Positions 1 to 64,000 of a stretch of DNA of 64,000 nt are shown piece after piece. The DNA comes from Geomonas ferrireducens. GTDB taxonomy: Bacteria > Desulfobacterota > Desulfuromonadia > Geobacterales > Geobacteraceae. Position 1 is the first letter of the stretch. Each line of letters starts with the position of its first letter. Both the position numbers and the translations under genes were made by a program. A model generated the notes under the pieces. That model searched no databases and had not been told where the DNA came from. It saw only the letters and a program-made list of their open reading frames with translations. The stretch spans positions 1,217,897-1,281,896 of the forward strand of contig NZ_SSYA01000002.1 in assembly GCF_004917065.1 (NCBI RefSeq). Reading direction: 5' to 3'.

Positions 1-319
1 CGAGGAACTGGCCGCCCAGAAGGTTCGTGAGCCTCAGGCCGGCGACGGTGTCGGTCTTGATGCGGGTACCGGGTTTCACCTCAAAATCGATCTCGATCTT
101 GTCGTTCAGCACCACGATGTCCTTGATGCGACCGACGTCGACGCCCGCCAGGCGGACCGGGTCGCCCACCTTGAGGCCGGTGATGCTGGTGAGGTAGGTC
201 TTGTACTTGACGTTCTTCTCGAACGGGTTCCACTTCTCCCCCACCTCCAGGAGTACGCCCAGGATGATGAGACCGAACACGAAGAACATGCCGACCTTTT
301 TCTCGACTGACAGAGCCAT
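1..319 (-). CDS. MlaD/MCE-family lipid-transport protein, N-terminal part (cut by window edge)
   Basis: About 106 N-terminal residues are visible; the gene runs off the left edge. The start is MALSVEKKVG, followed by one hydrophobic segment (about residues 8-26) and then an MCE-like beta domain with LTSITGLKVGDPVRLAGVDVG around residues 50-70. This is the layout of MlaD, an inner-membrane-anchored substrate-binding protein that passes phospholipids across the periplasm. A GGAGGTAG ribosome site lies just upstream of the ATG. It follows the MlaE-like permease by 32 bases on the same strand, so the two are probably one operon. No MlaF-type ATPase lies between them; it may be beyond the edge or elsewhere. 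Confidence 0.85.
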   Translation of the reverse strand, partial: MALSVEKKVGMFFVFGLIILGVLLEVGEKWNPFEKNVKYKTYLTSITGLKVGDPVRLAGVDVGRIKDIVVLNDKIEIDFEVKPGTRIKTDTVAGLRLTNLLGGQFL

Positions 320-351
320 ATATCTCTACCTCCGGAACAAAGGAAAAACAG

Positions 352-1128
352 TTACATAAGGAGCCTGGTCAGGACGTAGTCGGCGACCAGGATCAGCATG
401 AAAGATAGAACTACGGACCGCGTGGTGGACTGACCGATCCCCCTGGCGCCGCCTGAGGTGGCGAAGCCGACATAGCAGCATACCAGGGCGATGATCGCGC
501 CAAAGACCATGGACTTGGTGAGGCCGATGCCGATCTCCTTCATCTTAAGGGCAGCGGTCAGGCTGTCGTAGTAGGTGGCGTAGGAGACGAAGATCTGCGG
601 GTGCAGGTTGCTGATGAGCGCCCCCCCGACGATGCCGATCAGGTCGCCGTACAGAACCAGTGCCGGGACACAGATGATGCAGGCGATGAAGCGCGGCATG
701 GCCAGGTAGCGCACCGGGTCGATGTCGAGCGTCTTCAGCGCATCGATCTCCTCGTACACCGTCATGACGCCGAGTTCCGCTGCCATGGCGGAACCGCAGC
801 GCCCGGCGACCAGGAAGCTCGTCATGACCGGGCCGAGTTCACGCACCATGGAGTGCCCGACGATGGCCCCTATGATGTTCTGCCCGCCGTACTTCTGCAA
901 TTCGACGCCGGTCTGCAGTGCGAGCACCATCCCCACGAAGAAGGCCATTACCGACGCGACAGGGAGGGTGTCCCAGCCGATCACCGCCATCTGGGTCAGG
1001 ATGCTCGGGATGTTGCGGGGCGCCTCCCGCACGAAGTAGATGATCTTCCCCTGGAGGATGGCCATCTCCCCCAGCACCTGGTGAAAGTAGAGGACCTTCT
1101 TGCCTAAGCGTTCAAAAACTTGCGTCAC
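352..1128 (-). CDS. mlaE: MlaE-family ABC transporter permease
   Basis: A 258-residue multi-helix membrane protein of the MlaE/TrbB permease family (usual length about 260). Family motifs are visible: an ELGPVMTSFLVAGRCGSAMAAELG-type block near residues 98-120 and a conserved DPVRYLAMPR stretch near 138. MlaE forms the membrane channel of the retrograde or anterograde phospholipid ABC transporter together with MlaF ATPase and MlaD. The start is GTG, overlapping the TGA of the upstream repeat protein by 4 bases, so translation is coupled. It is followed by the MCE gene. Function is well supported by family; the direction of lipid flow is not known from sequence. Confidence 0.92.
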   Translation of the reverse strand: MTQVFERLGKKVLYFHQVLGEMAILQGKIIYFVREAPRNIPSILTQMAVIGWDTLPVASVMAFFVGMVLALQTGVELQKYGGQNIIGAIVGHSMVRELGPVMTSFLVAGRCGSAMAAELGVMTVYEEIDALKTLDIDPVRYLAMPRFIACIICVPALVLYGDLIGIVGGALISNLHPQIFVSYATYYDSLTAALKMKEIGIGLTKSMVFGAIIALVCCYVGFATSGGARGIGQSTTRSVVLSFMLILVADYVLTRLLM

Positions 1129-2711
1129 TTATCACCCCATTTGGGTCCGAAGGGAAGCCAGAAGAGATTCACCCCCTCCTGACCGCCGTCGCGCTTCAGG
1201 CTGATCAGTCCCTTCAGAAGTTTCAGCTCGCGCTCCTTTGCCGTCCTGCGGTAGGAGATCAGCGGGAAGAGTTCGTAGGCGAGGTCATCGCCGCGCCGCT
1301 CGTGCCAGAACAGGTTCCACAAAACACTGGAGGTGGAGTTACCCGCCTCGTCCCACCGCCTTTGATAAAGGCGCCAAAGCGGTGCCCATTCCTTTTCGAT
1401 CCCGTCCTTGTCGAGGATCGGCTCGAGCAGAGCGGGGAACGAGAACGAGGAGACGCCGTCGGTGTTCTTCCGGTAGAGATAAAGCGGCCACAGTGTGTTA
1501 CGGCGCCGCTGGTTTCCGTCTTTGGGCCAGTACTCGCGGTTGTCACGGTACAGGAAAAAGAGTACCCGGTCCTGCTCCTGGCCGAATATGTCCGATTTCA
1601 GTTCCTCGTGCTTGTACAGCGGCCACATGTACCAGGTCTTCTCCCCTTCCGGGTAGCTCTCATGGGAGTAGAAGGGAAGGAAGGAGTCGCCGTTTTTCTT
1701 CTCGCCACGGACCTTGGTGATGAAGGGCCAGAAGTAATCCACTTCCTCTACCTTCTTACCGCGGTCCTCGGTGTAGCCGAAGAAGGGCCACAGGTAGCTG
1801 CGCGAGGTCCTCTTGGGAGAGTCGGTCGAGGCGTACAGCGGGAAGATGAACTTCTTCTCGGTCGGGTTGTCGGTGTTGAGCCCGGTCCTTTCGGACGTGT
1901 AAAAGGGCCAGAGCACGAAGCGCTTCTCGTACACCCCGGTCTTGTGCGACTGACCGTAGAGCGGGAAGACGTCGAAGCCCGACTCGTTCTCGCCCGAAGT
2001 GGTTGCGAAGATGGGCCAGAGGTAGTGCCTCGTCGTGGTCCCCTTCTTCACGGTGCTGCCGTAAAGCGGGAAAAGGACGAAGTGATACTCGTCACGCCAG
2101 AAACGCTCGTAGAGGTCGCCGTAAATCGGGAACAGGGCGCGGTACGGTCCGTACTTCTTCGACTCCCCGGAGACGTAGAACGGAAACAGCATGGTCGACG
2201 ATTCGCGCTGCGGTTCCGCTTCCTCTTTCCGGAAGGTGGAGGTCCTGAAGAGTTGCAGCACCTCGGCGTTCCCGGCCTCAGGTGTATTCTCACTCGACGC
2301 CACGGGATAGAGGTAGTACGTGGAACTTGCCTTCTCCCTGGTATTGCTGGTCCGGTAGAACAGCGGCCTCAGGGCCAGGTCGCGGTTGTCCCCGCTTTTC
2401 TGGTACTTGAAAAGGGGCCCGAGAATCGAGAGGTTGCTGTAGCCCTCGCGGGGGCTCTCGCGGTAGTCCACCAGGGGCCACAGGGTGAAGATGGTCCCTT
2501 CCTCCTGCTTAGCCTCCTGCTTAGCCTCCTGCTTAGCCTCCTGCTTAGCTTCCTGCTTAGCTTCCTGCTTAGCTTCCTGCTTAGCTTCCTGCTTAGCTTC
2601 CTGCTTAGCTTCCTGCTTAGCTTCCTGCTTAGCTTCCTGCTCGGCGTGCCCTGGCGCTGAGAGCAGCAGCAAGGCCAGCAACGCAGTTATGGACGTGACG
2701 GAGCGTGTCAT
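1125..2711 (-). CDS. Exported W/F-P-aromatic repeat protein with KQEA tract, coupled to mlaE
   Basis: A 528-residue protein I cannot assign to a named family. It has a signal peptide (about residues 1-23, ending GHA), then a charged (KQEA)n tract to about residue 70 that should be helical, then some 450 residues in which a short motif of the form L-W/F-P-L-Y/F (LWPLVDY, LFPIYGD, LFPLYGS, LWPIFAT, LWPFYTS, LWPLYKH and others) recurs about twenty times at 15-25 residue spacing. The regular aromatic-proline pattern suggests a repeated beta-strand fold. The ATG is preceded by AAAGAGG. Its stop overlaps the mlaE start, so it may be a periplasmic or outer-membrane partner of the lipid transporter (inference). 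Confidence 0.85.
   Translation of the reverse strand: MTRSVTSITALLALLLLSAPGHAEQEAKQEAKQEAKQEAKQEAKQEAKQEAKQEAKQEAKQEAKQEAKQEEGTIFTLWPLVDYRESPREGYSNLSILGPLFKYQKSGDNRDLALRPLFYRTSNTREKASSTYYLYPVASSENTPEAGNAEVLQLFRTSTFRKEEAEPQRESSTMLFPFYVSGESKKYGPYRALFPIYGDLYERFWRDEYHFVLFPLYGSTVKKGTTTRHYLWPIFATTSGENESGFDVFPLYGQSHKTGVYEKRFVLWPFYTSERTGLNTDNPTEKKFIFPLYASTDSPKRTSRSYLWPFFGYTEDRGKKVEEVDYFWPFITKVRGEKKNGDSFLPFYSHESYPEGEKTWYMWPLYKHEELKSDIFGQEQDRVLFFLYRDNREYWPKDGNQRRRNTLWPLYLYRKNTDGVSSFSFPALLEPILDKDGIEKEWAPLWRLYQRRWDEAGNSTSSVLWNLFWHERRGDDLAYELFPLISYRRTAKERELKLLKGLISLKRDGGQEGVNLFWLPFGPKWGDK
2499..2646. repeat. 12-bp coding minisatellite (KQEA tract)
   Basis: Eleven near-perfect head-to-tail copies of a 12-base unit (cctgcttagctt on the + strand) plus one diverged copy. 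Each unit encodes K-Q-E-A on the minus strand. Because 12 is a multiple of 3, copy-number change would lengthen or shorten the tract without shifting the frame. Copies nearest the body of the gene carry gcc where the rest carry gct, which gives a rough order of divergence. Confidence 0.95.
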
Positions 2712-2910
2712 GAACCTCTTTGGACCACCTTGATTGAAGATACAAGGTCGGATAGTAACTGCTGCAATTACGCTGAGTCAACCAAAATGTATTATTGAGT
2801 ACGTCACAGTAATGGCGACGTAAGACAATTACTACAAGTGACACAAGGGCTTCACATCGCTCGACTCACCGTCAAAGTTATGCCACTTCCGTTGAAAATG
2901 TCCAGTCATG

Positions 2911-2953
2911 CGACAAAAAGAGCGAGGCAGGAAACTGTCTGTCTCCTGCCTCG
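2911..2953 (-). terminator. Rho-independent terminator after leuD
   Basis: Perfect 10-bp stem (2923-2932 with 2944-2953, CGAGGCAGGA arm) followed on the minus strand by a run of five T. It lies 32 bases beyond the leuD stop and ends the leuCD unit. Confidence 0.85.
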
Positions 2954-2984
2954 GCAAATCTCTCTGAATGTAGATTATGCTTGA

Positions 2985-3512
2985 TCAGTACTTGCTGTCA
3001 GCGTAATCGACCCATCCCCCGGCGAGAACAAGCGCCTTGTCAAAGGGAGAGATCTCGAACTGCATCGACTCCTCACGCCCCCCACCTTTGATAGTGAGCG
3101 TCGTGTTGGCAACGTCCACCTCTATGGTAGCGTCTGCGGCATCGGCAAAGGTGAAGAGGCGGTCGATCTGCTCCGGCGCAAGCTCGATGGCGGCCATGCC
3201 GCAGTTGAACATGTTCTGGCGGAAGATCCTGGCGAAGGACTCGGCGATGACCACATGGATGCCGTTCACCTCGAAGACCCACGGTGCATGTTCGCGGGAG
3301 GAACCGCAACCGAAGTTGGCGCGGGTGACCACGGCGCCGGCGCCGAAGGTCTTATCGCTCTTCGGGTCGAAGCCCGGCAGTTTCAGGTCCTCGAGGAGGT
3401 AAGGCTTCAGGTCCTCCTTGGTGATCTCGGTGAGATACTTGGCCGGGATGATTTCATCGGTATTTATGTCGCTGCGGTCCAGGAAGAGGGCCGGGCCACC
3501 AAATTTTTTCAT
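2985..3512 (-). CDS. leuD: 3-isopropylmalate dehydratase small subunit
   Basis: A 175-residue LeuD. It forms the swivel domain of isopropylmalate isomerase and completes the active site with LeuC in step two of leucine synthesis (2- to 3-isopropylmalate). The conserved NFGCGSSREHAPW block is at about residues 66-78 and an FLDRSDINTDEIIPAKY start is present. Length fits the short, archaeal/HACN-like subclass rather than the 200-residue E. coli form. A GGAG site lies 8 bases before the ATG. It follows leuC by 67 bases and ends at a strong terminator. Confidence 0.96.
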   Translation of the reverse strand: MKKFGGPALFLDRSDINTDEIIPAKYLTEITKEDLKPYLLEDLKLPGFDPKSDKTFGAGAVVTRANFGCGSSREHAPWVFEVNGIHVVIAESFARIFRQNMFNCGMAAIELAPEQIDRLFTFADAADATIEVDVANTTLTIKGGGREESMQFEISPFDKALVLAGGWVDYADSKY

Positions 3513-3579
3513 GTCAGTCTCCTGTAAGCGGGCACACCCCGCGATTCGTTGTCAATTGTCAATGTGAGTCGTCAATTGA

Positions 3580-4863
3580 TTACAGATACTTGCGCGGGTC
3601 GGCAAGTTTCCCTTCGATGGCGGAGGCGGCGGCGGTAGCCGGCGAAAGCAGGTGCACCATGCCACCCTTCCCCATCCTCCCCATGAAGTTGCGGTTCGTG
3701 GTGGAAGCGCAGACCTCGCCCTCGGCGAGAACGCCGTTGCTCATGCCGAGGCAGGCACCGCAGGTCGGGTTGGTGACGCAGAAGCCGGCGTCCATGAAGG
3801 TCTGGATCAGCCCCTCAGCGACCGCTTCCTTGTAGATCTGCGGGGTAGCCGGGGAGAGGATGCCGCGCACCGTCGGGGCGATCTTCTTCCCCTTGAGGAT
3901 CTGGGCGGCAACCCTGAGGTCCTCGATGCGGCCGTTGGTGCAGGAACCGACGTAGACCTGGTCGACCGGGGTCCCGGCCATCTCTTCGATGCTCTTCACC
4001 TGGTCCGGCTTGTAGCCGAAGGTGCAGAGCGGGGTGAGATTGGAGAGGTCGAGGTCGATCACCTTGTCGTACTCGGCATCGGCGTCGGAAGCCCACTTGG
4101 CGTACTCGGCGACAGCCGCTTCCTTGGAGGCGAAGGAGTCGGAGATGAACGGCCAGAGGTAGTCCACGGTGACGCGGTCCGGTGCGCAGATGCCGGAGGT
4201 GCCCCCCGCCTCGATGGCCATGTTGCACAGGGTCATCCTGGACTCCATGGTCATGGCGTCGACGATCGGGCCGCCGAACTCAATGACGCGGTCGGTGGCG
4301 CCGTTCACGGTCAGTTCGCTGATGACGCGCAGGATGGCGTCCTTGGCGTAGACCCCCTTGGGGAGGGTGCCGTTTAAGTTGATCCTGATGGTCTTCGGCT
4401 CGCGGAAGGCGCAGACCCCTTTCAGGATGCCGACTTCGAGGTCGGTGGTGCCGACCCCGGCCGCGAAGGCGCCGAAAGCGCCGTGGGTGCAGGTGTGGGA
4501 GTCACCCATGATGACGGTGTTGCCGGGGCGGATGAACCCTTTTTCCGGGAAGATGGCGTGGCAGACGCCGTTTGCGCCGATATCGAAGAAGTCCTTGATC
4601 TCATGGCGACGCGCCCAGTCCCTGAGCATCTTCGCCTGGGTGGCGGTCTTGGAGTCCTTGCTCGGGGTCACGTGATCGATGACCGCCTTGATCTTCGTGG
4701 TGTCGAAGACCCGGTCCTTACCGCGCGCCATGAGGTCGGCGATCGCGATCGGCGTGGTGATTTCGTGGCACATAACGACGTCGATGCCAAGCACTTTGGT
4801 TCCTGCAAAAGGCTCATCAACCAGATGGGCCGCGAATATCTTTTGAGCCGTTGTCATACCCAT
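3580..4863 (-). CDS. leuC: 3-isopropylmalate dehydratase large subunit
   Basis: A 427-residue aconitase-family protein that carries the [4Fe-4S] cluster of isopropylmalate isomerase. Two cluster-ligand regions are visible: YVGSCTNGR near residue 300 and NPTCGACLG near 360. Length matches the LeuC2/homoaconitase-like subgroup, matching the short LeuD beside it. Two candidate starts lie 6 bases apart (ATG GGT ATG); the first is used because AAGGAAG sits 8 bases upstream. The promoter must lie in the 159-base divergent region shared with the LOG-family gene. Confidence 0.96.
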   Translation of the reverse strand: MGMTTAQKIFAAHLVDEPFAGTKVLGIDVVMCHEITTPIAIADLMARGKDRVFDTTKIKAVIDHVTPSKDSKTATQAKMLRDWARRHEIKDFFDIGANGVCHAIFPEKGFIRPGNTVIMGDSHTCTHGAFGAFAAGVGTTDLEVGILKGVCAFREPKTIRINLNGTLPKGVYAKDAILRVISELTVNGATDRVIEFGGPIVDAMTMESRMTLCNMAIEAGGTSGICAPDRVTVDYLWPFISDSFASKEAAVAEYAKWASDADAEYDKVIDLDLSNLTPLCTFGYKPDQVKSIEEMAGTPVDQVYVGSCTNGRIEDLRVAAQILKGKKIAPTVRGILSPATPQIYKEAVAEGLIQTFMDAGFCVTNPTCGACLGMSNGVLAEGEVCASTTNRNFMGRMGKGGMVHLLSPATAAASAIEGKLADPRKYL

Positions 4864-4965
4864 AAATAGCGCTTCCTTTTGAGTTTGAAGTGTTTTTACC
4901 AGTCGCCAAGATAATAAAATAAGAGCAACAAATCAAACTAATAATTGTTCAATGTTATTAAACAT

Positions 4966-4993
4966 TTGCCTGCTCGTACAGCCATGCTATAAT
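4966..4993 (+). promoter_or_regulatory. Sigma-70-type promoter for LOG-family gene
   Basis: TTGCCT at 4966-4971 and TATAAT at 4988-4993, 16-base spacing, ending 29 bases before the start codon at 5023. Confidence 0.7.
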
Positions 4994-5022
4994 GGCCCCC
5001 TCAATTCAACAGGGAGCCCCGT

Positions 5023-6051
5023 ATGCAACTTCGTTTCAACAGGACAAACAGCGAAATCGACAAGATGATTGATGATCTGATGGAGAAGGCGGGCGGGGTA
5101 CACCACCCCGAGCAGACGCGCGAGATGATCATCGCCGCGCTCAAAGCCGGACAGGACACCAGCTACCTTGCAGACCTGAAGCTATTGAGCAACACCATGA
5201 AGGAGATGCGTTACACGACGACCGTCTTCGCACCCTACCGGCAGAAGAAGAAGGTAACCATCTTCGGCTCGGCCAGAACGCTCCCCGAAGAGGAGATGTA
5301 CAAAAAGTGCATCACCTTCAGCCGCCTGCTGGCGGACAAGGGGTACATGATCATAACCGGCGGCGGTGGCGGCATCATGCAGGCCGGCAACGAGGGAGCG
5401 GGAAGCGAGTGCTCCTTCGCCGCGAACATCAAGCTCCCCTTCGAACAGAGCGCCAACCCGATCATGCTGAAGAACCCCAGGCTCATCACCTACAAGTACT
5501 TCTTCAACCGCAAGGTCGCCTTCGTGAAGGAGTCCGACGCGATCGCGGTGTTCCCGGGGGGATTCGGAACGCTGGACGAGGCGATGGAGGTCTTCACCCT
5601 GGTGCAGACCGGCAAGACGTCCCCCAAACCGCTGGTTTTGGTCGACGACGAGGAAGGTTACTGGGAGCACTTCTTCCGTTTCATCAAGGAAAGGCTGCTG
5701 GTTAAGGGGTTCATCTCCGCCGAGGACTTCTCCATCTTCACCATCACGAAGAGCTATGAAGAGGCCGTCCAGGTCATCGACGAGTTCTATACCAACTATC
5801 ATTCTATTCGCTTCGTGAACGGCGAGCTCATTATCCGTCTGACCAAGATCCTCACCCCCGAACAGATCGAGATGCTCGAGAACGAGTTCCCGGAATTGAG
5901 GTTAGACGGCAGCCGCATCGAGCTCATTAGCGCTCGTCCCGAGGAGGCCGACGAGCCGGACCTGCTCGAGCTGCCGAGGATCGCCTTCCGATTCCACCAC
6001 CAGCACTACGGTCTGCTGATCGCCTTCATTAGGCGCTTGAACACCTTTTAG
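5023..6051 (+). CDS. LOG-family nucleotide-processing protein (TIGR00730-like)
   Basis: A 342-residue protein with a central Rossmann-like LOG domain (about residues 75-245). The two family signatures are present: GGGGGIMQAGNEGA near 115-128 and PGGFGTLDEAMEVF near 178-191. LOG proteins hydrolyse the glycosidic bond of nucleoside 5'-monophosphates; older annotation as lysine decarboxylase is misleading. About 75 extra residues precede and about 95 follow the domain, unlike the 190-residue plant-type enzymes, so the substrate is open. AGGGAG precedes the ATG. It is divergent from leuC and stands alone. Confidence 0.85.
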   Translation: MQLRFNRTNSEIDKMIDDLMEKAGGVHHPEQTREMIIAALKAGQDTSYLADLKLLSNTMKEMRYTTTVFAPYRQKKKVTIFGSARTLPEEEMYKKCITFSRLLADKGYMIITGGGGGIMQAGNEGAGSECSFAANIKLPFEQSANPIMLKNPRLITYKYFFNRKVAFVKESDAIAVFPGGFGTLDEAMEVFTLVQTGKTSPKPLVLVDDEEGYWEHFFRFIKERLLVKGFISAEDFSIFTITKSYEEAVQVIDEFYTNYHSIRFVNGELIIRLTKILTPEQIEMLENEFPELRLDGSRIELISARPEEADEPDLLELPRIAFRFHHQHYGLLIAFIRRLNTF

Positions 6052-6088
6052 TGGGGCAAATAAGAAACAATTGTTTTGAAATATTTGC

Positions 6089-6117
6089 TTGACAAGGTTA
6101 TTACACGATGTTAATTT
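6089..6117 (+). promoter_or_regulatory. Promoter of cold-shock gene, long leader
   Basis: TTGACA at 6089-6094 and TAATTT at 6112-6117 with 17-base spacing. Transcription from here would leave about 150 bases of untranslated leader before the csp start at 6272, the length seen in cold-sensing csp mRNAs. Confidence 0.6.
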
Positions 6118-6271
6118 TTATCCCAGCAGCTAGTTCTGGAAGTTTGCAGCGCCGAAAAGCCAAAGGGTTATCAACACTTTGAGCCATTTCTAGCCAAAGA
6201 ACCTTCCGGAAATTGCAGCATCAAACGTAGATCCGGCAGAGACCCGGAGGTTAGAAAAAGGAGGCAGGAAA

Positions 6272-6475
6272 ATGGCACAGGGCAAGGTTAAATGGTTCAA
6301 CGACGCGAAAGGGTTCGGTTTCATCGAGCAGGAGAACGGCGAGGACGTGTTCGTGCACTTCTCTGCCATCACCGGGGAAGGCTTCAAATCCCTTGCTGAG
6401 GGGGAGGCGGTCTCCTTCGACGTGACCAACGGGCCGAAAGGTCTGCAGGCTGCAAACGTTAAGAAGCTGGGCTAA
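6272..6475 (+). CDS. csp: Cold-shock protein (CspA family)
   Basis: A 67-residue single cold-shock domain, the usual family size. Both RNA-binding motifs are present: KGFGFI (RNP1, about residues 13-18) and DVFVHFSAI (RNP2, about 26-34). These proteins bind single-stranded RNA and DNA and melt secondary structure. AAAAGGAGGCAGGAAA gives a strong ribosome site. The gene is monocistronic, with its own promoter, a long leader and a terminator immediately after. Confidence 0.97.
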
Positions 6476-6497
6476 GGCTTAAAGCATCGAACGTAGA

Positions 6498-6532
6498 AGG
6501 CCCCGCCGGGATTCCGGCGGGGCCTTTTTTTA
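6498..6532 (+). terminator. Rho-independent terminator after csp
   Basis: A 12-bp GC stem (aggccccgccgg / ccggcggggcct) with a 4-base loop and a run of T. It sits between convergent csp and the metalloprotease gene. Confidence 0.9.
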
Positions 6533-6544
6533 TTCCCTTATTCC

Positions 6545-8407
6545 CTAGGCGGCGATTTCCCCCGCCCTCCCCTTCAGAAGCAGCACGCCTCTCCGCACCA
6601 TGGCCCCCATCAGGAGCAGCAGGAGCATCAGTGCGCCCACCGGGTGCTCGACGGCGAAGATCAGCGGGAGCAGCATCACGCGCACACCGCTCTTCATCCA
6701 TTCATGGCCGGCGATCACATCGGCGATCGGCGGGCTCAACCGGTAGTAGGCCGAGACGAAGAGCCTTCCCGGCGCGTTGGTCATGAGCCAGTGATCGCGG
6801 AAAGCCCTGAGCTCGGCGACCTTGGGATGAAGGTAGCTACCATAAGCGGCCGTCGCGATGAAGCATCCCCCGCCACCTCCGCCACCGCCACTACTTGCGC
6901 TTTGGGCCGGGATGGTGAGACGGTTGGCATCCAGCACCAGCCCGTCGTTGCCAAGCCCGGTACCGTCGTTAACAGTGACGCTGTCCGCCGGGAAAGCCGG
7001 CGAGACCACCACCGGATTGCTCAGGTCGCCGTTGCCGTTGTTGCAGGCAATCAGATAGACGACATCACCCGCCTCGAAAAGGGGAACCGTTATGCTCTGA
7101 GTTGAGGCGTTGTAAGGGTACTCGGTGACACCCGAGGTGCCGACCTTTTCAGCGGCCACCACCACCGAGGCGGGGAGGCTCGTGAAGGTGATCTTCAGGG
7201 TGCCGCCCGGGTTTGCCGGCAGGTACTTGTAGACCTGGAACGTGTATGGGGTCGGCAAGGAGATGGCGGGCGCGGGTATCGTGCCGTCGACTGTATTGAT
7301 CTGGGCCGGCGGGACCGTCGGGATAAGCTGCAGATCGATCAGGTGGCTTTCCCAGTCGTGCATGAGCATACGCTTCGCGAAGCCGACGAAGTTGTTGCCG
7401 ATGTTGCCCTGAAGGGCGGTATCAAGCGACGGGATGAAGGGGATCTCTATGCCTAGATCGGGTGAGGTCGTGTTGCTCGGCCGGGGTTGCGCCGCGAGAT
7501 CGGTCCAGACCGCCCTGATCACGGTGCGGCTTTGCTGCAGTTCGGTGAGGTAACGGTTGAAGATCCAGCGCCCGTACTCGGTGCCTCCCCCGACCCCGGC
7601 GTTGACCGCGACGGTCCCCACGCTCGACATGTAGGCCCAAAGGTAGTCGTAGAGCTGGTTGCCGGAATCGTACACCTCGTCCTCCATCCAGGTGGAGGTC
7701 ATCTCGGCGAAGGCGGTATCGAAATAGGCGTTGTACCCGAACTGGATCGCGTGGTGGAACTCGTGGGCCGCGGTGATCCTAAGGCTCGTGATCGGGGTGT
7801 AGGGACTGAATATGGGCGAAGCGAAGGAGCGGTCTATCTGGATCCAGCTTGAATAGGAGACCGAGCTGCCGGCAACCGGCGCGGAATCGTTCTGGGTGTA
7901 GCCGTAGACCCCGTCCGTTGCCAGGTCCTGCAGGTAGACATCGTAACTCGCGTCGGGGGGGGGATGGTACCCCATCTTCTCCACTTCGACGCTGTAGACG
8001 TATTCGAACACGCCGGCAACCGTCTCGACCCAGTCCGGCACGCCATTGCCGTTGTTGTCGGTGGGGCTGACGGCGTCCCCGCCGCTCGTCGTATAGTGGA
8101 TGGTGAAGTGCCCGCCGACCGGGGTGCAGGTCTTCTCGCTGCTGAGCGAGGGGCGGGCGAGGTATTTGGCGAGCACCTTTTGGGTGGGGGCCTCGAGCCG
8201 GCTCCAGTCCTTTTTCAGCTGTCTGAAAAACCCGGTACGGCACCTTTCGGCGTGCGTCGCCTGGGACTGCACCGAGCTCAGCGCCTTGGCGACTCCCGCC
8301 TCGTGGCCGAACTTGGCAAGGTAATAGTCGTCGAGAGCCGCCGCCGAAGCGAACGCCGGAAAGAGCAGTGCCGCGCAAAGCGCAGATGCGAAGAGTTTGT
8401 TTACCAC
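6545..8407 (-). CDS. Exported HExxH metalloprotease, MXAN_6640-like, with CFI-box C-terminal tail
   Basis: A 620-residue secreted protein. A signal peptide covers about residues 1-22. A zinc-protease motif HEFHH is at 215-219, followed by an acidic segment (MEDE, about 241-244) that may hold the third ligand. A poly-glycine run then leads into GCFIATAAYGS near residue 507, the CFI-box tail, which ends in a hydrophobic helix and a short basic end. That tail resembles a C-terminal sorting and processing signal, so the protein is probably anchored, cleaved or handed to a dedicated system. The start is GTG, sharing one base with the TAG of the upstream gene. Confidence 0.85.
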   Translation of the reverse strand: MVNKLFASALCAALLFPAFASAAALDDYYLAKFGHEAGVAKALSSVQSQATHAERCRTGFFRQLKKDWSRLEAPTQKVLAKYLARPSLSSEKTCTPVGGHFTIHYTTSGGDAVSPTDNNGNGVPDWVETVAGVFEYVYSVEVEKMGYHPPPDASYDVYLQDLATDGVYGYTQNDSAPVAGSSVSYSSWIQIDRSFASPIFSPYTPITSLRITAAHEFHHAIQFGYNAYFDTAFAEMTSTWMEDEVYDSGNQLYDYLWAYMSSVGTVAVNAGVGGGTEYGRWIFNRYLTELQQSRTVIRAVWTDLAAQPRPSNTTSPDLGIEIPFIPSLDTALQGNIGNNFVGFAKRMLMHDWESHLIDLQLIPTVPPAQINTVDGTIPAPAISLPTPYTFQVYKYLPANPGGTLKITFTSLPASVVVAAEKVGTSGVTEYPYNASTQSITVPLFEAGDVVYLIACNNGNGDLSNPVVVSPAFPADSVTVNDGTGLGNDGLVLDANRLTIPAQSASSGGGGGGGGCFIATAAYGSYLHPKVAELRAFRDHWLMTNAPGRLFVSAYYRLSPPIADVIAGHEWMKSGVRVMLLPLIFAVEHPVGALMLLLLLMGAMVRRGVLLLKGRAGEIAA

Positions 8408-8916
8408 TAGTCCACCATCCTTTTGCCCACTCGAAGCGGGACCAGTTTTGTTGCGCCCACCTCAACCTTCACCTCGACGCCCTGGTTGCCGACCCGGTAG
8501 GTGCCACCCGGGAGTACCGCCACGAAGAAGCCGTTACCGTCGGTATCAACCGTCGTCACCTGCTTGTCCCGGGCAGTGATGGGAACGGAAAGCAGCGGCA
8601 CCGCATGGTACCCCGCGGCGGAGCGCAGCTTCCCTCCGTACGACTGCACGAAGCAGATCCCTGCGATCGCTCCGGTACCTTCGGCCAGCGCCTCCTCGCG
8701 GATCCTCTCCTCGTTGGTCTCCACCACGGGACGGAACCCGGGGCGCACCGCCACGAAGGGGACGAAAGGCTCTCCCGGTTTGCCGGCGACAAACCCCTTC
8801 CCGTCGAAATGAAGGTAGGACCAGAGTTCGGAAGGGCGCTTGGCGAAGGCATGCGCAGTCAAAGCGGTTAGGGCTACTGTCAAAGCAACAAGAGCTAGGC
8901 GTCTGAGACCGTGCAT
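8407..8916 (-). CDS. Small exported protein, carboxypeptidase-regulatory-like fold, partner of the metalloprotease
   Basis: 169 residues from the chosen ATG (MHGLRRLALV...), which has AGGTGATTCAC just upstream; an in-frame ATG 63 bases earlier has no such site. The first 24 residues are a signal peptide ending AHAFA. The rest is beta-rich with DTDGNGFFVAVLPGGTYRVG near residues 125-145, like prealbumin or carboxypeptidase-regulatory folds. No catalytic motif is seen. The stop overlaps the start of the metalloprotease by one base, so the two are co-expressed, perhaps as protease and chaperone, inhibitor or scaffold (inference). Confidence 0.75.
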   Translation of the reverse strand: MHGLRRLALVALTVALTALTAHAFAKRPSELWSYLHFDGKGFVAGKPGEPFVPFVAVRPGFRPVVETNEERIREEALAEGTGAIAGICFVQSYGGKLRSAAGYHAVPLLSVPITARDKQVTTVDTDGNGFFVAVLPGGTYRVGNQGVEVKVEVGATKLVPLRVGKRMVD

Positions 8917-9006
8917 GTGAATCACCTGGATACTGATCGGATGGGAAGCGAAAAACATGAAGGGAAATGCTGATAGCATTACACGAGGCGGCAGCAGAAT
9001 TACAGT

Positions 9007-9053
9007 AAAAAAATGTAAAGACAGGATAAGGAAGCCGGACGGCTTCCTTATCC
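9007..9053 (-). terminator. Rho-independent terminator after leuA
   Basis: Perfect 13-bp stem (9024-9036 with 9041-9053) and, downstream on the minus strand, a tract of seven T at 9007-9013. Confidence 0.8.
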
Positions 9054-9083
9054 TTGTTGCGGTTCAGAGTGTGTTGCGGACAA

Positions 9084-10631
<1,548 letters not shown>

Positions 10632-10727
10632 TTGCGCTCCCCCTCTTAGTGGTTGTGCTGCCTCGTTAGCCTGCCCTCCCCTGCCTGCTTGATCAGGTCA
10701 GACACGGTGGCAAAAACCGACAGGCCG

Positions 10728-11001
10728 AAAATAAAAAAGCCTCCGCCCCAGCAAGGGGCGAAGGCTTCTAAAAAGCTTCCGCGGTACCACCCTCATTCAT
10801 CCGCCTTGCGGCAGACCTCGTTGTCCCCTTTACGCGGGGTTTCGGTCATGGCTAGGAGCGACGCGTTCTCGGTAGAACGGGTGTTCTTCACCACGACGGC
10901 TCGAAGGCGAGTTCACCTGCTTCCTCACCGGTTTGCACCAACCACCGGCTCTCTGTAGGGGAAGTTATAGGCTACTACTCCTCGTCATTGCCTTTACATT
11001 A
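10728..11001 (-). promoter_or_regulatory. T-box leader (leucine) upstream of leuA
   Basis: On the minus strand the canonical T-box GGGTGGTACCGCGG lies at 10779-10795 and is followed by a terminator stem (10739-10749 with 10755-10764) and a T run at 10730-10738. Upstream is a stem I region with an AGAGAG-type distal element, and a GAACTC segment at 10914-10909 in the specifier position, reading CUC (Leu). Uncharged tRNA-Leu should favour the antiterminator and allow leuA expression. Leucine T-boxes on leuA are known in Geobacter relatives; the specifier call is mine by eye. Confidence 0.92.
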
Positions 11002-11007
11002 CGGGAG

Positions 11008-11036
11008 ATAATAGAAAACGCTCGAACCCGTGTCAA
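11008..11036 (-). promoter_or_regulatory. Promoter of the leuA T-box transcript
   Basis: On the minus strand TTGACA (11036-11031), 17-base spacer, TATTAT (11013-11008). Near consensus; transcription would begin just ahead of the T-box stem I. Confidence 0.85.
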
Positions 11037-11069
11037 GCCTTTTTGTTTTATTTTCCGACACCACCCTAC

Positions 11070-11107
11070 TAAAACGGCGTTGCCCATACTGGACAACGCC
11101 GTGTTTT
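11070..11107 (-). terminator. Terminator after pssA
   Basis: Stem ACGGCGTTG / CAACGCCGT with T-rich flanks on both strands, about 80 bases beyond the pssA stop. It isolates pssA from the leuA promoter. The bases between it and pssA hold short repeats of the form gaacgttgaacg. Confidence 0.75.
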
Positions 11108-11184
11108 AACCATCGAGCCGCCGTAGTACCGTTGCGTCCCATCGTTGTCAACGTAGAACGTTGAACGCAGAACGTTGAACGGGT

Positions 11185-11970
11185 TTACAGGTTCTTCTTC
11201 CCCTCGTAGACCCGGTGCATGGCGCGCTCAAGCCTGCGCCTGCGCGGGTAACCGATGACGAAACCGATCGGGCCGGAGAGGATGTAGCAGATGAAGATGG
11301 TGAAAAGCATCACCACCGGTTCCGCCGCGACCACGATGAGGAGCAGCACCGCGAGCACCAGGATGGCGAAGGGCTGCCTCTTGATCAGGCTCGGGTCCTT
11401 GAACGAGTAGTATTTGACGTTCGAGACCATGAGGAGCGCGAGGAAGTATATGAGTACCAGGATGGCGAGCTTGTTGTACGAGGCGGGCCAGCCCATGTGG
11501 TAGAAGAAGAGCACCGTCGCGGACACCATGCTCGCCGCGGCAGGGGTCGGCAGCCCCACGAAACGCTTGCTCTCCACGGTCTCCACCTGGACGTTGAAGC
11601 GGGCAAGCCTCAAAGCCGCGCAGGCGAGAAAGAGGAAACCGGCGAGCCAGCCCAGGCGCCCGAAGGGCTTCAAGGCCCAGCAGTACATGAGAAGCCCGGG
11701 TGCGGCGCCGAAGGAGACCACGTCGGCAAGCGAGTCGAATTCAACGCCGAACTTGCTGGCGGTCCCGGTGAGGCGGGCCACCTTGCCGTCCAGGCCGTCG
11801 AAGATCGAGGAGGCGAGGATCCAGAGGGCGGCGGTGCGGTAGTCGCCGTTCACGGTGGAAACCATGCAGTAAAAGCCGGCGAAGAGGCTCCCGGCGGTGA
11901 ACAGGTTGGGAAGGACGTAGATCCCCTTGCGCATCCCTTCCCTTTCTACTTTTGGTTTCTCTTCACTCAC
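11185..11970 (-). CDS. pssA: CDP-diacylglycerol--serine O-phosphatidyltransferase
   Basis: A 261-residue membrane protein making phosphatidylserine from CDP-diacylglycerol and serine. The CDP-alcohol phosphotransferase motif runs from DGLDGKVAR (about residue 58) to EFDSLAD (about 76), with all the usual Asp residues. Several hydrophobic helices follow. The start is GTG, overlapping the psd stop by 4 bases, so the two successive enzymes of phosphatidylethanolamine synthesis are coupled, although the gene order is reversed relative to the pathway. Confidence 0.95.
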   Translation of the reverse strand: MSEEKPKVEREGMRKGIYVLPNLFTAGSLFAGFYCMVSTVNGDYRTAALWILASSIFDGLDGKVARLTGTASKFGVEFDSLADVVSFGAAPGLLMYCWALKPFGRLGWLAGFLFLACAALRLARFNVQVETVESKRFVGLPTPAAASMVSATVLFFYHMGWPASYNKLAILVLIYFLALLMVSNVKYYSFKDPSLIKRQPFAILVLAVLLLIVVAAEPVVMLFTIFICYILSGPIGFVIGYPRRRRLERAMHRVYEGKKNL

Positions 11971-12626
11971 GGCAGTATCCCCAGTACGGTCTCACCGGCG
12001 ACCGTTTTCTGTCCCATGACCACGTCGATCTTCGTGTTAAGCGGCAGGTAAACGTCGAGCCGCGAACCGAAACGGATCAGGCCGTACCTGCGACCGCGGG
12101 TCAGCTGGTCCCCCGGCTTCGCGTAGCAGACGATGCGCCTTGCGATGAGCCCGGCCACCTGCACCACCACCATCTTAAGCCCGGAAGCGGTCTCGAGGAC
12201 GAGCCCCTGCTGTTCGTTCTCGAAGCTCGCGCGCTCGTCGCGCACGTCGTAGAACTTACCCTTGTTGTAGAAGCCGTCCACCACCTTCGCTGTCAGCGGC
12301 GCGCGGTTCACGTGAACGTTGAAGACGGACATGAAGATGCTGATCTTCTCCATCTCGGTCGAGGTGTGCGGTTCGATCACCTTGCCGAGGAAGATCACCT
12401 CGCCGTCGGCCGGGGCAATAACCTTGTTCTCACCGGCAGGCGTGTTACGTTCGGGGTTTCGGAAGAAGAAGACGGAGAACAGGGCGAGCAGCGCAAAGAG
12501 GGCTGCCGGGAAGAAGAAGCCGCAGTGCAGGAACTGCCCCATGACCGCGAAGACCGCGGCCACAGCGGCGAAGCCTGCTATGAACGGGTACCCCTCGACG
12601 GCGATCGGGGTATTGGTATTGCGCAT
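11967..12626 (-). CDS. psd: Phosphatidylserine decarboxylase (short form)
   Basis: A 219-residue pyruvoyl-dependent decarboxylase that converts phosphatidylserine to phosphatidylethanolamine. The self-cleavage site is the GS in RFGSRLDVY near residue 188; cleavage turns the Ser into the pyruvoyl group. There is an N-terminal hydrophobic hairpin (about 15-55). Length fits the short Psd type rather than the 320-residue enterobacterial form. AGAGG precedes the ATG. It is separated from ilvN by a strong terminator, so it needs its own promoter or readthrough. Confidence 0.94.
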   Translation of the reverse strand: MRNTNTPIAVEGYPFIAGFAAVAAVFAVMGQFLHCGFFFPAALFALLALFSVFFFRNPERNTPAGENKVIAPADGEVIFLGKVIEPHTSTEMEKISIFMSVFNVHVNRAPLTAKVVDGFYNKGKFYDVRDERASFENEQQGLVLETASGLKMVVVQVAGLIARRIVCYAKPGDQLTRGRRYGLIRFGSRLDVYLPLNTKIDVVMGQKTVAGETVLGILP

Positions 12627-12656
12627 CTAGTACCTCTGGTTGAGTGATTGTCGCGG

Positions 12657-12718
12657 AAAGAAAAAGGCCGTTTCCGGGCCTCCGCGCAGCAAAGCGGGAG
12701 TATAGCCCGAAAACGGCC
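12657..12718 (-). terminator. Terminator after ilvN
   Basis: Long stem pairing 12666-12679 with 12705-12718 (ggccgtttccgggc arm), then TTTTTCTTT on the minus strand. It closes the ilvDBN unit at the point where related genomes carry ilvC. Confidence 0.85.
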
Positions 12719-12741
12719 CTTCATGCAATGAAAAGAAGCTA

Positions 12742-13233
12742 TTACCCCTTCCATCCCTTGGCGCCGCGGCCGATCACCACGGGACCGGTGCTGACCAGTT
12801 CCTTGAGCCCCAAGGGGCGCAGGAGCTCGATCATGGCGCCCACTTTGGCGGGGGTGCCGGTTGCCTCGAGCGTGTAGGACTTGGGGGTCACGTCGATGAC
12901 CTTGGCGCGGAAGATGTCCGCGATCCTTAAGACCTCGGCGCGGCTTTGGTCCTCGGCGGCGACCTTCACGAGCACCATCTCGCGCTCGATGGCGTTCTCC
13001 GCCTCGAAGTCGATAACCTTGATCACGTCGATCAGCTTGTTGAGCTGCTTGGTGATCTGCTCGATGATCTGTTCGTCACCGCGGGTGACCAGGGTGATGC
13101 GGGAAAGCGCCTCGTCGTTCGTCGGCGCCACGGTAAGGGAATCTATGTTGAAGCCGCGGCCGGAAAAGAGACCGACCACGCGGGAGAGAACGCCGAATTC
13201 GTTCTCCACGAGCACAGCTATCGTATGTTTCAT
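12742..13233 (-). CDS. ilvN: Acetolactate synthase small (regulatory) subunit
   Basis: 163 residues from the ATG at 13233, chosen because GGAGGATACG lies directly before it and MKHTIAVLVENE is the family start; eight residues upstream in frame are discarded. An N-terminal ACT domain (about 3-75) binds valine and gives feedback control; a second ACT-like domain follows. Sits 24 bases after ilvB and is followed by a terminator. Confidence 0.95.
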   Translation of the reverse strand: MKHTIAVLVENEFGVLSRVVGLFSGRGFNIDSLTVAPTNDEALSRITLVTRGDEQIIEQITKQLNKLIDVIKVIDFEAENAIEREMVLVKVAAEDQSRAEVLRIADIFRAKVIDVTPKSYTLEATGTPAKVGAMIELLRPLGLKELVSTGPVVIGRGAKGWKG

Positions 13234-13257
13234 CGTATCCTCCATGGGCATGGGCAT

Positions 13258-14958
13258 TTAGCTAGCAAGAACCATCTCGGTCAGCGAAGCGCCGGCCGGG
13301 ACCATCGGGAGCACCTTTTCCTCGCGTGCGACCTTGAACTCCATCAGAACGGGTCCCTTGATGGAGAACCCTTTCTTGATGATCTCGTCGACCTCGTCCA
13401 CCTTGGTCGCCTGCAGACCGGTGGCGCCGAAGGCCTCGGCGAGCTTGATGAAGTCGATGGGAAGTTCCATGCAGGTCGAGGAGTAGCGCTTGTCGAAGAA
13501 GAGCTCCTGCCACTGGCGTACCATGCCCAGGAAGTTGTTGTTCAGGATGACGATCTTTACGTTGAGACGGTTCTGCACGATGGTGGCGAGTTCCTGCATG
13601 TTCATCTGGAAGCCGCCGTCGCCGCAGATCACCATGACCTGACGGTCGGGGAAGCCGGCCTGGGCCCCCATGGCCGCCGGGAGGCCGAAGCCCATGGTGC
13701 CGAGGCCGCCGGAGGAAAGGAGCGTCCTCGGTGCGGTGAAGCCGAAAAACTGCGCCGTCCACATCTGGTGCTGCCCGACGTCGGTTGCCACGATGGCGTC
13801 CGGGTCTGAGAGCGCCCGCAGCCTCTGGATCACGTACTGCGGCTTGATGGTGGAGGTGGTCTGTTTGTAGGACATCGGGTGTTTTTCCTTCCACCCGTCG
13901 ATTTCGGCGCTCCAAGCGGCGACCGCCTGGCGGCACCCTTCGGCGTCCGGGCCGATTTCGTCTACGATCTTCAGCATCTTCGTAAGCACGTCGCGCACGT
14001 CGCCTACGATGGGGAGGTCGACGCGCACGTTCTTCTTGATCGAGGTGGGGTCGACGTCGACATGGACGATCTTCGCGTGCGGCGCGAAGGAGGCGATCTT
14101 GCCGGTGACGCGGTCATCGAAACGGGCCCCGATCGCAATCAGCATGTCGCAGTTGGAAACCGCCATGTTCGCGTAGTAGGTGCCGTGCATGCCGAGAAGC
14201 CCCAGCGACAGCGGATCGTTCTCAGGGAAGGAGCCAAGGCCCATGAGGGTGGTGGTGACCGGGATGGCGAGGCGTTTCGCGAGCGCCACGAGTTCGGCCG
14301 AGGCGTTGCCTAAGATGACGCCGCCACCAACGTAGATCACCGGCTTTTTCGCCTGCATGATCGCGGCGACCGCCTTCTCGATCTGTTTCGGGTGACCCTC
14401 GACGGTCGGCTTGTAGCCGCGGATTTCCACGGTATCGGGGTACTTGAACTCGGTCTGGGCGACCTGGACGTCCTTCGGGAGGTCGACCACGACCGGGCCG
14501 GGACGGCCGGTGCGGGCGATGTAGAACGCCTTCTTCATGATGGTCGCCAAGTCCTTCACGTCCTTCACGAGGAAGTTGTGCTTCGTGCACGGGCGGGTGA
14601 TGCCGATGATGTCCGCCTCCTGGAAGGCGTCGTTGCCGATGAGGGCGGTCGGCACCTGTCCGGTGATGATCACCATCGGGATGGAGTCCATGTAGGCGGT
14701 GGCGATACCGGTGATGGTGTTGGTGGCGCCGGGTCCCGAGGTGGCGATGGCGACCCCTACCTTGCCGGTGGCGCGGGCATAGCCGTCGGCCGCGTGAACA
14801 CCTGCCTGCTCGTGCCTGGGCAGGATGTGCCTGATCTCCTTGAACGAGAAGAGCTCGTCGTAGAGGTTGATGACCGTCCCGCCGGGATAGCCGAAGATCG
14901 TGTCGACCCCCTCCCGCTTGAGACACTCCAATAGAATACGTGCACCGTTCATCTTCAT
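13258..14958 (-). CDS. ilvB: Acetolactate synthase large (catalytic) subunit
   Basis: 566 residues from the ATG at 14958 (AAGGGGGACATCGC upstream), matching the family length. This TPP- and FAD-dependent enzyme makes acetolactate or acetohydroxybutyrate. Seen: FGYPGG near residue 25, the catalytic Glu region ILPRHEQAG near 47, and the TPP motif GDGGFQMNMQEL near 435. The 159 bases between ilvD and ilvB are GC-rich, with several short hairpins but no clear T-run terminator, so ilvB is probably transcribed from the ilvD promoter. Confidence 0.96.
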   Translation of the reverse strand: MKMNGARILLECLKREGVDTIFGYPGGTVINLYDELFSFKEIRHILPRHEQAGVHAADGYARATGKVGVAIATSGPGATNTITGIATAYMDSIPMVIITGQVPTALIGNDAFQEADIIGITRPCTKHNFLVKDVKDLATIMKKAFYIARTGRPGPVVVDLPKDVQVAQTEFKYPDTVEIRGYKPTVEGHPKQIEKAVAAIMQAKKPVIYVGGGVILGNASAELVALAKRLAIPVTTTLMGLGSFPENDPLSLGLLGMHGTYYANMAVSNCDMLIAIGARFDDRVTGKIASFAPHAKIVHVDVDPTSIKKNVRVDLPIVGDVRDVLTKMLKIVDEIGPDAEGCRQAVAAWSAEIDGWKEKHPMSYKQTTSTIKPQYVIQRLRALSDPDAIVATDVGQHQMWTAQFFGFTAPRTLLSSGGLGTMGFGLPAAMGAQAGFPDRQVMVICGDGGFQMNMQELATIVQNRLNVKIVILNNNFLGMVRQWQELFFDKRYSSTCMELPIDFIKLAEAFGATGLQATKVDEVDEIIKKGFSIKGPVLMEFKVAREEKVLPMVPAGASLTEMVLAS

Positions 14959-15117
14959 GCGATGTCCCCCTTGCCGCGGCAGTTCTCCTGCCTGCGTATT
15001 GATCGATCCCACGCTTGGTAAGCACGGAATCACTAGTAATGAGTTTCCCCTGGGGCCGATCCGTCCCGGTAAGGAAGGGACCTGCCCCTGCCCCTCACGG
15101 TAGAGGGGGTCGAGGTT

Positions 15118-16779
15118 TTATTCAGCGGTGGTGATGGCGCCGGTATGGGCCGAGGTAACCACCTTCGCATAGCGGGCGAGCCAACCCTTCTTGATCTTCG
15201 GCTCAGGGGCGACCCAGCGGGCGCGCCTTGCCGCCAGTTCCTCGTCGCTCACGAGGAGCTTCAGGGAACGGGACGGGATATCGAGTTCAATCTTGTCGCC
15301 GTCTTCAACGAGGGCGATGGGGCCGCCCACCGCGGCTTCCGGCGAGATGTGGCCCACGCAGGGACCGCGGGTGCCGCCGGAGAAGCGGCCGTCGGTGATG
15401 AGAGCCACGGAGTCGCCAAGGCCCAGGCCCATGATGGCGGCGGTCGGCGCGAGCATCTCGCGCATCCCCGGTCCCCCCTTGGGTCCCTCGTAGCGGATCA
15501 CCACCATGTCGCCGCTCTTGATCCTCCCTTCCATGATGGCGGCCATTGCGAGGTCCTCGGAATCAAAGCAGCGGGCGGTGCCGGTGAACTGCATCATCTT
15601 CTCGCCGACGCCGGACTGCTTGACCACGGCACCCTCTGGGGCGATGTTGCCGAAGAGGACCGCGATCCCCCCTTCCTTCTTGACCGGTGCATCCATCGGG
15701 CGGATCACGCTTTCGTCCACCGCTTTAAGGCTCGCCGCGATCTCTTTCGTGGAAAGGCCCATGAGGGTCGGGCAGTCGTGGATCTTGTCCCCAAGCTGCT
15801 TCATGACACCGGCGACGCCGCCTGCCGCGTCGAGGTCTTCCATGAAGTGTTCGCCAGCCGGGTTCATCGAGGCGATCTGCGGGGTCTCTTTGGAGAGGAT
15901 ATCGAAGGTGTTGAGCGGCAGATCCACGCCGGCCTCGTGGGCGATGGCGAGTAGGTGCAGCACGGTGTTCGAAGAGCCGCCAAGCGCCAGGTCGACGCGG
16001 ATCGCGTTCTCGAACGCCTCGCGGGTCAGGATGGAGCGCGGGGTGATGTTCTCGCGCACGAGGTCGACGATGCGCTCGCCCGAGGCGAAGGCGATGCGGC
16101 GCTTGAGCGCCGAGACGGCGAGTGCGGTGCCGCAGCGCGGCAGGCTCATCCCCATGGTCTCGGTGAGGATCGCCATGGTGTTCGCGGTGAAGAGCCCCTG
16201 GCAGGAACCCATGCCGGGGCAGGCGTTCTCCTCGCAGCGGGCGAGTTCCTGGTCGTCGATGACGCCGGCCTTGTAGCGGGCCATCGCCTCGAAGGTGTCG
16301 GTGACGAAGGAGTACTTCCTGCCGGCGTCGCCGCGGCCGCTCATCATGGGGCCTGCGGTGACCACGATGCAGGGGATGTCGAGACGGGCTGCCGCCATGA
16401 GCATGCCCGGGGTGATCTTGTCGCAGTTGGTCAGAAGGACGAGGCCGTCCAGGCGGTGCGCCTCGGCGACCGACTCGACCATGTCCGCGATCAGTTCGCG
16501 GGTCGGCAGCGAGTAGTGCATCCCCTTGTGCCCCATGGAGATGCCGTCGCATACGCCGGGAATGCCGAAGAAGAAGGAGTAGCCGCCGCCGGTGTGCACC
16601 CCCTTCTCGATGAAGCGCTCGAGGTCGCGCATCCCGACGTGGCCGGGGATGAGATCGGTGAAGCTTGTGGCGATGCCGATGAAGGGTTTTCCCATCTCGC
16701 TCTGCGGGAGGCCGGTTCCTTTCAAAAGGGCGCGGTGCGGGGTACGCTCAAGCCCTTGGGTGATCATGTCGCTACGCAT
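15118..16779 (-). CDS. ilvD: Dihydroxy-acid dehydratase
   Basis: 553 residues from the ATG at 16779 (GGGAGAACTGC upstream), the usual IlvD length. The Fe-S enzyme dehydrates dihydroxy acids to the 2-keto acids of valine and isoleucine. Cluster and active-site segments are visible: TNCDKITPG near residue 118 and [12 protein letters not shown] near 190. First gene of the ilvDBN unit, with a promoter 113 bases upstream. Confidence 0.97.
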
Positions 16780-16891
16780 GCAGTTCTCCCATGACGCCGG
16801 CGGCACTCTGTTCGAGGAGGCCGAACCGGCAGTTGATCTTGCCAAAAACTGTGTAGTTGAGAACAGTTACCGAGAATTGGTAGGAAGGGTC

Positions 16892-16920
16892 ACCATAATA
16901 CATTAAAACGGGGCTGTCAA
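16892..16920 (-). promoter_or_regulatory. Promoter of ilvDBN
   Basis: On the minus strand TTGACA (16920-16915), 17-base spacer, TATGGT (16897-16892). Leaves a leader of about 110 bases before ilvD. It starts only 16 bases beyond the tsaB stop. Confidence 0.65.
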
Positions 16921-16935
16921 CAGACTAAAACGGTG

Positions 16936-17628
16936 TTAAAGGGACTCGCGCTTTCGTTTCGCGATCTCCGCCTCGGAGGCGCGCAGGTAGACGGGGTTTA
17001 GCTGGGCAAGCGGCGTGAACTTCCCGGCCCGGGCCGCCTCGCGTGCCAGCACCGCTCCGGCGCTCGCGCGCGGCAGGTTCGCGTGCCAGGGAGGGAAGAT
17101 GGCAAGCTCGCCGACCGTTTCGGCGATCAAGTCGCGGTAGCGCACCGCGCCGTCCCCAATGAAGACGGTCGGCTGGGTGATCCGGGAAAGAAAGTCCTGC
17201 GGGGGGAGAACGGCGTCGGCAAAGACGGCCTCGGGGAGCGAGCCTAAGCGGTAAAGGGCGGCGTAGACCTCGGCCTTGCGCGCATCGAACATGGGTGCCA
17301 CCTGTGCCGAGCAGTAAGGGAGGTTCATGGCGAGCATGGCGAGGGAGGAGAAGCCGACCGCGGGCTTGCCGGTCGCGATGGCAAGTCCCTTGACCGTTGC
17401 GATCCCGACGCGCACCCCGGTGAAGGAGCCGGGGCCGAGCGAGACGGCGAAGGCATCGACTCCTTCCGGGGCGAGACGCGCCGCCTTCAGGAGCTCGGAA
17501 ACCGAGTCCATGAGGCGGCCCGAGTTGCAGCGGCCTTCGCCTAAGATGCACTCGCCGAGCAGGGTCGCACCGTCGGAGAGCGCAACCGAGGAGCAGTTGC
17601 TGGAGGTGTCGATGGTGAGTATCTTCAT
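16936..17628 (-). CDS. tsaB: tRNA threonylcarbamoyladenosine synthesis protein TsaB
   Basis: A 230-residue ASKHA-fold protein, the partner of TsaD in making t6A37 of ANN-reading tRNAs. The N-terminus KILTIDTSSNCSSVAL and the FAVSLGPGSFTGVRVG block near residues 60-75 are typical. Its ATG lies 3 bases after the rseP stop, so the pair is coupled at the end of the rpsB-to-tsaB cluster. Confidence 0.93.
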   Translation of the reverse strand: MKILTIDTSSNCSSVALSDGATLLGECILGEGRCNSGRLMDSVSELLKAARLAPEGVDAFAVSLGPGSFTGVRVGIATVKGLAIATGKPAVGFSSLAMLAMNLPYCSAQVAPMFDARKAEVYAALYRLGSLPEAVFADAVLPPQDFLSRITQPTVFIGDGAVRYRDLIAETVGELAIFPPWHANLPRASAGAVLAREAARAGKFTPLAQLNPVYLRASEAEIAKRKRESL

Positions 17629-17631
17629 CGA

Positions 17632-18696
17632 TCAGGCCTTACTGGCAAACATGCGCGCGATGTCGTTGTAGAAGGCGAGCATCATGAGGCTGATCAGGAG
17701 CACGAGCCCTATCTGCTGCGCGATCTCGCGGGTTCGCTTGCTGACCGGTCTGCGGAGCACCAGCTCGATCACGAAGAAGGCCAAGTGCCCGCCGTCCAGG
17801 ATCGGCACCGGCAGAAGGTTAAGCACACCGAGGTTCACGGAGAGAAGCGCGACGAAGGCTAAGAAACTCACCCCGCCAGCGGCTGCCTGTTCGCCCGCCA
17901 TCTTGACGATCATGATCGGTCCGCCGATGTTGTCCAGCGGGATGGCCCGCTCCACGAGGCGCACCAGCGAAAGCACGGTGAGCTCGATCACGTTCCAGCA
18001 CTGGGCGCTCCCCTTGACGATGGCCTCGCCCGGAGGGAAATGATCGATTACGGTTTCTCCGGCGGCGACGACGCCGATGATCGGCTGGGTGACGGTCTCG
18101 CCCAGGACGTTCTTCGCAACGCGCTTCTCAGGGACCATGTTGAAGTTCAGGCGTGACTGGCCGCGCTCGACCTCGACCTGCACCGGCGCCCCTTTCCCCT
18201 CGGCGATCACCTTGGCGAACTCGTCCCAGCGCGTTACCGCTTTGCCGTTCACGATCCGGATCGCGTCGCCGGTTTTGATCCCCGCCCGCGCCGCGGGCTT
18301 GTCCGGCATCACCTCGCCGACCTTCGTGGTCAGGGATGGCACGCCGACCATGAAGAGGAGGATGAAGATCAGGTAGGCGAAAAGGAGGTTGAAGACGGGG
18401 CCGGCGGCGACGATGACGATGCGCTGCAGCACCGGCTTGTCGGCAAAGGAGCGCTTTTTGTCCTCATCGGAGAGTTCTGCCTCCTCCCCTTCCCCCACCA
18501 TCTTCACGTACCCGCCCAGCGGAAACGCCGAAATCACGTATTCGGTCTCCCCCACCTGCTTGCCGAAGATCTTCGGCCCGAAGCCTAGGGAAAACTTCTC
18601 GACACCGACCTTGAAGGCCTTGGCGAACAGGAAATGACCGAGTTCGTGAATGAAGATCAACGCCCCGAGGGCTATGATTGCGAAAAGTATGCTCAT
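17632..18696 (-). CDS. rseP: Site-2-type intramembrane zinc protease RseP
   Basis: 354 residues from the ATG at 18696 (AAAGGGACGACG upstream). The zinc motif HELGH is at about residues 18-22 in the first helix and the third ligand lies in LDGGHL near 300. One PDZ-like domain (about 115-200) lies between helices, against two in E. coli RseP. It cuts anti-sigma factors or signal peptides in the inner membrane. Position after dxr is conserved in many bacteria. Confidence 0.95.
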   Translation of the reverse strand: MSILFAIIALGALIFIHELGHFLFAKAFKVGVEKFSLGFGPKIFGKQVGETEYVISAFPLGGYVKMVGEGEEAELSDEDKKRSFADKPVLQRIVIVAAGPVFNLLFAYLIFILLFMVGVPSLTTKVGEVMPDKPAARAGIKTGDAIRIVNGKAVTRWDEFAKVIAEGKGAPVQVEVERGQSRLNFNMVPEKRVAKNVLGETVTQPIIGVVAAGETVIDHFPPGEAIVKGSAQCWNVIELTVLSLVRLVERAIPLDNIGGPIMIVKMAGEQAAAGGVSFLAFVALLSVNLGVLNLLPVPILDGGHLAFFVIELVLRRPVSKRTREIAQQIGLVLLISLMMLAFYNDIARMFASKA

Positions 18697-18779
18697 CGTC
18701 GTCCCTTTTTTCGGCGGGCGGCACCCTGCCGTCACCGCCCCTGTGGCACGTCATGCGTGCGGATCGGCGGTGGTTTGAG

Positions 18780-19937
18780 TTATTCCATCACCCCAAGGAC
18801 TTCCCTGGCGGTTCTTCTTCCCCAGCGGTCTGCCTCCAGCACTTCTTCGATGGAGTGCAGGTCGTGGGGGGTGTGCAGGTTCATGACCTTCTCGATCGAT
18901 TCGGCGATGGCCATGAAACCGATCTTTCCGGCGAGGAAGGTCTCCACGGCGATCTCGTTGGCGGCGTTCATCACCGCCGGCATGCTTTCGCCCGCGTTGG
19001 AAGCCTCGTAGGCGAGTCTTAACGCCGGGAACCGGTCCGTGTCCGGCTTGAGAAAGGTCAGCCCGGAGAGGGCGGTCAGATCGAGCGCTTTCACCCCTGA
19101 GGCGACCCGGCAGGGGTAGGTAAGCGCGTAAGCGATCGGCCCCTTCATGTCCGGTACCCCCAGTTGAGCCATCACGCTGCCGTCGATGTACTCGACCATG
19201 GAGTGCACGATGCTCTGGGGGTGGACGTTGACTGCGATGCGCTCCACCGGGATGTCGAAGAGCCAGCGCGCCTCGATCACCTCGAGTCCTTTGTTCATCA
19301 TGCTTGCGGAGTCGACGGTGATCTTCTTCCCCATGCTCCAGTTCGGGTGGTTCAGGGCGTCGGCTACGGTGGCGTTTCTAAGCTGCTCAAGCCCCCAGTT
19401 GAGAAACGGGCCGCCCGAAGCGGTGAGGATGACGCGGGCGATGTCCTCGCAGCGGTGTCCGGCCATGGACTGGAAGACGGCGCAGTGTTCGCTGTCCACC
19501 GGGTAGAGGCGCACCCCTTTGTCACGCACCATCTTCATGATCAGATGCCCGGCGGTGACCAGGGTCTCCTTGTTGGCGAGCGCCACATCCTTGCCCGCCA
19601 TGATGGCGGCGGCGGTAGGAATCAGGCCGGCCGCACCGACGATGGCCGCTACGACCATGTTGCTCTCGGGGGCGGTCGCCGCCGCGATGAGCCCTTCCAC
19701 TCCGTGCATGATCTGGGGTTTCTTCCCGCTCAAGGATCTGCTGAGCGTCTTCGCCTTTTCGGCGGTGAGCACCGAGACCAGGTCCGGCTTGAAGGTCTCG
19801 ATTTGCTGCTGAAGAAGTTCAAGGTTGGAGCCCGCGGTGAGTGCCACCACGCGGAACTTGTCGGGGTGGGCCGCCACCACCTCGAGGGTGCTGACCCCGA
19901 TCGACCCTGTCGAGCCCAAAATCGTAAGATTTTTCAT
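18780..19937 (-). CDS. dxr: 1-deoxy-D-xylulose-5-phosphate reductoisomerase
   Basis: 385 residues from the ATG at 19937 (GAGGGAAA upstream; a 55-residue upstream extension is not family-like). Dxr makes MEP with NADPH. The NADPH loop [11 protein letters not shown] is at about 7-17, the metal-binding acidic site [10 protein letters not shown] near 148, and [12 protein letters not shown] near 220. Works upstream of IspE, also in this window. Confidence 0.96.
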
Positions 19938-20034
19938 TTTCCCTCGCAGACGTCTCAAGTCAACCAACGCCGATGCCGGATTACGCCCGCCCGCGTGAAA
20001 AATCGGGAGAGCGGCCGGGCCTTTCAAGCGCAGT

Positions 20035-20823
20035 TTAGAACAGGAAGTAGGCGTAGTAGTACGCCGCAGGTGCCGCAAACAAGATGGAATCGATCCGGTC
20101 AAGAACGCCGCCGTGACCGGGGATGATGGAGCCGGAATCCTTCACGCCGCAGCTCCTTTTGATGAGCGATTCGAACAGGTCGCCCAATTGCCCGAGGACG
20201 CCCAAGACGAGCGCGGCGCCGAAGCAGTGGACCAAGGAAAGCTCAGGGAAAAATGTGAACTTTGCAATGACCGCGCCGCTCACGCTGCCGGCCAGCCCCC
20301 CCAGCGCCCCCTCGACGCTCTTTTTGGGGCTCACCGCCGGGTAGAGCGGCGTTTTTCCGATACTGGAGCCGACGTAGTAGGCAAAGCTGTCCCCGGCCAT
20401 GACGATCACCATGATGAGGAACAGCCAGGAGGTCCCGTGCGGCAGCGCACGCACGAGCACGAGGTGCGCCAGAAGAAGCGGCACGTAAAGAAAGCCGGTG
20501 AGGATCAGCGCCACGTCGGGAGCCGCCTGCCTGATCTCCTTCAGCCGGAAAAGTGCGACGAGCGAGAAAACAAGCACCAGCGCGGTGAGGGTCAGAAGCG
20601 GGATAGCGGGGCTGCCGGAGAAGATGACGAAGACGGAACCGGCGCCGGCCAAGGCGGCACCCCTGCCTTCTGCGCGGCGGTGCGGCAACGCCATGCGGTA
20701 GAACTCGTCGAGCCCCAAAAGGGAGAGCAGGAATACCAGCAGCGAGAACTGGAACACCGTCGCCTTGAGGATGAAGAGGATCACGAGGGGCAGCAGGACG
20801 GCTGCGGTGATTAGTCGTTTGAT
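20035..20823 (-). CDS. cdsA: Phosphatidate cytidylyltransferase with apparent ATC start
   Basis: CdsA makes CDP-diacylglycerol, the substrate of PssA. The signature near the C-terminus, [17 protein letters not shown], is intact, and eight or so helices are visible. The first usable ATG/GTG/TTG is GTG at 20784, but that lacks a ribosome site and would cut the first helix. Reading further upstream in frame gives [20 protein letters not shown], exactly the family N-terminus, and the codon at the Met position (20823-20821) is ATC, 6 bases after a perfect AAGGAG. I therefore annotate a 262-residue protein with a non-canonical start; a sequencing error is the alternative. Confidence 0.85.
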
Positions 20824-20867
20824 GGCGGACTCCTTCGGGGCACTGCCCCTGCAAGGCTTTAGCCTTT

Positions 20868-21614
20868 TTATGAAGGCAGCTGGCCCAGCTGCTCGCTGGT
20901 CATGCCGAACCTGCGCTCGCGGGACTGGAAGTCGTGGAATGCGCGCAAGAGTTCTTCTCTGTCGAAATCGGGCCAGTTAACGTCGGTGAAGTAAAGCTCG
21001 GCGTAGGCCAACTGCCAAAGCAGGAAGTTGCTGATGCGCATCTCCCCGCTGGTTCTGATGAGAAGGTCCGGATCCGGAATCCCGGCGGTGAAGAGCGATG
21101 CGCTGAAGGCGCGCTCGTCGATGCTCGCAGGATCGAGCCTACCGGCGGCGGCCTCGGTCGCGAGCCTTCTGGCGGCGGCCACCATCTCCTGGCGGCTGCC
21201 GTAGGAAAGGGCCAGGGTTAGGAGCATCCCCTTGTTGCCGGAGGTCTTGTCGATGGTCGACTGGATCTCCCGATCAATATCCGGCGGCAGGTCGCCCCGG
21301 TTGCCGATCACGTTGAAGCGGATGTCGTTCTGCATCATGCGGCCGGTCTCGGCGCGGATGTACTGCTTCAAGAGCGTCATGAGCGCCTTGACCTCAGCCT
21401 TCGGCCTCAGCCAGTTTTCGGCTGAGAAGGCGAAGAGGGTAAGGTAACCGATGCCCAGACGCGAGCATTCCTCGACGATGACCCGCACCGTCTCAACTCC
21501 TTTTTGGTGTCCAACGATCCTGCGCAGCATGCGCTGCTTGGCCCACCGGCCGTTGCCGTCCATGATGACGGCTAGGTGCTTCGGGAGTTTCTTCGGGTCT
21601 AAGCGTTTGTCCAT
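20868..21614 (-). CDS. uppS: Undecaprenyl diphosphate synthase (cis-prenyltransferase)
   Basis: 248 residues from the second of two ATGs (21614), for which CAGGA lies 5-8 bases upstream; the first ATG at 21620 is also possible. The catalytic motif VIMDGNGRWAKQR is near residue 17 and the C-terminal RTSGEMRISNFLLWQ near 190. It makes C55 lipid carrier for cell-wall synthesis. Lies 45 bases upstream of the cdsA start. Confidence 0.95.
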   Translation of the reverse strand: MDKRLDPKKLPKHLAVIMDGNGRWAKQRMLRRIVGHQKGVETVRVIVEECSRLGIGYLTLFAFSAENWLRPKAEVKALMTLLKQYIRAETGRMMQNDIRFNVIGNRGDLPPDIDREIQSTIDKTSGNKGMLLTLALSYGSRQEMVAAARRLATEAAAGRLDPASIDERAFSASLFTAGIPDPDLLIRTSGEMRISNFLLWQLAYAELYFTDVNWPDFDREELLRAFHDFQSRERRFGMTSEQLGQLPS

Positions 21615-21629
21615 GAGCATCCTGAAAAC

Positions 21630-21713
21630 AAAAAAGCCCCTTTGAATAGGGGGTTTGCCTGTGAACGCGAAGGCCGGACGGCAGCGCGAAGGGGAGTATC
21701 CTCCCCCTCGCGC
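21630..21713 (-). terminator. Hairpins between frr and uppS
   Basis: Two structures on the minus strand: a strong 13-bp GC stem (21684-21696 with 21701-21713) just beyond frr, and a weaker CCCC/GGGG stem (21637-21652) followed by six T. The second looks like a leaky terminator that could lower uppS-cdsA relative to frr. Confidence 0.5.
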
Positions 21714-21722
21714 CTCGGTCCG

Positions 21723-22280
21723 TTAGACCTCCATCACCTCTTTTTCCTTGTGAGCCAGCACTTCCTCGACCTTGGCAACGTACTTGTTGGTCCCGTCCTG
21801 GACATCCTTCTCGGCGCGCTTCAGATCGTCCTCGGAGATCTGCTTGTCCTTCTCGAGCTTCTTCAGCTTGTCGATGGCGTCGCGACGGATGTTCCTGAGC
21901 GCAACCTTGGCTTCCTCGGCGTCGCGCTTCAGCTGCTTCACGATGTCCTTGCGGCGCTCCTCGGTGAGCGGCGGAAGGCAGAGGCGGATCACCTTGCCGT
22001 CGTTGGCAGGGGTGAGCCCGAGGTTCGAGTTCATGATCGCCTTCTCGATGGGACCGATCATCTTGTTGTCCCACGGCTGGATCGTGATGGTCCTGGCCTC
22101 GGGGACGGAAAGGGTCGCCACCTGGTTGAGCGGGGAGAGCATCCCGTAGGAGTCCACCTTGACGTCCTCCAGAAGCGAGGTGCTTGCGCGACCGGTGCGG
22201 ACCTTCTGGTAGTCCTTCCTGAGGGAATCTATGCTCTTGTCCATGTGGACGTTCATGTCGGCGATGACATCCTTGATCAT
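21723..22280 (-). CDS. frr: Ribosome recycling factor
   Basis: A 185-residue RRF, the standard length. It splits post-termination ribosomes with EF-G. Family features: VRTGRAS near residues 26-32 and a long two-domain coiled-coil pattern with PLTEERRKD near 105. Its ribosome site, GAAGGAGAATAAC, overlaps the pyrH stop codon region, so translation follows on directly. Confidence 0.97.
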   Translation of the reverse strand: MIKDVIADMNVHMDKSIDSLRKDYQKVRTGRASTSLLEDVKVDSYGMLSPLNQVATLSVPEARTITIQPWDNKMIGPIEKAIMNSNLGLTPANDGKVIRLCLPPLTEERRKDIVKQLKRDAEEAKVALRNIRRDAIDKLKKLEKDKQISEDDLKRAEKDVQDGTNKYVAKVEEVLAHKEKEVMEV

Positions 22281-22281
22281 G

Positions 22282-23160
<879 letters not shown>

Positions 23161-23171
23161 TTTGGGACGTG

Positions 23172-23822
23172 TTACACGCCGGCCGCCGCGGCGACCTCTG
23201 CCGCGAAGTCGCTCTCCTTCTTGGCGAGCCCTTCGCCAAGCACGAACTTGGTGAAGCGGCGGATGCTCATGTTCTCGCCGATGGAAGCGATGGTCTCGTT
23301 CAGGAAGGTCTGGATGGTCTTGTCCGGGTCCTTCACGTAGGCCTGCTCGAGAAGGCAGATATCGCCGTAGAACTTGTTGATCTGGCCTTCGAGGATCTTC
23401 TCGATGATGGCCGCCGGCTTGCCGCTCTCTTTGGCCTTCTCGCGGTAGATCGCCTTCTCGCGCTCGATCAGCTCTCCGGGTACTTCCTCACGGCGCACGT
23501 AAAGCGGGGAGGCCGCAGCGATGTGCATCGCGATGTCCTTCACGAAGTTCTGGAAGTTCTCGTTCTTGGCGACGAAGTCGGTCTCGCAGTTGACCTCAAC
23601 CAGGACGCCTATCTTGCCGCCGCCGTGGATGTAGGAGCCTACCATGCCCTCGGTCGCTGCGCGGCCGGCCTTCTTGGATGCGGCAGCCAGACCCTTGGTG
23701 CGCAGGTAGTCGATCGCCTTCTCGTGATCGCCGTTGGTCTCGGTAAGAGCTTTCTTGCAGTCCATGAGGCCTGCGCCGGTTGCTTTCCTCAGTTCGTTAA
23801 CCTGTGCAGCTGTAATGCTCAC
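23172..23822 (-). CDS. tsf: Elongation factor Ts
   Basis: 216 residues from a GTG at 23822, chosen because GGAGGATAAC lies directly upstream and [18 protein letters not shown] is the family start; the ATG 17 codons earlier falls in a leader hairpin. EF-Ts exchanges GDP for GTP on EF-Tu. The UBA-like start, GLMDCKKAL near 23, and the core [11 protein letters not shown] near 80 are typical of the compact EF-Ts form. Confidence 0.95.
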
Positions 23823-23837
23823 GTTATCCTCCACAGT

Positions 23838-23863
23838 AGCCCGCACCGGTTTCGGTGCGGGCT
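23838..23863 (-). other. GC hairpin between rpsB and tsf
   Basis: 10-bp perfect stem (23839-23848 with 23853-23862, GCCCGCACCG arm) just before the tsf ribosome site, without a T run. It could modulate the S2:EF-Ts ratio or mark an RNA-processing site. Confidence 0.5.
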
Positions 23864-23921
23864 TCTTAGTCATGTAGATTTTTTGAAAAAGGTGATGCCG
23901 GTACGGTGACCGAAGGAGACC

Positions 23922-24692
23922 TTAGGCCTCGGCGGGAGTTTCTTCGGCAACCTCTTCGCCCTCGGTGAAGGCTACTTCTTCCTCAGCGCCGGTCTGGAGA
24001 CGGGCGTTGCGAGCCTGGGCACCTTCAAGAACGGCGTCAGCCATTTTGCTGGTCAGCAGACGAATGGCGCGGATAGCGTCGTCGTTGCCCGGGATGACGT
24101 AGTTGATGTCGTCCGGATCGCAGTTGGTGTCGACGATGGCGACGACCGGGATGCCCAGCTTCTTCGCCTCGGATACCGCGATTTCTTCGTTTTTCGGGTC
24201 AACCACGAAGAGCATGCCCGGGGTCCTGCCCATACCCTTGATGCCGCCCAGGGTCTTCTCGAGCTTCTCGCGCTCTTTGCCGAGCTTGAGCTGCTCTTTC
24301 TTGGTGTATGCCTCGATGGTGCCGTCAGCGATCATGCTATCAAGACGCTTGAGACGGTCGATGCTCTGCTTCACGGTGGAGAAGTTGGTGAGCATGCCGC
24401 CGAGCCAGCGGTCGTTGACGTAGAACTGCCCGCAACGCTGTGCCTCTTCCGCCACGGAATCCTGAGCCTGCTTCTTGGTGCCGACGAAGAGGACGGTCTC
24501 GCCAGCCTGTGCCATTTCGGTCACGAAGCTGTAAGCGTTTTTGAAGAGCCTGACGGTCTTCTGCAGGTCGATGATGTAGATCCCGTTACGAGCGCCGAAG
24601 ATGTACGGCTTCATTTTCGGGTTCCACCTCTTGGTCTGGTGTCCGAAGTGGACGCCGGCTTCGAGCAGTTCTTTCATGGTGATGTTCGACAT
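23922..24692 (-). CDS. rpsB: 30S ribosomal protein S2
   Basis: 256 residues from the ATG at 24692 (AAAGGAGAAAGTAAAA upstream), family start [20 protein letters not shown]2 joins late on the 30S platform. Conserved [23 protein letters not shown] near residues 155-180. The last 30 residues are acidic and variable. First gene of the rpsB-tsf unit with a clear promoter. Confidence 0.97.
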
Positions 24693-24799
24693 TTTTACTT
24701 TCTCCTTTGGTTTTCCCTCCGCCACCAGTTAATGCCGGAACCCGCATGCGGGCACCACCGACACGGCTGTGATGGCGTGTGAATTTTGAACAGCGAACT

Positions 24800-24828
24800 T
24801 ATATAGCACAGGGGAGAAATGAAGGCAA
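24800..24828 (-). promoter_or_regulatory. Promoter of rpsB-tsf
   Basis: On the minus strand TTGCCT (24828-24823), 17-base spacer, TATATA (24805-24800). Leader of about 100 bases to the rpsB start. Confidence 0.7.
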
Positions 24829-24842
24829 GACCAAAACCATGT

Positions 24843-25049
24843 CACGCAGTGCCGCAAAGCCGCAAAGAACGACGGACATAAGCCAGGCAAAATCAGAAGC
24901 AGGTACAACAGCAAAAATCGTTAACGCAAAGACGCGAAGGCGCTGAGACGCAAAGAAAGCGGGTAAAAAATTTTTGCTTCTGCATTTCCTTGTCGTTCAT
25001 AGTCTTTGATTTTCTCTTTGCGCCTTTGCGGCTTCGCGTCTTTGCGTTG
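24843..25049. repeat. CGCAAAG-type intergenic repeats (three copies)
   Basis: The gap between ilvY and rpsB holds three copies of a degenerate 'acgcaaagncgcgaagg' element: 24843-24868, 24921-24955 and, inverted, 25014-25049. The last two form an imperfect inverted pair about 58 bases apart. A fourth copy lies at 56316-56340. Not coding; they look like a dispersed mobile or structural repeat. Confidence 0.75.
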
Positions 25050-25056
25050 AGTGATT

Positions 25057-25947
25057 TTAAACCGACATCGACCGCTCCTCAGCCAGTTGCCAGAAAGCCT
25101 TCACGCTTGCCCGCTGCAGGTTTCTTTTGCTGGTGCAAAGCCCCACCTGGTATGGCTTCAGCACAGGGGCGTCCTGCAGGATGGCGACCTCGTCGCGAAA
25201 AGGGCTGCGCTCCAGCACGAGCTGGGGAACTATGCCCACGCCGCAGCCAAGGCGCACCATGGCGATGATGGCCTCATTCCCGGAGACCTCCGAGGTGATA
25301 TTGGGAGTGATGCGATGCTCCTTAAGCCACTGATCCAGACGTCGACGCGAAAGGCCGGTTTGCGGCAGCACGAGCGGAGCGCGGGAAAGGTCGAGGCGGT
25401 CGCCGGGAACCGGCACCTCCGCCGCGCCTGCAACACGTGGGGCGATGAAGATGAGCGGGATGGTAACGATGGGGAGAAACTCGATGTTTGGGCGTGGTCC
25501 ATCCGGGAACGCCGCCACAGCGAGGTCGATTTCCCCACTTTGCACCTGGGCCACAGCTTGTTCAGCGGCGCCAGTCCTCAACTCAAGCTGCACCTCCGGG
25601 TACCGCTCCCTGAACGATTCCAGAAGTTCCGGGAGGAGACTGTAGACAGCAGTGATGGAAGCGTATATGGAGAGGGAGCCGGTGACAGCCTGCTCATTGC
25701 GGATCGACGAGCGGAGGCTTTGCCATTCGTTGAGACAAAGGCGCGCGTAAGCCTTCAGGCGCTCCCCAGCCGGGGACAAGGCGACCGTGCGGTTATCGCG
25801 CAAGAAGAGCGGTTGTTCCAGCTTTTCCTCCATGCGCTGGATGGTGCGAGTAAGCGCCGAGGGGCTCAAGTTGCACGCCTGGCTCGCGCGGCCGAAATGT
25901 TTCAACTCCGCCAGGGTAAGAAATATTTCGAGCTCCCGCAGATCCAT
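25057..25947 (-). CDS. ilvY: LysR-family activator of ilvC (IlvY)
   Basis: 296 residues. An N-terminal winged HTH (about 1-60: [26 protein letters not shown]-type, with [11 protein letters not shown] recognition helix) is followed by the LysR effector domain (about 90-290). IlvY in enterobacteria is induced by acetolactate and activates divergent ilvC; here too it faces ilvC across 220 bases holding two TACGCAA sites. AAGGAGACTTTTT precedes the ATG. The name rests on position and resemblance. Confidence 0.88.
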
Positions 25948-25969
25948 AAAAAGTCTCCTTCTTCTTCAC

Positions 25970-26042
25970 CATCCACGGTGTCCACCGCGCCCACGACGTC
26001 CACCGGGCCCACCATCCCCACAAGGTCCACCACCACACGCCA
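25970..26042. repeat. Degenerate gtccacc/gcccacc short-period repeat
   Basis: About 70 bases of imperfect 9-base units (variants of gtccaccgg and gcccaccac) between ilvY and the ilvC operators. No coding role is evident. Confidence 0.6.
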
Positions 26043-26045
26043 TCA

Positions 26046-26091
26046 TTGCGCTATACGCAACACAATATGCACAACAAATCAATTTACGCAA
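26046..26091. promoter_or_regulatory. IlvY operators and ilvC control region
   Basis: A perfect palindrome TTGCGCTATACGCAA at 26046-26060 and a second half-matching site ending TTTACGCAA at 26091. LysR proteins bind such T-N11-A sites in pairs. A TATAGT at 26099-26104 downstream could be the ilvC -10 box, with no good -35 box, as expected for an activated promoter. Confidence 0.7.
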
Positions 26092-26167
26092 CGTTAAATA
26101 TAGTATACAGTCAGCACACTTTCAGACTTGTAACCACACCAGCAATATAATCAGGAGGAGAAAAACG

Positions 26168-27640
26168 ATGGGACAGAACTATTTCAACACCCTGCCGCTG
26201 CGCCGTCAGCTGCAGGAACTGGGGACCTGCCGCTTCATGGACGCATCCGAATTCGCCAACGGCTGCGAATACGTGAAAGGCAAGAAGATCGTCATCGTCG
26301 GTTGCGGCGCACAGGGTCTCAACCAGGGCCTCAACATGCGCGACAGCGGGCTTGACGTCTCCTATGCCCTCAGGAAAGACGCCATCGAGCAGAAGCGCCA
26401 GTCCTACCTAAACGCCTCGGACAACGGCTTCAAGGTCGGAACCTACGAGGAACTCCTCCCCACCGCCGACATCGTCATGAACCTCACCCCGGACAAGCAG
26501 CACACCAAGGTGGTGGAGACCGTCATTCCTTTCATGAAGCAAGGCGCAGTGTTCAGCTACGCCCACGGCTTCAACATCGTCGAGGAAGGCACCCAGATCC
26601 GCAAGGACCTGACCGTCGTCATGGTAGCACCGAAGTGCCCGGGCTCCGAGGTGCGCGCCGAGTACAAACGCGGCTTCGGCGTACCGACCCTCATCGCGGT
26701 GCACGGCGAGAACGACCCCAAGGGTGACGGCCTCGAAATCGCAAAGGCCATCGCCTCCGCCCAGGGCGGCGACCGCGCCGGCGTACTCGAGTCCTCCTTC
26801 GTCGCGGAAGTGAAATCGGACCTCATGGGCGAGCAGACCATCCTCTGCGGCATGCTGCAGGCGGGCGCCCTCCTCTGCTTCGACAAGATGGTCGAAAACG
26901 GCATGGGCGCCCCTTACGCCGTAAAGCTCATCCAGTTCGGCTGGGAGACCATCACCGAGGCACTGAAGCACGGCGGCATCACCAACATGATGGATCGCCT
27001 CTCCAACCCGGCCAAACTCGTTGCCTTCAAGCTCGCCAGCGAGCTTAAGGACATCATGCGTCCGCTGTTCCAGAAACACATGGACGACATCATGAGTGGC
27101 GAGTTCTCCAGCACCATGATGCAGGACTGGGCCAACGACGACGTGAAGCTCCTCACCTGGCGCGAAGAGACCGGAAAGACCACCTTCGAGCAGACCGAAG
27201 CTGCCGGCGAGATTTCCGAGCAGGAGTACTTCGACAAGGCGATCCTCATGGTCGCCATGGTGAAGGCAGGCGTCGAGCTCGCCTTCGAGACCATGGTCGA
27301 GACCGGCATCGAGCCGGAGAGCGCCTACTACGAGTCGCTGCACGAGACCCCGCTCATCGCCAACACCATCGCCAGGAAGAAGCTGTACGAGATGAACCGC
27401 GTCATCTCCGACACCGCTGAATATGGCTGCTACCTCTTCTCGCACGCCTGCGTACCGCTTCTGAAGCCCTTCATGGCCAAGGTCGGCACCGACGTGATCG
27501 GCAAAGGTCTCGACGTGAAGGACAACAGCGTCGACAACCAGCTGCTGGTCGCGGTGAACGCTGAAATCCGCAACCACCTCGTTGAGGAAGTCGGCGCCGA
27601 ACTGCGTGCCGCCATGACCGGCATGCAGAAGATCGTTTAA
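26168..27640 (+). CDS. ilvC: Ketol-acid reductoisomerase, class II (long form)
   Basis: 490 residues starting [15 protein letters not shown], like the E. coli enzyme (491) and unlike the 330-340 residue class I enzymes usual in this lineage. It converts acetolactate to dihydroxyisovalerate with NADPH. The Rossmann loop [14 protein letters not shown] is near residues 40-53; two knotted C-terminal domains follow as in class II. GGAGGAG lies 8 bases before the ATG. It is away from ilvBN, divergent from ilvY and monocistronic with its own terminator, which suggests transfer from a gammaproteobacterium-like donor (inference). Confidence 0.97.
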
Positions 27641-27664
27641 CTAGGTCACCGCCGCAGACAAGAA

Positions 27665-27697
27665 AAGGCGCTCCATCCGGAGCGCCTTTTTTATTTT
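27665..27697 (+). terminator. Terminator after ilvC
   Basis: AAGGCGCTCC / GGAGCGCCTT stem with 4-base loop and TTTTTTATTTT. Confidence 0.92.
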
Positions 27698-27720
27698 CAG
27701 CCGAAAAATCGGAAGCGGCA

Positions 27721-28569
27721 TCAGACCCCGGTTATCTTGGGCGGCGCATGAACCGCCTCTAGCAGGGTACTCAGCAGGTAGACCATCGGCTTGATGACGG
27801 TTTCGTCGCTCCAGTAGGCTGCATGGTTGCCGGGGTTCCAGGAGGTGAGGATATTACCCACGCTCACCTCAATGTCCTCGTTCACCGCCGCGGCATAGCC
27901 GGTGCCGAGGGGCTTCAGCGGCCAGCCGAGCACGTCGTCGGAATCGTAGAGGTTCAACCACTTTGCCTTCTTTCTAAGCGGTTCAGTGAGGGTCGGCGGC
28001 GGGAACTCGATGCAGGCGGGATTCTCGTGTGCAACGCAGAAAAGCGGAATGGTACTCCCCAAAGTAACCATGCCGGAAAGGGTCTCCATCCGCTCGAACG
28101 GCGTGGCTCCGTAGCGCTCACGTCCATAACCCATCTGCCTGTCCCAGATATAGTCGCTCATGAACACAGATCCGAGGGAGTGGGCGACAACGACAAGCGG
28201 TTTGTCGTCGTCTCCGAGCTTCACGCGCAACTGTTGCACCGCTTCGTGGATGAGGCCGTGAATAGTTTCGTATAGCCCACCCGGCCTCCCGCTTTGATTG
28301 TGATAGGCGCTCACGGTACCGAAGGCGCTTAGGAAGAACTTGCGCAGCTTGGCCCAATTCAAATCGTTGTTCGCGGCGAGGTCCACCCAGAGTTGGTGCT
28401 CCCGCGCCGAGAGCAGCGGCGCCCAATACACGCCATGCCAGGCAATCTCGTCACGATTCAGGCCGCGACCGGAAATCCGCTCGCGCAGTTCCTGTACCGT
28501 ATCGTGCGCAAAATCGTCGGACATCGTCCCCATTCCATGCACAAGCAACACGCCGAGCTTCTTATCCAT
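27721..28569 (-). CDS. Alpha/beta-hydrolase-like protein
   Basis: 282 residues from the ATG at 28569 (CAGGAGGCGAAC upstream), starting MDKKLGVLLVHGMGT. The oxyanion-type VHGMG at 9-13 and a nucleophile elbow VVVAHSLGSVF near residues 145-155 (A-H-S-L-G) mark an alpha/beta hydrolase, possibly an esterase or lipase-like enzyme. A catalytic His is likely near the C-terminus (NPGNHAAYW, about 255). No signal peptide, so cytoplasmic. It stands alone, convergent with ilvC. Substrate unknown. Confidence 0.75.
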   Translation of the reverse strand: MDKKLGVLLVHGMGTMSDDFAHDTVQELRERISGRGLNRDEIAWHGVYWAPLLSAREHQLWVDLAANNDLNWAKLRKFFLSAFGTVSAYHNQSGRPGGLYETIHGLIHEAVQQLRVKLGDDDKPLVVVAHSLGSVFMSDYIWDRQMGYGRERYGATPFERMETLSGMVTLGSTIPLFCVAHENPACIEFPPPTLTEPLRKKAKWLNLYDSDDVLGWPLKPLGTGYAAAVNEDIEVSVGNILTSWNPGNHAAYWSDETVIKPMVYLLSTLLEAVHAPPKITGV

Positions 28570-28796
28570 GTTCGCCTCCTGTAGCCTGAATTTACTGCCG
28601 TCGTCCAACTCCAAGACATAAACAGCGACCAATGTGCGCACACAAATATAACTGGATAATCAGCCTGTGCAAGCAGGCCCGAAACAAGGCCCATGGTGCG
28701 GTCTGCACTAAAGGGGAGGCGCCAGAAAAAGACTTGTTATTCAGAAAGGAAAAAAGTAGTCTGCCGGGAGCAAGGATCCCTCTAAGGAGTCATTAC

Positions 28797-29570
28797 ATGA
28801 ACCAAGTACTGAAACACCTCTTCCTGTTGCTTATGTTCGCCGTCTTGACTGTTCATCAGGCCGGCGCGGCGGACACCGCCCGGAAAGAGATCCCCCTTTC
28901 CGGCAAGGTCCTGGAGACCATGGACGGCGGAGGATACACCTACCTGCTGCTGCAAAACGGTCCGGAAAAGGTGTGGGTGGCGATACCTCTCACCAAGATC
29001 ACGGTAGGTCAGCAGCTTACCCTCACCCCTGGCTTCGCCATGAAGAACTTCAACAGTAAGGCGCTGAACCGCAAATTCGACCAGGTCATCTTCTCGGCGG
29101 GGCCGAGCGATGCGAAGAAGATGCAACTGAGCCCGTCCGCCATAAAGGCGCTGCATCAGGGCGTTCCCGGTGCACCTGGCGGGCAGCAGGGGCAAGCGAC
29201 CAAAGAAAAAGCAACCGCCCAGGCAGCCAAGCCAGTCTCTAAGAGCGAGAAAGTCACCAAGGCAAAGGGTGCCAATGCGTACACCATTGCTGAGGTGTTC
29301 GCCAAGAGTAAGAAACTTGAAAAGAAACGGGTGGTGGTCCGTGGCCGCGTCGTGAACGTCGCGGAGAGGATCATGAAGAAGAACTGGATTCACCTGGAGG
29401 ACGGCACCGGCTCCAAGGCCAAGAAAACCGACAACCTCGTGGTGACTTCGAAAGAACTGCCCAAGGTGGGAGATGTGGTGACCATTACCGGCACCCTATA
29501 CAACGACCTCGACTTCGGTTCGGGCTACCGTTACAAGGTCCTGATTCAGGACGCGACGCTGAAAAAGTAA
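28797..29570 (+). CDS. Exported protein with two NrfJ/OB-fold-like modules
   Basis: 257 residues with a signal peptide (about 1-24, QAGA-A). Residues about 30-110 form one beta module (SGKVLETMDGGGYTYLLLQ), a low-complexity Gln/Ala/Lys linker follows (about 120-155), and residues 160-257 form a second (GRVVNVAERIMKKNWIHLEDGTGS) typical of the NrfJ-like OB fold. Such proteins accompany cytochrome systems and may bind nucleic acid or ligands in the periplasm; the role is not known. TAAGGAG precedes the ATG. Monocistronic. Confidence 0.8.
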   Translation: MNQVLKHLFLLLMFAVLTVHQAGAADTARKEIPLSGKVLETMDGGGYTYLLLQNGPEKVWVAIPLTKITVGQQLTLTPGFAMKNFNSKALNRKFDQVIFSAGPSDAKKMQLSPSAIKALHQGVPGAPGGQQGQATKEKATAQAAKPVSKSEKVTKAKGANAYTIAEVFAKSKKLEKKRVVVRGRVVNVAERIMKKNWIHLEDGTGSKAKKTDNLVVTSKELPKVGDVVTITGTLYNDLDFGSGYRYKVLIQDATLKK

Positions 29571-29583
29571 TTACCTGCAAAGA

Positions 29584-29648
29584 CATCCCTTCTCCCGCTG
29601 AGCCACGCACCGTAGCGCTTCGGCCCGCAAAGGCGGGAGAAGGGGATG
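29584..29648. terminator. Long inverted repeat between convergent genes
   Basis: CATCCCTTCTCCCGC (29584-29598) pairs with GCGGGAGAAGGGGATG (29633-29648) around a 34-base loop. No T run, so the terminator role is by position only. Confidence 0.5.
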
Positions 29649-29663
29649 TTCCTGTCCCCTTCC

Positions 29664-30050
29664 CTATCCGCGCCTGCTTCTCACTTCTTCGTTGAACTTC
29701 TGCATGTTGCCGCTCAACTCTCCGGTCAAGGCATGATAGTCGTCTATCGCCCGTCCCAGTAGAAATTCCGCCTCGCTGCGCACATCCATGTGCACGTAGA
29801 GGTCGGTCTCGTGCGCCGGACTAGTTTCCCCGCGGACCGAGGCCCGTGCCGGTCGGAAAAGATTCAGCACGGAGCGCAAAGGAGTTTCCTTTTCACCGGC
29901 ACCGAGCCGCAACAACTGCCCAAGTATCTCCTCTGCGGCACCTGCCAGAGTAATGACACTAAAGAGATCCTTCTTGGCGAAGTACAGAAGCAACGCCGTC
30001 TCCAACTGGCGCACCGCGATCTCCTGTTTGTGATGTTTCTCTATGTTCAC
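29664..30050 (-). CDS. Uncharacterised small cytoplasmic protein
   Basis: 128 residues from a GTG at 30050 with GGGGGGACA directly upstream; an upstream in-frame ATG would place the start inside the rplI terminator. Mostly helical: EIAVRQLETALLLYFAKKDLFSVITLAGAAEEILGQLL-like residues 8-45, then a polar half with many charged residues. No motif recognised. Lies 80 bases beyond the rplI terminator, so it is transcribed separately. Confidence 0.65.
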   Translation of the reverse strand: MNIEKHHKQEIAVRQLETALLLYFAKKDLFSVITLAGAAEEILGQLLRLGAGEKETPLRSVLNLFRPARASVRGETSPAHETDLYVHMDVRSEAEFLLGRAIDDYHALTGELSGNMQKFNEEVRSRRG

Positions 30051-30123
30051 TGTCCCCCCAATGTGCGGCGCAAGTACGGGCTGGCAAAGATCTTTAGTCG
30101 CACGCGTCCATGCGGCTATCTTC

Positions 30124-30161
30124 AAAATAAAAAGGGCCGCTCTCACAGGAGGCGGCCCTTT
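30124..30161 (-). terminator. Terminator after rplI
   Basis: AAAGGGCCGC / GCGGCCCTT stem with T runs on both sides, likely bidirectional. Confidence 0.88.
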
Positions 30162-30194
30162 ATTGTTACAGACAGGTTCGGCTTTGCAGCGGTC

Positions 30195-30638
30195 CTAGGC
30201 CTTGGTGACCACGACCTTCAGGTTGGCCGCAACTTCCGGGTGCAGCTTAACGATGGCGGTGAACTCGCCCAGATGCTTGATCGGCTCGTCAAGCACGATG
30301 CGCTTGCGATCGATTTCCACGCCGACTGCCTTCAGCTGCTCGGCCAGTTCCATGTTGGTGACTGCGCCGAAAAGCTTGTCGTCTGCACCGGCCTGGTGTG
30401 CCAGGTTGAGGGTGATTGCTTCGATCTTGGCGCAAAGCTGCTTGGCAGCTTCGAGAACCTTGTTCTTCTTGTATTCGAGGTGACGCTTCGCGTGCTCGAG
30501 AGCCTTGGCGTTCTTCTCGGTAGCCTCGATGGCGAACCCTTTCGGGAGCAGGTAGTTCCTTGCGTAGCCCGGGGCTACCTTGACGATGTCGCCGATGTGA
30601 CCGAGGTTTTCAACGTTTTCCTTGAGAATCAACTTCAT
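30195..30638 (-). CDS. rplI: 50S ribosomal protein L9
   Basis: 147 residues, standard bL9. The N-terminal domain MKLILKENVENLGHIGDIVKV with GYARNYLLPKGFA near 28-40 is joined by a long helix (about 45-75) to the C-terminal domain. AGGAGGCAACAC precedes the ATG. Last gene of rpsF-rpsR-DUF2232-rplI. Confidence 0.97.
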   Translation of the reverse strand: MKLILKENVENLGHIGDIVKVAPGYARNYLLPKGFAIEATEKNAKALEHAKRHLEYKKNKVLEAAKQLCAKIEAITLNLAHQAGADDKLFGAVTNMELAEQLKAVGVEIDRKRIVLDEPIKHLGEFTAIVKLHPEVAANLKVVVTKA

Positions 30639-30661
30639 GTGTTGCCTCCTAGCCTGATTAG

Positions 30662-31615
30662 TTACAGGTTTTCCTGTTTATTGGGGGACCTGAAGTCCGC
30701 CCAGAGATCAAATATCCCTAGCGACGCGATCGCCAGCACCATCATGGGCTGGAAAACGAGGAGCAGGGTTGCCAACAACCTGATGAAGACCGGGACCGCC
30801 AGCTTCTGAAAGAAGAAGCTGATGATGGCGAGCCCCTGGGTCGAGTACAACGCACCCAGAACGATCAGTACGTTCAAGGCGGAGAGGTGCACTATGTTGT
30901 CAGGGACCAGCACGCAAAACCCGGCGGCTATAAGCAGCCATACGAGCGGCTCCGGGTTCTTGTACTTCTTGAAGTCACCGACCAGCAGCGGCATCCCCAT
31001 GCGTGAAACGATGCCCGCGATGAGCAGAAGGTTCAAGCATGCGATGACCCCGTAGGCGACGGTGACCATGGCCGGGTAGATGGTTACCACCAACTGCCCC
31101 GCCTGGTGCATCGAGTCATTGAGCGCCTTCAGCTCATCGCCCTTAACACCCGCCTTCTCGTAGAGAAGCGCGGTCTGGTTGATGCTGTTTTGCACGCCCT
31201 TGGTGATCTTCGCCTGCAGGTCTGCGCCGGTAGCGAGCCCGTAAACGACGGCTGCGGCAAGCAGGACCGAGACGTTGACCGCCACAGCGTAGATCACCGA
31301 GCGGGCCCCACCCTTGCCACGGGCAAGGAACTCGGGGAGCGCAAGGGAAAGCACGCCCGCCTGCAAAAGGTAGATCGCGGTGGCCGCCGGATCGGCAATC
31401 GCCAGAAGAAGCGCACTGCTTCCGAGGACGACGCCGAGACCGGTCCCCCTCCCCCGCTTCAAAGCATAGAAAGCGGCAGGAGCGGGGGCGAAGAGGCCGG
31501 GGATCATGCCGACCACGGGGAGGTAGACGAAAGCAAGGAAGAGCGTTACCGTAGCAACGCTCCCCTTGATCACATCAAAAACCTTACCCTGCGGAGGGTT
31601 CACCGGTAGCGGCAT
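30662..31615 (-). CDS. DUF2232 (YybS-like) membrane protein
   Basis: 317 residues with about eight hydrophobic segments, matching the YybS/DUF2232 family that commonly sits between rpsR and rplI. Function unknown in the family, possibly small-molecule transport. The ATG adjoins the rpsR stop, so it is translationally linked with S18. Confidence 0.85.
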   Translation of the reverse strand: MPLPVNPPQGKVFDVIKGSVATVTLFLAFVYLPVVGMIPGLFAPAPAAFYALKRGRGTGLGVVLGSSALLLAIADPAATAIYLLQAGVLSLALPEFLARGKGGARSVIYAVAVNVSVLLAAAVVYGLATGADLQAKITKGVQNSINQTALLYEKAGVKGDELKALNDSMHQAGQLVVTIYPAMVTVAYGVIACLNLLLIAGIVSRMGMPLLVGDFKKYKNPEPLVWLLIAAGFCVLVPDNIVHLSALNVLIVLGALYSTQGLAIISFFFQKLAVPVFIRLLATLLLVFQPMMVLAIASLGIFDLWADFRSPNKQENL

Positions 31616-31894
31616 TTACGCGGTCGCGTGGCTGCCTGCGATCGGGAGCAGCGCGATGTTCCTGGCACGCTTGATCGCCTCGGTGATTTCCCTCTGGTGC
31701 TTGGAGCAGTTACCGGAGATACGGCGCGGGATGATCTTGCCGCGCTCGGATACGAAGTAACGAAGGGTACGGGGATCCTTGTAATCGATGCTAACCTGCT
31801 TGTCTGCGCAGAAACGGCAGACCTTGCGACGCTGGAACGGACGCTTCTTCCTCGGCCCGCTGCTGGTTCTCTGGGGTGCTCTTTCGTCAGCCAT
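31616..31894 (-). CDS. rpsR: 30S ribosomal protein S18
   Basis: 92 residues. bS18 core [17 protein letters not shown] and [20 protein letters not shown] are clear. The CxxC plus later Cys pattern suggests a zinc-binding (C+) form. N-terminal 20 residues are basic and variable. Three bases after rpsF. Confidence 0.97.
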
Positions 31895-31897
31895 CTT

Positions 31898-32299
31898 TTA
31901 TTCCTCCACCGTAGTAGTCGTTTCGGCCGGAGCCTCGGTAGCGGCGGCAGCCACTTCCTCGGTCCCTTCCTCGGCGCTCTTAACCGGAGCGGCCGCCGGG
32001 GCAACCACTTCCTGCTCGAGTTTCACGCTCTGGTACCTGATCACCTTGTCGTCAAGACGCAGACGACGCTCAAGCTCTGCGATCAACGGGGCATCGGCGT
32101 CAAAACGGAGGTAAAAGTAACGGCCACGCGGGTTCTTGTTGATCGGGTAGGCAAGCTTCCTGGTGCCCCAGTCCTCAAGCCTCTTGAAATCGCCGTTCAT
32201 GCTGGCGATGACGTCCTGTACCTTGGTGGAAAGAGCTTTGATCTCTTCGTCACCGAGGTCCGGCTGGACGATGTAAATCGTCTCGTACATCCTGCTCAT
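31898..32299 (-). CDS. rpsF: 30S ribosomal protein S6 with acidic/Ala-rich tail
   Basis: 133 residues. The bS6 fold (about 1-100) begins MYETIYIVQPD and contains LEDWGTRKLAYPINKN. The last 30 residues are low-complexity Ala/Glu/Thr ending TTTTVEE, longer than in many S6 proteins; in E. coli the S6 tail receives added glutamates. GAGGAGGCTTAACA precedes the ATG. Confidence 0.97.
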   Translation of the reverse strand: MSRMYETIYIVQPDLGDEEIKALSTKVQDVIASMNGDFKRLEDWGTRKLAYPINKNPRGRYFYLRFDADAPLIAELERRLRLDDKVIRYQSVKLEQEVVAPAAAPVKSAEEGTEEVAAAATEAPAETTTTVEE

Positions 32300-32383
32300 T
32301 GTTAAGCCTCCTCACGGTTAATTTAGCCCCGGTCCAACCCGGAGCAAGGAGATACGGCCATGGGCCGTTCTGGTGAACGCTGC

Positions 32384-32412
32384 TTATTACTACAGTTTTC
32401 AAACTTTGACAA
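32384..32412 (-). promoter_or_regulatory. Promoter of rpsF-rpsR-DUF2232-rplI
   Basis: On the minus strand TTGTCA (32412-32407), 17-base spacer, TAATAA (32389-32384), about 85 bases before rpsF. Confidence 0.7.
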
Positions 32413-32461
32413 GCAAAAGATGGCGAAATGGGCGAATATTATTTACCCATCCCAGCGCACA

Positions 32462-33556
32462 CTACACGTTGAACCTGAAGTGCATGACGTCACCGTCCTG
32501 CACCACGTACTCTTTCCCCTCAAGACGCATCAGGCCCTTCTCCTTGGCGCCTGATTCACCACCGGAGGCTATGAAGTCCTTGTAGGCGATAACTTCAGCG
32601 CGGATGAACCCTTTCTCGAAGTCGGAGTGGATCACGCCGGCCGCCCCGGGAGCCTTGGTCCCGCGGGTGATGGTCCAGGCACGCACTTCCTTCACCCCTG
32701 CGGTGAAATAGGTGATGAGGCCGAGAAGTTCGTAGCCCGAGCGGATCAGGCGGTCCAGGCCTGACTCGGCAAGTCCCATCTCCTCGAGAAAGGCCTGCTT
32801 CTCCTCGCCCTCCAGTTCGGAAATCTCCGCCTCGATGGAACCGCAGATGAACACGACGCCGTTGCCTTCCTTGGCCGCGAGTTGGCGCACCTCCTCGACG
32901 TAGGGGTGTTTCCCTTCCAGGTCGTCCTCGGCCACGTTGGCGACATAAAGAACAGGCTTCGCGGTCATCAGGTGCATATCGCGCAGGATCAGCCTCTCGT
33001 CCTCGTTCTCCGCGAGGTTGCGCGGGGAAAGCCCCTTTTCCAGGGTCGCCTTCACCTTCTGGCAGAACTCCACGTCTTCCTTCGCCTTCTTGTCGCCGCT
33101 TCTCGCCTGTTTTTCGGTGCGCAGCATGCGCTTTTCCACCGTATCCAGATCGGCGAGGGCAAGCTCGGTCTGGATCACCTCGATGTCACGCACCGGGGAA
33201 ACGCTTCCGCTCACGTGGACCACGTTCTCGTTCTCAAAGCAGCGCACCACGTGCAGGATTGCGTCGACGGAACGGATGTGCCCCAGGAACTTGTTGCCGA
33301 GCCCCTCGCCCTGGCTCGCGCCCTTCACCAGTCCGGCTATGTCGAGGAATTCTATGGTGGTGGGAAGGATGCGCTCGGGGTGCACGATCTCGGCGAGCTT
33401 ATCCATGCGCGGATCGGGAACGGAAACGATGCCGACGTTGGGGTCGATGGTGCAGAACGGGTAGTTGGCGGACTCGGCACCTGCCGAGGTGAGCGCGTTG
33501 AAGATGGTCGACTTCCCGACGTTGGGGAGACCTACGATGCCGCAGTTAAAGCCCAT
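32462..33556 (-). CDS. ychF: Obg-like GTPase/ATPase YchF
   Basis: 364 residues, normal for the family. P-loop GLPNVGKST at 8-16, with the family NxxE-type specificity favouring ATP, a coiled-coil insert (about 130-200) and a C-terminal TGS domain (about 280-364) ending [11 protein letters not shown]. It binds ribosomes and acts in translation and stress. AAAGGATAAATC precedes the ATG. Twenty bases after pth. Confidence 0.97.
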
Positions 33557-33575
33557 GATTTATCCTTTTAAGTCG

Positions 33576-34142
33576 TTACTTCGCGTTGAAGATGCTCATC
33601 GCCTTCGGCATACCTTCCTTCATCGCCATCTCGATGGCGTCCAGGGAGGTGTCCAGCACGTCCAGCAGTTCGTTCATCTCTTCCTTGGCGAAGTTGGTGA
33701 GCACGAAGTTCACCACGTCGCCGTGCAGCGGCCGTCCGATACCGACGCGCACACGGGCGAAGGAAGTGGAACCTAATTCCTGGGCCAGCGAGCGTAGCCC
33801 GTTGTGCCCGCCGTGACCGCCCCCTTCCTTGAGCCGCACCTTGCCGAAAGGGATGTCCAGGTCGTCATGGATCACGATGAGATCAGAGAGGGACAACTTG
33901 TAGAAGCGGAGCGCCTCGGCGACCGAGCGCCCGGAGAGGTTCATGAAGGTCTGCGGCTTGAGGAGATAGACACGCTCGCCCGCCCAGTTCCCGTCACCGG
34001 AAAGCCCGGAGAAGGCCTTCCTGGTGACGGAGATACCGGACTGGCTGGAGAGACGGTCTAAAACCATGAAACCCGCGTTGTGGCGGGTCCATGTGTACTT
34101 GGGCCCGGGGTTGCCGAGCCCTACGATCAGTTTTGCAGCCAT
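33576..34142 (-). CDS. pth: Peptidyl-tRNA hydrolase
   Basis: 188 residues. LIVGLGNPGPKYTWTRHNAGF at the start gives the catalytic His (TRHN, about residue 20); FMNLSG near 66 and the Asp of IHDDLDIPFG near 92 complete the site. It frees tRNA from stalled peptides. Follows rplY by 11 bases. Confidence 0.97.
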   Translation of the reverse strand: MAAKLIVGLGNPGPKYTWTRHNAGFMVLDRLSSQSGISVTRKAFSGLSGDGNWAGERVYLLKPQTFMNLSGRSVAEALRFYKLSLSDLIVIHDDLDIPFGKVRLKEGGGHGGHNGLRSLAQELGSTSFARVRVGIGRPLHGDVVNFVLTNFAKEEMNELLDVLDTSLDAIEMAMKEGMPKAMSIFNAK

Positions 34143-34153
34143 AGCGGTCCTGG

Positions 34154-34741
34154 TTAGGCGGCAGTCTCTTCCTCAGCGGCGGCTTTGCGCCCGAGGATGC
34201 TGACCACCGGAGCCTTCGGATCGCTCAGGATGGCGGTGCCCACCGGAGCCTTGATATCACCCACGTGGACGGAGTGGCCGATGGCAAGCTCGACGACGTC
34301 GACGTTGATGTGCGACGGGATGTGAACCGGGAGGCACTCGACCTCAACTTCGTGCATTGCGAAATCGAGGAAGCCGCCCGCCTTGACGCCGGCCGGGGTG
34401 CCGACCAGGTTCAGTTTCACGTGCACCTTCACCTTGTCGGCGAGGTTGATCTTGTGCAGGTCTACGTGACGCGGGATGTTCTTCAGGGAGTCGCGCAGCA
34501 GGTCAGCCACGATGACGTTGGTGCCTTCCAGTGCGGGGACGCCCTGCAGGGTCAGGATGTGGTTGCGGCCGCCCTCGCCTGCGATGGCTTCGGAAAGCTC
34601 TCTCTGGCCCAGGGAGATGCAGACCGGCTCAAAACCTTTACCGTACACGACGGCCGGAACACGGCCGGCAGCGCGAAGACGACGGCAAATACCCTTGCCG
34701 GTTTTTTCTCTCAGTTCAACATTCAGCACCTGCTTACTCAT
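34154..34741 (-). CDS. rplY: 50S ribosomal protein L25 (Ctc form)
   Basis: 195 residues, the long two-domain TL5/Ctc type: 5S rRNA-binding domain (about 1-95) plus C-terminal beta domain. [17 protein letters not shown] at the start. GGAGGATGT precedes the ATG. Between prs and pth as in many bacteria. Confidence 0.96.
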
Positions 34742-34799
34742 ACATCCTCCGATGTCAATCTTGGTATTTGATCTTCCAATGACAGTTTTATATTTGGTA

Positions 34800-35750
34800 C
34801 TACACGAAAAGGGAGCTGACGGATTCGTCCTCGTGGATGCGGCGGATCGCCTCAGCCAGAAGGTCGGCCACGGACAACACTCTCAGTTTCTCGGTCTGTT
34901 CAGCCTTCTCCCCAAGCGGGACCGTGTCCGTGATGACCACTTTCTCGATGACGGAGTTGTTGATCCTCTCGATCGCCGGACCGGAGAGAACACCGTGGGT
35001 GGCGCAGGCATAGACGTTGGCGGCGCCGTGCTCCTTGAGCGCGAGGGCTGCCTGGGTCAAGGTCCCGGCGGTGTCGATCATGTCGTCAAGGATGATGGCG
35101 TTCTTCCCCTTGACGTCACCGATCAGGTGCATGACCTCCATGACGTTCGGACCGGTGCGGCGCTTGTCGATCACGGCGAGAGTGCAGCCAAGCCTCTTGG
35201 CGAAGGCCCTGGCGCGCTCGGTACCGCCGGCATCGGGGGAAACCATGACCAGGTTGTTCAGGTCGTCCGCGAAGCGGCTCTTCAGGTGGGCGAGGAGCAC
35301 CGGCGCGGCGTAGAGATTGTCCACCGGGATATTGAAAAAGCCCTGGATCTGACCGGCGTGCAGGTCGATGGTCACCACCCTGTGGGCACCCGCCGTGGTG
35401 ATCAGATCGGCCACCAGTTTGGAGCTGATCGGCGTCCTCGGCGCGGCCTTGCGGTCTTGCCGCGCATAGCCGTAGTACGGCATGACGGCGGTGATGGTAT
35501 GGGCCGACGCCCTTTTAAGCGCGTCGATCATGATGAGCAGTTCCATGAGATTGTTGTTGGTCGGGCAGCAGGTCGACTGCACCACGTAAATATCCCGCCC
35601 ACGAACGTTCTCGCCGATTTCGACCATGATCTCGCCATCGGAAAAGGTCCTCACCTTGGCCTTGCCAAGGGGCACCTTGAGGCAATCACAGATCTTCTCC
35701 GCCAGAACCGGATTCGAGTTACCGCTGAACACCCTGATCTTGTTTTCCAT
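34800..35750 (-). CDS. prs: Ribose-phosphate pyrophosphokinase
   Basis: 316 residues. Makes PRPP for nucleotides, His, Trp and NAD. Motifs: [11 protein letters not shown] near 130, [16 protein letters not shown] near 168 and the PRPP loop [12 protein letters not shown] near 218. A good promoter lies 100 bases upstream. In relatives ispE and tRNA-Gln usually adjoin prs; here they are 14 kb away. Confidence 0.97.
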
Positions 35751-35849
35751 TAACGCACCGGCCCTCTCTGCTTCTTTTCTTTATAAATTAGCTGCGTGTG
35801 TACCAGCCGAAACCTCAGGAATCCACATCCCAAATCCAGGAAACGCTAC

Positions 35850-35878
35850 TTAATACAATACTTGCCTTGTGAAGTCAA
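35850..35878 (-). promoter_or_regulatory. Promoter of prs
   Basis: On the minus strand TTGACT (35878-35873), 17-base spacer, TATTAA (35855-35850). Confidence 0.75.
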
Positions 35879-35994
35879 CGGAAAACCTGCCTTCACCGAG
35901 GCCATCTTTGTGCCGGCACAACGGGTCAGCAGGCGACGCCCCCCGCCCCGACCCATGGGCGCACGACACAAAAAACTTGTTGCAGAACTGTATG

Positions 35995-36023
35995 TTGACA
36001 AAATCGGCTACAGTTTGTATGGA
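35995..36023 (+). promoter_or_regulatory. Promoter of PilZ gene
   Basis: TTGACA at 35995-36000, 17-base spacer, TATGGA at 36018-36023, 58 bases before the PilZ start. The 331-base gap before the PilZ gene otherwise holds only the prs promoter. Confidence 0.7.
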
Positions 36024-36081
36024 TCATGGTCGATAAGGAACCTGCCTGACATTCTATAAGCATGCGAGGAGGGCTTCACCC

Positions 36082-36507
36082 ATGAACCAGCGGCGTTTTC
36101 ACCGGGTTAAACACACGGCACCCGGCGAACTGAAACATCTTGAAATGAAATATCGTTGCCGCATCGAAAACATATCGCTTCGCGGCGCGCTCATCAGTGC
36201 GGACGAATGTCTGATGGTTCCGCTCAACGAATCCTGCACCCTTTCCATCGAGGTCTCCCCCGGGGAAGCCCCCATGGTCATCACGGTCAGCGTGGTGCAC
36301 TGCTTCTTCTCGATGATGGGTGTGAAGTTCACTGCCTTCGAGGGGAACGCTGAGCAGACCCTGCTCGAACTGATCAAAAGGATCACGACCGAGCCGGAAA
36401 AGCTTATGCAGGAATGGGAAAGCATTCAGCAGGAAAAGGCGGGACGCAAACAGCAGACCGTTGCCGGGCCTGCCGTCGCGATTTCTAACGAAGGAATCAG
36501 AGCTTGA
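36082..36507 (+). CDS. PilZ-domain c-di-GMP-binding protein
   Basis: 141 residues. A single PilZ domain with RRFHR at 4-8 and the N-x-S-x-x-G-type ENISLRGALI near 30-39, the two c-di-GMP contact motifs. A helical tail (about 95-125) follows. No signal peptide or other domain, so an adaptor that relays c-di-GMP to another protein. GCGAGGAGGGC lies upstream. Target unknown. Confidence 0.88.
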   Translation: MNQRRFHRVKHTAPGELKHLEMKYRCRIENISLRGALISADECLMVPLNESCTLSIEVSPGEAPMVITVSVVHCFFSMMGVKFTAFEGNAEQTLLELIKRITTEPEKLMQEWESIQQEKAGRKQQTVAGPAVAISNEGIRA

Positions 36508-36517
36508 AGCCTTACGG

Positions 36518-36892
36518 CTAGTGACTGCCGAAGCCGTCGGGACGTGAAGAGGAGGGAACGCGCCTTTCATAGGGAAGGCAGCTGTTAATATTCAGCACCT
36601 CCTCAGCAAGCGCCACACTCTTGTACCTCAACGAAACCTGTTCCAGTTTGTCCTTCAGCCGGACGAGAACGTCCAGACTCTCCGTACGTGCGTATTCGTT
36701 GTACAACTGCATCACTTCCATGAAAACGCAGTCGAGAGATTCCTCAATGGATGGGCGCACGTCACGAGGCTCTGCTTTTCTCTCATCCGCACCGGCATCA
36801 GCGTTCCGGCGTGCTTCCTCCCTGAAACGGCATAGCGCGAGCCTGTCGATCTTGTACTTGGCGTTGCCGATATCAAGGATACTTCTAACCAT
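36518..36892 (-). CDS. Uncharacterised small helical protein
   Basis: 124 residues, mostly helical and charged, with MEVMQLYNEYARTESLDVLVRLKDKLEQVSLRYKS-like residues around 58-92. It has no recognised motif, signal peptide or membrane segment. A G-rich ribosome site (GAGGGGGGGAG) precedes the ATG. Convergent with the PilZ gene, 10 bases apart. Confidence 0.7.
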   Translation of the reverse strand: MVRSILDIGNAKYKIDRLALCRFREEARRNADAGADERKAEPRDVRPSIEESLDCVFMEVMQLYNEYARTESLDVLVRLKDKLEQVSLRYKSVALAEEVLNINSCLPYERRVPSSSRPDGFGSH

Positions 36893-37046
36893 GCTCCCCC
36901 CCTCGTACTACACTTGTATAAAACAGAACAACAAAAGGCATCGCTTACAGTAGTAGAAGTTCGGCAGTGCTTCGGAAAACTTTAGTCATTTTCGCCCCTA
37001 TCTGCTTGTGATCAGTAGGAAACACCCGACACAAGCAAAACCGCGC

Positions 37047-37074
37047 TTGACAGGGTACAGGCCTTGCGTTATCG
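37047..37074 (+). promoter_or_regulatory. Promoter ahead of the cyclic-dinucleotide riboswitch
   Basis: TTGACA at 37047-37052 with TTATCG at 37069-37074 (16-base spacing), about 30 bases before the aptamer. Confidence 0.6.
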
Positions 37075-37104
37075 TTCCTGCGAAAACCGCAACAGCACCG
37101 ATAG

Positions 37105-37180
37105 ACGACAATACTAAACCATCCGCGAGGATGGGACGGAAAGCCTACAGGGTCTCTCAGAGACAGCCGGGTCGCCGAAA
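37105..37180 (+). ncRNA. GEMM-I riboswitch, predicted cyclic AMP-GMP (3',3'-cGAMP) type
   Basis: The aptamer core is unmistakable: AAACC (37116-37120), a P2 stem capped by a GCGA tetraloop (37125-37128), GGGACGGAAAGCC (37133-37145), a short P3 stem, and CAGCCGGGTCGCCGA at the end. Aligned to the V. cholerae Vc2 numbering, position 20 (37113) is A where c-di-GMP binders have G, the change known to select cyclic AMP-GMP in Geobacter. Positions 21 and 46 are C and G in place of G and C, a compensated pair that supports the alignment. Confidence 0.9.
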
Positions 37181-37212
37181 TATCACATAGATATTAGGCC
37201 CCGGCTTTTTTA
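37165..37212 (+). terminator. Riboswitch-controlled terminator
   Basis: AGCCGGG (37165-37171), the 3' part of the aptamer, can pair with CCCGGCT (37200-37206), with an inner ATATC/GATAT stem, followed by TTTTTTATT. Ligand binding would hold the first arm and prevent termination, giving an ON switch. Confidence 0.85.
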
Positions 37213-37303
37213 TTGCGCGGAGTTTGAGACAGAGACAGAGAAGTCCCTGCTTGAGCTCGGGATACAAAAGACGGGGCAAATACCACCCCGAAAGGAATCC
37301 GAC

Positions 37304-37573
37304 ATGCGCATGAAACCACCCTCAACCTCACTGGCTGCCTTAGCTCTTACCTGCTTCATGCTGGCAGCCCCTACGACAAGCCACTCCGGAACCGTCGGCG
37401 TTAACATCCAGCTTAACGGCTACCTCCCCGCCCCCCCAGGAGTACACATCTACTACGACTCCGGGCGTCCGTATTACGTAGAGAACCACCAGCGGGTTTA
37501 CCTGAAGAAAAATGAGAAGGACCACCACGACCACGGCAAGAAGAAAGGACACAAAAAGCATCATCGTGACTAA
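37304..37573 (+). CDS. Small exported His/Lys-rich protein under riboswitch control
   Basis: 89 residues. Signal peptide about 1-27 (LAAPTTSHS). The middle has GVNIQLNGYLPAPPGVHIYYDSG-like sequence and the last 20 residues are almost all Lys, His and Asp (KKNEKDHHDHGKKKGHKKHH), a possible metal-binding tail. The opening block resembles proline-rich YXWXXA-type exported proteins. AAAGGAATCCGAC precedes the ATG. It is the first gene behind the cyclic-dinucleotide riboswitch, so it is probably part of the extracellular electron-transfer or surface programme (inference). Confidence 0.8.
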   Translation: MRMKPPSTSLAALALTCFMLAAPTTSHSGTVGVNIQLNGYLPAPPGVHIYYDSGRPYYVENHQRVYLKKNEKDHHDHGKKKGHKKHHRD

Positions 37574-37606
37574 CAGCGGATCTCCAAACAAAAGGAGGAC
37601 ACCACA

Positions 37607-38539
37607 ATGCGAAAGATCTTTGTTTCCTACCGTTATCTGCTCATCGCCCTTTGCACCGTCACCGCAGCCCTTTTGTACCTGGGAGGATGCGGCGGAGGCG
37701 GCAGCAGCAGCACCAGCAAGGGGACCCTCAAGCTTGCCATCACCGACCGTCAAAGCGACGAATTCCAGAACCTTTTCATATCCATCCGTGAAATAAGGCT
37801 CGTGCCCGCGGGGCATGAAAACGCCGCCGACAACGACCCCGCACTGCCCGTATTCGCAAGCTACACCACCGCCAGGTCGGTGGACGTGATGCAGTTGCGC
37901 TTCAGCCAGGAAACCTTGGGCGACCTCGCCCTCCCCGCCGGCACCTACAGCCAGATCCGCCTCATCCTTGATCCGAACCCGGGCGGCAACCAGGATCCGG
38001 TCAACTACCTCGTCCTGGCGAGTGATCCCAACACGAAGATCCCTCTAACCACGCCGAGCGGACAGCAATCCGGGCTCAAGATCCTCGGACCGATCGAGGT
38101 CAAGCCTGGCGTCATCAACGCCGTCATGATCGACTTCGACCCAAATACGGCCGTGGTGAAGCGCGGCAACACCGGACAGTACAACTTCAAGCCTACCGGG
38201 ATAAGGCTCATCCAGATGGCGAACATGCTTGAGACCTTCGGTTCCATCGCAGGCAACGTCAGCAATCCGTCCGTCAACTGGAGCAGCGCCACCGTCTCCG
38301 TCAAGCGCCGCGGGACCATCAACGACACCAACCCGATTGCAGCGGGGCAGATCTTCGCGACCTATACCAGCGGCAAGTGGCAGGCGCCTTTCTCCGCCTT
38401 CGTTCCTGCCAACACCACCGACTACGGCTACAAGGCCTTCATAAGCGCGAACGGCTTCGCCCTGTACTCGTCGGCAGCGGTATCGGTCACCGCCGGTCAC
38501 GAAACATCTCTGGGTGAGATCACCCTAACACCACAGTAA
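37607..38539 (+). CDS. DUF4382 lipoprotein
   Basis: 310 residues. A lipoprotein signal peptide ends in LGGC (Cys near residue 28) followed by a GGGGSSS linker. The DUF4382 beta domain starts GTLKLAITDRQ and runs to about 195; a second beta domain (about 205-310) is like carboxypeptidase-regulatory or Ig-type folds. Anchored in a membrane, role unknown. AAAGGAGGACACC precedes the ATG. It lies 33 bases after the small His-rich gene and probably shares the riboswitch-controlled transcript. Confidence 0.88.
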   Translation: MRKIFVSYRYLLIALCTVTAALLYLGGCGGGGSSSTSKGTLKLAITDRQSDEFQNLFISIREIRLVPAGHENAADNDPALPVFASYTTARSVDVMQLRFSQETLGDLALPAGTYSQIRLILDPNPGGNQDPVNYLVLASDPNTKIPLTTPSGQQSGLKILGPIEVKPGVINAVMIDFDPNTAVVKRGNTGQYNFKPTGIRLIQMANMLETFGSIAGNVSNPSVNWSSATVSVKRRGTINDTNPIAAGQIFATYTSGKWQAPFSAFVPANTTDYGYKAFISANGFALYSSAAVSVTAGHETSLGEITLTPQ

Positions 38540-38613
38540 TTGATCGTTATGTGCCCGGTCTGTCCCCAACAGGGGAGGACCGGGCACTACTCTTAATCAG
38601 GAGAACAGGCTGT

Positions 38614-39015
38614 ATGCCTATTATTGAATGGAAGGACTGTTATTTGGTTGGCATACAAGAGATCGACCGTTATCACCAACACCTGGTGCAATATCTCAAC
38701 AGAAGCTATGACCATTTCCGTGAAAACCACACGCTTGAACCGGGGGTACTGGAAATCCTGGTCGATTTCTCCATCCAGCAGTTCAACTGCGAGGAACGCT
38801 GGATGCAGCGAAGTTCGTACCCGAAACTCGCCGCGCACAAGGAAGAGCATCGGCACTTCCAAACCGAGATAGCCTTGCTGAAAAAAGGAAGTGGATTGGA
38901 TACCAAGGGATGCGTCGACCTGCTCTGGTTTTTGTGCTCTTGGGTCACGAACCACATGCGCGAGAGCGATGCGGAGTTCGGCAGATTTCTCGATTCCCAG
39001 CCGCGACGGACCTGA
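38614..39015 (+). CDS. Bacteriohemerythrin
   Basis: 133 residues from the ATG at 38614 (CAGGAGAACAGGC upstream). A four-helix hemerythrin with most di-iron ligands visible: His in IDRYHQHL (about 20-23), Glu in NCEERWM near 61, His in AAHKEEHRHF near 76-82, and HMRESD near 118-123. Reversibly binds oxygen, likely for oxygen sensing, storage or delivery. May be the last gene of the riboswitch transcript. Confidence 0.92.
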   Translation: MPIIEWKDCYLVGIQEIDRYHQHLVQYLNRSYDHFRENHTLEPGVLEILVDFSIQQFNCEERWMQRSSYPKLAAHKEEHRHFQTEIALLKKGSGLDTKGCVDLLWFLCSWVTNHMRESDAEFGRFLDSQPRRT

Positions 39016-39057
39016 ACAGAGCTCATAAACGGGCAGAGCGCCCGTCACTGAGGATAC

Positions 39058-39096
39058 AGCCGGGTTGCGATTCAAGACATTGCACCCGGCTTTTTT
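39058..39096 (+). terminator. Terminator after bacteriohemerythrin
   Basis: AGCCGGGT (39058-39065) pairs with ACCCGGCT (39084-39091), then TTTTTT. A smaller ACGGGC hairpin (39029-39045) precedes it. Confidence 0.85.
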
Positions 39097-39184
39097 ATGC
39101 CTGGATTAAAAGCTGCGCCCGAAGCTGGGCAGAGGCGTATCATTTACCTGTAGCATTTAGTGACAACAAAGGAGGATAGCATCC

Positions 39185-39853
39185 ATGAGAACGATAAGAC
39201 TGATTACCGCGGCGATCGTTGCCCTGCTGCTGGGGACGAGCATCACGCCGGCCTTCGCTGCCGGTGAGACGCGGAAAATAGAGGACTGCATAGAAGTGGT
39301 CAAGGCGATCAAGGCCATCCCAGAGCAAAGCATCCCCCCCGCACTCCTTCAGAACGCCCAGGGGATCATGGTGATTCCCGGAGTGATCAAGGTCGGGTTC
39401 GTGGTCGGCGGCAGGTACGGCACTGGAGTACTGACGGTTCGTGATGAAAAAGGGAACTGGAGCGATCCGGTCTTCATCAAGATTGCGGGCGGTAGCCTCG
39501 GCTGGCAGATCGGGGCGGAATCTACCGACCTCATCCTCGTTTTCAAGACCAAGAAGGGCGTGGAAGGCGCACTGAAAGGTAAATTCACCCTGGGCGCCGA
39601 CGCATCAGTGGCGGCAGGTCCGGTAGGCCGCAGCGCCGAAGGGGCCACCGACGTCACCCTCAAGGCCGAGATCCTTTCCTACTCGAGGAGCCGAGGGCTC
39701 TTCGCCGGCATCGCCCTTAACGGCGCAGCCCTCATGATCGACGACGAAGCCAACGCCTCCTTCTACGGCAAAGACATCACCCCAAAAAGCATACTGTCCG
39801 GCCAGGGAGGCAAGCGCACCCCTGAGGTGACCGAACTGCTGCAACTGCTTTGA
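39185..39853 (+). CDS. Exported SYLF-domain (YSC84-like) lipid-binding protein
   Basis: 222 residues. Signal peptide about 1-26 (TPAFAAG). The SYLF domain fills the rest: IPPALLQNAQGIMVIPGVIKVGFVVGGRYGTGVL-like block near 50-84, ending in a typical DVTLKAEILSYSRSRGLFAGIALNG block near 155-185. SYLF domains bind phosphoinositides in eukaryotes; bacterial ones are periplasmic and of unclear role. AAAGGAGGATAGCATCC precedes the ATG. Monocistronic. Confidence 0.9.
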   Translation: MRTIRLITAAIVALLLGTSITPAFAAGETRKIEDCIEVVKAIKAIPEQSIPPALLQNAQGIMVIPGVIKVGFVVGGRYGTGVLTVRDEKGNWSDPVFIKIAGGSLGWQIGAESTDLILVFKTKKGVEGALKGKFTLGADASVAAGPVGRSAEGATDVTLKAEILSYSRSRGLFAGIALNGAALMIDDEANASFYGKDITPKSILSGQGGKRTPEVTELLQLL

Positions 39854-39989
39854 TCCCTTCGGCTGCCCCCGCACGTCCGGGGGCAGCCGTTTTCCCCTCC
39901 TCTAAGTCTCTTCGCTGAATTCTTTTCACCCCCGGGATGACCTGTCCGCCCCTCTGGATAATTTATCCGAAGTCTTCGGTGTTGTGTCG

Positions 39990-40385
39990 AAGATCGCGGT
40001 GGTTCGTCCGGATACCTTGGTGATTCCTTGGAAAACGTTATGCGAATCGTCCGAAACTCGGGGTGATTCATCCGAACGTTTTGTGCATCGTCCGAAGACT
40101 TGGGTGATTCGGCCCCAAGGTTTAGGTGATTCGTCCCAAGTCTTCGGCGGTTCGCCCAAAGACTTGGGTGGTTCGTCCGAAGACTTGGGTGGTTCGTCCA
40201 AAGACTTGGGTGGTTCGTCCAAAGACTTGGGTGGTTCGTCCAAAGACTTGGGTGGTTCGTACAAAGACTTGGGTGGTTCGTCCGAAGACTTGGGTGGTTC
40301 GTCCGAAGACTTGGGTGGTTCGTCCGAAGACTTGGGTGGTTCGTCCAAGGACTTGGGTGGTTCGTCCGAAGACTTCTGCGAACTT
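39990..40385. repeat. 21-bp minisatellite
   Basis: Ten near-perfect units of 21 bases (gacttgggtggttcgtccgaa type) at exact 21-base steps from 40161 to 40371, with Ser/Gly or Pro/Glu coding potential on either strand. Leftwards the same unit decays through increasingly mutated copies to about 39990. Every frame stays open because the unit lacks stops; I do not annotate a gene here. It occupies most of the 637-base gap between the SYLF and FN3 genes. Confidence 0.92.
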
Positions 40386-40490
40386 GGGCGATTGAGGGGC
40401 GTGTAGGATTTTTTTTGCGACGGACTTGAGAATCGGGAAGGCCCAAGTAACATTACACCACCTTAATCAAAACAAAGGAGGTACCAAGCC

Positions 40491-41123
40491 GTGGGCAAAA
40501 ATCGCAACGGTGGGGAAAGAGACGAGGATGTGATCCGTGCGACCGGTGAACTCGTCACCAACTTGGTCAAGGATCCGTCCATCCTGGAAAGGATGAACGC
40601 CTTGATGCCGGATCTCGAGAAGATTCAGAAGGCTCACGATCGGCATCGTAGCATATTCAGCGAGGTGCTGGGGGGAGCCTCTGAGAAGGAGGGTGAGCTC
40701 GCATCGGCGCGAAGCGACGCACTCAACATCGTCAGTTTATTGCATGGCATAGCGTTGCTGACAGGAAAATATGACCCCTCCATCCCGCAGAAACTTGATC
40801 TGGTGCAACAGCAGCCACCCATCACCAAACGCGGAGCCACTGGAGGCCTTGCCGCAACGGAAAACTTCAGGCTGGTGTACGAGGGGCAAAACATCGTGGC
40901 GCGGGGCTCTGCGGTAAAAGGGGCCAAGTGCTATGAAATCTGGATCTGCGAGGGTGATCCCCTCACGGAAAGCAATTGGAGGCACCTTATCACCTCCGGC
41001 TGTGTCAACCACATTGAAATTAACGGTCTCACGCCAGGCAAGCTGTACTACTTCAGGATCAGGGCCGTAGGCTCACACACCACAGGCCCCTGGTCAAACT
41101 TCATCAGCATGATGGCGATATAA
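40491..41123 (+). CDS. Fibronectin type III-containing protein
   Basis: 210 residues from a GTG at 40491 with AAAGGAGGTACC upstream. The first 110 residues are helical and charged; residues about 120-210 form a fibronectin type III domain (ENFRLVYEG..., INGLTPGKLYYFRIRAVGSHTTGPWSN). No signal peptide. A plausible binding protein of unknown partner. The minisatellite ends about 105 bases upstream. Confidence 0.82.
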   Translation: MGKNRNGGERDEDVIRATGELVTNLVKDPSILERMNALMPDLEKIQKAHDRHRSIFSEVLGGASEKEGELASARSDALNIVSLLHGIALLTGKYDPSIPQKLDLVQQQPPITKRGATGGLAATENFRLVYEGQNIVARGSAVKGAKCYEIWICEGDPLTESNWRHLITSGCVNHIEINGLTPGKLYYFRIRAVGSHTTGPWSNFISMMAI

Positions 41124-41141
41124 AGGCACCAATACTTCATA

Positions 41142-41180
41142 TTGAAAAGGGGCCCGACGTCAACCGTCCGACCCTTTTCG
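41142..41180. terminator. Hairpin after FN3 gene
   Basis: GAAAAGGG / CCCTTTTC outer stem with an inner GACG/CGTC stem; weak T tail. The following 240 bases up to 41420 hold nothing I recognise. Confidence 0.6.
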
Positions 41181-41423
41181 TTATTAGCCCTTTGTGCACA
41201 ACCTATATGGGCTTGAGTTGAACTGCCCCACTCCCCGCTCACCCTCAATTCGAAGATGTCCCCCCTATTGTCCGATCAGGGCCAGGGCCCCGGGCACCAG
41301 AACTACATCTTCGTCCATCTGGTTCTCGTCTTAGCGCACCGTTGGGAAGGGTCAGGTAAAATAGATTACTGATGAGGGCTCTAGCTTCTCCGAGGCGCAC
41401 CCCTAAAAAAGGTCACGAAATAA

Positions 41424-41462
41424 AAACGGGCACCTACCCGAAATGGTAGGTGCCCGTTTTTA
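41424..41462. terminator. Original tRNA-Gln terminator
   Basis: A 15-bp stem (AACGGGCACCTACC type) with A and T runs on both sides, directly beside the tRNA fragment. It would have ended the tRNA-Gln transcript before the island inserted. Confidence 0.88.
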
Positions 41463-41507
41463 TTGGCTGGGGCGCCAGGGATCGAACCTGGGAATGACGG
41501 GATCAAA
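41461..41507. repeat. attL: 47-bp direct repeat, tRNA-Gln 3' fragment
   Basis: Identical over 47 bases to 50192-50238. It contains the 3' end of tRNA-Gln from the anticodon loop through the T arm to CCA, and the sequence diverges right after gatcaaa. Confidence 0.96.
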
Positions 41508-41648
41508 GTAACTTCTTGATATCTCTAGCATTCTCAACGCTATAACCATTAATACCTACAAACAATAGACCTTGTAACTCCTGTTTTTATCACCAAATGT
41601 GTACCAAATTGTGTACCAACATTCAACCTATTTGTCTTATAAATTCGA

Positions 41649-42659
41649 TTACATCTGCTCATCAAGTACACTAACTGCGTGTACTAATTTAGCAGGGTTC
41701 AGGTGAGCATATCGTTCCGTCACCTGAATTGTGCTGTGACCAAGCCATTCCTTAACCGTATAGAGGTCAATTCCTCTGTCCAGCAGTCTGGTAGCGCATG
41801 TATGCCTGAGAGAATGCATGACAAACTCCTTGTCTTCATCCAGCAGCATCCTTTTCCTAGCCCAATTCCATGCCTTCTGTGCTTGGTCGATGTCGATAGT
41901 GAAGGGCTTTAGCCAATTACCCTCTTGCCGGGCCAATAGTATGCCCCCTACCCTCTTGGTCATGGGGATACTCCTGGGCTTGTCTCCCTTGTTGATCCAG
42001 ATGCTAATGAGGTTGGTGTCAAAGTTAATGTCCTCGTACTTGAGGTTCAAGATCTCGCTTAACCTGCATCCGGTGTCAACTAAGACCTCTACCAAGTCAG
42101 CGGCTTCAGGGTAATAGCTCCTCTTCTTTCCATGATCCGTATCCCGTAGCAGAGATACAACCGTTAATTCCTCTTCCTTGGACAGTACCCGTATCCTTCC
42201 CTTGCTCTCCTTCTTGAGCTTGATATGTTCCCAAGGTTGTTGGTGATGGCGCAGCAGGGTCTTCATCGTTGCAAGATACCGGTTGATGGTAGCTCCCTTG
42301 ATACCTGAATCCTCCAGTTTCTTCACCATGCGCTTGATGGTCTGGTCCTCGATCTTGCTGAGGGGTACATCTCCTATCAGGTCCATTGCACGTTCAGCTA
42401 AACGCTTGGCCTTGAAACCATCCTTGTTATCTTTCCACCTCTCGTCGTAGGTCTTCTGGATGGCGACACTAAGCAGCATCCTTGCTGCTCTCTCCCTTGG
42501 GGACAATGCACCGTCTACCATCATCCTCTTCTTTTCTACTGCTTCAACTAGTTTGGCTTCCTTCTTAGTGAACTTCCCGGTACTCCTACTGACTCGGACT
42601 CCATCAACAGTAAAGTTCATGTAATACACTGCTTTAGCTCCACGTTTGTAGACTGCCAT
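41649..42659 (-). CDS. Tyrosine recombinase (left-end integrase)
   Basis: 336 residues, complete. N-terminal Arm-type and SAM-like DNA-binding domains (about 1-150), then a catalytic domain with Arg in TGCRLSEILNL near 193, HSLRHTCATRLL near 280 (H-x-x-R), LGHSTIQVTERYAH near 305-318 with the final His and the nucleophile Tyr. Catalytically intact by motif. Its stop lies about 140 bases from attL and it reads towards it. It differs from the right-end integrase and is not its fragment. Confidence 0.94.
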   Translation of the reverse strand: MAVYKRGAKAVYYMNFTVDGVRVSRSTGKFTKKEAKLVEAVEKKRMMVDGALSPRERAARMLLSVAIQKTYDERWKDNKDGFKAKRLAERAMDLIGDVPLSKIEDQTIKRMVKKLEDSGIKGATINRYLATMKTLLRHHQQPWEHIKLKKESKGRIRVLSKEEELTVVSLLRDTDHGKKRSYYPEAADLVEVLVDTGCRLSEILNLKYEDINFDTNLISIWINKGDKPRSIPMTKRVGGILLARQEGNWLKPFTIDIDQAQKAWNWARKRMLLDEDKEFVMHSLRHTCATRLLDRGIDLYTVKEWLGHSTIQVTERYAHLNPAKLVHAVSVLDEQM

Positions 42660-42917
42660 GGTGATACCTCCTTGAATTTGGACATAAAAATAGGAGCTTG
42701 GTGGCTCCTTAGTTGACTGCTACTTGGACTAATGGGATTAATGAGCAACGGACTTGGTTATTCGGCTTCGAAATCTTCGATCTGACGGGTGTTTAGACTT
42801 AGGGGCAAGCAAGGATATGGGTTAGCCCAACAACTACTTAAATTGTGGTTAAAATTAGCTTGATTAAATCTTCACTTTCTTTATAGTGCGAGTTAATATT
42901 GTCAAGTGAGGTCTGCC

Positions 42918-43157
42918 ATGTCGAGATGCACCTATATTGGCTCCTGTCCTTTTCCGAACGACAAGCTCCCTAAAATGCCTGTCACTACGAATTTTATGGT
43001 GGAGAACTACTGCTCTTGGGACTTCGCTAGATGCAGGGTCTATAGGAAAGCTGGGCAATATAGGGCTGAAAACATGTCGAACGATGAGACTTTTGAGGAC
43101 CAGTTCTTATCAGGTAAGATACTGAACTGGCTAGTATGTGGCGGGATTGGCTGGTAG
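42918..43157 (+). CDS. Small Cys-rich protein of the island
   Basis: 79 residues from the ATG at 42918 (GAGGTCTGCC upstream). Four Cys early on in the pattern C-x5-C ... C-x6-C (RCTYIGSCPF, YCSWDFARCRVY), which could hold a metal. I have an impression of similar short proteins in other Geobacter genomes but cannot name the family. Divergent from the left integrase, and possibly expressed from the 258-base region between them. Confidence 0.7.
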   Translation: MSRCTYIGSCPFPNDKLPKMPVTTNFMVENYCSWDFARCRVYRKAGQYRAENMSNDETFEDQFLSGKILNWLVCGGIGW

Positions 43158-43161
43158 GGTA

Positions 43162-43491
43162 TTACTGAGGTTGCTTACTTGAGGTTACCAAATGGTAAAG
43201 TGCGCGCTGGTCTGTTGCTGGGAGGCTAGCGATGTACTGGATCAGCTTGTATCCATTCTTCATGAGGGAGGTTAGTTCAGTTACCATTTTTAACATGGTC
43301 GGGTAGCTCAATGCTCTGGTGTCCAGTGAAGAGTACACGATTTGGTAAACCTTGTTCCCGCATGGTCCGCATATCACTGTCACCGCAGAGTCCGATGCAG
43401 CCTTAAATCCGGTAGGGGTCAACGTCCCATACTTGAGACCGTGTATCGTGTCTCCTTGCCTTAATGTCCTTCCGCAATATTCGCATTTCAT
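43162..43491 (-). CDS. Zinc-ribbon-like orphan protein
   Basis: 109 residues. Starts MKCEYCGRTL with a second CGPCG near residue 41, a CxxC...CxxC zinc-ribbon-like pair, then a helical second half (about 60-109). Function unknown. GGGGGCATAT precedes the ATG. Convergent with the preceding Cys-rich gene. Confidence 0.7.
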   Translation of the reverse strand: MKCEYCGRTLRQGDTIHGLKYGTLTPTGFKAASDSAVTVICGPCGNKVYQIVYSSLDTRALSYPTMLKMVTELTSLMKNGYKLIQYIASLPATDQRALYHLVTSSKQPQ

Positions 43492-43602
43492 ATATGCCCC
43501 CTTTTACGTAATTGTTTAATAACCCTAGCTAAAATGACGTCGTAAAATTCAGTTAACCTGCTAACTCCGTCCTCCCTCAGGTAGACGGGTTTGCCAGCAC
43601 GC

Positions 43603-43630
43603 TTGACAGCAGCACAGTCGCTGGTACGAT
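43603..43630 (+). promoter_or_regulatory. Promoter of exported orphan gene
   Basis: TTGACA at 43603-43608, 16-base spacer, TACGAT at 43625-43630; 99 bases before the start codon. Confidence 0.6.
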
Positions 43631-43729
43631 TTAAAAATTGCCAACAGAACACCTGCATTGTTTTGAGCTTATACCATCGTTCGTGTGTGTGGGTATTGCC
43701 AAAGCCAGTAGCCTAAAGGAGGTATCTAT

Positions 43730-44188
43730 ATGCGAAAGAACCCTCTCTGGGTTTTAGTCATTTTAACCTTATCCTTTTTGGCCTTAAGTGTTCCAGCCAT
43801 GGCAGAGCACACAAAAGGTGTGTTCAGTCAGATCCCGGCTTATTATGATGCCAAGCTTTTCACCATTACCTTTACTGAGCTTCCTTCTGGCGGAGAAGCA
43901 GCAGTCTTGAAACGTAACAAAAGCATCAACATCATATACCAGTCTGATCAAGCTGAGCAGTGCAACACGCCGGTCACAAGCGTCATTGATGCAATACCGG
44001 GGCCTGGCGAAGGTCCGGGCTTCAACCCTCTTTGGCAAGAGGTTCAGATTACTTACTTGGGCGGATGCGGGTCTGTAGTCCAGTTCAAGTCAGATGACGA
44101 AATCTTGTCGCAAGTCGGGATTACCATCGCACTGACTCCCACTACAGAAATATATACATGTTCAGTTGTAGGACCTGGACCGAAATAG
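43730..44188 (+). CDS. Exported orphan protein of the island
   Basis: 152 residues with a signal peptide (about 1-25, VPAMA-E). The mature part is beta-rich with three Cys (EQCNTPV, GGCGS, YTCSVVG) that could form a disulfide. No family recognised. AAAGGAGGTATCTAT precedes the ATG, and it has its own promoter and terminator, so it is an independent cargo gene. Confidence 0.75.
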   Translation: MRKNPLWVLVILTLSFLALSVPAMAEHTKGVFSQIPAYYDAKLFTITFTELPSGGEAAVLKRNKSINIIYQSDQAEQCNTPVTSVIDAIPGPGEGPGFNPLWQEVQITYLGGCGSVVQFKSDDEILSQVGITIALTPTTEIYTCSVVGPGPK

Positions 44189-44212
44189 AAAAGCGCACAT
44201 ACACACAATACG

Positions 44213-44245
44213 AGACCGGTCCTCATTTCGAGACCGGTTTTTTTA
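44213..44245 (+). terminator. Terminator after exported orphan gene
   Basis: ACCGGT (44215-44220) pairs with ACCGGT (44232-44237), then seven T. Confidence 0.75.
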
Positions 44246-44452
44246 TTACTGTCCCTCGGCGTTAGCACATCTCAGGAAGCAGAAGGTATCGAACACTTCA
44301 TATGCAGAAGTGTAGCGGGTATTGGGCTTTAGGTAATCAGTGATGGTGTCGTTGACGGTCATGGTCTGGTATACGGCTTTGATGGACTTGAGTCTGATGC
44401 TTGGCTTAGATGCCGGTACTTCCTCGGGGCCAAACAGGGTGTCGATGGTCAT
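44246..44452 (-). CDS. Small orphan protein, weak RadC/JAB N-terminal resemblance
   Basis: 68 residues from the ATG at 44452 (ATGGAGGAACTACT upstream). The segment KPNTRYTSAYEVFDTFCFLRCANAEGQ-like end loosely recalls the part of RadC/JAB proteins just before the metal site, but the JAB catalytic region itself is absent. It may be a truncated relic or an unrelated small gene. Confidence 0.55.
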   Translation of the reverse strand: MTIDTLFGPEEVPASKPSIRLKSIKAVYQTMTVNDTITDYLKPNTRYTSAYEVFDTFCFLRCANAEGQ

Positions 44453-44543
44453 AGTAGTTCCTCCATTAGTTTTAATGTCTGACGCTAACAACGTGAAATA
44501 CTGACCTTAGATGCTCGCTCTTTCACTACGTGATTTTAGTCAC

Positions 44544-44741
44544 TTATCCACCTCCTCACATTTGTTACAAGCTGATAGTAAAAAGTGCATACAGCCCCCC
44601 TTACCTTCGCCATTCAAATAAATATTGACATGCAATTACAGATAGATAGAGAAATGTGCAGAAAATGTGCAAGACGTAAAAGTGCCTATTCTTACGTCAC
44701 AACCTAAAACGATATCCACAGGATTTGAGGACTTATCAACA
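44544..44741 (+). other. Cluster of three DnaA-box-like sites
   Basis: TTATCCACC (44544-44552), ATATCCACA (44712-44720) and TTATCAACA (44733-44741), each one mismatch from TTATCCACA and all on the + strand, inside the 320-base AT-rich gap between two orphan genes. Could be a replication origin of an excised circle or chance. Confidence 0.35.
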
Positions 44742-44772
44742 GGGGGAGTGGAAAGGTGGATTGCGAGAGGCG

Positions 44773-45120
44773 TTATATCAAATAGTTAATGAGCTTCTGG
44801 GTGATGTCGATAGCTGGCACGTTCTCCCAGTTTGAGCCGAATAGGTCCTTGATCTCCTTTAGCGAATGCATAAAGTAGGAGTTGATGGGGAATGGCTCTG
44901 GTGACATGTAGGCGTTGAGCCCGATGATTCCATGCTCTCTGTTGACGGTGAGGACATACAGGGCAATGCTCTCGCCGAAGACATAGATTGTGTCCTTGGT
45001 CCCGGCGTACAGATGGTAGTTGTTCCCGTTGTGCTTCATGATGAGGCTGTTGATGTGGATGCCCTCTTTGTCCTGGTGGGTGTGTAACTTCAGTGTCGGG
45101 GTGATCGGTGTCATGCACAT
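44773..45120 (-). CDS. Orphan protein of the island
   Basis: 115 residues beginning MCMTPITPTLKL, beta-rich in the middle (NNYHLYAGTKDTIYVFGESIALYVL) and helical at the end. No known motif. AAAGGAGGAAGACC precedes the ATG. With the tiny upstream frame and the 44246 gene it forms a minus-strand run of small genes. Confidence 0.65.
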   Translation of the reverse strand: MCMTPITPTLKLHTHQDKEGIHINSLIMKHNGNNYHLYAGTKDTIYVFGESIALYVLTVNREHGIIGLNAYMSPEPFPINSYFMHSLKEIKDLFGSNWENVPAIDITQKLINYLI

Positions 45121-45227
45121 TGGTCTTCCTCCTTTGAAATAGAAAAGCCAGACACGTTATGGTCTGGCTCTGGGGTGATGATCCGTATGGTTCCGGCATT
45201 GCACTAGATGCAGCAGTCGTCTGGTGG

Positions 45228-45278
45228 CTAATAGTCCTCATAGACGGCCTGGCATGAGCCATACTTGAACTTGGACAT
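45228..45278 (-). CDS. Possible 16-residue peptide
   Basis: ATG at 45278 reads MSKFKYGSCQAVYEDY and stops. A near-perfect AAGGAGGAAATCT ribosome site is correctly spaced, which is the only support. It precedes the 44773 gene by about 110 bases, so a leader-peptide role is possible. Confidence 0.35.
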   Translation of the reverse strand: MSKFKYGSCQAVYEDY

Positions 45279-45640
45279 AGAGATTTCCTCCTTACCTAGT
45301 GGATTAAGGGGTTAGTATGGATTCAACTAAGAAAAGGCTTTATAGAGCAGATATGGAGCTTGAGTAATGCTGTTTAGCTGGCACGTCAATGAGGATTCAG
45401 AGTTGTTGCTTTGGGAGGGGTAACTACTTTGAGGTATCTGCGCTGCTGGGGATATGTGGCGGGTTGATTATGCTGCGGGGGCATCGGTGCTGTCGTTTTC
45501 ACCCTCCCTTCCGATGCTTAGTAGTCGCTGGCTTTCTGGCCTTGTACTGTGGCTTGTACAAGTAGGCTTTCACATTAGCCTTGAACACTCGTCGAGTTTT
45601 TGGACTGGCTGAGTCCTCCTGGCTAAGATTGATTCTTAAA
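45279..45640. other. Gene-free stretch within island
   Basis: Contains no convincing gene. A 16-codon + strand frame (45317-45367) and a 29-codon basic minus-strand frame (45499-45588) are present but weak. May be decayed sequence. Confidence 0.5.
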
Positions 45641-46543
45641 CTATTTCCCATCCAGCATCGTCATATACTCGCTATAATGTTCGCTATAGTGTTCTTTTAT
45701 ACAATTAGGACAAATGGAGTGGGTAAACTCAGCTTCGCTATGTTGAGAAATGTATGACTCAATCGACTTCCAGGACTTAGGATCTTCTTTGATATTACCA
45801 TCGAGGTAAATGCTCTTACAATGCATACAAATTGGTAAAAATCCCTTAAGCACTTTAACCTCATTTTGTGACATTACCAATTCAGAAGTAGATCTCATAC
45901 AAAACAAAGAGATTAGCCCAAAGTATATTACGATATGCATACACGAAACAATAATCATACAGATTTTATGAGGTAGGTTAATAGCCATAAAGCTACTCAA
46001 CGGGAGTAAATGCTCGAAAAATGCGACAACTGGCAAGGCCATACATACCAGACCGGACGTTAACAACCAATATGGCAAGAATGACTTTGAAGAACTGAAT
46101 AGTTTTGTTGTCCCAATTCGAGTGATACGAGCACTATGTAGAGAGAGATACCCTAAATACACTGAAACCAAAACAACACGAGCTGTCAAATTCGGGGCAC
46201 CCATGGTGTAGTAAGAAAAGGTAGAACTGAATAAAACGAAAAGGGCAGCATCTAACCGATATGATGGTTCTTGATTAAAAAAGGCTTCCAGCCCCCTCTT
46301 CACTAATAACCATGAACACGTTAGAGAAAGGTTAGCTATAATAATTGAAACAAAGACCGGGACTAAGTCCCTCAAGCCCACCAGCAGACTCCCCACACTT
46401 GCAAGGAAGGCTGCAGCAGTCCAGTGACTGAAACCAGCATATGTCTTCTGGGTTGAAGCATAATGGATCATCAACAGACAAATAGCGAGGCTCAAGAGCG
46501 AGTCAAATAGTAATATTGTTCGCATATCAAATAGCTCGTTCAT
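45641..46543 (-). CDS. Seven-helix membrane protein with C-terminal zinc-ribbon-like (ICxxCK...CPxC) domain
   Basis: 300 residues. Seven hydrophobic helices (about 8-225) resemble the sensor regions found before histidine kinases or GGDEF domains. Residues about 235-290 hold ICMHCKSIYLDG ... KSWKSIESYISQHSEAEFTHSICPNC, the small domain usually found after PAS, GGDEF or receiver modules. Here it is joined directly to the helices with no kinase or cyclase. Likely a signalling protein with an unknown output. AT-rich, inside the island. Confidence 0.82.
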   Translation of the reverse strand: MNELFDMRTILLFDSLLSLAICLLMIHYASTQKTYAGFSHWTAAAFLASVGSLLVGLRDLVPVFVSIIIANLSLTCSWLLVKRGLEAFFNQEPSYRLDAALFVLFSSTFSYYTMGAPNLTARVVLVSVYLGYLSLHSARITRIGTTKLFSSSKSFLPYWLLTSGLVCMALPVVAFFEHLLPLSSFMAINLPHKICMIIVSCMHIVIYFGLISLFCMRSTSELVMSQNEVKVLKGFLPICMHCKSIYLDGNIKEDPKSWKSIESYISQHSEAEFTHSICPNCIKEHYSEHYSEYMTMLDGK

Positions 46544-47046
46544 AACAGTTCCTAGACTAACCTAGCTATTAAGTGCATATCAGAAGCTCCATCAACTTAA
46601 TTATATTTGAATCTACCAATCACATTCTATGCCGACCATTTCACTAAAGCATAACCGGAAAAACTCTTCAATGTTTTTCGAGTACTTTTTTTGCACAATT
46701 GCATAACCTCTTTAGATTATTACCGTTGTACTTCATGATGATAAGAAGCCAGCCCCTTGGTGGAACTGGCTCCTTGCCTTCTCGCTAATTTGTGGTTAAA
46801 TGTCTACAAATCCACAGTATCATTTAATTACACACTGCCATTACGCACACATACGGGATCCAATCACCATATCGAGTACTGGATCACATTGCCTCGTTAG
46901 GCCATTTAGCGAGCCATACGCCTATACCTGCCCCCACCAGGAATCACCATAGTCAAAACCCCGTCCCCCTCCCTGACCAGAACTACACAGTATGTGCGGC
47001 CTTATCTCCCAGTTGCTATTTTTTCCAAGTAACGGAGGTGAACCTC
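46544..47046. other. 500-base gene-free stretch
   Basis: AT-rich, with one hairpin (AGCCAG / CTGGCT, about 46748-46772) that may terminate transcripts. No gene or RNA recognised. Confidence 0.5.
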
Positions 47047-47349
47047 ATGGGAACTATTATTGACATATTGAAAATAAAGCCAAAAGAAATTGGGATTATC
47101 CATGGCAAATATCCTAATTGCATTGTGCTCAACCTGAACTTACATAACTACAACAATGTACAAAAGATAGTTATTGTTATTCCTGGGGAGGAAGAGAATA
47201 GTTATTACGATTTCCTATTAGAACATTGCATTGCCATGTCCTCGAAGGAATTTATATACAGGATAAATCACGAAAAAATATTTGCGGAGAGAATGATGGC
47301 AAGAGCAGCAAAGTTGGTCGAGGAGATAAGAGATAATAATACGTTATAG
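47047..47349 (+). CDS. Orphan protein of the island
   Basis: 100 residues from the ATG at 47047 (GGAGGTGAACCTC upstream; a GTG 9 bases earlier is possible). Beta-strand-rich first half (KEIGIIHGKYPNCIVLNLNLHNYNN, VQKIVIVIPGEEEN) and helical end. No motif. Strongly AT-rich codon use compared with the host. Confidence 0.65.
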   Translation: MGTIIDILKIKPKEIGIIHGKYPNCIVLNLNLHNYNNVQKIVIVIPGEEENSYYDFLLEHCIAMSSKEFIYRINHEKIFAERMMARAAKLVEEIRDNNTL

Positions 47350-47369
47350 TGAATTTAAGGGACGGTTGA

Positions 47370-47813
47370 TCATGCTATGGGCTCATCTATTTGTTCTCCT
47401 TCACCTCGTTTCCTGTTGAGTATGTAATCGCTGGCATGTTGCGCCTGTGCTGCTGCATGTATCAACAATGTCTTGTCGTTCTTGAGTGCCTTAAGCCATC
47501 CAGCTATATAGGCCGCCGAATTCCCTATGGTTCTTTGCTCGATACCAGCATAACCACACAGGAATGCTGCGCCCATCTCAGCTACCAGTTCTTCCTTGCT
47601 GTACTCGTGGCTACCGAAATAGGACGGTTCCAATATACCTTTACGCCCTACCCTACTTGCATGACCTGTGCTGTGGATCATCTCATGGAATGTGGTGCTG
47701 TAATAATCCTCTGATGACTCAAACGCTTCTGGTGTTGGTAGCTTTACGTAATCGAGCATGGGTGAGTAGCAAGCTTTGTTGCCACCGTGTCTGATATCTG
47801 GTGGTAGTGGCAT
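47370..47813 (-). pseudogene. ArdC-like antirestriction protein, C-terminal remnant
   Basis: 147 residues containing the zincin motif FHEMIHSTGH near 42-51, YSKEELVAEMGAAFLC near 71-86 and the C-terminal AAYIAGWLKALKND near 99-112 of the ArdC metallopeptidase domain. The N-terminal single-strand DNA-binding domain (DUF1738) is missing: the frame continues upstream as HRAQEIIAG and then stops at a TGA, where a REP-like palindrome begins. ArdC protects incoming DNA from restriction; this copy is probably inactive unless the domain works alone. Confidence 0.82.
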
Positions 47814-47855
47814 ACCGGCAATGATCTCCTGTGCTCGATGGATCGGTGAAAACTG

Positions 47856-47925
47856 GGGTCAGGCTTGCAATGTTGCAGTGTCAACCAACATTGCTGTCTA
47901 CTTTACAACTTTGCAAGCCTGACCC
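47856..47925. repeat. REP-like palindrome beside the ardC remnant
   Basis: Perfect 15-base arms (GGGTCAGGCTTGCAA at 47856-47870, TTGCAAGCCTGACCC at 47911-47925) with an inner GCAATGTTG / CAACATTGC pair. The GGGGTCAGG-type end resembles palindromes associated with REP-associated tyrosine transposases. It sits where the ardC reading frame breaks. Confidence 0.75.
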
Positions 47926-47998
47926 TAGCTTCCCTAGCTTCCCACGGTTCTATAGTCTTTTGTAGATGTACTAGGGCTGTTATTGATGTTTCAATTAA

Positions 47999-48685
47999 CT
48001 ATTGAATTGCCTTGTTGAAATTACTCAAGACTTTGTATTTTATGTTTTGATTCGTTGCCTCAAGTATTTCCAGCTTAGCGCCCTTGTAGGCAATAGTCCT
48101 GGATTCAGACAGGTCATACTCCACGTTATTGTTAAATGCCGGCCTTGCCAAATTGTTAGAAAATTCTCTATACCCGATATTGATCTTATTTCCGACCTTA
48201 CCACTATAGATCAAAGACTGCTGAAATGAATCTTGAGTAACTGAAAGTTTTTTTCTGCGTTCAAAACTATTACTATCTCCGCATACATAAGCATTGAAGA
48301 CTGTCACTACACAAATTTCAGTATCACCTTTTTTTGTCATAATACTTGTCCAAGGATCAGCTAATCCCGACTTTACTACTCGCCCGGATTCGTCTCCACC
48401 TCCAGGATAGTAATACTCTGCTGTCTCATCTTCGCCTTGCTTTAAGTAATACCCAGGATACAAGGTATATGCCCAACTGGGATCAGCTTTTCTTGTAACA
48501 TAAATAGCATCGTATTCTTGGTATTTCCCTTGGCGAACCATCGTATCCCCTACCTGGGTTGTATTCACTGAATCAATAGGAGGTTCACTAATTGCTGTTG
48601 TTACAGGCATGTAGTTGTACTTGGGAGCGGCACAAGCTGTTAGGAGCAAAACGGAGGCAAAACTAAAAACGCTAGTAAATCTCAT
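47999..48685 (-). CDS. Orphan lipoprotein of the island
   Basis: 228 residues with a lipobox LTAC (Cys near residue 18). The mature part is beta-rich with YPGYYLKQGEDETAEYYYPGGGDESG-like residues near 76-101 and two Cys (EICVV, AYVCG) likely to pair. No family recognised. Probably a surface or periplasmic cargo protein. Confidence 0.75.
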   Translation of the reverse strand: MRFTSVFSFASVLLLTACAAPKYNYMPVTTAISEPPIDSVNTTQVGDTMVRQGKYQEYDAIYVTRKADPSWAYTLYPGYYLKQGEDETAEYYYPGGGDESGRVVKSGLADPWTSIMTKKGDTEICVVTVFNAYVCGDSNSFERRKKLSVTQDSFQQSLIYSGKVGNKINIGYREFSNNLARPAFNNNVEYDLSESRTIAYKGAKLEILEATNQNIKYKVLSNFNKAIQ

Positions 48686-48789
48686 ATTATATCCCCTGCA
48701 TTTAAAATATAAATTTCGGCTAACAAACCTACCTTAGATATCATCAAGAGTCAACGCCTTAATCCGCTATTGTGATGTCATGATTTGGC

Positions 48790-50100
48790 TTATATGCCAT
48801 AGTCAAGCCTGCTTACCACCTCTAGCAGAACCTTAGCTTGATACCTCTTTCCGTACCTTCCTGTTGTGATGCTGTTGTTCGCGTGGCCCATCAGTTCAGA
48901 GATGAGGTTATCCTGTACTCCCAGCTGTTTCAGGTTGTCGGCGAATGAATGCCTCATGCTGTGCAGAGTTTTGAGGGGGTCAATAGTCACATGCCCCCGA
49001 TTGAATCGCTGATACCACTTGCCTAATGAGTTGCTGTATCCGTTCACCTTGCACCACTTAAGATTCTCCCACAGCCGACTCCCATCCTGGCATCGCTCTA
49101 CGTAGCTTAATAACCCCAGTTCAATCAAAGCAGGATGAACGGGAACAATGCGCTTACTCGACAGGTTCTTTAATTTTTTATCCTTGTAGTCGTTAACATC
49201 GAAGCACCATACCCCATCGACCTGGATGATGTCCTCTCGGTACAACTGGCAAGCCTCATCAAGCCTCATCCCCGACAACATACAGATCATTGGAACGTAC
49301 AGCCTCTCTGGTTTGCTGCTATTCCTGGGGAGATTCCTTGAGATTACCCTCAGATCTTGGAGGTCATAGGCTTTCCGTTCCTCATCCGGTCTCCTGTGCT
49401 GCTTGATGTTCATCTCTGAAGCGGGGTTGTCTGTCCGGTGCCCCTCCTTTATGCAGTAACTCATTATCGAATAGAGCCTGGAGATGTGCTTATTCACAGA
49501 GGTGATGCTCATGGGGGTGGTCAACAGTTCACCGGAATCAATCCGCTGCAGGACTTCAAGGGGCGACTGCTCAGGATAGGATTTGCCCACATTGGGCGGG
49601 AGCTTCACCAGTTGCTCTCTGAAGTCTCTCACCTTCCCCCTGTCAATCGACGCCACGGCTACATCGCCAATAAGGTCAACTATGAGGCCAAAGACTCCTT
49701 TATTCTCCATCCTGGTCTTCGGTGTCCACTCCCGTTCCTTGTCCTTCAGGAAAGCCTTAACAACGGTGGCAAGCGATGTGCCCCCCACAACTGGTGTGAC
49801 GTCCGCAGCACCCCCCTGAGCCGACTTATCGACACCATGAGACACTCCCCTGACCTTTCGGCCAAGAAGGTTCCGTAGTGACACCTGAGCCTGTTCTGGG
49901 GTGATGAACATTGACCGCAGCAAGGTTACTGTTTGACTGATCCCTTGAAGGTAAGGCAGAGCTGTTGCCTTAGCTATCCTGAGATCGGTAGTCTTGAGTG
50001 AACGGGTAATTTCTGTCTGAGGAATGATGCCGAGGAGGTCTAGAGGTGTTCTGACCCTGAGGTGATAGTGACCATTTCTGCTGATAAGATAGCTGGACAT
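48790..50100 (-). CDS. Tyrosine recombinase with DUF6538-like N-terminus (tRNA-adjacent integrase)
   Basis: 436 residues from the ATG at 50100 (GAGGCTTTTCC upstream). The start YLISRNGHYHLRVRTPLDL is like the DUF6538 N-terminal domain of integrases; catalytic residues are in SGMRLDEACQLY near 280, HSMRHSFADNL near 382 and MGHANNSITTGRYGKRY near 407-423. Intact by motif. It begins 95 bases from the tRNA-Gln 3' end and reads away from it, the classic position of the integrase that inserted the island. Confidence 0.94.
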   Translation of the reverse strand: MSSYLISRNGHYHLRVRTPLDLLGIIPQTEITRSLKTTDLRIAKATALPYLQGISQTVTLLRSMFITPEQAQVSLRNLLGRKVRGVSHGVDKSAQGGAADVTPVVGGTSLATVVKAFLKDKEREWTPKTRMENKGVFGLIVDLIGDVAVASIDRGKVRDFREQLVKLPPNVGKSYPEQSPLEVLQRIDSGELLTTPMSITSVNKHISRLYSIMSYCIKEGHRTDNPASEMNIKQHRRPDEERKAYDLQDLRVISRNLPRNSSKPERLYVPMICMLSGMRLDEACQLYREDIIQVDGVWCFDVNDYKDKKLKNLSSKRIVPVHPALIELGLLSYVERCQDGSRLWENLKWCKVNGYSNSLGKWYQRFNRGHVTIDPLKTLHSMRHSFADNLKQLGVQDNLISELMGHANNSITTGRYGKRYQAKVLLEVVSRLDYGI

Positions 50101-50191
50101 GGAAAAGCCTCGACCCCTTTTTGTGTGTAGCAAAATGCGCTACACAGAGAGGATCAAGGCTTTAAACTGTTGAATCAACAACAGTATTTGG

Positions 50192-50238
50192 TATTGGCTG
50201 GGGCGCCAGGGATCGAACCTGGGAATGACGGGATCAAA
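50192..50238. repeat. attR: 47-bp direct repeat within tRNA-Gln
   Basis: Identical to 41461-41507. Lies in the intact tRNA-Gln gene from the anticodon loop to the CCA end plus 3 flanking bases. Confidence 0.96.
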
Positions 50239-50269
50239 ACCCGTTGCCTTACCGCTTGGCGACGCCCCA
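50195..50269 (-). tRNA. tRNA-Gln (anticodon UUG)
   Basis: 75 bases. Acceptor TGGGGCG / CGCCCCA, D arm, anticodon stem ACGGG with loop TTTTGAT (anticodon TTG), T arm CCAGG-TTCGATC-CCTGG and encoded GCCA end. Restored by the island, which supplies the 3' part. Follows ispE by 4 bases. Confidence 0.97.
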
Positions 50270-50273
50270 ATAT

Positions 50274-51116
50274 CTAAATCGTTTTCACAGCTACGGCGAA
50301 CCAACCTCGTGCCGCGGCTATCTCCGTCGCGGCCTTCTGGGCGACCGCTTCGTCTTCGAAGATCCCGAAGACGGTGGCGCCGCTCCCCGACATGAGGGAA
50401 CCGGCCGCTCCGGCTTCAAGCAGCATCGCCTTCAGCTCGTTCAGAAGCGGATGCTTCCCGCACGTGACCGGCTCCAGGTCGTTGGAAAGAAGCTCGGCAA
50501 CTTCTGCGACGCTGCTGTATGAACCGCGAATTATAGAGTCGGCGGCTTTGGTTGTCAATATCAAATTTTGATACACCCAAGCCGTCGGAACATGAATTCC
50601 TGGATTCACCAGCACAACCCAGAGAGCAGGCATGGACTCCATAGCGGTCAGCTTTTCCCCGATACCCTCGGCGAGCGCTGTTTTCTTGAAGATGAAGAAC
50701 GGGACGTCGGCCCCAAGCTTCACGCCGATTTCCATGAGGCGTTCGTCGGAAAGCTTCAGGCCGAGCAGTTCGTTCACACCCATGAGCACGGTGGCGGCAT
50801 CGCTGCTTCCCCCTCCCAGGCCGGCCGCAACGGGAATCCGCTTGTTGATGGCGATGTCGATCCCGACGGCCTTGCCGGAGAGCTGCAAAAGCGCATCGGC
50901 CGCGCGCCAGGCGATGTTGCCCGGACCGTCCGGAACCCCTTTCTTGCCGCAGGTGACGCGTATCCCCGGCGCATCGTTAAGGGTGATGATGACCTCGTCA
51001 CACAGGTCGACCCGCTGCATAACCATGCGCAGGTCGTGGTATCCGTCCGGCCGCTTCCCCAGCACGTCCAGCCGGTAGTTCACCTTGGCGGGTGCCAGCA
51101 GGTGCAGTTTTCCCAC
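50274..51116 (-). CDS. ispE: 4-diphosphocytidyl-2-C-methyl-D-erythritol kinase
   Basis: 280 residues from a GTG (GGAGTATTTCA upstream). GHMP kinase with [17 protein letters not shown] near residues 90-106 as the ATP loop and [21 protein letters not shown] at the start carrying the catalytic Lys. It phosphorylates CDP-ME in the MEP pathway, downstream of Dxr. Probably co-transcribed with tRNA-Gln. Confidence 0.96.
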
Positions 51117-51149
51117 TGAAATACTCCTTCCCCCTTTACGGGTTTTTCT

Positions 51150-52346
51150 TTAGTGGTCCTTCATAACCTCGCTCAGCACGCAGGTCGCGTAGGCGCCGCG
51201 CGGCAGCGAGAAGTCGAACAGCAGGTCTTTTCCTTCCTCACGTACCGAAGCCGAGGAGAGCGGTACCCGGAGTGGGCGACGCTCGCCTTCCATGCACAGA
51301 CCGCCGGAGAGGTTGAAGCTCTCCGGGGTGAGGCCCTCGGCCGCGAGGATCCGGGCTTCCAGATCCCCCTGGAGTCCCTGCGCCTCCATCATGGTGCACC
51401 CGAACATGGGGCCGGTTGGGGAGATCTCGAAAGAGAGAGCGCGCGGCGCCTCGACAGCGGCATCCTGAACGAGGAAGCAGGCGCCGTTTTCGTGCTTGAA
51501 GGCGACGTCCCCCACCTCGACCCGGTCGAAGGTCTCGAGCCGCTGTTCCAAAACTGCGTCGAACAGCGAGGACTGGAAAGCGGAGAGGTACAGACGCTTC
51601 ATGCGCGGCTGCACCGCATGGAAAGCCCGCTCGAAGGCGTCCTGGCGCTGCAGCAGACGCGAGAGGAGCTCGCGCTCCACGCGGAAGTGGCCGGGGTAGA
51701 GTTCGAGGCTCCCGGCCAGGTCGCCGGCACGGTAGGCGCTTATCGCCTCGCGCCAACGCTCGTCGCTCACCTGTTCAGGGTCCCCTATCAGGATGTCGAT
51801 GGCGGCCTTGAAATCCCGGCGCAGCATGGCGGCACCGATGTCATGGGTGTTTCCCTGCACGCCGTAGCGTTGTGCGCCGAAACGGTTGGGAACCCCGCGG
51901 CCGACGAGCACCTTCAAGGCGGCCTCGGCGTTTGCCAGCGCCCCCGGCGCCACGTCGCGTACTCTTATTTCGAACCGGTTCCCCTTCAGGTGCCCAAGGC
52001 GCAGTTTGTTGCCGTGTTTCACCGCGGCGAGCACCCTGATGCCGGGGATCTCGAGGGCGAGAACCTTCTCCGGGGCGACGCGCGGGATGGAGATGGTCTG
52101 CCTGGTTATGCCTACGGCGTCCTTCATGCCGGCGTAGCCGATGTCGCGTTCCTGTACGCCGAGGGCCTTGGAGAGGCGGCGCACGGCCTCGAGGGTGGTG
52201 ATGCCACGCTTTTCAACGGTGGCGAAGCAGTGTTCCCCCTGCCCGCTCGGCTGATAAGCCGGGACCTCCTCGACGATGAAGTCTTCCGGGCTGTTCTTGA
52301 TTATGCCGCCCGTTCCCGGCACCTCTGCGGTCAGATATCTCTGCAC
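51150..52346 (-). CDS. truD: tRNA pseudouridine(13) synthase
   Basis: 398 residues from a GTG at 52346 with GGAGGGGTA before it; an upstream extension of 54 residues starts in an unlikely sequence. The catalytic Asp is in GYAGMKDAVGITRQ near residue 70-83; NRFGAQRYG near 146 opens the TruD insertion domain. Makes pseudouridine 13 in tRNA-Glu. Upstream of ispE by 33 bases. Confidence 0.93.
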   Translation of the reverse strand: MQRYLTAEVPGTGGIIKNSPEDFIVEEVPAYQPSGQGEHCFATVEKRGITTLEAVRRLSKALGVQERDIGYAGMKDAVGITRQTISIPRVAPEKVLALEIPGIRVLAAVKHGNKLRLGHLKGNRFEIRVRDVAPGALANAEAALKVLVGRGVPNRFGAQRYGVQGNTHDIGAAMLRRDFKAAIDILIGDPEQVSDERWREAISAYRAGDLAGSLELYPGHFRVERELLSRLLQRQDAFERAFHAVQPRMKRLYLSAFQSSLFDAVLEQRLETFDRVEVGDVAFKHENGACFLVQDAAVEAPRALSFEISPTGPMFGCTMMEAQGLQGDLEARILAAEGLTPESFNLSGGLCMEGERRPLRVPLSSASVREEGKDLLFDFSLPRGAYATCVLSEVMKDH

Positions 52347-52602
52347 TACCCCTCCGTCATCCGTTTTCTCAACCGCAGCATCATACCCAGTAGAGATACC
52401 TGTTTCAACTGCTTTCGTCGTACTCAGTTCGTGAAGCGAGCGCCGGTGCCTCCAAGGTGCGACTTTATCGAGAATAACTACCAAGCTGCTACGGAAGCAA
52501 CAAACCACACCCGGACGGCGGTAAAAAGGTCGAGCAAACGCTTTACCCGCTGATATACTTGTGGCGCATATCTCTTATATCTCATTCAAAGGGGAATGAA
52601 GC

Positions 52603-55572
52603 ATGAGCAGCAAGGCCAATGCCAGAACAATCAGGGCCAATGAGCTTATTGAGAACCGCAAATGGCTCAAAGAGCAGATCACACCATTCTTCTTCAACTC
52701 GATGCAGGACGAGCCTGAGGCGCTGGCGCTCCTTGAGCGTGAGCTCCGTTCCCTGAAAACGAACCGGCGCCTGATCCTGGCCGACCGTGACAAGAGTCTG
52801 ATTCTTGCCCGGGTCAACGAGCCGGGGTCGCTCTACGACTCGCTGCGTCATTTCCAAGACCGGGAGATATCCTATGCCATGATCACCCACTCCGACGGCC
52901 CTATGCCGGAGATGACGCAGGCGCTCGAGATCCAGCGTTTCGAGTTCGACCGCAAGGCCAACGACGACATAAAGGCGTGGCGAGAGGTACAGCTTCCCCT
53001 TCCCCTCACCCGCAAAGTGGCGACACAACTACGTCACAGCTATCCCGAGTTCGACATGAAGGAGTTCGACCGGCTCCTGAAGACACTCTGGCTCAACAAC
53101 GAGAACTACGTGAGGATCTCCTCGCCCCTGCGTGTGGCCCAGGTGCTGCAGTTACAGCAAAAGGCGACCAGAAGCGGCGGTCTGTACCTGTACGTCGAGC
53201 CGACCCCGGACGCGAAGATCTCGCGGGTGCACTTCGCGGTGGCGAACCCGCCCCAGAAGGAATTCCTCCTGCAGCTCATGGAGGTGTTCAACCGGCTCGA
53301 CCTGGGCGTGAACCGCGCCTACTGCCTCACCATATCGAACGGCGTCCACCCCTATTTTCTGGGGACCTTCCTCGTGAACCGGCGCTCCGGCGAGACGCTG
53401 GAGCCGGGATCGGAACTTTTCCGCAAGCTGCAGCAGGAGCTTTACAACACCCAGATCGTCTCGACGAAGAGCTACACCTACCGCGAGTTCGTGACCGCGG
53501 GGGTCATGACCGGCGAAGAAGCCTCGCTTGTCAACGCCTTCATCGCCTTCTGCCACACGAACCTAGCCCACAACCAGCCGGACCGTTTCGGCCTTGACGA
53601 CGTGCAGAGCGCCTTCCATGCGCACCCGGAGATGTCGCTGCAAATGGTGAAGCTCTTCAAGGCCCGCTTCGATCCCGCCATCACCGAAAGCAGCCCGGTC
53701 TACGGTTCCGCCCTCCAGGAGACGCTGCAGGCGGTGAACGATTACAACACCGGGCATCGCTACCTGGACGAGGTGAGGCGCACCATCTATCGCTGCTGCC
53801 TCATCTTCATCACCCACACGCTGAAGACCAACTTCTTCGTCCTCGAGAAGCAGGCGATCGCCTTCCGCCTCTCCCCCACCTACCTGACCGAACTCGGGGC
53901 CGCCTTCACCGGCGATCTGCCGCAGGCGACCCCTTTCCGGGTCACCTTCTTCTTCAGCCGCTACGGCTTCGGTTACCACATAGGCTTTTCCGACATCGCC
54001 CGCGGCGGCTGGCGCACGGTGATTGCGAGAAACGGCGACGATTTCATCACCAACGCGAACACCATCTTCCGTGAGAACTTCGTCCTCGCGCACACCCAGC
54101 ATCTTAAAAACAAGGACATCTACGAGGGGGGATCGAAACTCGTCCTCATCCTCGACGCCTCCGACCTCCAGAGGGGAAGCGAGCGCCAGATGGAGACGTG
54201 GCGCCTTTACAAGCTGCAGCACGGCGTGACCCACGCCTTCCTCGACATCTTCGTGACCGATAACGGGATCGCCCGCTCCCCTGCGGTGGTCGACTACTAC
54301 CGCGAGGACGAACCGATCGAACTGGGCCCGGACGAGAACATGCACGACTCCATGATCGAGAACATCGCCCGCCTCTCCAAGCGGCGCGGCTACATCCTCG
54401 GCATCGGCATCATGTCGAGCAAGGAGGTCGGGATAAACCACAAGGAGTACGGCGTAACCTCAACCGGCGTGGTGAAGTTCGCCGAGATCACCATGGCGGA
54501 GCTCGGCATCGACATCTACCGCGACCGTTTCAGCGTGAAGTTCACCGGAGGCCCAAACGGCGACGTGGCGGGTAACGCCATGCGCATCATGCTGGAGCGC
54601 ACCCCCAACGTGGCAATTAAGCTCATCCTGGACGGCACCGCCGCCCTGTGCGATCCCGAAGGCGCGGACCGCCGTGAGCTCTCCCGCATCGTATTGAAGC
54701 AGGACCTGGACGCCTTCGATCCGCAGGCACTGCACCCGGGCGGCTTTTTGCTCTACCGAAGCGGCAGCCGGCGCGAAGGGTTGCGCGAACTCTACCGCAA
54801 GGTTTCGAAGACGAACGACGGGCTGCGCGAGGAGTGGATCTCCACCGACGAGTTCTCAAGGGTGTACGCAAGCCTTCCCTTCACCGTGAAGACCGACCTA
54901 TTCATCCCCGCGGGGGGACGCCCCGAGACCATCGACAAGGACAACTGGCAGAACTACTTCCTGCCAAACGGCGCCCCGTCTGCCGGAGCCATCGTCGAGG
55001 GGGCCAACTCGTTCATCACACCCGAGGCGCGCGTGCAGCTGCAGAAGAAAGGGGTCATCATCATGCGCGACGCCTCCGCCAACAAGTGCGGGGTGATCTC
55101 ATCCTCCTACGAGATCATCGCGAACCTTCTTTTGAGCGAGGCGGAGTTCCTGGCCCACAAGGAGCGTTACGTGCAGGACGTCCTGGAGATCCTCGAGCAG
55201 CGGGCGGCGGACGAGGCGAAGCTGATCCTCAAGCGGCACCGCGAGCAGCCCGGGCTTTTATGCACCGAGATCTCCGATGCGCTGAGCGGCGAGATAAACG
55301 AGCACTACGCCACCATCTACCGTTTCTTCCAGAAACGCCCGCAGCTTTGCATGCAGCCCATCTACAAAAAGGCGATCCTCTCCCACCTCCCCAGGATGCT
55401 CAGGGAGGAACCCAAGTACGCGAAGAGGATCTCGCGCCTGCCGCAGAAGTACCTGTTCGCCATCCTCGCCGCCGAGATCGGCTCGTCGCTTGTCTACCGC
55501 GGCGACCGCGAGGCGGATTTCGAGGCGACACTAAAGGGGCACTTGGCGCGCATGGTCGGGAAGGAGCTTTAA
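52603..55572 (+). CDS. Large NAD-dependent glutamate dehydrogenase
   Basis: 989 residues, matching the about 115-kDa class of NAD-GDH rather than the 450-residue type. An N-terminal regulatory part (about 1-420) is followed by the dehydrogenase core with RYGFGYHIGFSDIARGGWRT near 450, the GGSKLVLI segment near 508 and a Rossmann region from about 650 (EYGVTSTGVVKFAEI...GGPNGDVAGNAM). Converts glutamate to 2-oxoglutarate and ammonia. AAAGGGGAATGAAGC precedes the ATG. Monocistronic with a strong terminator. Substrate assignment is by family. Confidence 0.9.
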   Translation: MSSKANARTIRANELIENRKWLKEQITPFFFNSMQDEPEALALLERELRSLKTNRRLILADRDKSLILARVNEPGSLYDSLRHFQDREISYAMITHSDGPMPEMTQALEIQRFEFDRKANDDIKAWREVQLPLPLTRKVATQLRHSYPEFDMKEFDRLLKTLWLNNENYVRISSPLRVAQVLQLQQKATRSGGLYLYVEPTPDAKISRVHFAVANPPQKEFLLQLMEVFNRLDLGVNRAYCLTISNGVHPYFLGTFLVNRRSGETLEPGSELFRKLQQELYNTQIVSTKSYTYREFVTAGVMTGEEASLVNAFIAFCHTNLAHNQPDRFGLDDVQSAFHAHPEMSLQMVKLFKARFDPAITESSPVYGSALQETLQAVNDYNTGHRYLDEVRRTIYRCCLIFITHTLKTNFFVLEKQAIAFRLSPTYLTELGAAFTGDLPQATPFRVTFFFSRYGFGYHIGFSDIARGGWRTVIARNGDDFITNANTIFRENFVLAHTQHLKNKDIYEGGSKLVLILDASDLQRGSERQMETWRLYKLQHGVTHAFLDIFVTDNGIARSPAVVDYYREDEPIELGPDENMHDSMIENIARLSKRRGYILGIGIMSSKEVGINHKEYGVTSTGVVKFAEITMAELGIDIYRDRFSVKFTGGPNGDVAGNAMRIMLERTPNVAIKLILDGTAALCDPEGADRRELSRIVLKQDLDAFDPQALHPGGFLLYRSGSRREGLRELYRKVSKTNDGLREEWISTDEFSRVYASLPFTVKTDLFIPAGGRPETIDKDNWQNYFLPNGAPSAGAIVEGANSFITPEARVQLQKKGVIIMRDASANKCGVISSSYEIIANLLLSEAEFLAHKERYVQDVLEILEQRAADEAKLILKRHREQPGLLCTEISDALSGEINEHYATIYRFFQKRPQLCMQPIYKKAILSHLPRMLREEPKYAKRISRLPQKYLFAILAAEIGSSLVYRGDREADFEATLKGHLARMVGKEL

Positions 55573-55588
55573 AAATGCATTAAATACG

Positions 55589-55622
55589 AAGAGGGGGACC
55601 CTGCTGCAGGGTCCCCCTCTTT
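55589..55622. terminator. Bidirectional terminator between GDH and trmB
   Basis: 15-bp near-perfect palindrome (AAGAGGGGGACCCTG arm) ending in T. Confidence 0.9.
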
Positions 55623-55640
55623 GCGTTCTGAGCAGGCGTA

Positions 55641-56264
55641 CTACTTGACCTTGTAGTGCATGAAGTAGATCTGCTTCCCCTCGGCCATGAATTTGCGCAT
55701 GTACTTGGAGAGGTGGTACTCGGGGAACTCGTGACGGTAGAGTTCGGGAGCGAACCGGTTCTCCAGCGCGGCGATTTCAGGGAGCGCGTTGGCGACGTCG
55801 ATGCCGTAATCGTCGAAGTCGGTGGCGAAGTAGAAGTCGCCTCCCGGCACCATGTAGTCGAGCAGGAATTCAATGAACTCACGGTTCACCAAGCGCCGCT
55901 TGCGGTGGCGCTTCTTGGGCCAGGGATCGGGGCAGTTGATGTAGATGGCGGAGAGACTCCCCTTGGGGATGCGCTCGGTGACAAAAGCGCGGGCCTCGTC
56001 GCGCACCACGCGCACGTTGGTGATGCCGTTCCGATCCATGCGGCGGCAGGTCTTGTCGCACCCCTTGTTGTAGAAATCGATGGCTATGAAGTTGGTGTCG
56101 GGCTTATCGAGCGCGGTCTTCAGCATGAAGTCCCCCACGCCGCAGCCGATTTCCAGGGCCAGCTTGTTGTCGTTGCCAAAGATGCCCGGCCAGTTGGGCG
56201 GGTTCGGGAGGTCTTCGAGTTTCAGGTAGTTGGGTGAATCGATGTGGATGAAGGATTGCGTCAT
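55641..56264 (-). CDS. trmB: tRNA (guanine-N7-)-methyltransferase
   Basis: 207 residues from the ATG at 56264 (AGAGGTTCCG upstream; the upstream in-frame extension overlaps a repeat and is rejected). SAM motif [13 protein letters not shown] near 38-50, and [18 protein letters not shown] near 108-125, the family signature. Makes m7G46 in tRNA. Confidence 0.96.
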
Positions 56265-56315
56265 CGGAACCTCTTGCGTATTTTGTCGCGGGGAACATAG
56301 CACAAAAAGCACCGT

Positions 56316-56340
56316 CACGCAAAGGCGCAAAGGCACAAAG
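56316..56340. repeat. CGCAAAG-type intergenic repeat, fourth copy
   Basis: cacgcaaaggcgcaaaggcac type, matching the elements near rpsB. The 279-base gap before the helicase gene otherwise holds no recognised feature. Confidence 0.6.
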
Positions 56341-56543
56341 ATAACAGATCGGAAAGGTGAGCATTGCCTAAGAGAAAAGGTGAACCAGCCCACCTGGCGC
56401 TGGACGCAATCCGGTTACGATCTACGTCTCGGTACCAGTCTGAACCCCGCCTCTCACAGTTATCCGAGGCTTTCCTTGCCATTTTTTCCATGGCATGTTA
56501 ATTATATGCGGTTGAAATAAGGCATAAAAAGGAAAACAACAGC

Positions 56544-57974
56544 ATGAAATTTAACGAGCTGAACCTGCCGGAGGTGGTCCTGAAGGGGATCGAGGAGACC
56601 GGCTTCACAGACTGCACACCGATCCAGGAAAAGGCGCTGCCGCTTGCCCTCTCGGGCAAGGACGTAGCGGGACAGGCCCAGACGGGCACCGGCAAGACCG
56701 CCACCTTCCTCATCTCCATCTTCACCCGCCTGCTAAACCAGCAGAAAACCGGCGCCGAGCATCATCCCCGCGCCCTGATCCTCGCCCCCACCCGCGAACT
56801 GGTGGTGCAGATCGAAAAAGACGCCCAGACGCTGGGCAAACACACCGGCTTCAACATCCAGGCGATCTACGGCGGCGTCGACTACATGAAGCAGCGCGAC
56901 GCGCTGAAGGCCGGCGCCGACATCGTCATCGGCACCCCCGGGCGCCTCATCGACTACCTCAAGCAAAAGGTCTACTCCCTGAAGGACGTCGAGGCGCTCG
57001 TCATCGACGAGGCGGACCGCATGTTCGACATGGGGTTCATCGCGGACCTGCGCTTCATCCTGAGAAGGCTCCCCTCCTACGACAAGCGCCAGAACCTCCT
57101 CTTTTCCGCGACGCTCAACACCCGCGTGATGGAACTTGCCTACGAGTTCATGAACATGCCGGAGAAGGTCTCGGTGACACCCGAGCAGATGACCGCCGAG
57201 CGCGTCGAGCAGGTGCTCTATCACGTATCCCGCAAGGAAAAGTTCCCACTGCTTCTGGGGCTGCTGAGGAAGATGGGGATGGACCGGACCATGATCTTCG
57301 TGAACACGAAGCGCGAGGCCGAGTACCTGCAGGATCGTCTCAACGCCAACGAATTCCCCTGCCGGGTCATCTCGGGCGACGTCGAGCAGAGAAAGCGCAT
57401 GAAGATCCTATCCGACTTCAAGGCGGGCCTCCTCCCGATCATGATCGCCACCGACGTCGCCTCCCGCGGCATCCACATCGAAGGTGTCTCCCACGTCGTC
57501 AACTACGACCTGCCGCAGGACTGCGAGGACTACGTGCACCGCATCGGGCGCACCGCGCGCGCAGGCGCCGAGGGGATGGCCATTTCGCTCGCGGACGAGG
57601 ACGGCGCCTTTTTCATCGAAGCGATCCAGGAGTTCATCAAGCAGAAGATCCCCACCGAGTGGGCCGAAGACGACATGTTCGTCCACGACTACAAGAGGAC
57701 GGCCAGGCCTCCTCGCCGCACCGATGACAAGCCCGGCGGCCGTGGCGGCAAGCCCGGCGAGCGCGGGGGTAAGCCCGGGCGCGGAGAGTCCCGCGGCAGG
57801 AGCAGATCCGGTTCCGAAAAGGAGAAACCGGAGCAGAAGGTGGCCAAGCCCGCAGCGGAGGAGAAAGCCCCGTCAGTCGATGCAGCCGCTACGGGGGATG
57901 CAGCAGCCAAAAAGAAGCGCCGTCGCCGCAAGCCGAAGGCGAAGACTGCGGAACAGCAACCCGAGCAGCCGTGA
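56544..57974 (+). CDS. DEAD-box ATP-dependent RNA helicase (RhlB/RhlE type)
   Basis: 476 residues. All core motifs: Q motif near 20-27 (TDCTPIQ), AQTGTGKT near 45-52, PTRELV, TPGRL, VIDEADRMFDMGF near 152-164, SAT, and HRIGRTARAG near 332-341. The last 85 residues are basic and Gly/Arg/Lys-rich (RNA-binding tail). Ribosome or RNA-decay remodelling is likely. AAAAGGAAAACAACAGC precedes the ATG. Stop overlaps the next gene by 4 bases. Confidence 0.96.
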   Translation: MKFNELNLPEVVLKGIEETGFTDCTPIQEKALPLALSGKDVAGQAQTGTGKTATFLISIFTRLLNQQKTGAEHHPRALILAPTRELVVQIEKDAQTLGKHTGFNIQAIYGGVDYMKQRDALKAGADIVIGTPGRLIDYLKQKVYSLKDVEALVIDEADRMFDMGFIADLRFILRRLPSYDKRQNLLFSATLNTRVMELAYEFMNMPEKVSVTPEQMTAERVEQVLYHVSRKEKFPLLLGLLRKMGMDRTMIFVNTKREAEYLQDRLNANEFPCRVISGDVEQRKRMKILSDFKAGLLPIMIATDVASRGIHIEGVSHVVNYDLPQDCEDYVHRIGRTARAGAEGMAISLADEDGAFFIEAIQEFIKQKIPTEWAEDDMFVHDYKRTARPPRRTDDKPGGRGGKPGERGGKPGRGESRGRSRSGSEKEKPEQKVAKPAAEEKAPSVDAAATGDAAAKKKRRRRKPKAKTAEQQPEQP

Positions 57975-58972
57975 CCGGAAAGGGACGTCCGCCGCGCAAA
58001 TACTCCCAAGCGGGAAGGGTCCACGACGTCATCCGGCTCATCGAGGCGCGCCACGGCATCTCCGTCGCCGAACTCGCCGAGGAGGCCGGGGTCAACAAGC
58101 GCACCATCCACCGCGACCTGGTCGCCATACAGGAGGCGGGCTATCCGCTCATCTCCGACTGGCAGGACGGCGAGAAGGTGTACCGGTTCCTGACCCGCTT
58201 CAAGGACGTCCCCCCCATCAGCTTCACGCTCCAGGAGCTGATGACCCTGTCCCTGCTCCGCTCGCAACTCGACCCATTGAAGGGAACCCCCTTCATGGAA
58301 GACATGCAGAGCGTCTTCGGCAAGGTGAACTCGGTGCTGCCGCCGCGCCTTGCCGCCCACATGGAACGCATAGCCGAGGTCTCGCTCCCTCTTTTACAGG
58401 GGAAGCGGGACTACTCGCGCTGCGCCCACCACTTAAGAGAGATCCGCAACGCCCTCCTCTACCAGCAGAGCATCGTCATCTCCTACCGCTCACCCGGCCG
58501 CGCCGAGCCTTCCGACTACAAGGTCGATCCGTACACCCTGCTCTTCCAGAAGGGTGGCATTTACCTCCTGGGGTACGCGCAGCAGCGCGAGGCGCTGCGC
58601 ACCTTCGCCATCGAGCGCATCTGCGGCGTCGAAACGCTGAAGGAGCGCTTCGAGATCCCGGAGGGGTACCGCCCCGGACAGGCGCTAGGCGAGGCCTTCG
58701 GGATCGTCGCAGAGTCTCCCATGGACGTGGTGGTCCGCTTCTCCGCCTCCATCGCCCACGCGATAAAAGACCGCATCTGGCACTCGTCGCAGAAGATAGA
58801 GGAACAGGCGGACGGATCGATCCTCCTTAGCTTTCATGCCGGCGGCAAGATGGAGATACTCTCCTGGCTTCTCTCCTACGGCGCGCACGCCGAACTCCTC
58901 TCCCCAGCCGAACTGCGGGAAGAACTGGCAGGCATGGCGCAAGCCACCGTTCTTCTCTACCGCGGCGCCTGA
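57971..58972 (+). CDS. WYL-domain transcription factor
   Basis: 333 residues from a GTG overlapping the helicase stop (GTGA). N-terminal winged HTH (VHDVIRLIEARHGISVAELAEEAGVNKRTIHRDL-like, about 17-50), a middle WYL domain (about 140-220) and a C-terminal WCX-like part. WYL proteins sense ligands or nucleic acid and regulate DNA repair or phage defence genes. Coupling to a helicase suggests joint regulation, target unknown. Confidence 0.9.
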   Translation: MTGKGRPPRKYSQAGRVHDVIRLIEARHGISVAELAEEAGVNKRTIHRDLVAIQEAGYPLISDWQDGEKVYRFLTRFKDVPPISFTLQELMTLSLLRSQLDPLKGTPFMEDMQSVFGKVNSVLPPRLAAHMERIAEVSLPLLQGKRDYSRCAHHLREIRNALLYQQSIVISYRSPGRAEPSDYKVDPYTLLFQKGGIYLLGYAQQREALRTFAIERICGVETLKERFEIPEGYRPGQALGEAFGIVAESPMDVVVRFSASIAHAIKDRIWHSSQKIEEQADGSILLSFHAGGKMEILSWLLSYGAHAELLSPAELREELAGMAQATVLLYRGA

Positions 58973-59034
58973 TTCGACCAACGCATCCATGGCTTCGTAT
59001 TGACTCTATGTAGCCAGCAGGATACACTCAATAC

Positions 59035-59334
59035 ATTATAGAAATCCGCAAAACGAAGCGGTTTGCCGATTGGCTCGACAACCTGTACGACGTCAGAGCG
59101 AAAGCTCGCATTCTCGTCAGGATCGAGCGACTCTCAGCCGGGAATGCCGGAGACGTCAAGCCGGTAGGTGAAGGAGTCTCGGAAATGCGGATCGACTATG
59201 GCCGTGGGTACCGGGTTTACTTCACGATGCGTGGCAGCAAGTTGATAATCCTTCTGGCCGGCGGCAACAAAGCGAGTCAGACCCGCGATATCAAGTTAGC
59301 GCTGCGCCTAGCAGACGAAATACAGGACAAGTGA
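59035..59334 (+). CDS. RelE/HigB-like toxin, no canonical start
   Basis: 99 codons, open from an in-frame TAG at about 59011 to the TGA at 59334, but without ATG, GTG or TTG at the expected N-terminus; the best start is ATT at 59035 (Q-Y-I-I-E-I-R-K in frame around it). The protein is typical of the HigB/RelE addiction module killer family (FADWLDNLYDVRAKARI, GVSEMRIDYGRGYRVYF). It would cut mRNA at ribosomes. Partner antitoxin starts one base after its stop. Either a rare start or a degraded start. Confidence 0.8.
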   Translation: MIEIRKTKRFADWLDNLYDVRAKARILVRIERLSAGNAGDVKPVGEGVSEMRIDYGRGYRVYFTMRGSKLIILLAGGNKASQTRDIKLALRLADEIQDK

Positions 59335-59335
59335 C

Positions 59336-59629
59336 ATGCCAAAATCAACCACCACTCGTTACGATGTTGCTGAACACCTCCGGACACCAGAGGAAATGGC
59401 GGCTTATCTTGAAGCATGCCTGGAAGAGGCAAACGGAGATGCGGCGTTCATCGCCAAAGCGCTTGGCGACATAGCACGTGCGAAGGGAATGTCTCAGGTT
59501 GCAAGAGACGCAGGACTTTCCAGAGAAAGTCTGTACAAGGCGCTGTCGGGCGAACGCGTCCCGACGTTTGATACGATACTCAAAATTGTTGCAGCGCTAG
59601 GCCTCAAGTTACATGCGGAACCCCGCTGA
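59336..59629 (+). CDS. HigA-like antitoxin (HTH, dnstrm_HI1420 type)
   Basis: 97 residues. A helix-turn-helix (about 50-80: AKGMSQVARDAGLSRESLYKALSGE) and an N-terminal part (LRTPEEMAAYLEACLEEANGD) typical of the antidote family encoded directly downstream of the toxin. Neutralises the toxin and represses the pair. Start one base after the toxin stop. Confidence 0.9.
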   Translation: MPKSTTTRYDVAEHLRTPEEMAAYLEACLEEANGDAAFIAKALGDIARAKGMSQVARDAGLSRESLYKALSGERVPTFDTILKIVAALGLKLHAEPR

Positions 59630-59684
59630 TGCAGCATAACTGTTTTTGACCGCCGGCTCTTCCTGCACCCCTCCCCCTCCCGCG

Positions 59685-59713
59685 TTGACAAGCTTTTTCG
59701 TTCCGTATATAAA
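59685..59713 (+). promoter_or_regulatory. Promoter of the MidA-like methyltransferase gene
   Basis: TTGACA (59685-59690), 17-base spacer, TATAAA (59708-59713), 28 bases before the ATG. Close to consensus. Confidence 0.85.
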
Positions 59714-59741
59714 AAGACCTTCAGATTCAGGAGGGCTTTTG

Positions 59742-60902
59742 ATGGCTGACGCCGCTGCAACGACCAAACTCGCCGAACTCATCCTCAAACGTATCCGCAC
59801 CCGCGGCGACATCACCTTCGCTTCATTCATGGAGTCCGCTCTTTACGAGCCGGACCTCGGCTACTACACCTCGCCGGGACGCAAGGTGGGCGCCGAGGGG
59901 GACTTCTACACCAGCATGAACGTTCACAGCGCCTTCGGCCGCCTCATCGCGCGCGAGATCGGGAGGTTCTTCGAACTGCTAGGCTCCCCCGCCTCCTTCA
60001 CCGTGGCCGAGGCAGGTGCCGGCGGGGGACAGCTGGCCCAGGACATCCTCGATGCCGCCGCCGAGGAAAACCCTGCACTCTACGCCGCACTGACCTACCG
60101 CCTCATCGAGAAGGAGCCTTCCCTAAAGGAGGCCCAGGCCGCGCGCCTTGAGCGCCATGCGGAACATCTCGCCTGGAGCACCCCGGAGGAACTCGCCAAG
60201 GGAGAGCTTTCCTTCACCGGCTGCATCATCTCCAACGAACTCTTCGACGCCATGCCGGTGCACCTTGTCGAGATGACGGAATCCGGCCTCAAGGAGGTCT
60301 TCGTCTCGGCCGACGGAGACGGCTTCCGCGAAAAGCTCCTCGCGCCCTCCACCTCCGAGCTGGAAAACTACCTGAGACGCTTCGAAGTGAGGCTCATGCC
60401 GGGGCAGCGGGCGGAGATCAACCTCGCCGCGCCCGCCTGGATCGCCTCCGCCGCGAAGGCACTCGAACGCGGCTTCGTGCTCACCGTCGACTACGGCTAT
60501 CTCGCCGAAGAACTCTACACGCCGCAGCGGCGCAACGGCACCCTGCTCTGCTACTACAAGCACTCCACCAACGAGGACCCGTACCGCCAGGTCGGCGAGC
60601 AGGACATCACCACCCACATCAACTTCAGCGCCCTCATCGAGGCAGGAAACGAGGCGGGTCTTGCGAGCGCCTGGTACGGCGAACAGTACCGCTTCCTGCT
60701 CGGCGTCGGGCTCATGGATGAACTGATGAAACTCGAGGCCCAGGCAAAGGACGAGCAGGAAAGCCTGAAGCACCGGCTCGCCATCAAGAAACTCATGCTC
60801 CCGGAGGGAGGGATGGGGGATACCTTCAAGGTCCTTATCCAGGCAAAGGGGGTGGAGAAGCCGCAACTTCTTTGCATGAGGAAATGGGGCATGGGACTGT
60901 GA
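59742..60902 (+). CDS. MidA/NDUFAF7-like SAM-dependent methyltransferase
   Basis: 386 residues from the ATG at 59742 (CAGGAGGGCTTTTG). Starts with FASFMESALYEPDLGYYTSPGRKVGAEGDFYTS and has SAM-binding VAEAGAGGGQLAQDIL near residues 87-102, the class of human NDUFAF7 (an arginine methyltransferase for complex I assembly). Bacterial role is not established. Own promoter, and its stop overlaps the next gene. Confidence 0.9.
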   Translation: MADAAATTKLAELILKRIRTRGDITFASFMESALYEPDLGYYTSPGRKVGAEGDFYTSMNVHSAFGRLIAREIGRFFELLGSPASFTVAEAGAGGGQLAQDILDAAAEENPALYAALTYRLIEKEPSLKEAQAARLERHAEHLAWSTPEELAKGELSFTGCIISNELFDAMPVHLVEMTESGLKEVFVSADGDGFREKLLAPSTSELENYLRRFEVRLMPGQRAEINLAAPAWIASAAKALERGFVLTVDYGYLAEELYTPQRRNGTLLCYYKHSTNEDPYRQVGEQDITTHINFSALIEAGNEAGLASAWYGEQYRFLLGVGLMDELMKLEAQAKDEQESLKHRLAIKKLMLPEGGMGDTFKVLIQAKGVEKPQLLCMRKWGMGL

Positions 60903-61513
60903 CCACCGCGCTCAAGGCGATCGTCTTTGACCTCGACGGGACCCTGTACCAAGAAGAGCGCCTGGGTGAGCAGGTGAACCAGAGCGCCATCGACTACGTG
61001 GCGGACCTCAAGGGTGTCCCGCCCGAAGAGGCGGAAAACCTGCTGCAGCAAACCCGCGCCCGGGACTGCGAAGGCGGCACCCTGAGCCGCGCCGTGGTTG
61101 CACTCGGCGGTACCTTGAAGGAGCTGCACCGCCGCTTCGCCGCCGACTGCACACCGGAAACGATGCTGAAGCCAGACCCGCGTGTACAGGAACTTTTGCG
61201 CGCACTCAAAAAGCGTTACCGGCTGCACCTCTACACCAACAACAACCGTGACCTTTCCGGGCGCATCATGGAACGGATCGGCATCACCGGTCTGATGGAC
61301 CGGGTGTTCACCATCGAGGATTACTGGATCCCGAAGCCGGACCGCGCCATCATCACCGACATCCTCTCCCAAATCGGCTGCCTTCCTTCCGAGACGCTCT
61401 TTGTGGGCGACCGCTATGACGTCGATCTAGCCGTCCCCAAGACACTGGGGTGCGCCGTCCTTGAAACAAGGACCACTGAAGAGCTGCTGACACTGGCAGA
61501 TCTGGTACACTGA
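60899..61513 (+). CDS. HAD-family hydrolase (pyrimidine 5'-nucleotidase-like)
   Basis: 204 residues from a GTG at 60899, overlapping the preceding stop (GTGA). Motif I DLDGTLY near residue 11, motif II YTNNNRD near 110, and motif III/IV region KPDRAIITD...GDRYDVDLAVPK near 148-178. A phosphatase with the HAD fold; likely nucleotides or sugars. ATGs at 60872 and 60884 are other possible starts. Confidence 0.88.
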   Translation: MTTALKAIVFDLDGTLYQEERLGEQVNQSAIDYVADLKGVPPEEAENLLQQTRARDCEGGTLSRAVVALGGTLKELHRRFAADCTPETMLKPDPRVQELLRALKKRYRLHLYTNNNRDLSGRIMERIGITGLMDRVFTIEDYWIPKPDRAIITDILSQIGCLPSETLFVGDRYDVDLAVPKTLGCAVLETRTTEELLTLADLVH

Positions 61514-61578
61514 TACACCAGACTGCGAGACAGGTGACTATCTATGTCACCTGTGCTCCACCGAACAAGGAGCTGTCC

Positions 61579-62979
61579 ATGGCAAACCGCATCGAAAAGG
61601 ACACCATGGGGACGGTAGAGGTCCCCGAAGGCGCCTATTACGGCGCACAGACACAGAGAGCGATCAACAACTTCCCCATCTCCGGGCTCAAGCCGCACCG
61701 GGCGCTGGTCCGCGCGACCATCAGGATAAAGAAGTGCGCGGCGCAGGCCAACATGACCACGGGGAGGCTCGACCGCGAGCTCGGCGAGGCGATCGTAAAG
61801 GCGGCCGACGAGGCGCTTTCCGGCGCGCTGGCGGACCAGTTCGTCGTCGACCCCTTCCAGGCTGGCGCGGGCACCTCGCACAACATGAACGTGAACGAGG
61901 TGCTGGCAAACCGGGCGAACGAAATCCTGGGAGGAAAGCTCGGCGAGTATGGCAGGGTGAACGCGAACGACCACGTCAACATGGCGCAGTCCACCAACGA
62001 CGTGTTCCCGACGGCCATGCGTCTTGCCGCCCTCGAACTCGCACAGGAACTGGACGGTGAGCTGAGACACCTCTCCGAGGCGCTTTCACGCAAGGGGATG
62101 GAGTTCGATCACATCCTGAAATCGGGACGCACCCACCTGCAGGACGCGGTGCCGATCCGCCTCGGGCAGGAGTTCTCGGCCTGGGGCATCGCCGTCGAGA
62201 ACAACCGCGCCGGGATCGAGCGCGCCTTCCCCGGCTTAAGGGAGCTCGGCATCGGCGGCACCGCGGTCGGCACCGGCTTGAACGCGGAAGAGGCCTTCAT
62301 CGACCTGATCGTCGAGGGGCTCGCGCGGGAAACCGGCGAGGAGCTCACCCGCGGGGAGAGCCTCGTTGAGCGGATGCAGAACATGGACCCGTTCGTGGCG
62401 CTTTCTTCCAGCGTGAAGGGGGCCGCGGTGAACGTGATCAAACTCGCCAACGACCTGAGGCTTCTCTCCTCGGGGCCGCGTACCGGTCTTGCCGAGATCA
62501 ACCTCCCGGCCATGCAGCCCGGTTCCTCGATCATGCCGGGCAAGGTAAACCCGGTGCTCCCCGAGGTGACCAACATGGTCTGCTTCCAGGTGATGGGATG
62601 CGACCTGACCGTATCCCTCGCAGCGCAGGCCGGACAGCTGGAACTGAACGTGATGATGCCGGTGATCGCTTTCAACACGCTCTTCTCCATGGAGATCTTC
62701 AAAAACTGCCTGCACCAGCTGACGACGCTTTGCATCACCGGGATCAGCGCGAACGAAGAGCGCTGCCGCAGCTACCTCGATCAATCGGTCGGCCTCGCGA
62801 CGGTGCTCGCGCCGAGCATCGGTTACGCGGCGGCGGCCGAGGTGGCCAAGGAGTCGGCCAAGACCGGCAACAGCATCCGCCAGGTGATCCTGGAGCGCGG
62901 CATCCTGACCGAGGAGGAGTTGGAAGAGGTACTCTCCCCCTACCCGCTCACTACGCCGGGCGTGCACGGCAAGGAGTAA
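61579..62979 (+). CDS. aspA: Aspartate ammonia-lyase (fumarase/aspartase superfamily)
   Basis: 466 residues from the ATG at 61579 (AAGGAGCTGTCC). Signature GSSIMPGKVNPVLPEVTNMVC near 315-335 and QSTNDVFPTA near 137. The downstream PVIAFNTLFS and CITGISANEERC segments are aspartase-like rather than fumarase-like, while the N-terminus AQTQRAINNFPISG is nearer to fumarase C, so substrate choice is not certain. Interconverts aspartate with fumarate and ammonia, linking the nearby glutamate dehydrogenase to the TCA cycle. Confidence 0.85.
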   Translation: MANRIEKDTMGTVEVPEGAYYGAQTQRAINNFPISGLKPHRALVRATIRIKKCAAQANMTTGRLDRELGEAIVKAADEALSGALADQFVVDPFQAGAGTSHNMNVNEVLANRANEILGGKLGEYGRVNANDHVNMAQSTNDVFPTAMRLAALELAQELDGELRHLSEALSRKGMEFDHILKSGRTHLQDAVPIRLGQEFSAWGIAVENNRAGIERAFPGLRELGIGGTAVGTGLNAEEAFIDLIVEGLARETGEELTRGESLVERMQNMDPFVALSSSVKGAAVNVIKLANDLRLLSSGPRTGLAEINLPAMQPGSSIMPGKVNPVLPEVTNMVCFQVMGCDLTVSLAAQAGQLELNVMMPVIAFNTLFSMEIFKNCLHQLTTLCITGISANEERCRSYLDQSVGLATVLAPSIGYAAAAEVAKESAKTGNSIRQVILERGILTEEELEEVLSPYPLTTPGVHGKE

Positions 62980-63066
62980 GTACGTAGCCTCACTGGAGCT
63001 TTGCATTTATCACCAAAATCCTATAGACTCGTACCTGTTGTAAACCACAGAGAACTGGAGGAGTAC

Positions 63067-63288
63067 ATGACAGAAGAAGTTAAAGCCATTTTGGAAAACA
63101 TCAGGCCGGCGCTTCAGGCGGACGGCGGCGATGTTGAACTCGTTGAAGTAACCGATGACGGCGTGGTGAAAGTGCGTCTGGTCGGCGCGTGCGGCCACTG
63201 CCCTATGTCCACCATGACTCTCAAGATGGGGATCGAGAGGACCATCAAGGAAAAGGTCCCGGGCATCAAGGAAGTCGTCTCCGTCTAG
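63067..63288 (+). CDS. NifU C-terminal-like Fe-S scaffold (Nfu)
   Basis: 73 residues from the ATG at 63067 (CTGGAGGAGTAC). Single Nfu domain with the CGHCP pair (CxxC near 43-46) that binds a transient Fe-S cluster. Likely delivers clusters to dehydratases such as LeuC and IlvD. Monocistronic with a terminator. Confidence 0.94.
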   Translation: MTEEVKAILENIRPALQADGGDVELVEVTDDGVVKVRLVGACGHCPMSTMTLKMGIERTIKEKVPGIKEVVSV

Positions 63289-63318
63289 CGGGTTTTTCCC
63301 CTTAGCCGCAGCACCCGA

Positions 63319-63358
63319 AGCGCGGAAGTAATGCTCGACGTTATTTCCGCGCTTTTTC
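63319..63358 (+). terminator. Terminator after nfu
   Basis: GCGCGGAAGTAA / TTATTTCCGCGC stem followed by TTTTTCGCTTT. Confidence 0.85.
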
Positions 63359-63377
63359 GCTTTCAGGTTCCCGATCT

Positions 63378-64000
63378 ATGACCAGCGTGCGCCGCAAAAG
63401 AAAGCAGTTCCTGTTCCGGACCCCCAGGTTCTTCGATCTCTTTAAGAAGAACACCGAGGCGGTGTCGTTTCTGGGGAACCGCGCCACGCTGTACCGCTAT
63501 GGTTCCGAATTCTTCCCCGCGCTATTGGAAGCGATTCCCCGGGCGAAAACGAGCATCGGCCTCGAGTTCTACGCCATAGCCGACGACGAGACCGGACGCC
63601 GCGTGGCGGACGCGCTGATCGAAGCGGCGGGCCGGGGGGTGCGGGTACACGTCCTTTACGACTACATCGGCTGTTTCGAAACACCGGCATCCTTCTTCAA
63701 GCGCCTCATGAAGAAGGGGGTGAACTGCGCCCCGTTCAACCCGCCCCCCTTTCGCCGCGGGATCGCCTGGTTCGACAAGCGCGATCACAGAAAGATCGTC
63801 ATTATCGACGGATGGTGCGTCTTCACCGGCGGCATGAACATCGCCGACGTCTACTCGGGACTCGGCAAAAAAGAGACGAAGTGGCGCGACGTGGGGCTGA
63901 AGATCGAGGGTGAGGCGGGGCTCGAGCTGCTCCGGCTTTTCCGGGAGACCTGGACCGAGGAAACCGGCATCCCCCCGGTCGGCTGTGACCCGACGCCGAT
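63378..64000 (+). CDS. Phospholipase D/cardiolipin synthase family protein (cut by window edge)
   Basis: About 207 residues are visible from the ATG at 63378 (weak ribosome site). An HKD motif is present in RDHRKIVIIDGWCVFTGGMNI near residues 135-155; a second HKD lies beyond the edge if the enzyme is complete. Hydrophobic N-terminal helices of ClsA are absent, resembling ClsB/C. It would join two phosphatidylglycerols to cardiolipin or a related reaction. Confidence 0.9.
   Translation, partial: MTSVRRKRKQFLFRTPRFFDLFKKNTEAVSFLGNRATLYRYGSEFFPALLEAIPRAKTSIGLEFYAIADDETGRRVADALIEAAGRGVRVHVLYDYIGCFETPASFFKRLMKKGVNCAPFNPPPFRRGIAWFDKRDHRKIVIIDGWCVFTGGMNIADVYSGLGKKETKWRDVGLKIEGEAGLELLRLFRETWTEETGIPPVGCDPTP

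Follow-up and report, generated by a model that had tools for sequence, protein, structure and literature searches.

In a Geomonas-like soil bacterium, a predicted riboswitch of the GEMM-Ib type, which would respond to cyclic AMP-GMP (cGAMP), stands in front of three genes: one for a small exported protein rich in His and Lys, one for a DUF4382 lipoprotein and one for a hemerythrin-like protein. The region lies in the stretch of 64,000 nucleotides that was analysed as a whole (the window). We assign a probability of about 0.78 to the overall explanation, in which a GEMM-Ib switch governs a three-gene output module for life on surfaces. The regulatory part, a cGAMP-dependent ON switch over the operon, is predicted with still greater assurance, and the surface-contact function, by which the operon would serve cells living on surfaces or particles, is advanced tentatively, as a proposal that could well fail. 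GEMM-I aptamers are referred to below as A-type or G-type according to the base at the G20 position. The features of the region are as follows.

37047–37075, + strand: sigma-70-type promoter, TTGACA-17-TATCGT, 10/12 in the promoter scan
37103–37179, + strand: GEMM-I aptamer, predicted A20 (GEMM-Ib, cGAMP) type, from the RF01051 match and alignment A3
37165–37211, + strand: intrinsic terminator, its 5′ arm overlapping the aptamer 3′ end (z -5.05), also seen in the 22-sequence alignment A1
37304–37573, + strand: gene for an 89-aa exported His/Lys-rich protein, from a family of 28 aligned proteins
37607–38539, + strand: gene for a DUF4382 lipoprotein with a lipobox-like ...LGGC (PF14321, E 4.2e-33)
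38551–38587, + strand: hairpin without a T-run between the DUF4382 and hemerythrin genes (z -6.48)
38614–39015, + strand: third gene, for a bacteriohemerythrin-family protein (NF033749, 92.2 bits, cut-off 84)
39058–39096, + strand: terminator closing the operon, from folding against shuffles and comparison with same-genus regions

Gene order and the three encoded proteins

The order small protein, DUF4382 lipoprotein and hemerythrin behind the switch is kept in 15 of 19 same-genus genomes, and a hemerythrin gene follows in the window and in all 14 same-genus regions that were fetched for holding the small protein and DUF4382 together. Of the four other same-genus genomes, G018 and G024 have DUF4382 immediately behind a switch and the small protein at a different site; the remaining two are G026 and G027. 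Nine named loci, several of which belong to the same genomes as the 14 regions, show the same order with a PilZ gene and an opposite-strand gene in front. The hesitant placing of a bacteriohemerythrin in the regulon by the initial annotation is strengthened by this joint conservation behind the switch. The PilZ gene that it had reported just upstream is present at 36082–36507 and is a conserved neighbour in 9/9 named relatives having the operon. As a candidate member of the operon PilZ was rejected, since an opposite-strand ORF (36518–36892), itself conserved in relatives, lies between it and the switch.

An alternative account of the unit is that the switch controls the small protein and DUF4382 only, with the hairpin at 38551–38587 acting as a terminator and the hemerythrin gene being expressed separately. 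The hairpin is very stable (-32.9 kcal/mol) and occupies the same place in 9/9 named relatives, but it has no T-run in the window or in those relatives, the promoter scan gave no + strand match within 38540–38613, and the gene order is preserved in 15/15 genomes that carry the small protein and DUF4382 together. Separate expression seems rather unlikely; the hairpin is taken as a stabiliser or weak pause, but it may be a partial terminator and might cut short or trim the transcript ahead of the hemerythrin gene. The preferred three-gene operon has its closing terminator at 39058–39096, which on the strength of its position and a shared 3′ part is probably what remains of another GEMM-I riboswitch, likewise A-type. 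Behind the hemerythrin gene, 8 of the 14 same-genus regions hold a second aptamer, A-type in all eight, before a Ysc84/SYLF gene. In the window (39016–39100) and in its two nearest relatives, the 3′ part and the terminator are all that is left. An aptamer model search of the window at E up to 0.1 returned the aptamer at 37103 and nothing else. Further along, short direct repeats of about 21 bases (GACTTGGGTGGTTCGTCC...) were noticed by eye at 40130–40380, between the Ysc84 gene and 40491.

The first gene encodes, as had been claimed, a small His/Lys-rich exported protein, whose ORF combines a signal-peptide-like start, an NGYLPAPPGV...GRPYYVE..RVYL core and a basic tail. The 89-aa product has no NCBIfam match and a Pfam match only below cut-off (E 0.053), and its AlphaFold2 model is of low confidence (mean pLDDT 63.4), with short strands only at 49–66. 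The closest named relatives by this protein are Geomonas edaphica (94% identity) and G. oryzae (92%). Alignment of 28 members, taken from 30 loci after two loci without a clear ORF were left out, revealed a signal-peptide-like start, an invariant PAP.GV, a GRPYYVE..RVYL core and a tail with a median of 27% His and 36% Lys+Arg by a crude cut that includes the core in some rows. 

The small protein has 32 matches, spread over 27 of the 48 genomes of the family. A search for it behind other GEMM-Ib switches, proposed earlier as a check, placed 24 of the 32 matches in GEMM-I-led units, each of them with an A-type aptamer. Thirty of the 32 loci were scanned with Rfam, which gave the 24 aptamers; none was found at the remaining two (L189 and L190), so that no aptamer was found near 8 of the 32 matches. 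The chance of a GEMM-I match in a random 300-nt same-strand stretch is about 0.0006 (798 matches in 204 Mb), although the genomes counted are related and the counts are not independent events. The aptamer lies 71–270 nt upstream of the small-protein match in 22 of the 24; in the other two (L045 and L046, the latter cut by a contig end) the small protein comes second in the unit, after a gene for a barrel-like outer-membrane protein so labelled by reading of its sequence. At three loci (L044, L054, L055), aptamer-free relatives of the small protein lie beside a gene with GVSVGIGIGLPNVSIGINLP, or a near variant of it, in its product.

The second gene encodes a 310-aa protein that belongs to the DUF4382 family by Pfam (PF14321, 114.9 bits against a cut-off of 25), which together with its lipobox-like motif upholds the earlier call of a DUF4382 lipoprotein. 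Its AlphaFold2 model is all-beta, with two groups of strands (mean pLDDT 76.8, pTM 0.60). Foldseek returned a leucine-rich repeat protein as the best match, then Bacteroides putative adhesins and Gram-positive pilins, with TM by query length of at most 0.22 among the 50 matches listed, so an adhesin- or pilin-like fold is only a hint from the model. Sequence searches of the PDB with the small-protein and DUF4382 alignments gave nothing below E 0.2.

DUF4382 was found in 37 of 48 family genomes, in 48 rows, or 47 genes when two adjacent rows are counted as a single split gene. An aptamer stands upstream of 31 of the 47, and all 31 are A-type; none was found near the other 16. Among the 30 DUF4382 loci returned with the search an aptamer is upstream in 27, in 15 with the small protein between and in 12 without it, and none was found at L112, L113 and L122; among the other 17 genes it is present in four (L161, L175, L177, L186). 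These counts come from an aptamer model (R1) that finds close relatives best because it was built mainly from the host genome's own aptamers. The 16 switch-led DUF4382 genes without a small protein between are spread over eight genera, including that of the window. Judged from these loci, the small protein and DUF4382 are each tied to predicted A-type switches without the other.

With regard to the third gene, the product is a hemerythrin family member by sequence, and a working diiron site is in doubt. It reads QQFNCEE, with Gln in place of the ligand His, as do its two nearest relatives, so that the diiron ligand set is incomplete; the His of HFxxEE is a residue that we take to be a diiron ligand. 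Twelve of 15 hemerythrin orthologues keep His at this position. The host genome has 13 hemerythrin matches, nine over the cut-off, and two of the 13 lie in A-type switch units; the other switch-linked gene starts 116 nt behind an A-type aptamer (RS11) and its product has Cys there. With Gln in the clade of the window and Cys behind RS11, oxygen binding may be impaired.

Aptamer type and the cyclases of the genome

The aptamer belongs to the GEMM-I family (RF01051) by a score of 43.2 bits against a gathering score of 35 (E 4e-05 for the 64-kb window), and is one of three Rfam matches at gathering scores in the window, together with a tRNA and a T-box leader (10751–10997, - strand, 110 bits). 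The initial annotation had named A at position 20 and a C21-G46 pair as hallmarks of a cGAMP switch. The first is borne out: nucleotide 37113, at Rfam model position 11 and hence the G20 position, is A, as in the solved cGAMP riboswitch, where A14-C15 stand at the matching places and P2 opens with C15-G40 according to PMC6274999. The pair is likewise present directly after A20 (C37114-G37139) and invariant in 22/22 rows of alignment A1, but taken by itself it is not diagnostic. The host genome of 4.8 Mb holds 15 GEMM-I aptamers, 10 A-type and 5 G-type (15/15 typed from individual matches, 14/15 in alignment A3); the C-G pair occurs in all 10 A-type aptamers, and among the five G-type aptamers three have G-C and two have C-G (RS04 and RS14). 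A20 is thus the mark that counts, and PMC6456294 reports that A20G in the Gmet_0970 GEMM-Ib riboswitch turns selectivity from cGAMP to c-di-GMP. We infer from A20 that the element at 37103–37179 is a GEMM-Ib riboswitch with cGAMP as its predicted ligand.

We consider it improbable that the aptamer has c-di-GMP as its main ligand or responds to both messengers, with the operon as a c-di-GMP output. Such a reading could draw on the Rfam name of the family (c-di-GMP-I), on the prevalence in the genome of GGDEF domains with the Asp of c-di-GMP makers (23 of 26, three having Ser or Thr), and on the GEMM-I switch of the omcST operon, which is described as sensitive to both messengers in PMC6456294. 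Against it stand the A20 found here and in related aptamers (A then CT in 24/24 adjoining small-protein genes and in 31/31 upstream of DUF4382 genes), and the five other aptamers of the same genome that keep G20, which indicate that the two types coexist.

A cGAMP switch over the operon, the preferred reading, calls for a source of the messenger. The GGDEF search gave 27 rows that represent 26 domains, two rows being halves of one. The three proteins without Asp at the base-recognising position read GHLIGS with GGDEY, GYAKGS with GGDDF, and GHLAGT. The first (C2:36748-37221) has Ser at the position of GacA Ser348 and is the candidate Hypr cyclase of the genome; it is a protein of 459 aa with a receiver-like start, and its GGDEF domain is 65% identical over 163 aa to 6d9m, an entry that matches the T4-lysozyme-Gmet_1914 fusion solved in PMC6456294. 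By sequence this cyclase is GacA-like. The GGDDF protein with Ser resembles GSU1937 as described in PMC8835794. In a G. sulfurreducens gacA mutant, transcription of all genes behind GEMM-Ib switches is lower, again according to PMC6456294.

The first genes behind A-type switches in the host genome encode a PAS-GGDEF-EAL protein, an MshEN-REC protein, a hybrid histidine kinase, a hemerythrin, a 704-aa protein that no family fits convincingly, a small lipoprotein-like ORF ahead of DUF4388, proteins of the fibronectin-III type (two by scan, a third, behind RS12, by likeness only) and the operon at 37304; two of the ten first-gene proteins in the family scan lie behind G-type switches. The A-type switch before the PAS-GGDEF-EAL gene (L019 on C2, aptamer 175620–175696) suggests that cGAMP may act on c-di-GMP turnover. 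At another locus (L017 1042–1875; C1:1776041–1776874) a second hemerythrin gene lies between an A-type switch on its 5′ side and a G-type (c-di-GMP-like) switch on its 3′ side. Beyond the latter runs a reading frame that stays open over at least 2565 codons; the two messengers may converge on this stretch.

Promoter, terminator and direction of the switch

The promoter scan found 2 sites in the region against 1.0 +/- 1.0 in shuffles, a count close to the shuffle level, so that the promoter at 37047–37075 rests on conservation. A promoter-like pair lies 21–31 nt upstream of the aptamer in 24/24 aptamer-bearing small-protein loci, with an exact TTGACA in 23 of the 24 and 16–18 nt to a -10-like hexamer, as located by a best-match search run without a shuffle control. 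The terminator consists of a stem at 37165–37206 and a T-run to 37211, with a folding energy of -22.0 kcal/mol against -9.57 +/- 2.46 in 200 shuffles; it is absent from the list of a simple terminator scan. Its 5′ arm (37165–37176) falls inside the aptamer match. Because the terminator uses the 3′ strand of the aptamer, ligand binding should let RNA polymerase pass, and the riboswitch should be of the ON type, in agreement with the terminator of that type claimed earlier.

An inactive or bypassed switch, with the genes expressed from a promoter located after the terminator, is very improbable, and such a start was one of the outcomes that the initial annotation had named as refuting it. The 92-nt gap between the terminator and the start codon of 37304 could in principle hold a promoter, but no good one was found there (the best promoter-like pair has 5/12 mismatches), and in alignment A1 the gap is poorly conserved beyond the closest relatives, whereas the aptamer and terminator are conserved and the upstream promoter is too.

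Under the proposed ON mechanism, transcription would start near 37083 from the housekeeping-type promoter. In the ligand-free RNA, the aptamer's 3′ end would pair into the terminator and transcription would stop near 37211. Binding of cGAMP, presumed to be supplied by the GacA-like Hypr cyclase encoded elsewhere in the genome, at the junction with A20 would cause the aptamer to retain the shared strand and block the terminator, and the small protein, DUF4382 and hemerythrin genes would then be transcribed to the terminator at 39058–39096.

Known systems and the predicted output

The switch is of a known kind. PMC6456294 and PMC8835794 describe the cGAMP class together with its ligand and its part in metal respiration, and the first of these also reports that the kind of surface to which electron transfer is favoured in Geobacter differs between cGAMP and c-di-GMP. 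Among the Geobacter GEMM-Ib switches treated there, Gmet_0970 shares the A at the G20 position, and termination at the pgcA (Gs1761) switch is relieved by cGAMP, an architecture that is predicted here as well. A Hypr cyclase is encoded in the genome in those systems, and likewise here. The GEMM-Ia c-di-GMP riboswitches have the same fold and belong to the same RF01051 family, but they keep G20 where the window has A. The difference from pgcA and Gmet_0970 lies in the output: those switches govern a cytochrome or pilus operon, and the cGAMP targets named in PMC6456294 are mostly cytochromes and pilus genes, whereas the operon described here encodes an exported His/Lys-rich protein, a DUF4382 lipoprotein and a hemerythrin-like protein.

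Two further published cases are comparable. GSU1556 of G. sulfurreducens is a lipoprotein gene with a GEMM-I switch, likened here by description, the available part of PMC10599522 naming no domain. The GEMM-controlled fibronectin type III genes of G. bemidjiensis, as given in PMC2996986, also place surface proteins behind GEMM, and fibronectin-III-type genes follow A-type switches in the host genome too, although these proteins are unrelated to those of the operon. A literature search turned up no report that connects cGAMP riboswitches to DUF4382, to an exported protein rich in His and Lys or to a hemerythrin, the class-defining gene lists of 2015 lying outside this comparison. Searches for DUF4382 gave only a Haloferax glycoproteome table and nothing jointly with Geobacter, and those for Geomonas with riboswitch gave nothing on the point. 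The output module is thus one for which the search returned no description.

As for what the products may do, the DUF4382 lipoprotein would be adhesin-like and displayed on the cell surface, and the hemerythrin-like protein would deal with oxygen or iron inside the cell. The small cationic protein would act outside the cytoplasm, where its binding partner would be a polyanion, a metal or a mineral. A more speculative idea, on balance doubtful, is that the 89-aa protein represents a family, so far undescribed, of very small exported proteins, polycationic and His-rich, that serve as dedicated cGAMP outputs in Geobacteraceae. They would join a tail that binds metal or polyanions to the conserved GRPYYVE..RVYL hairpin and work alone or with a surface partner (here the DUF4382 lipoprotein, elsewhere the outer-membrane-barrel-like protein), attaching cells to Fe(III) particles or tuning the matrix. 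Comparative genomics points to two uncharacterised families of exported proteins as recurrent predicted cGAMP outputs across the Geobacteraceae, and both offer concrete knock-out targets for learning how cells hold on to minerals.
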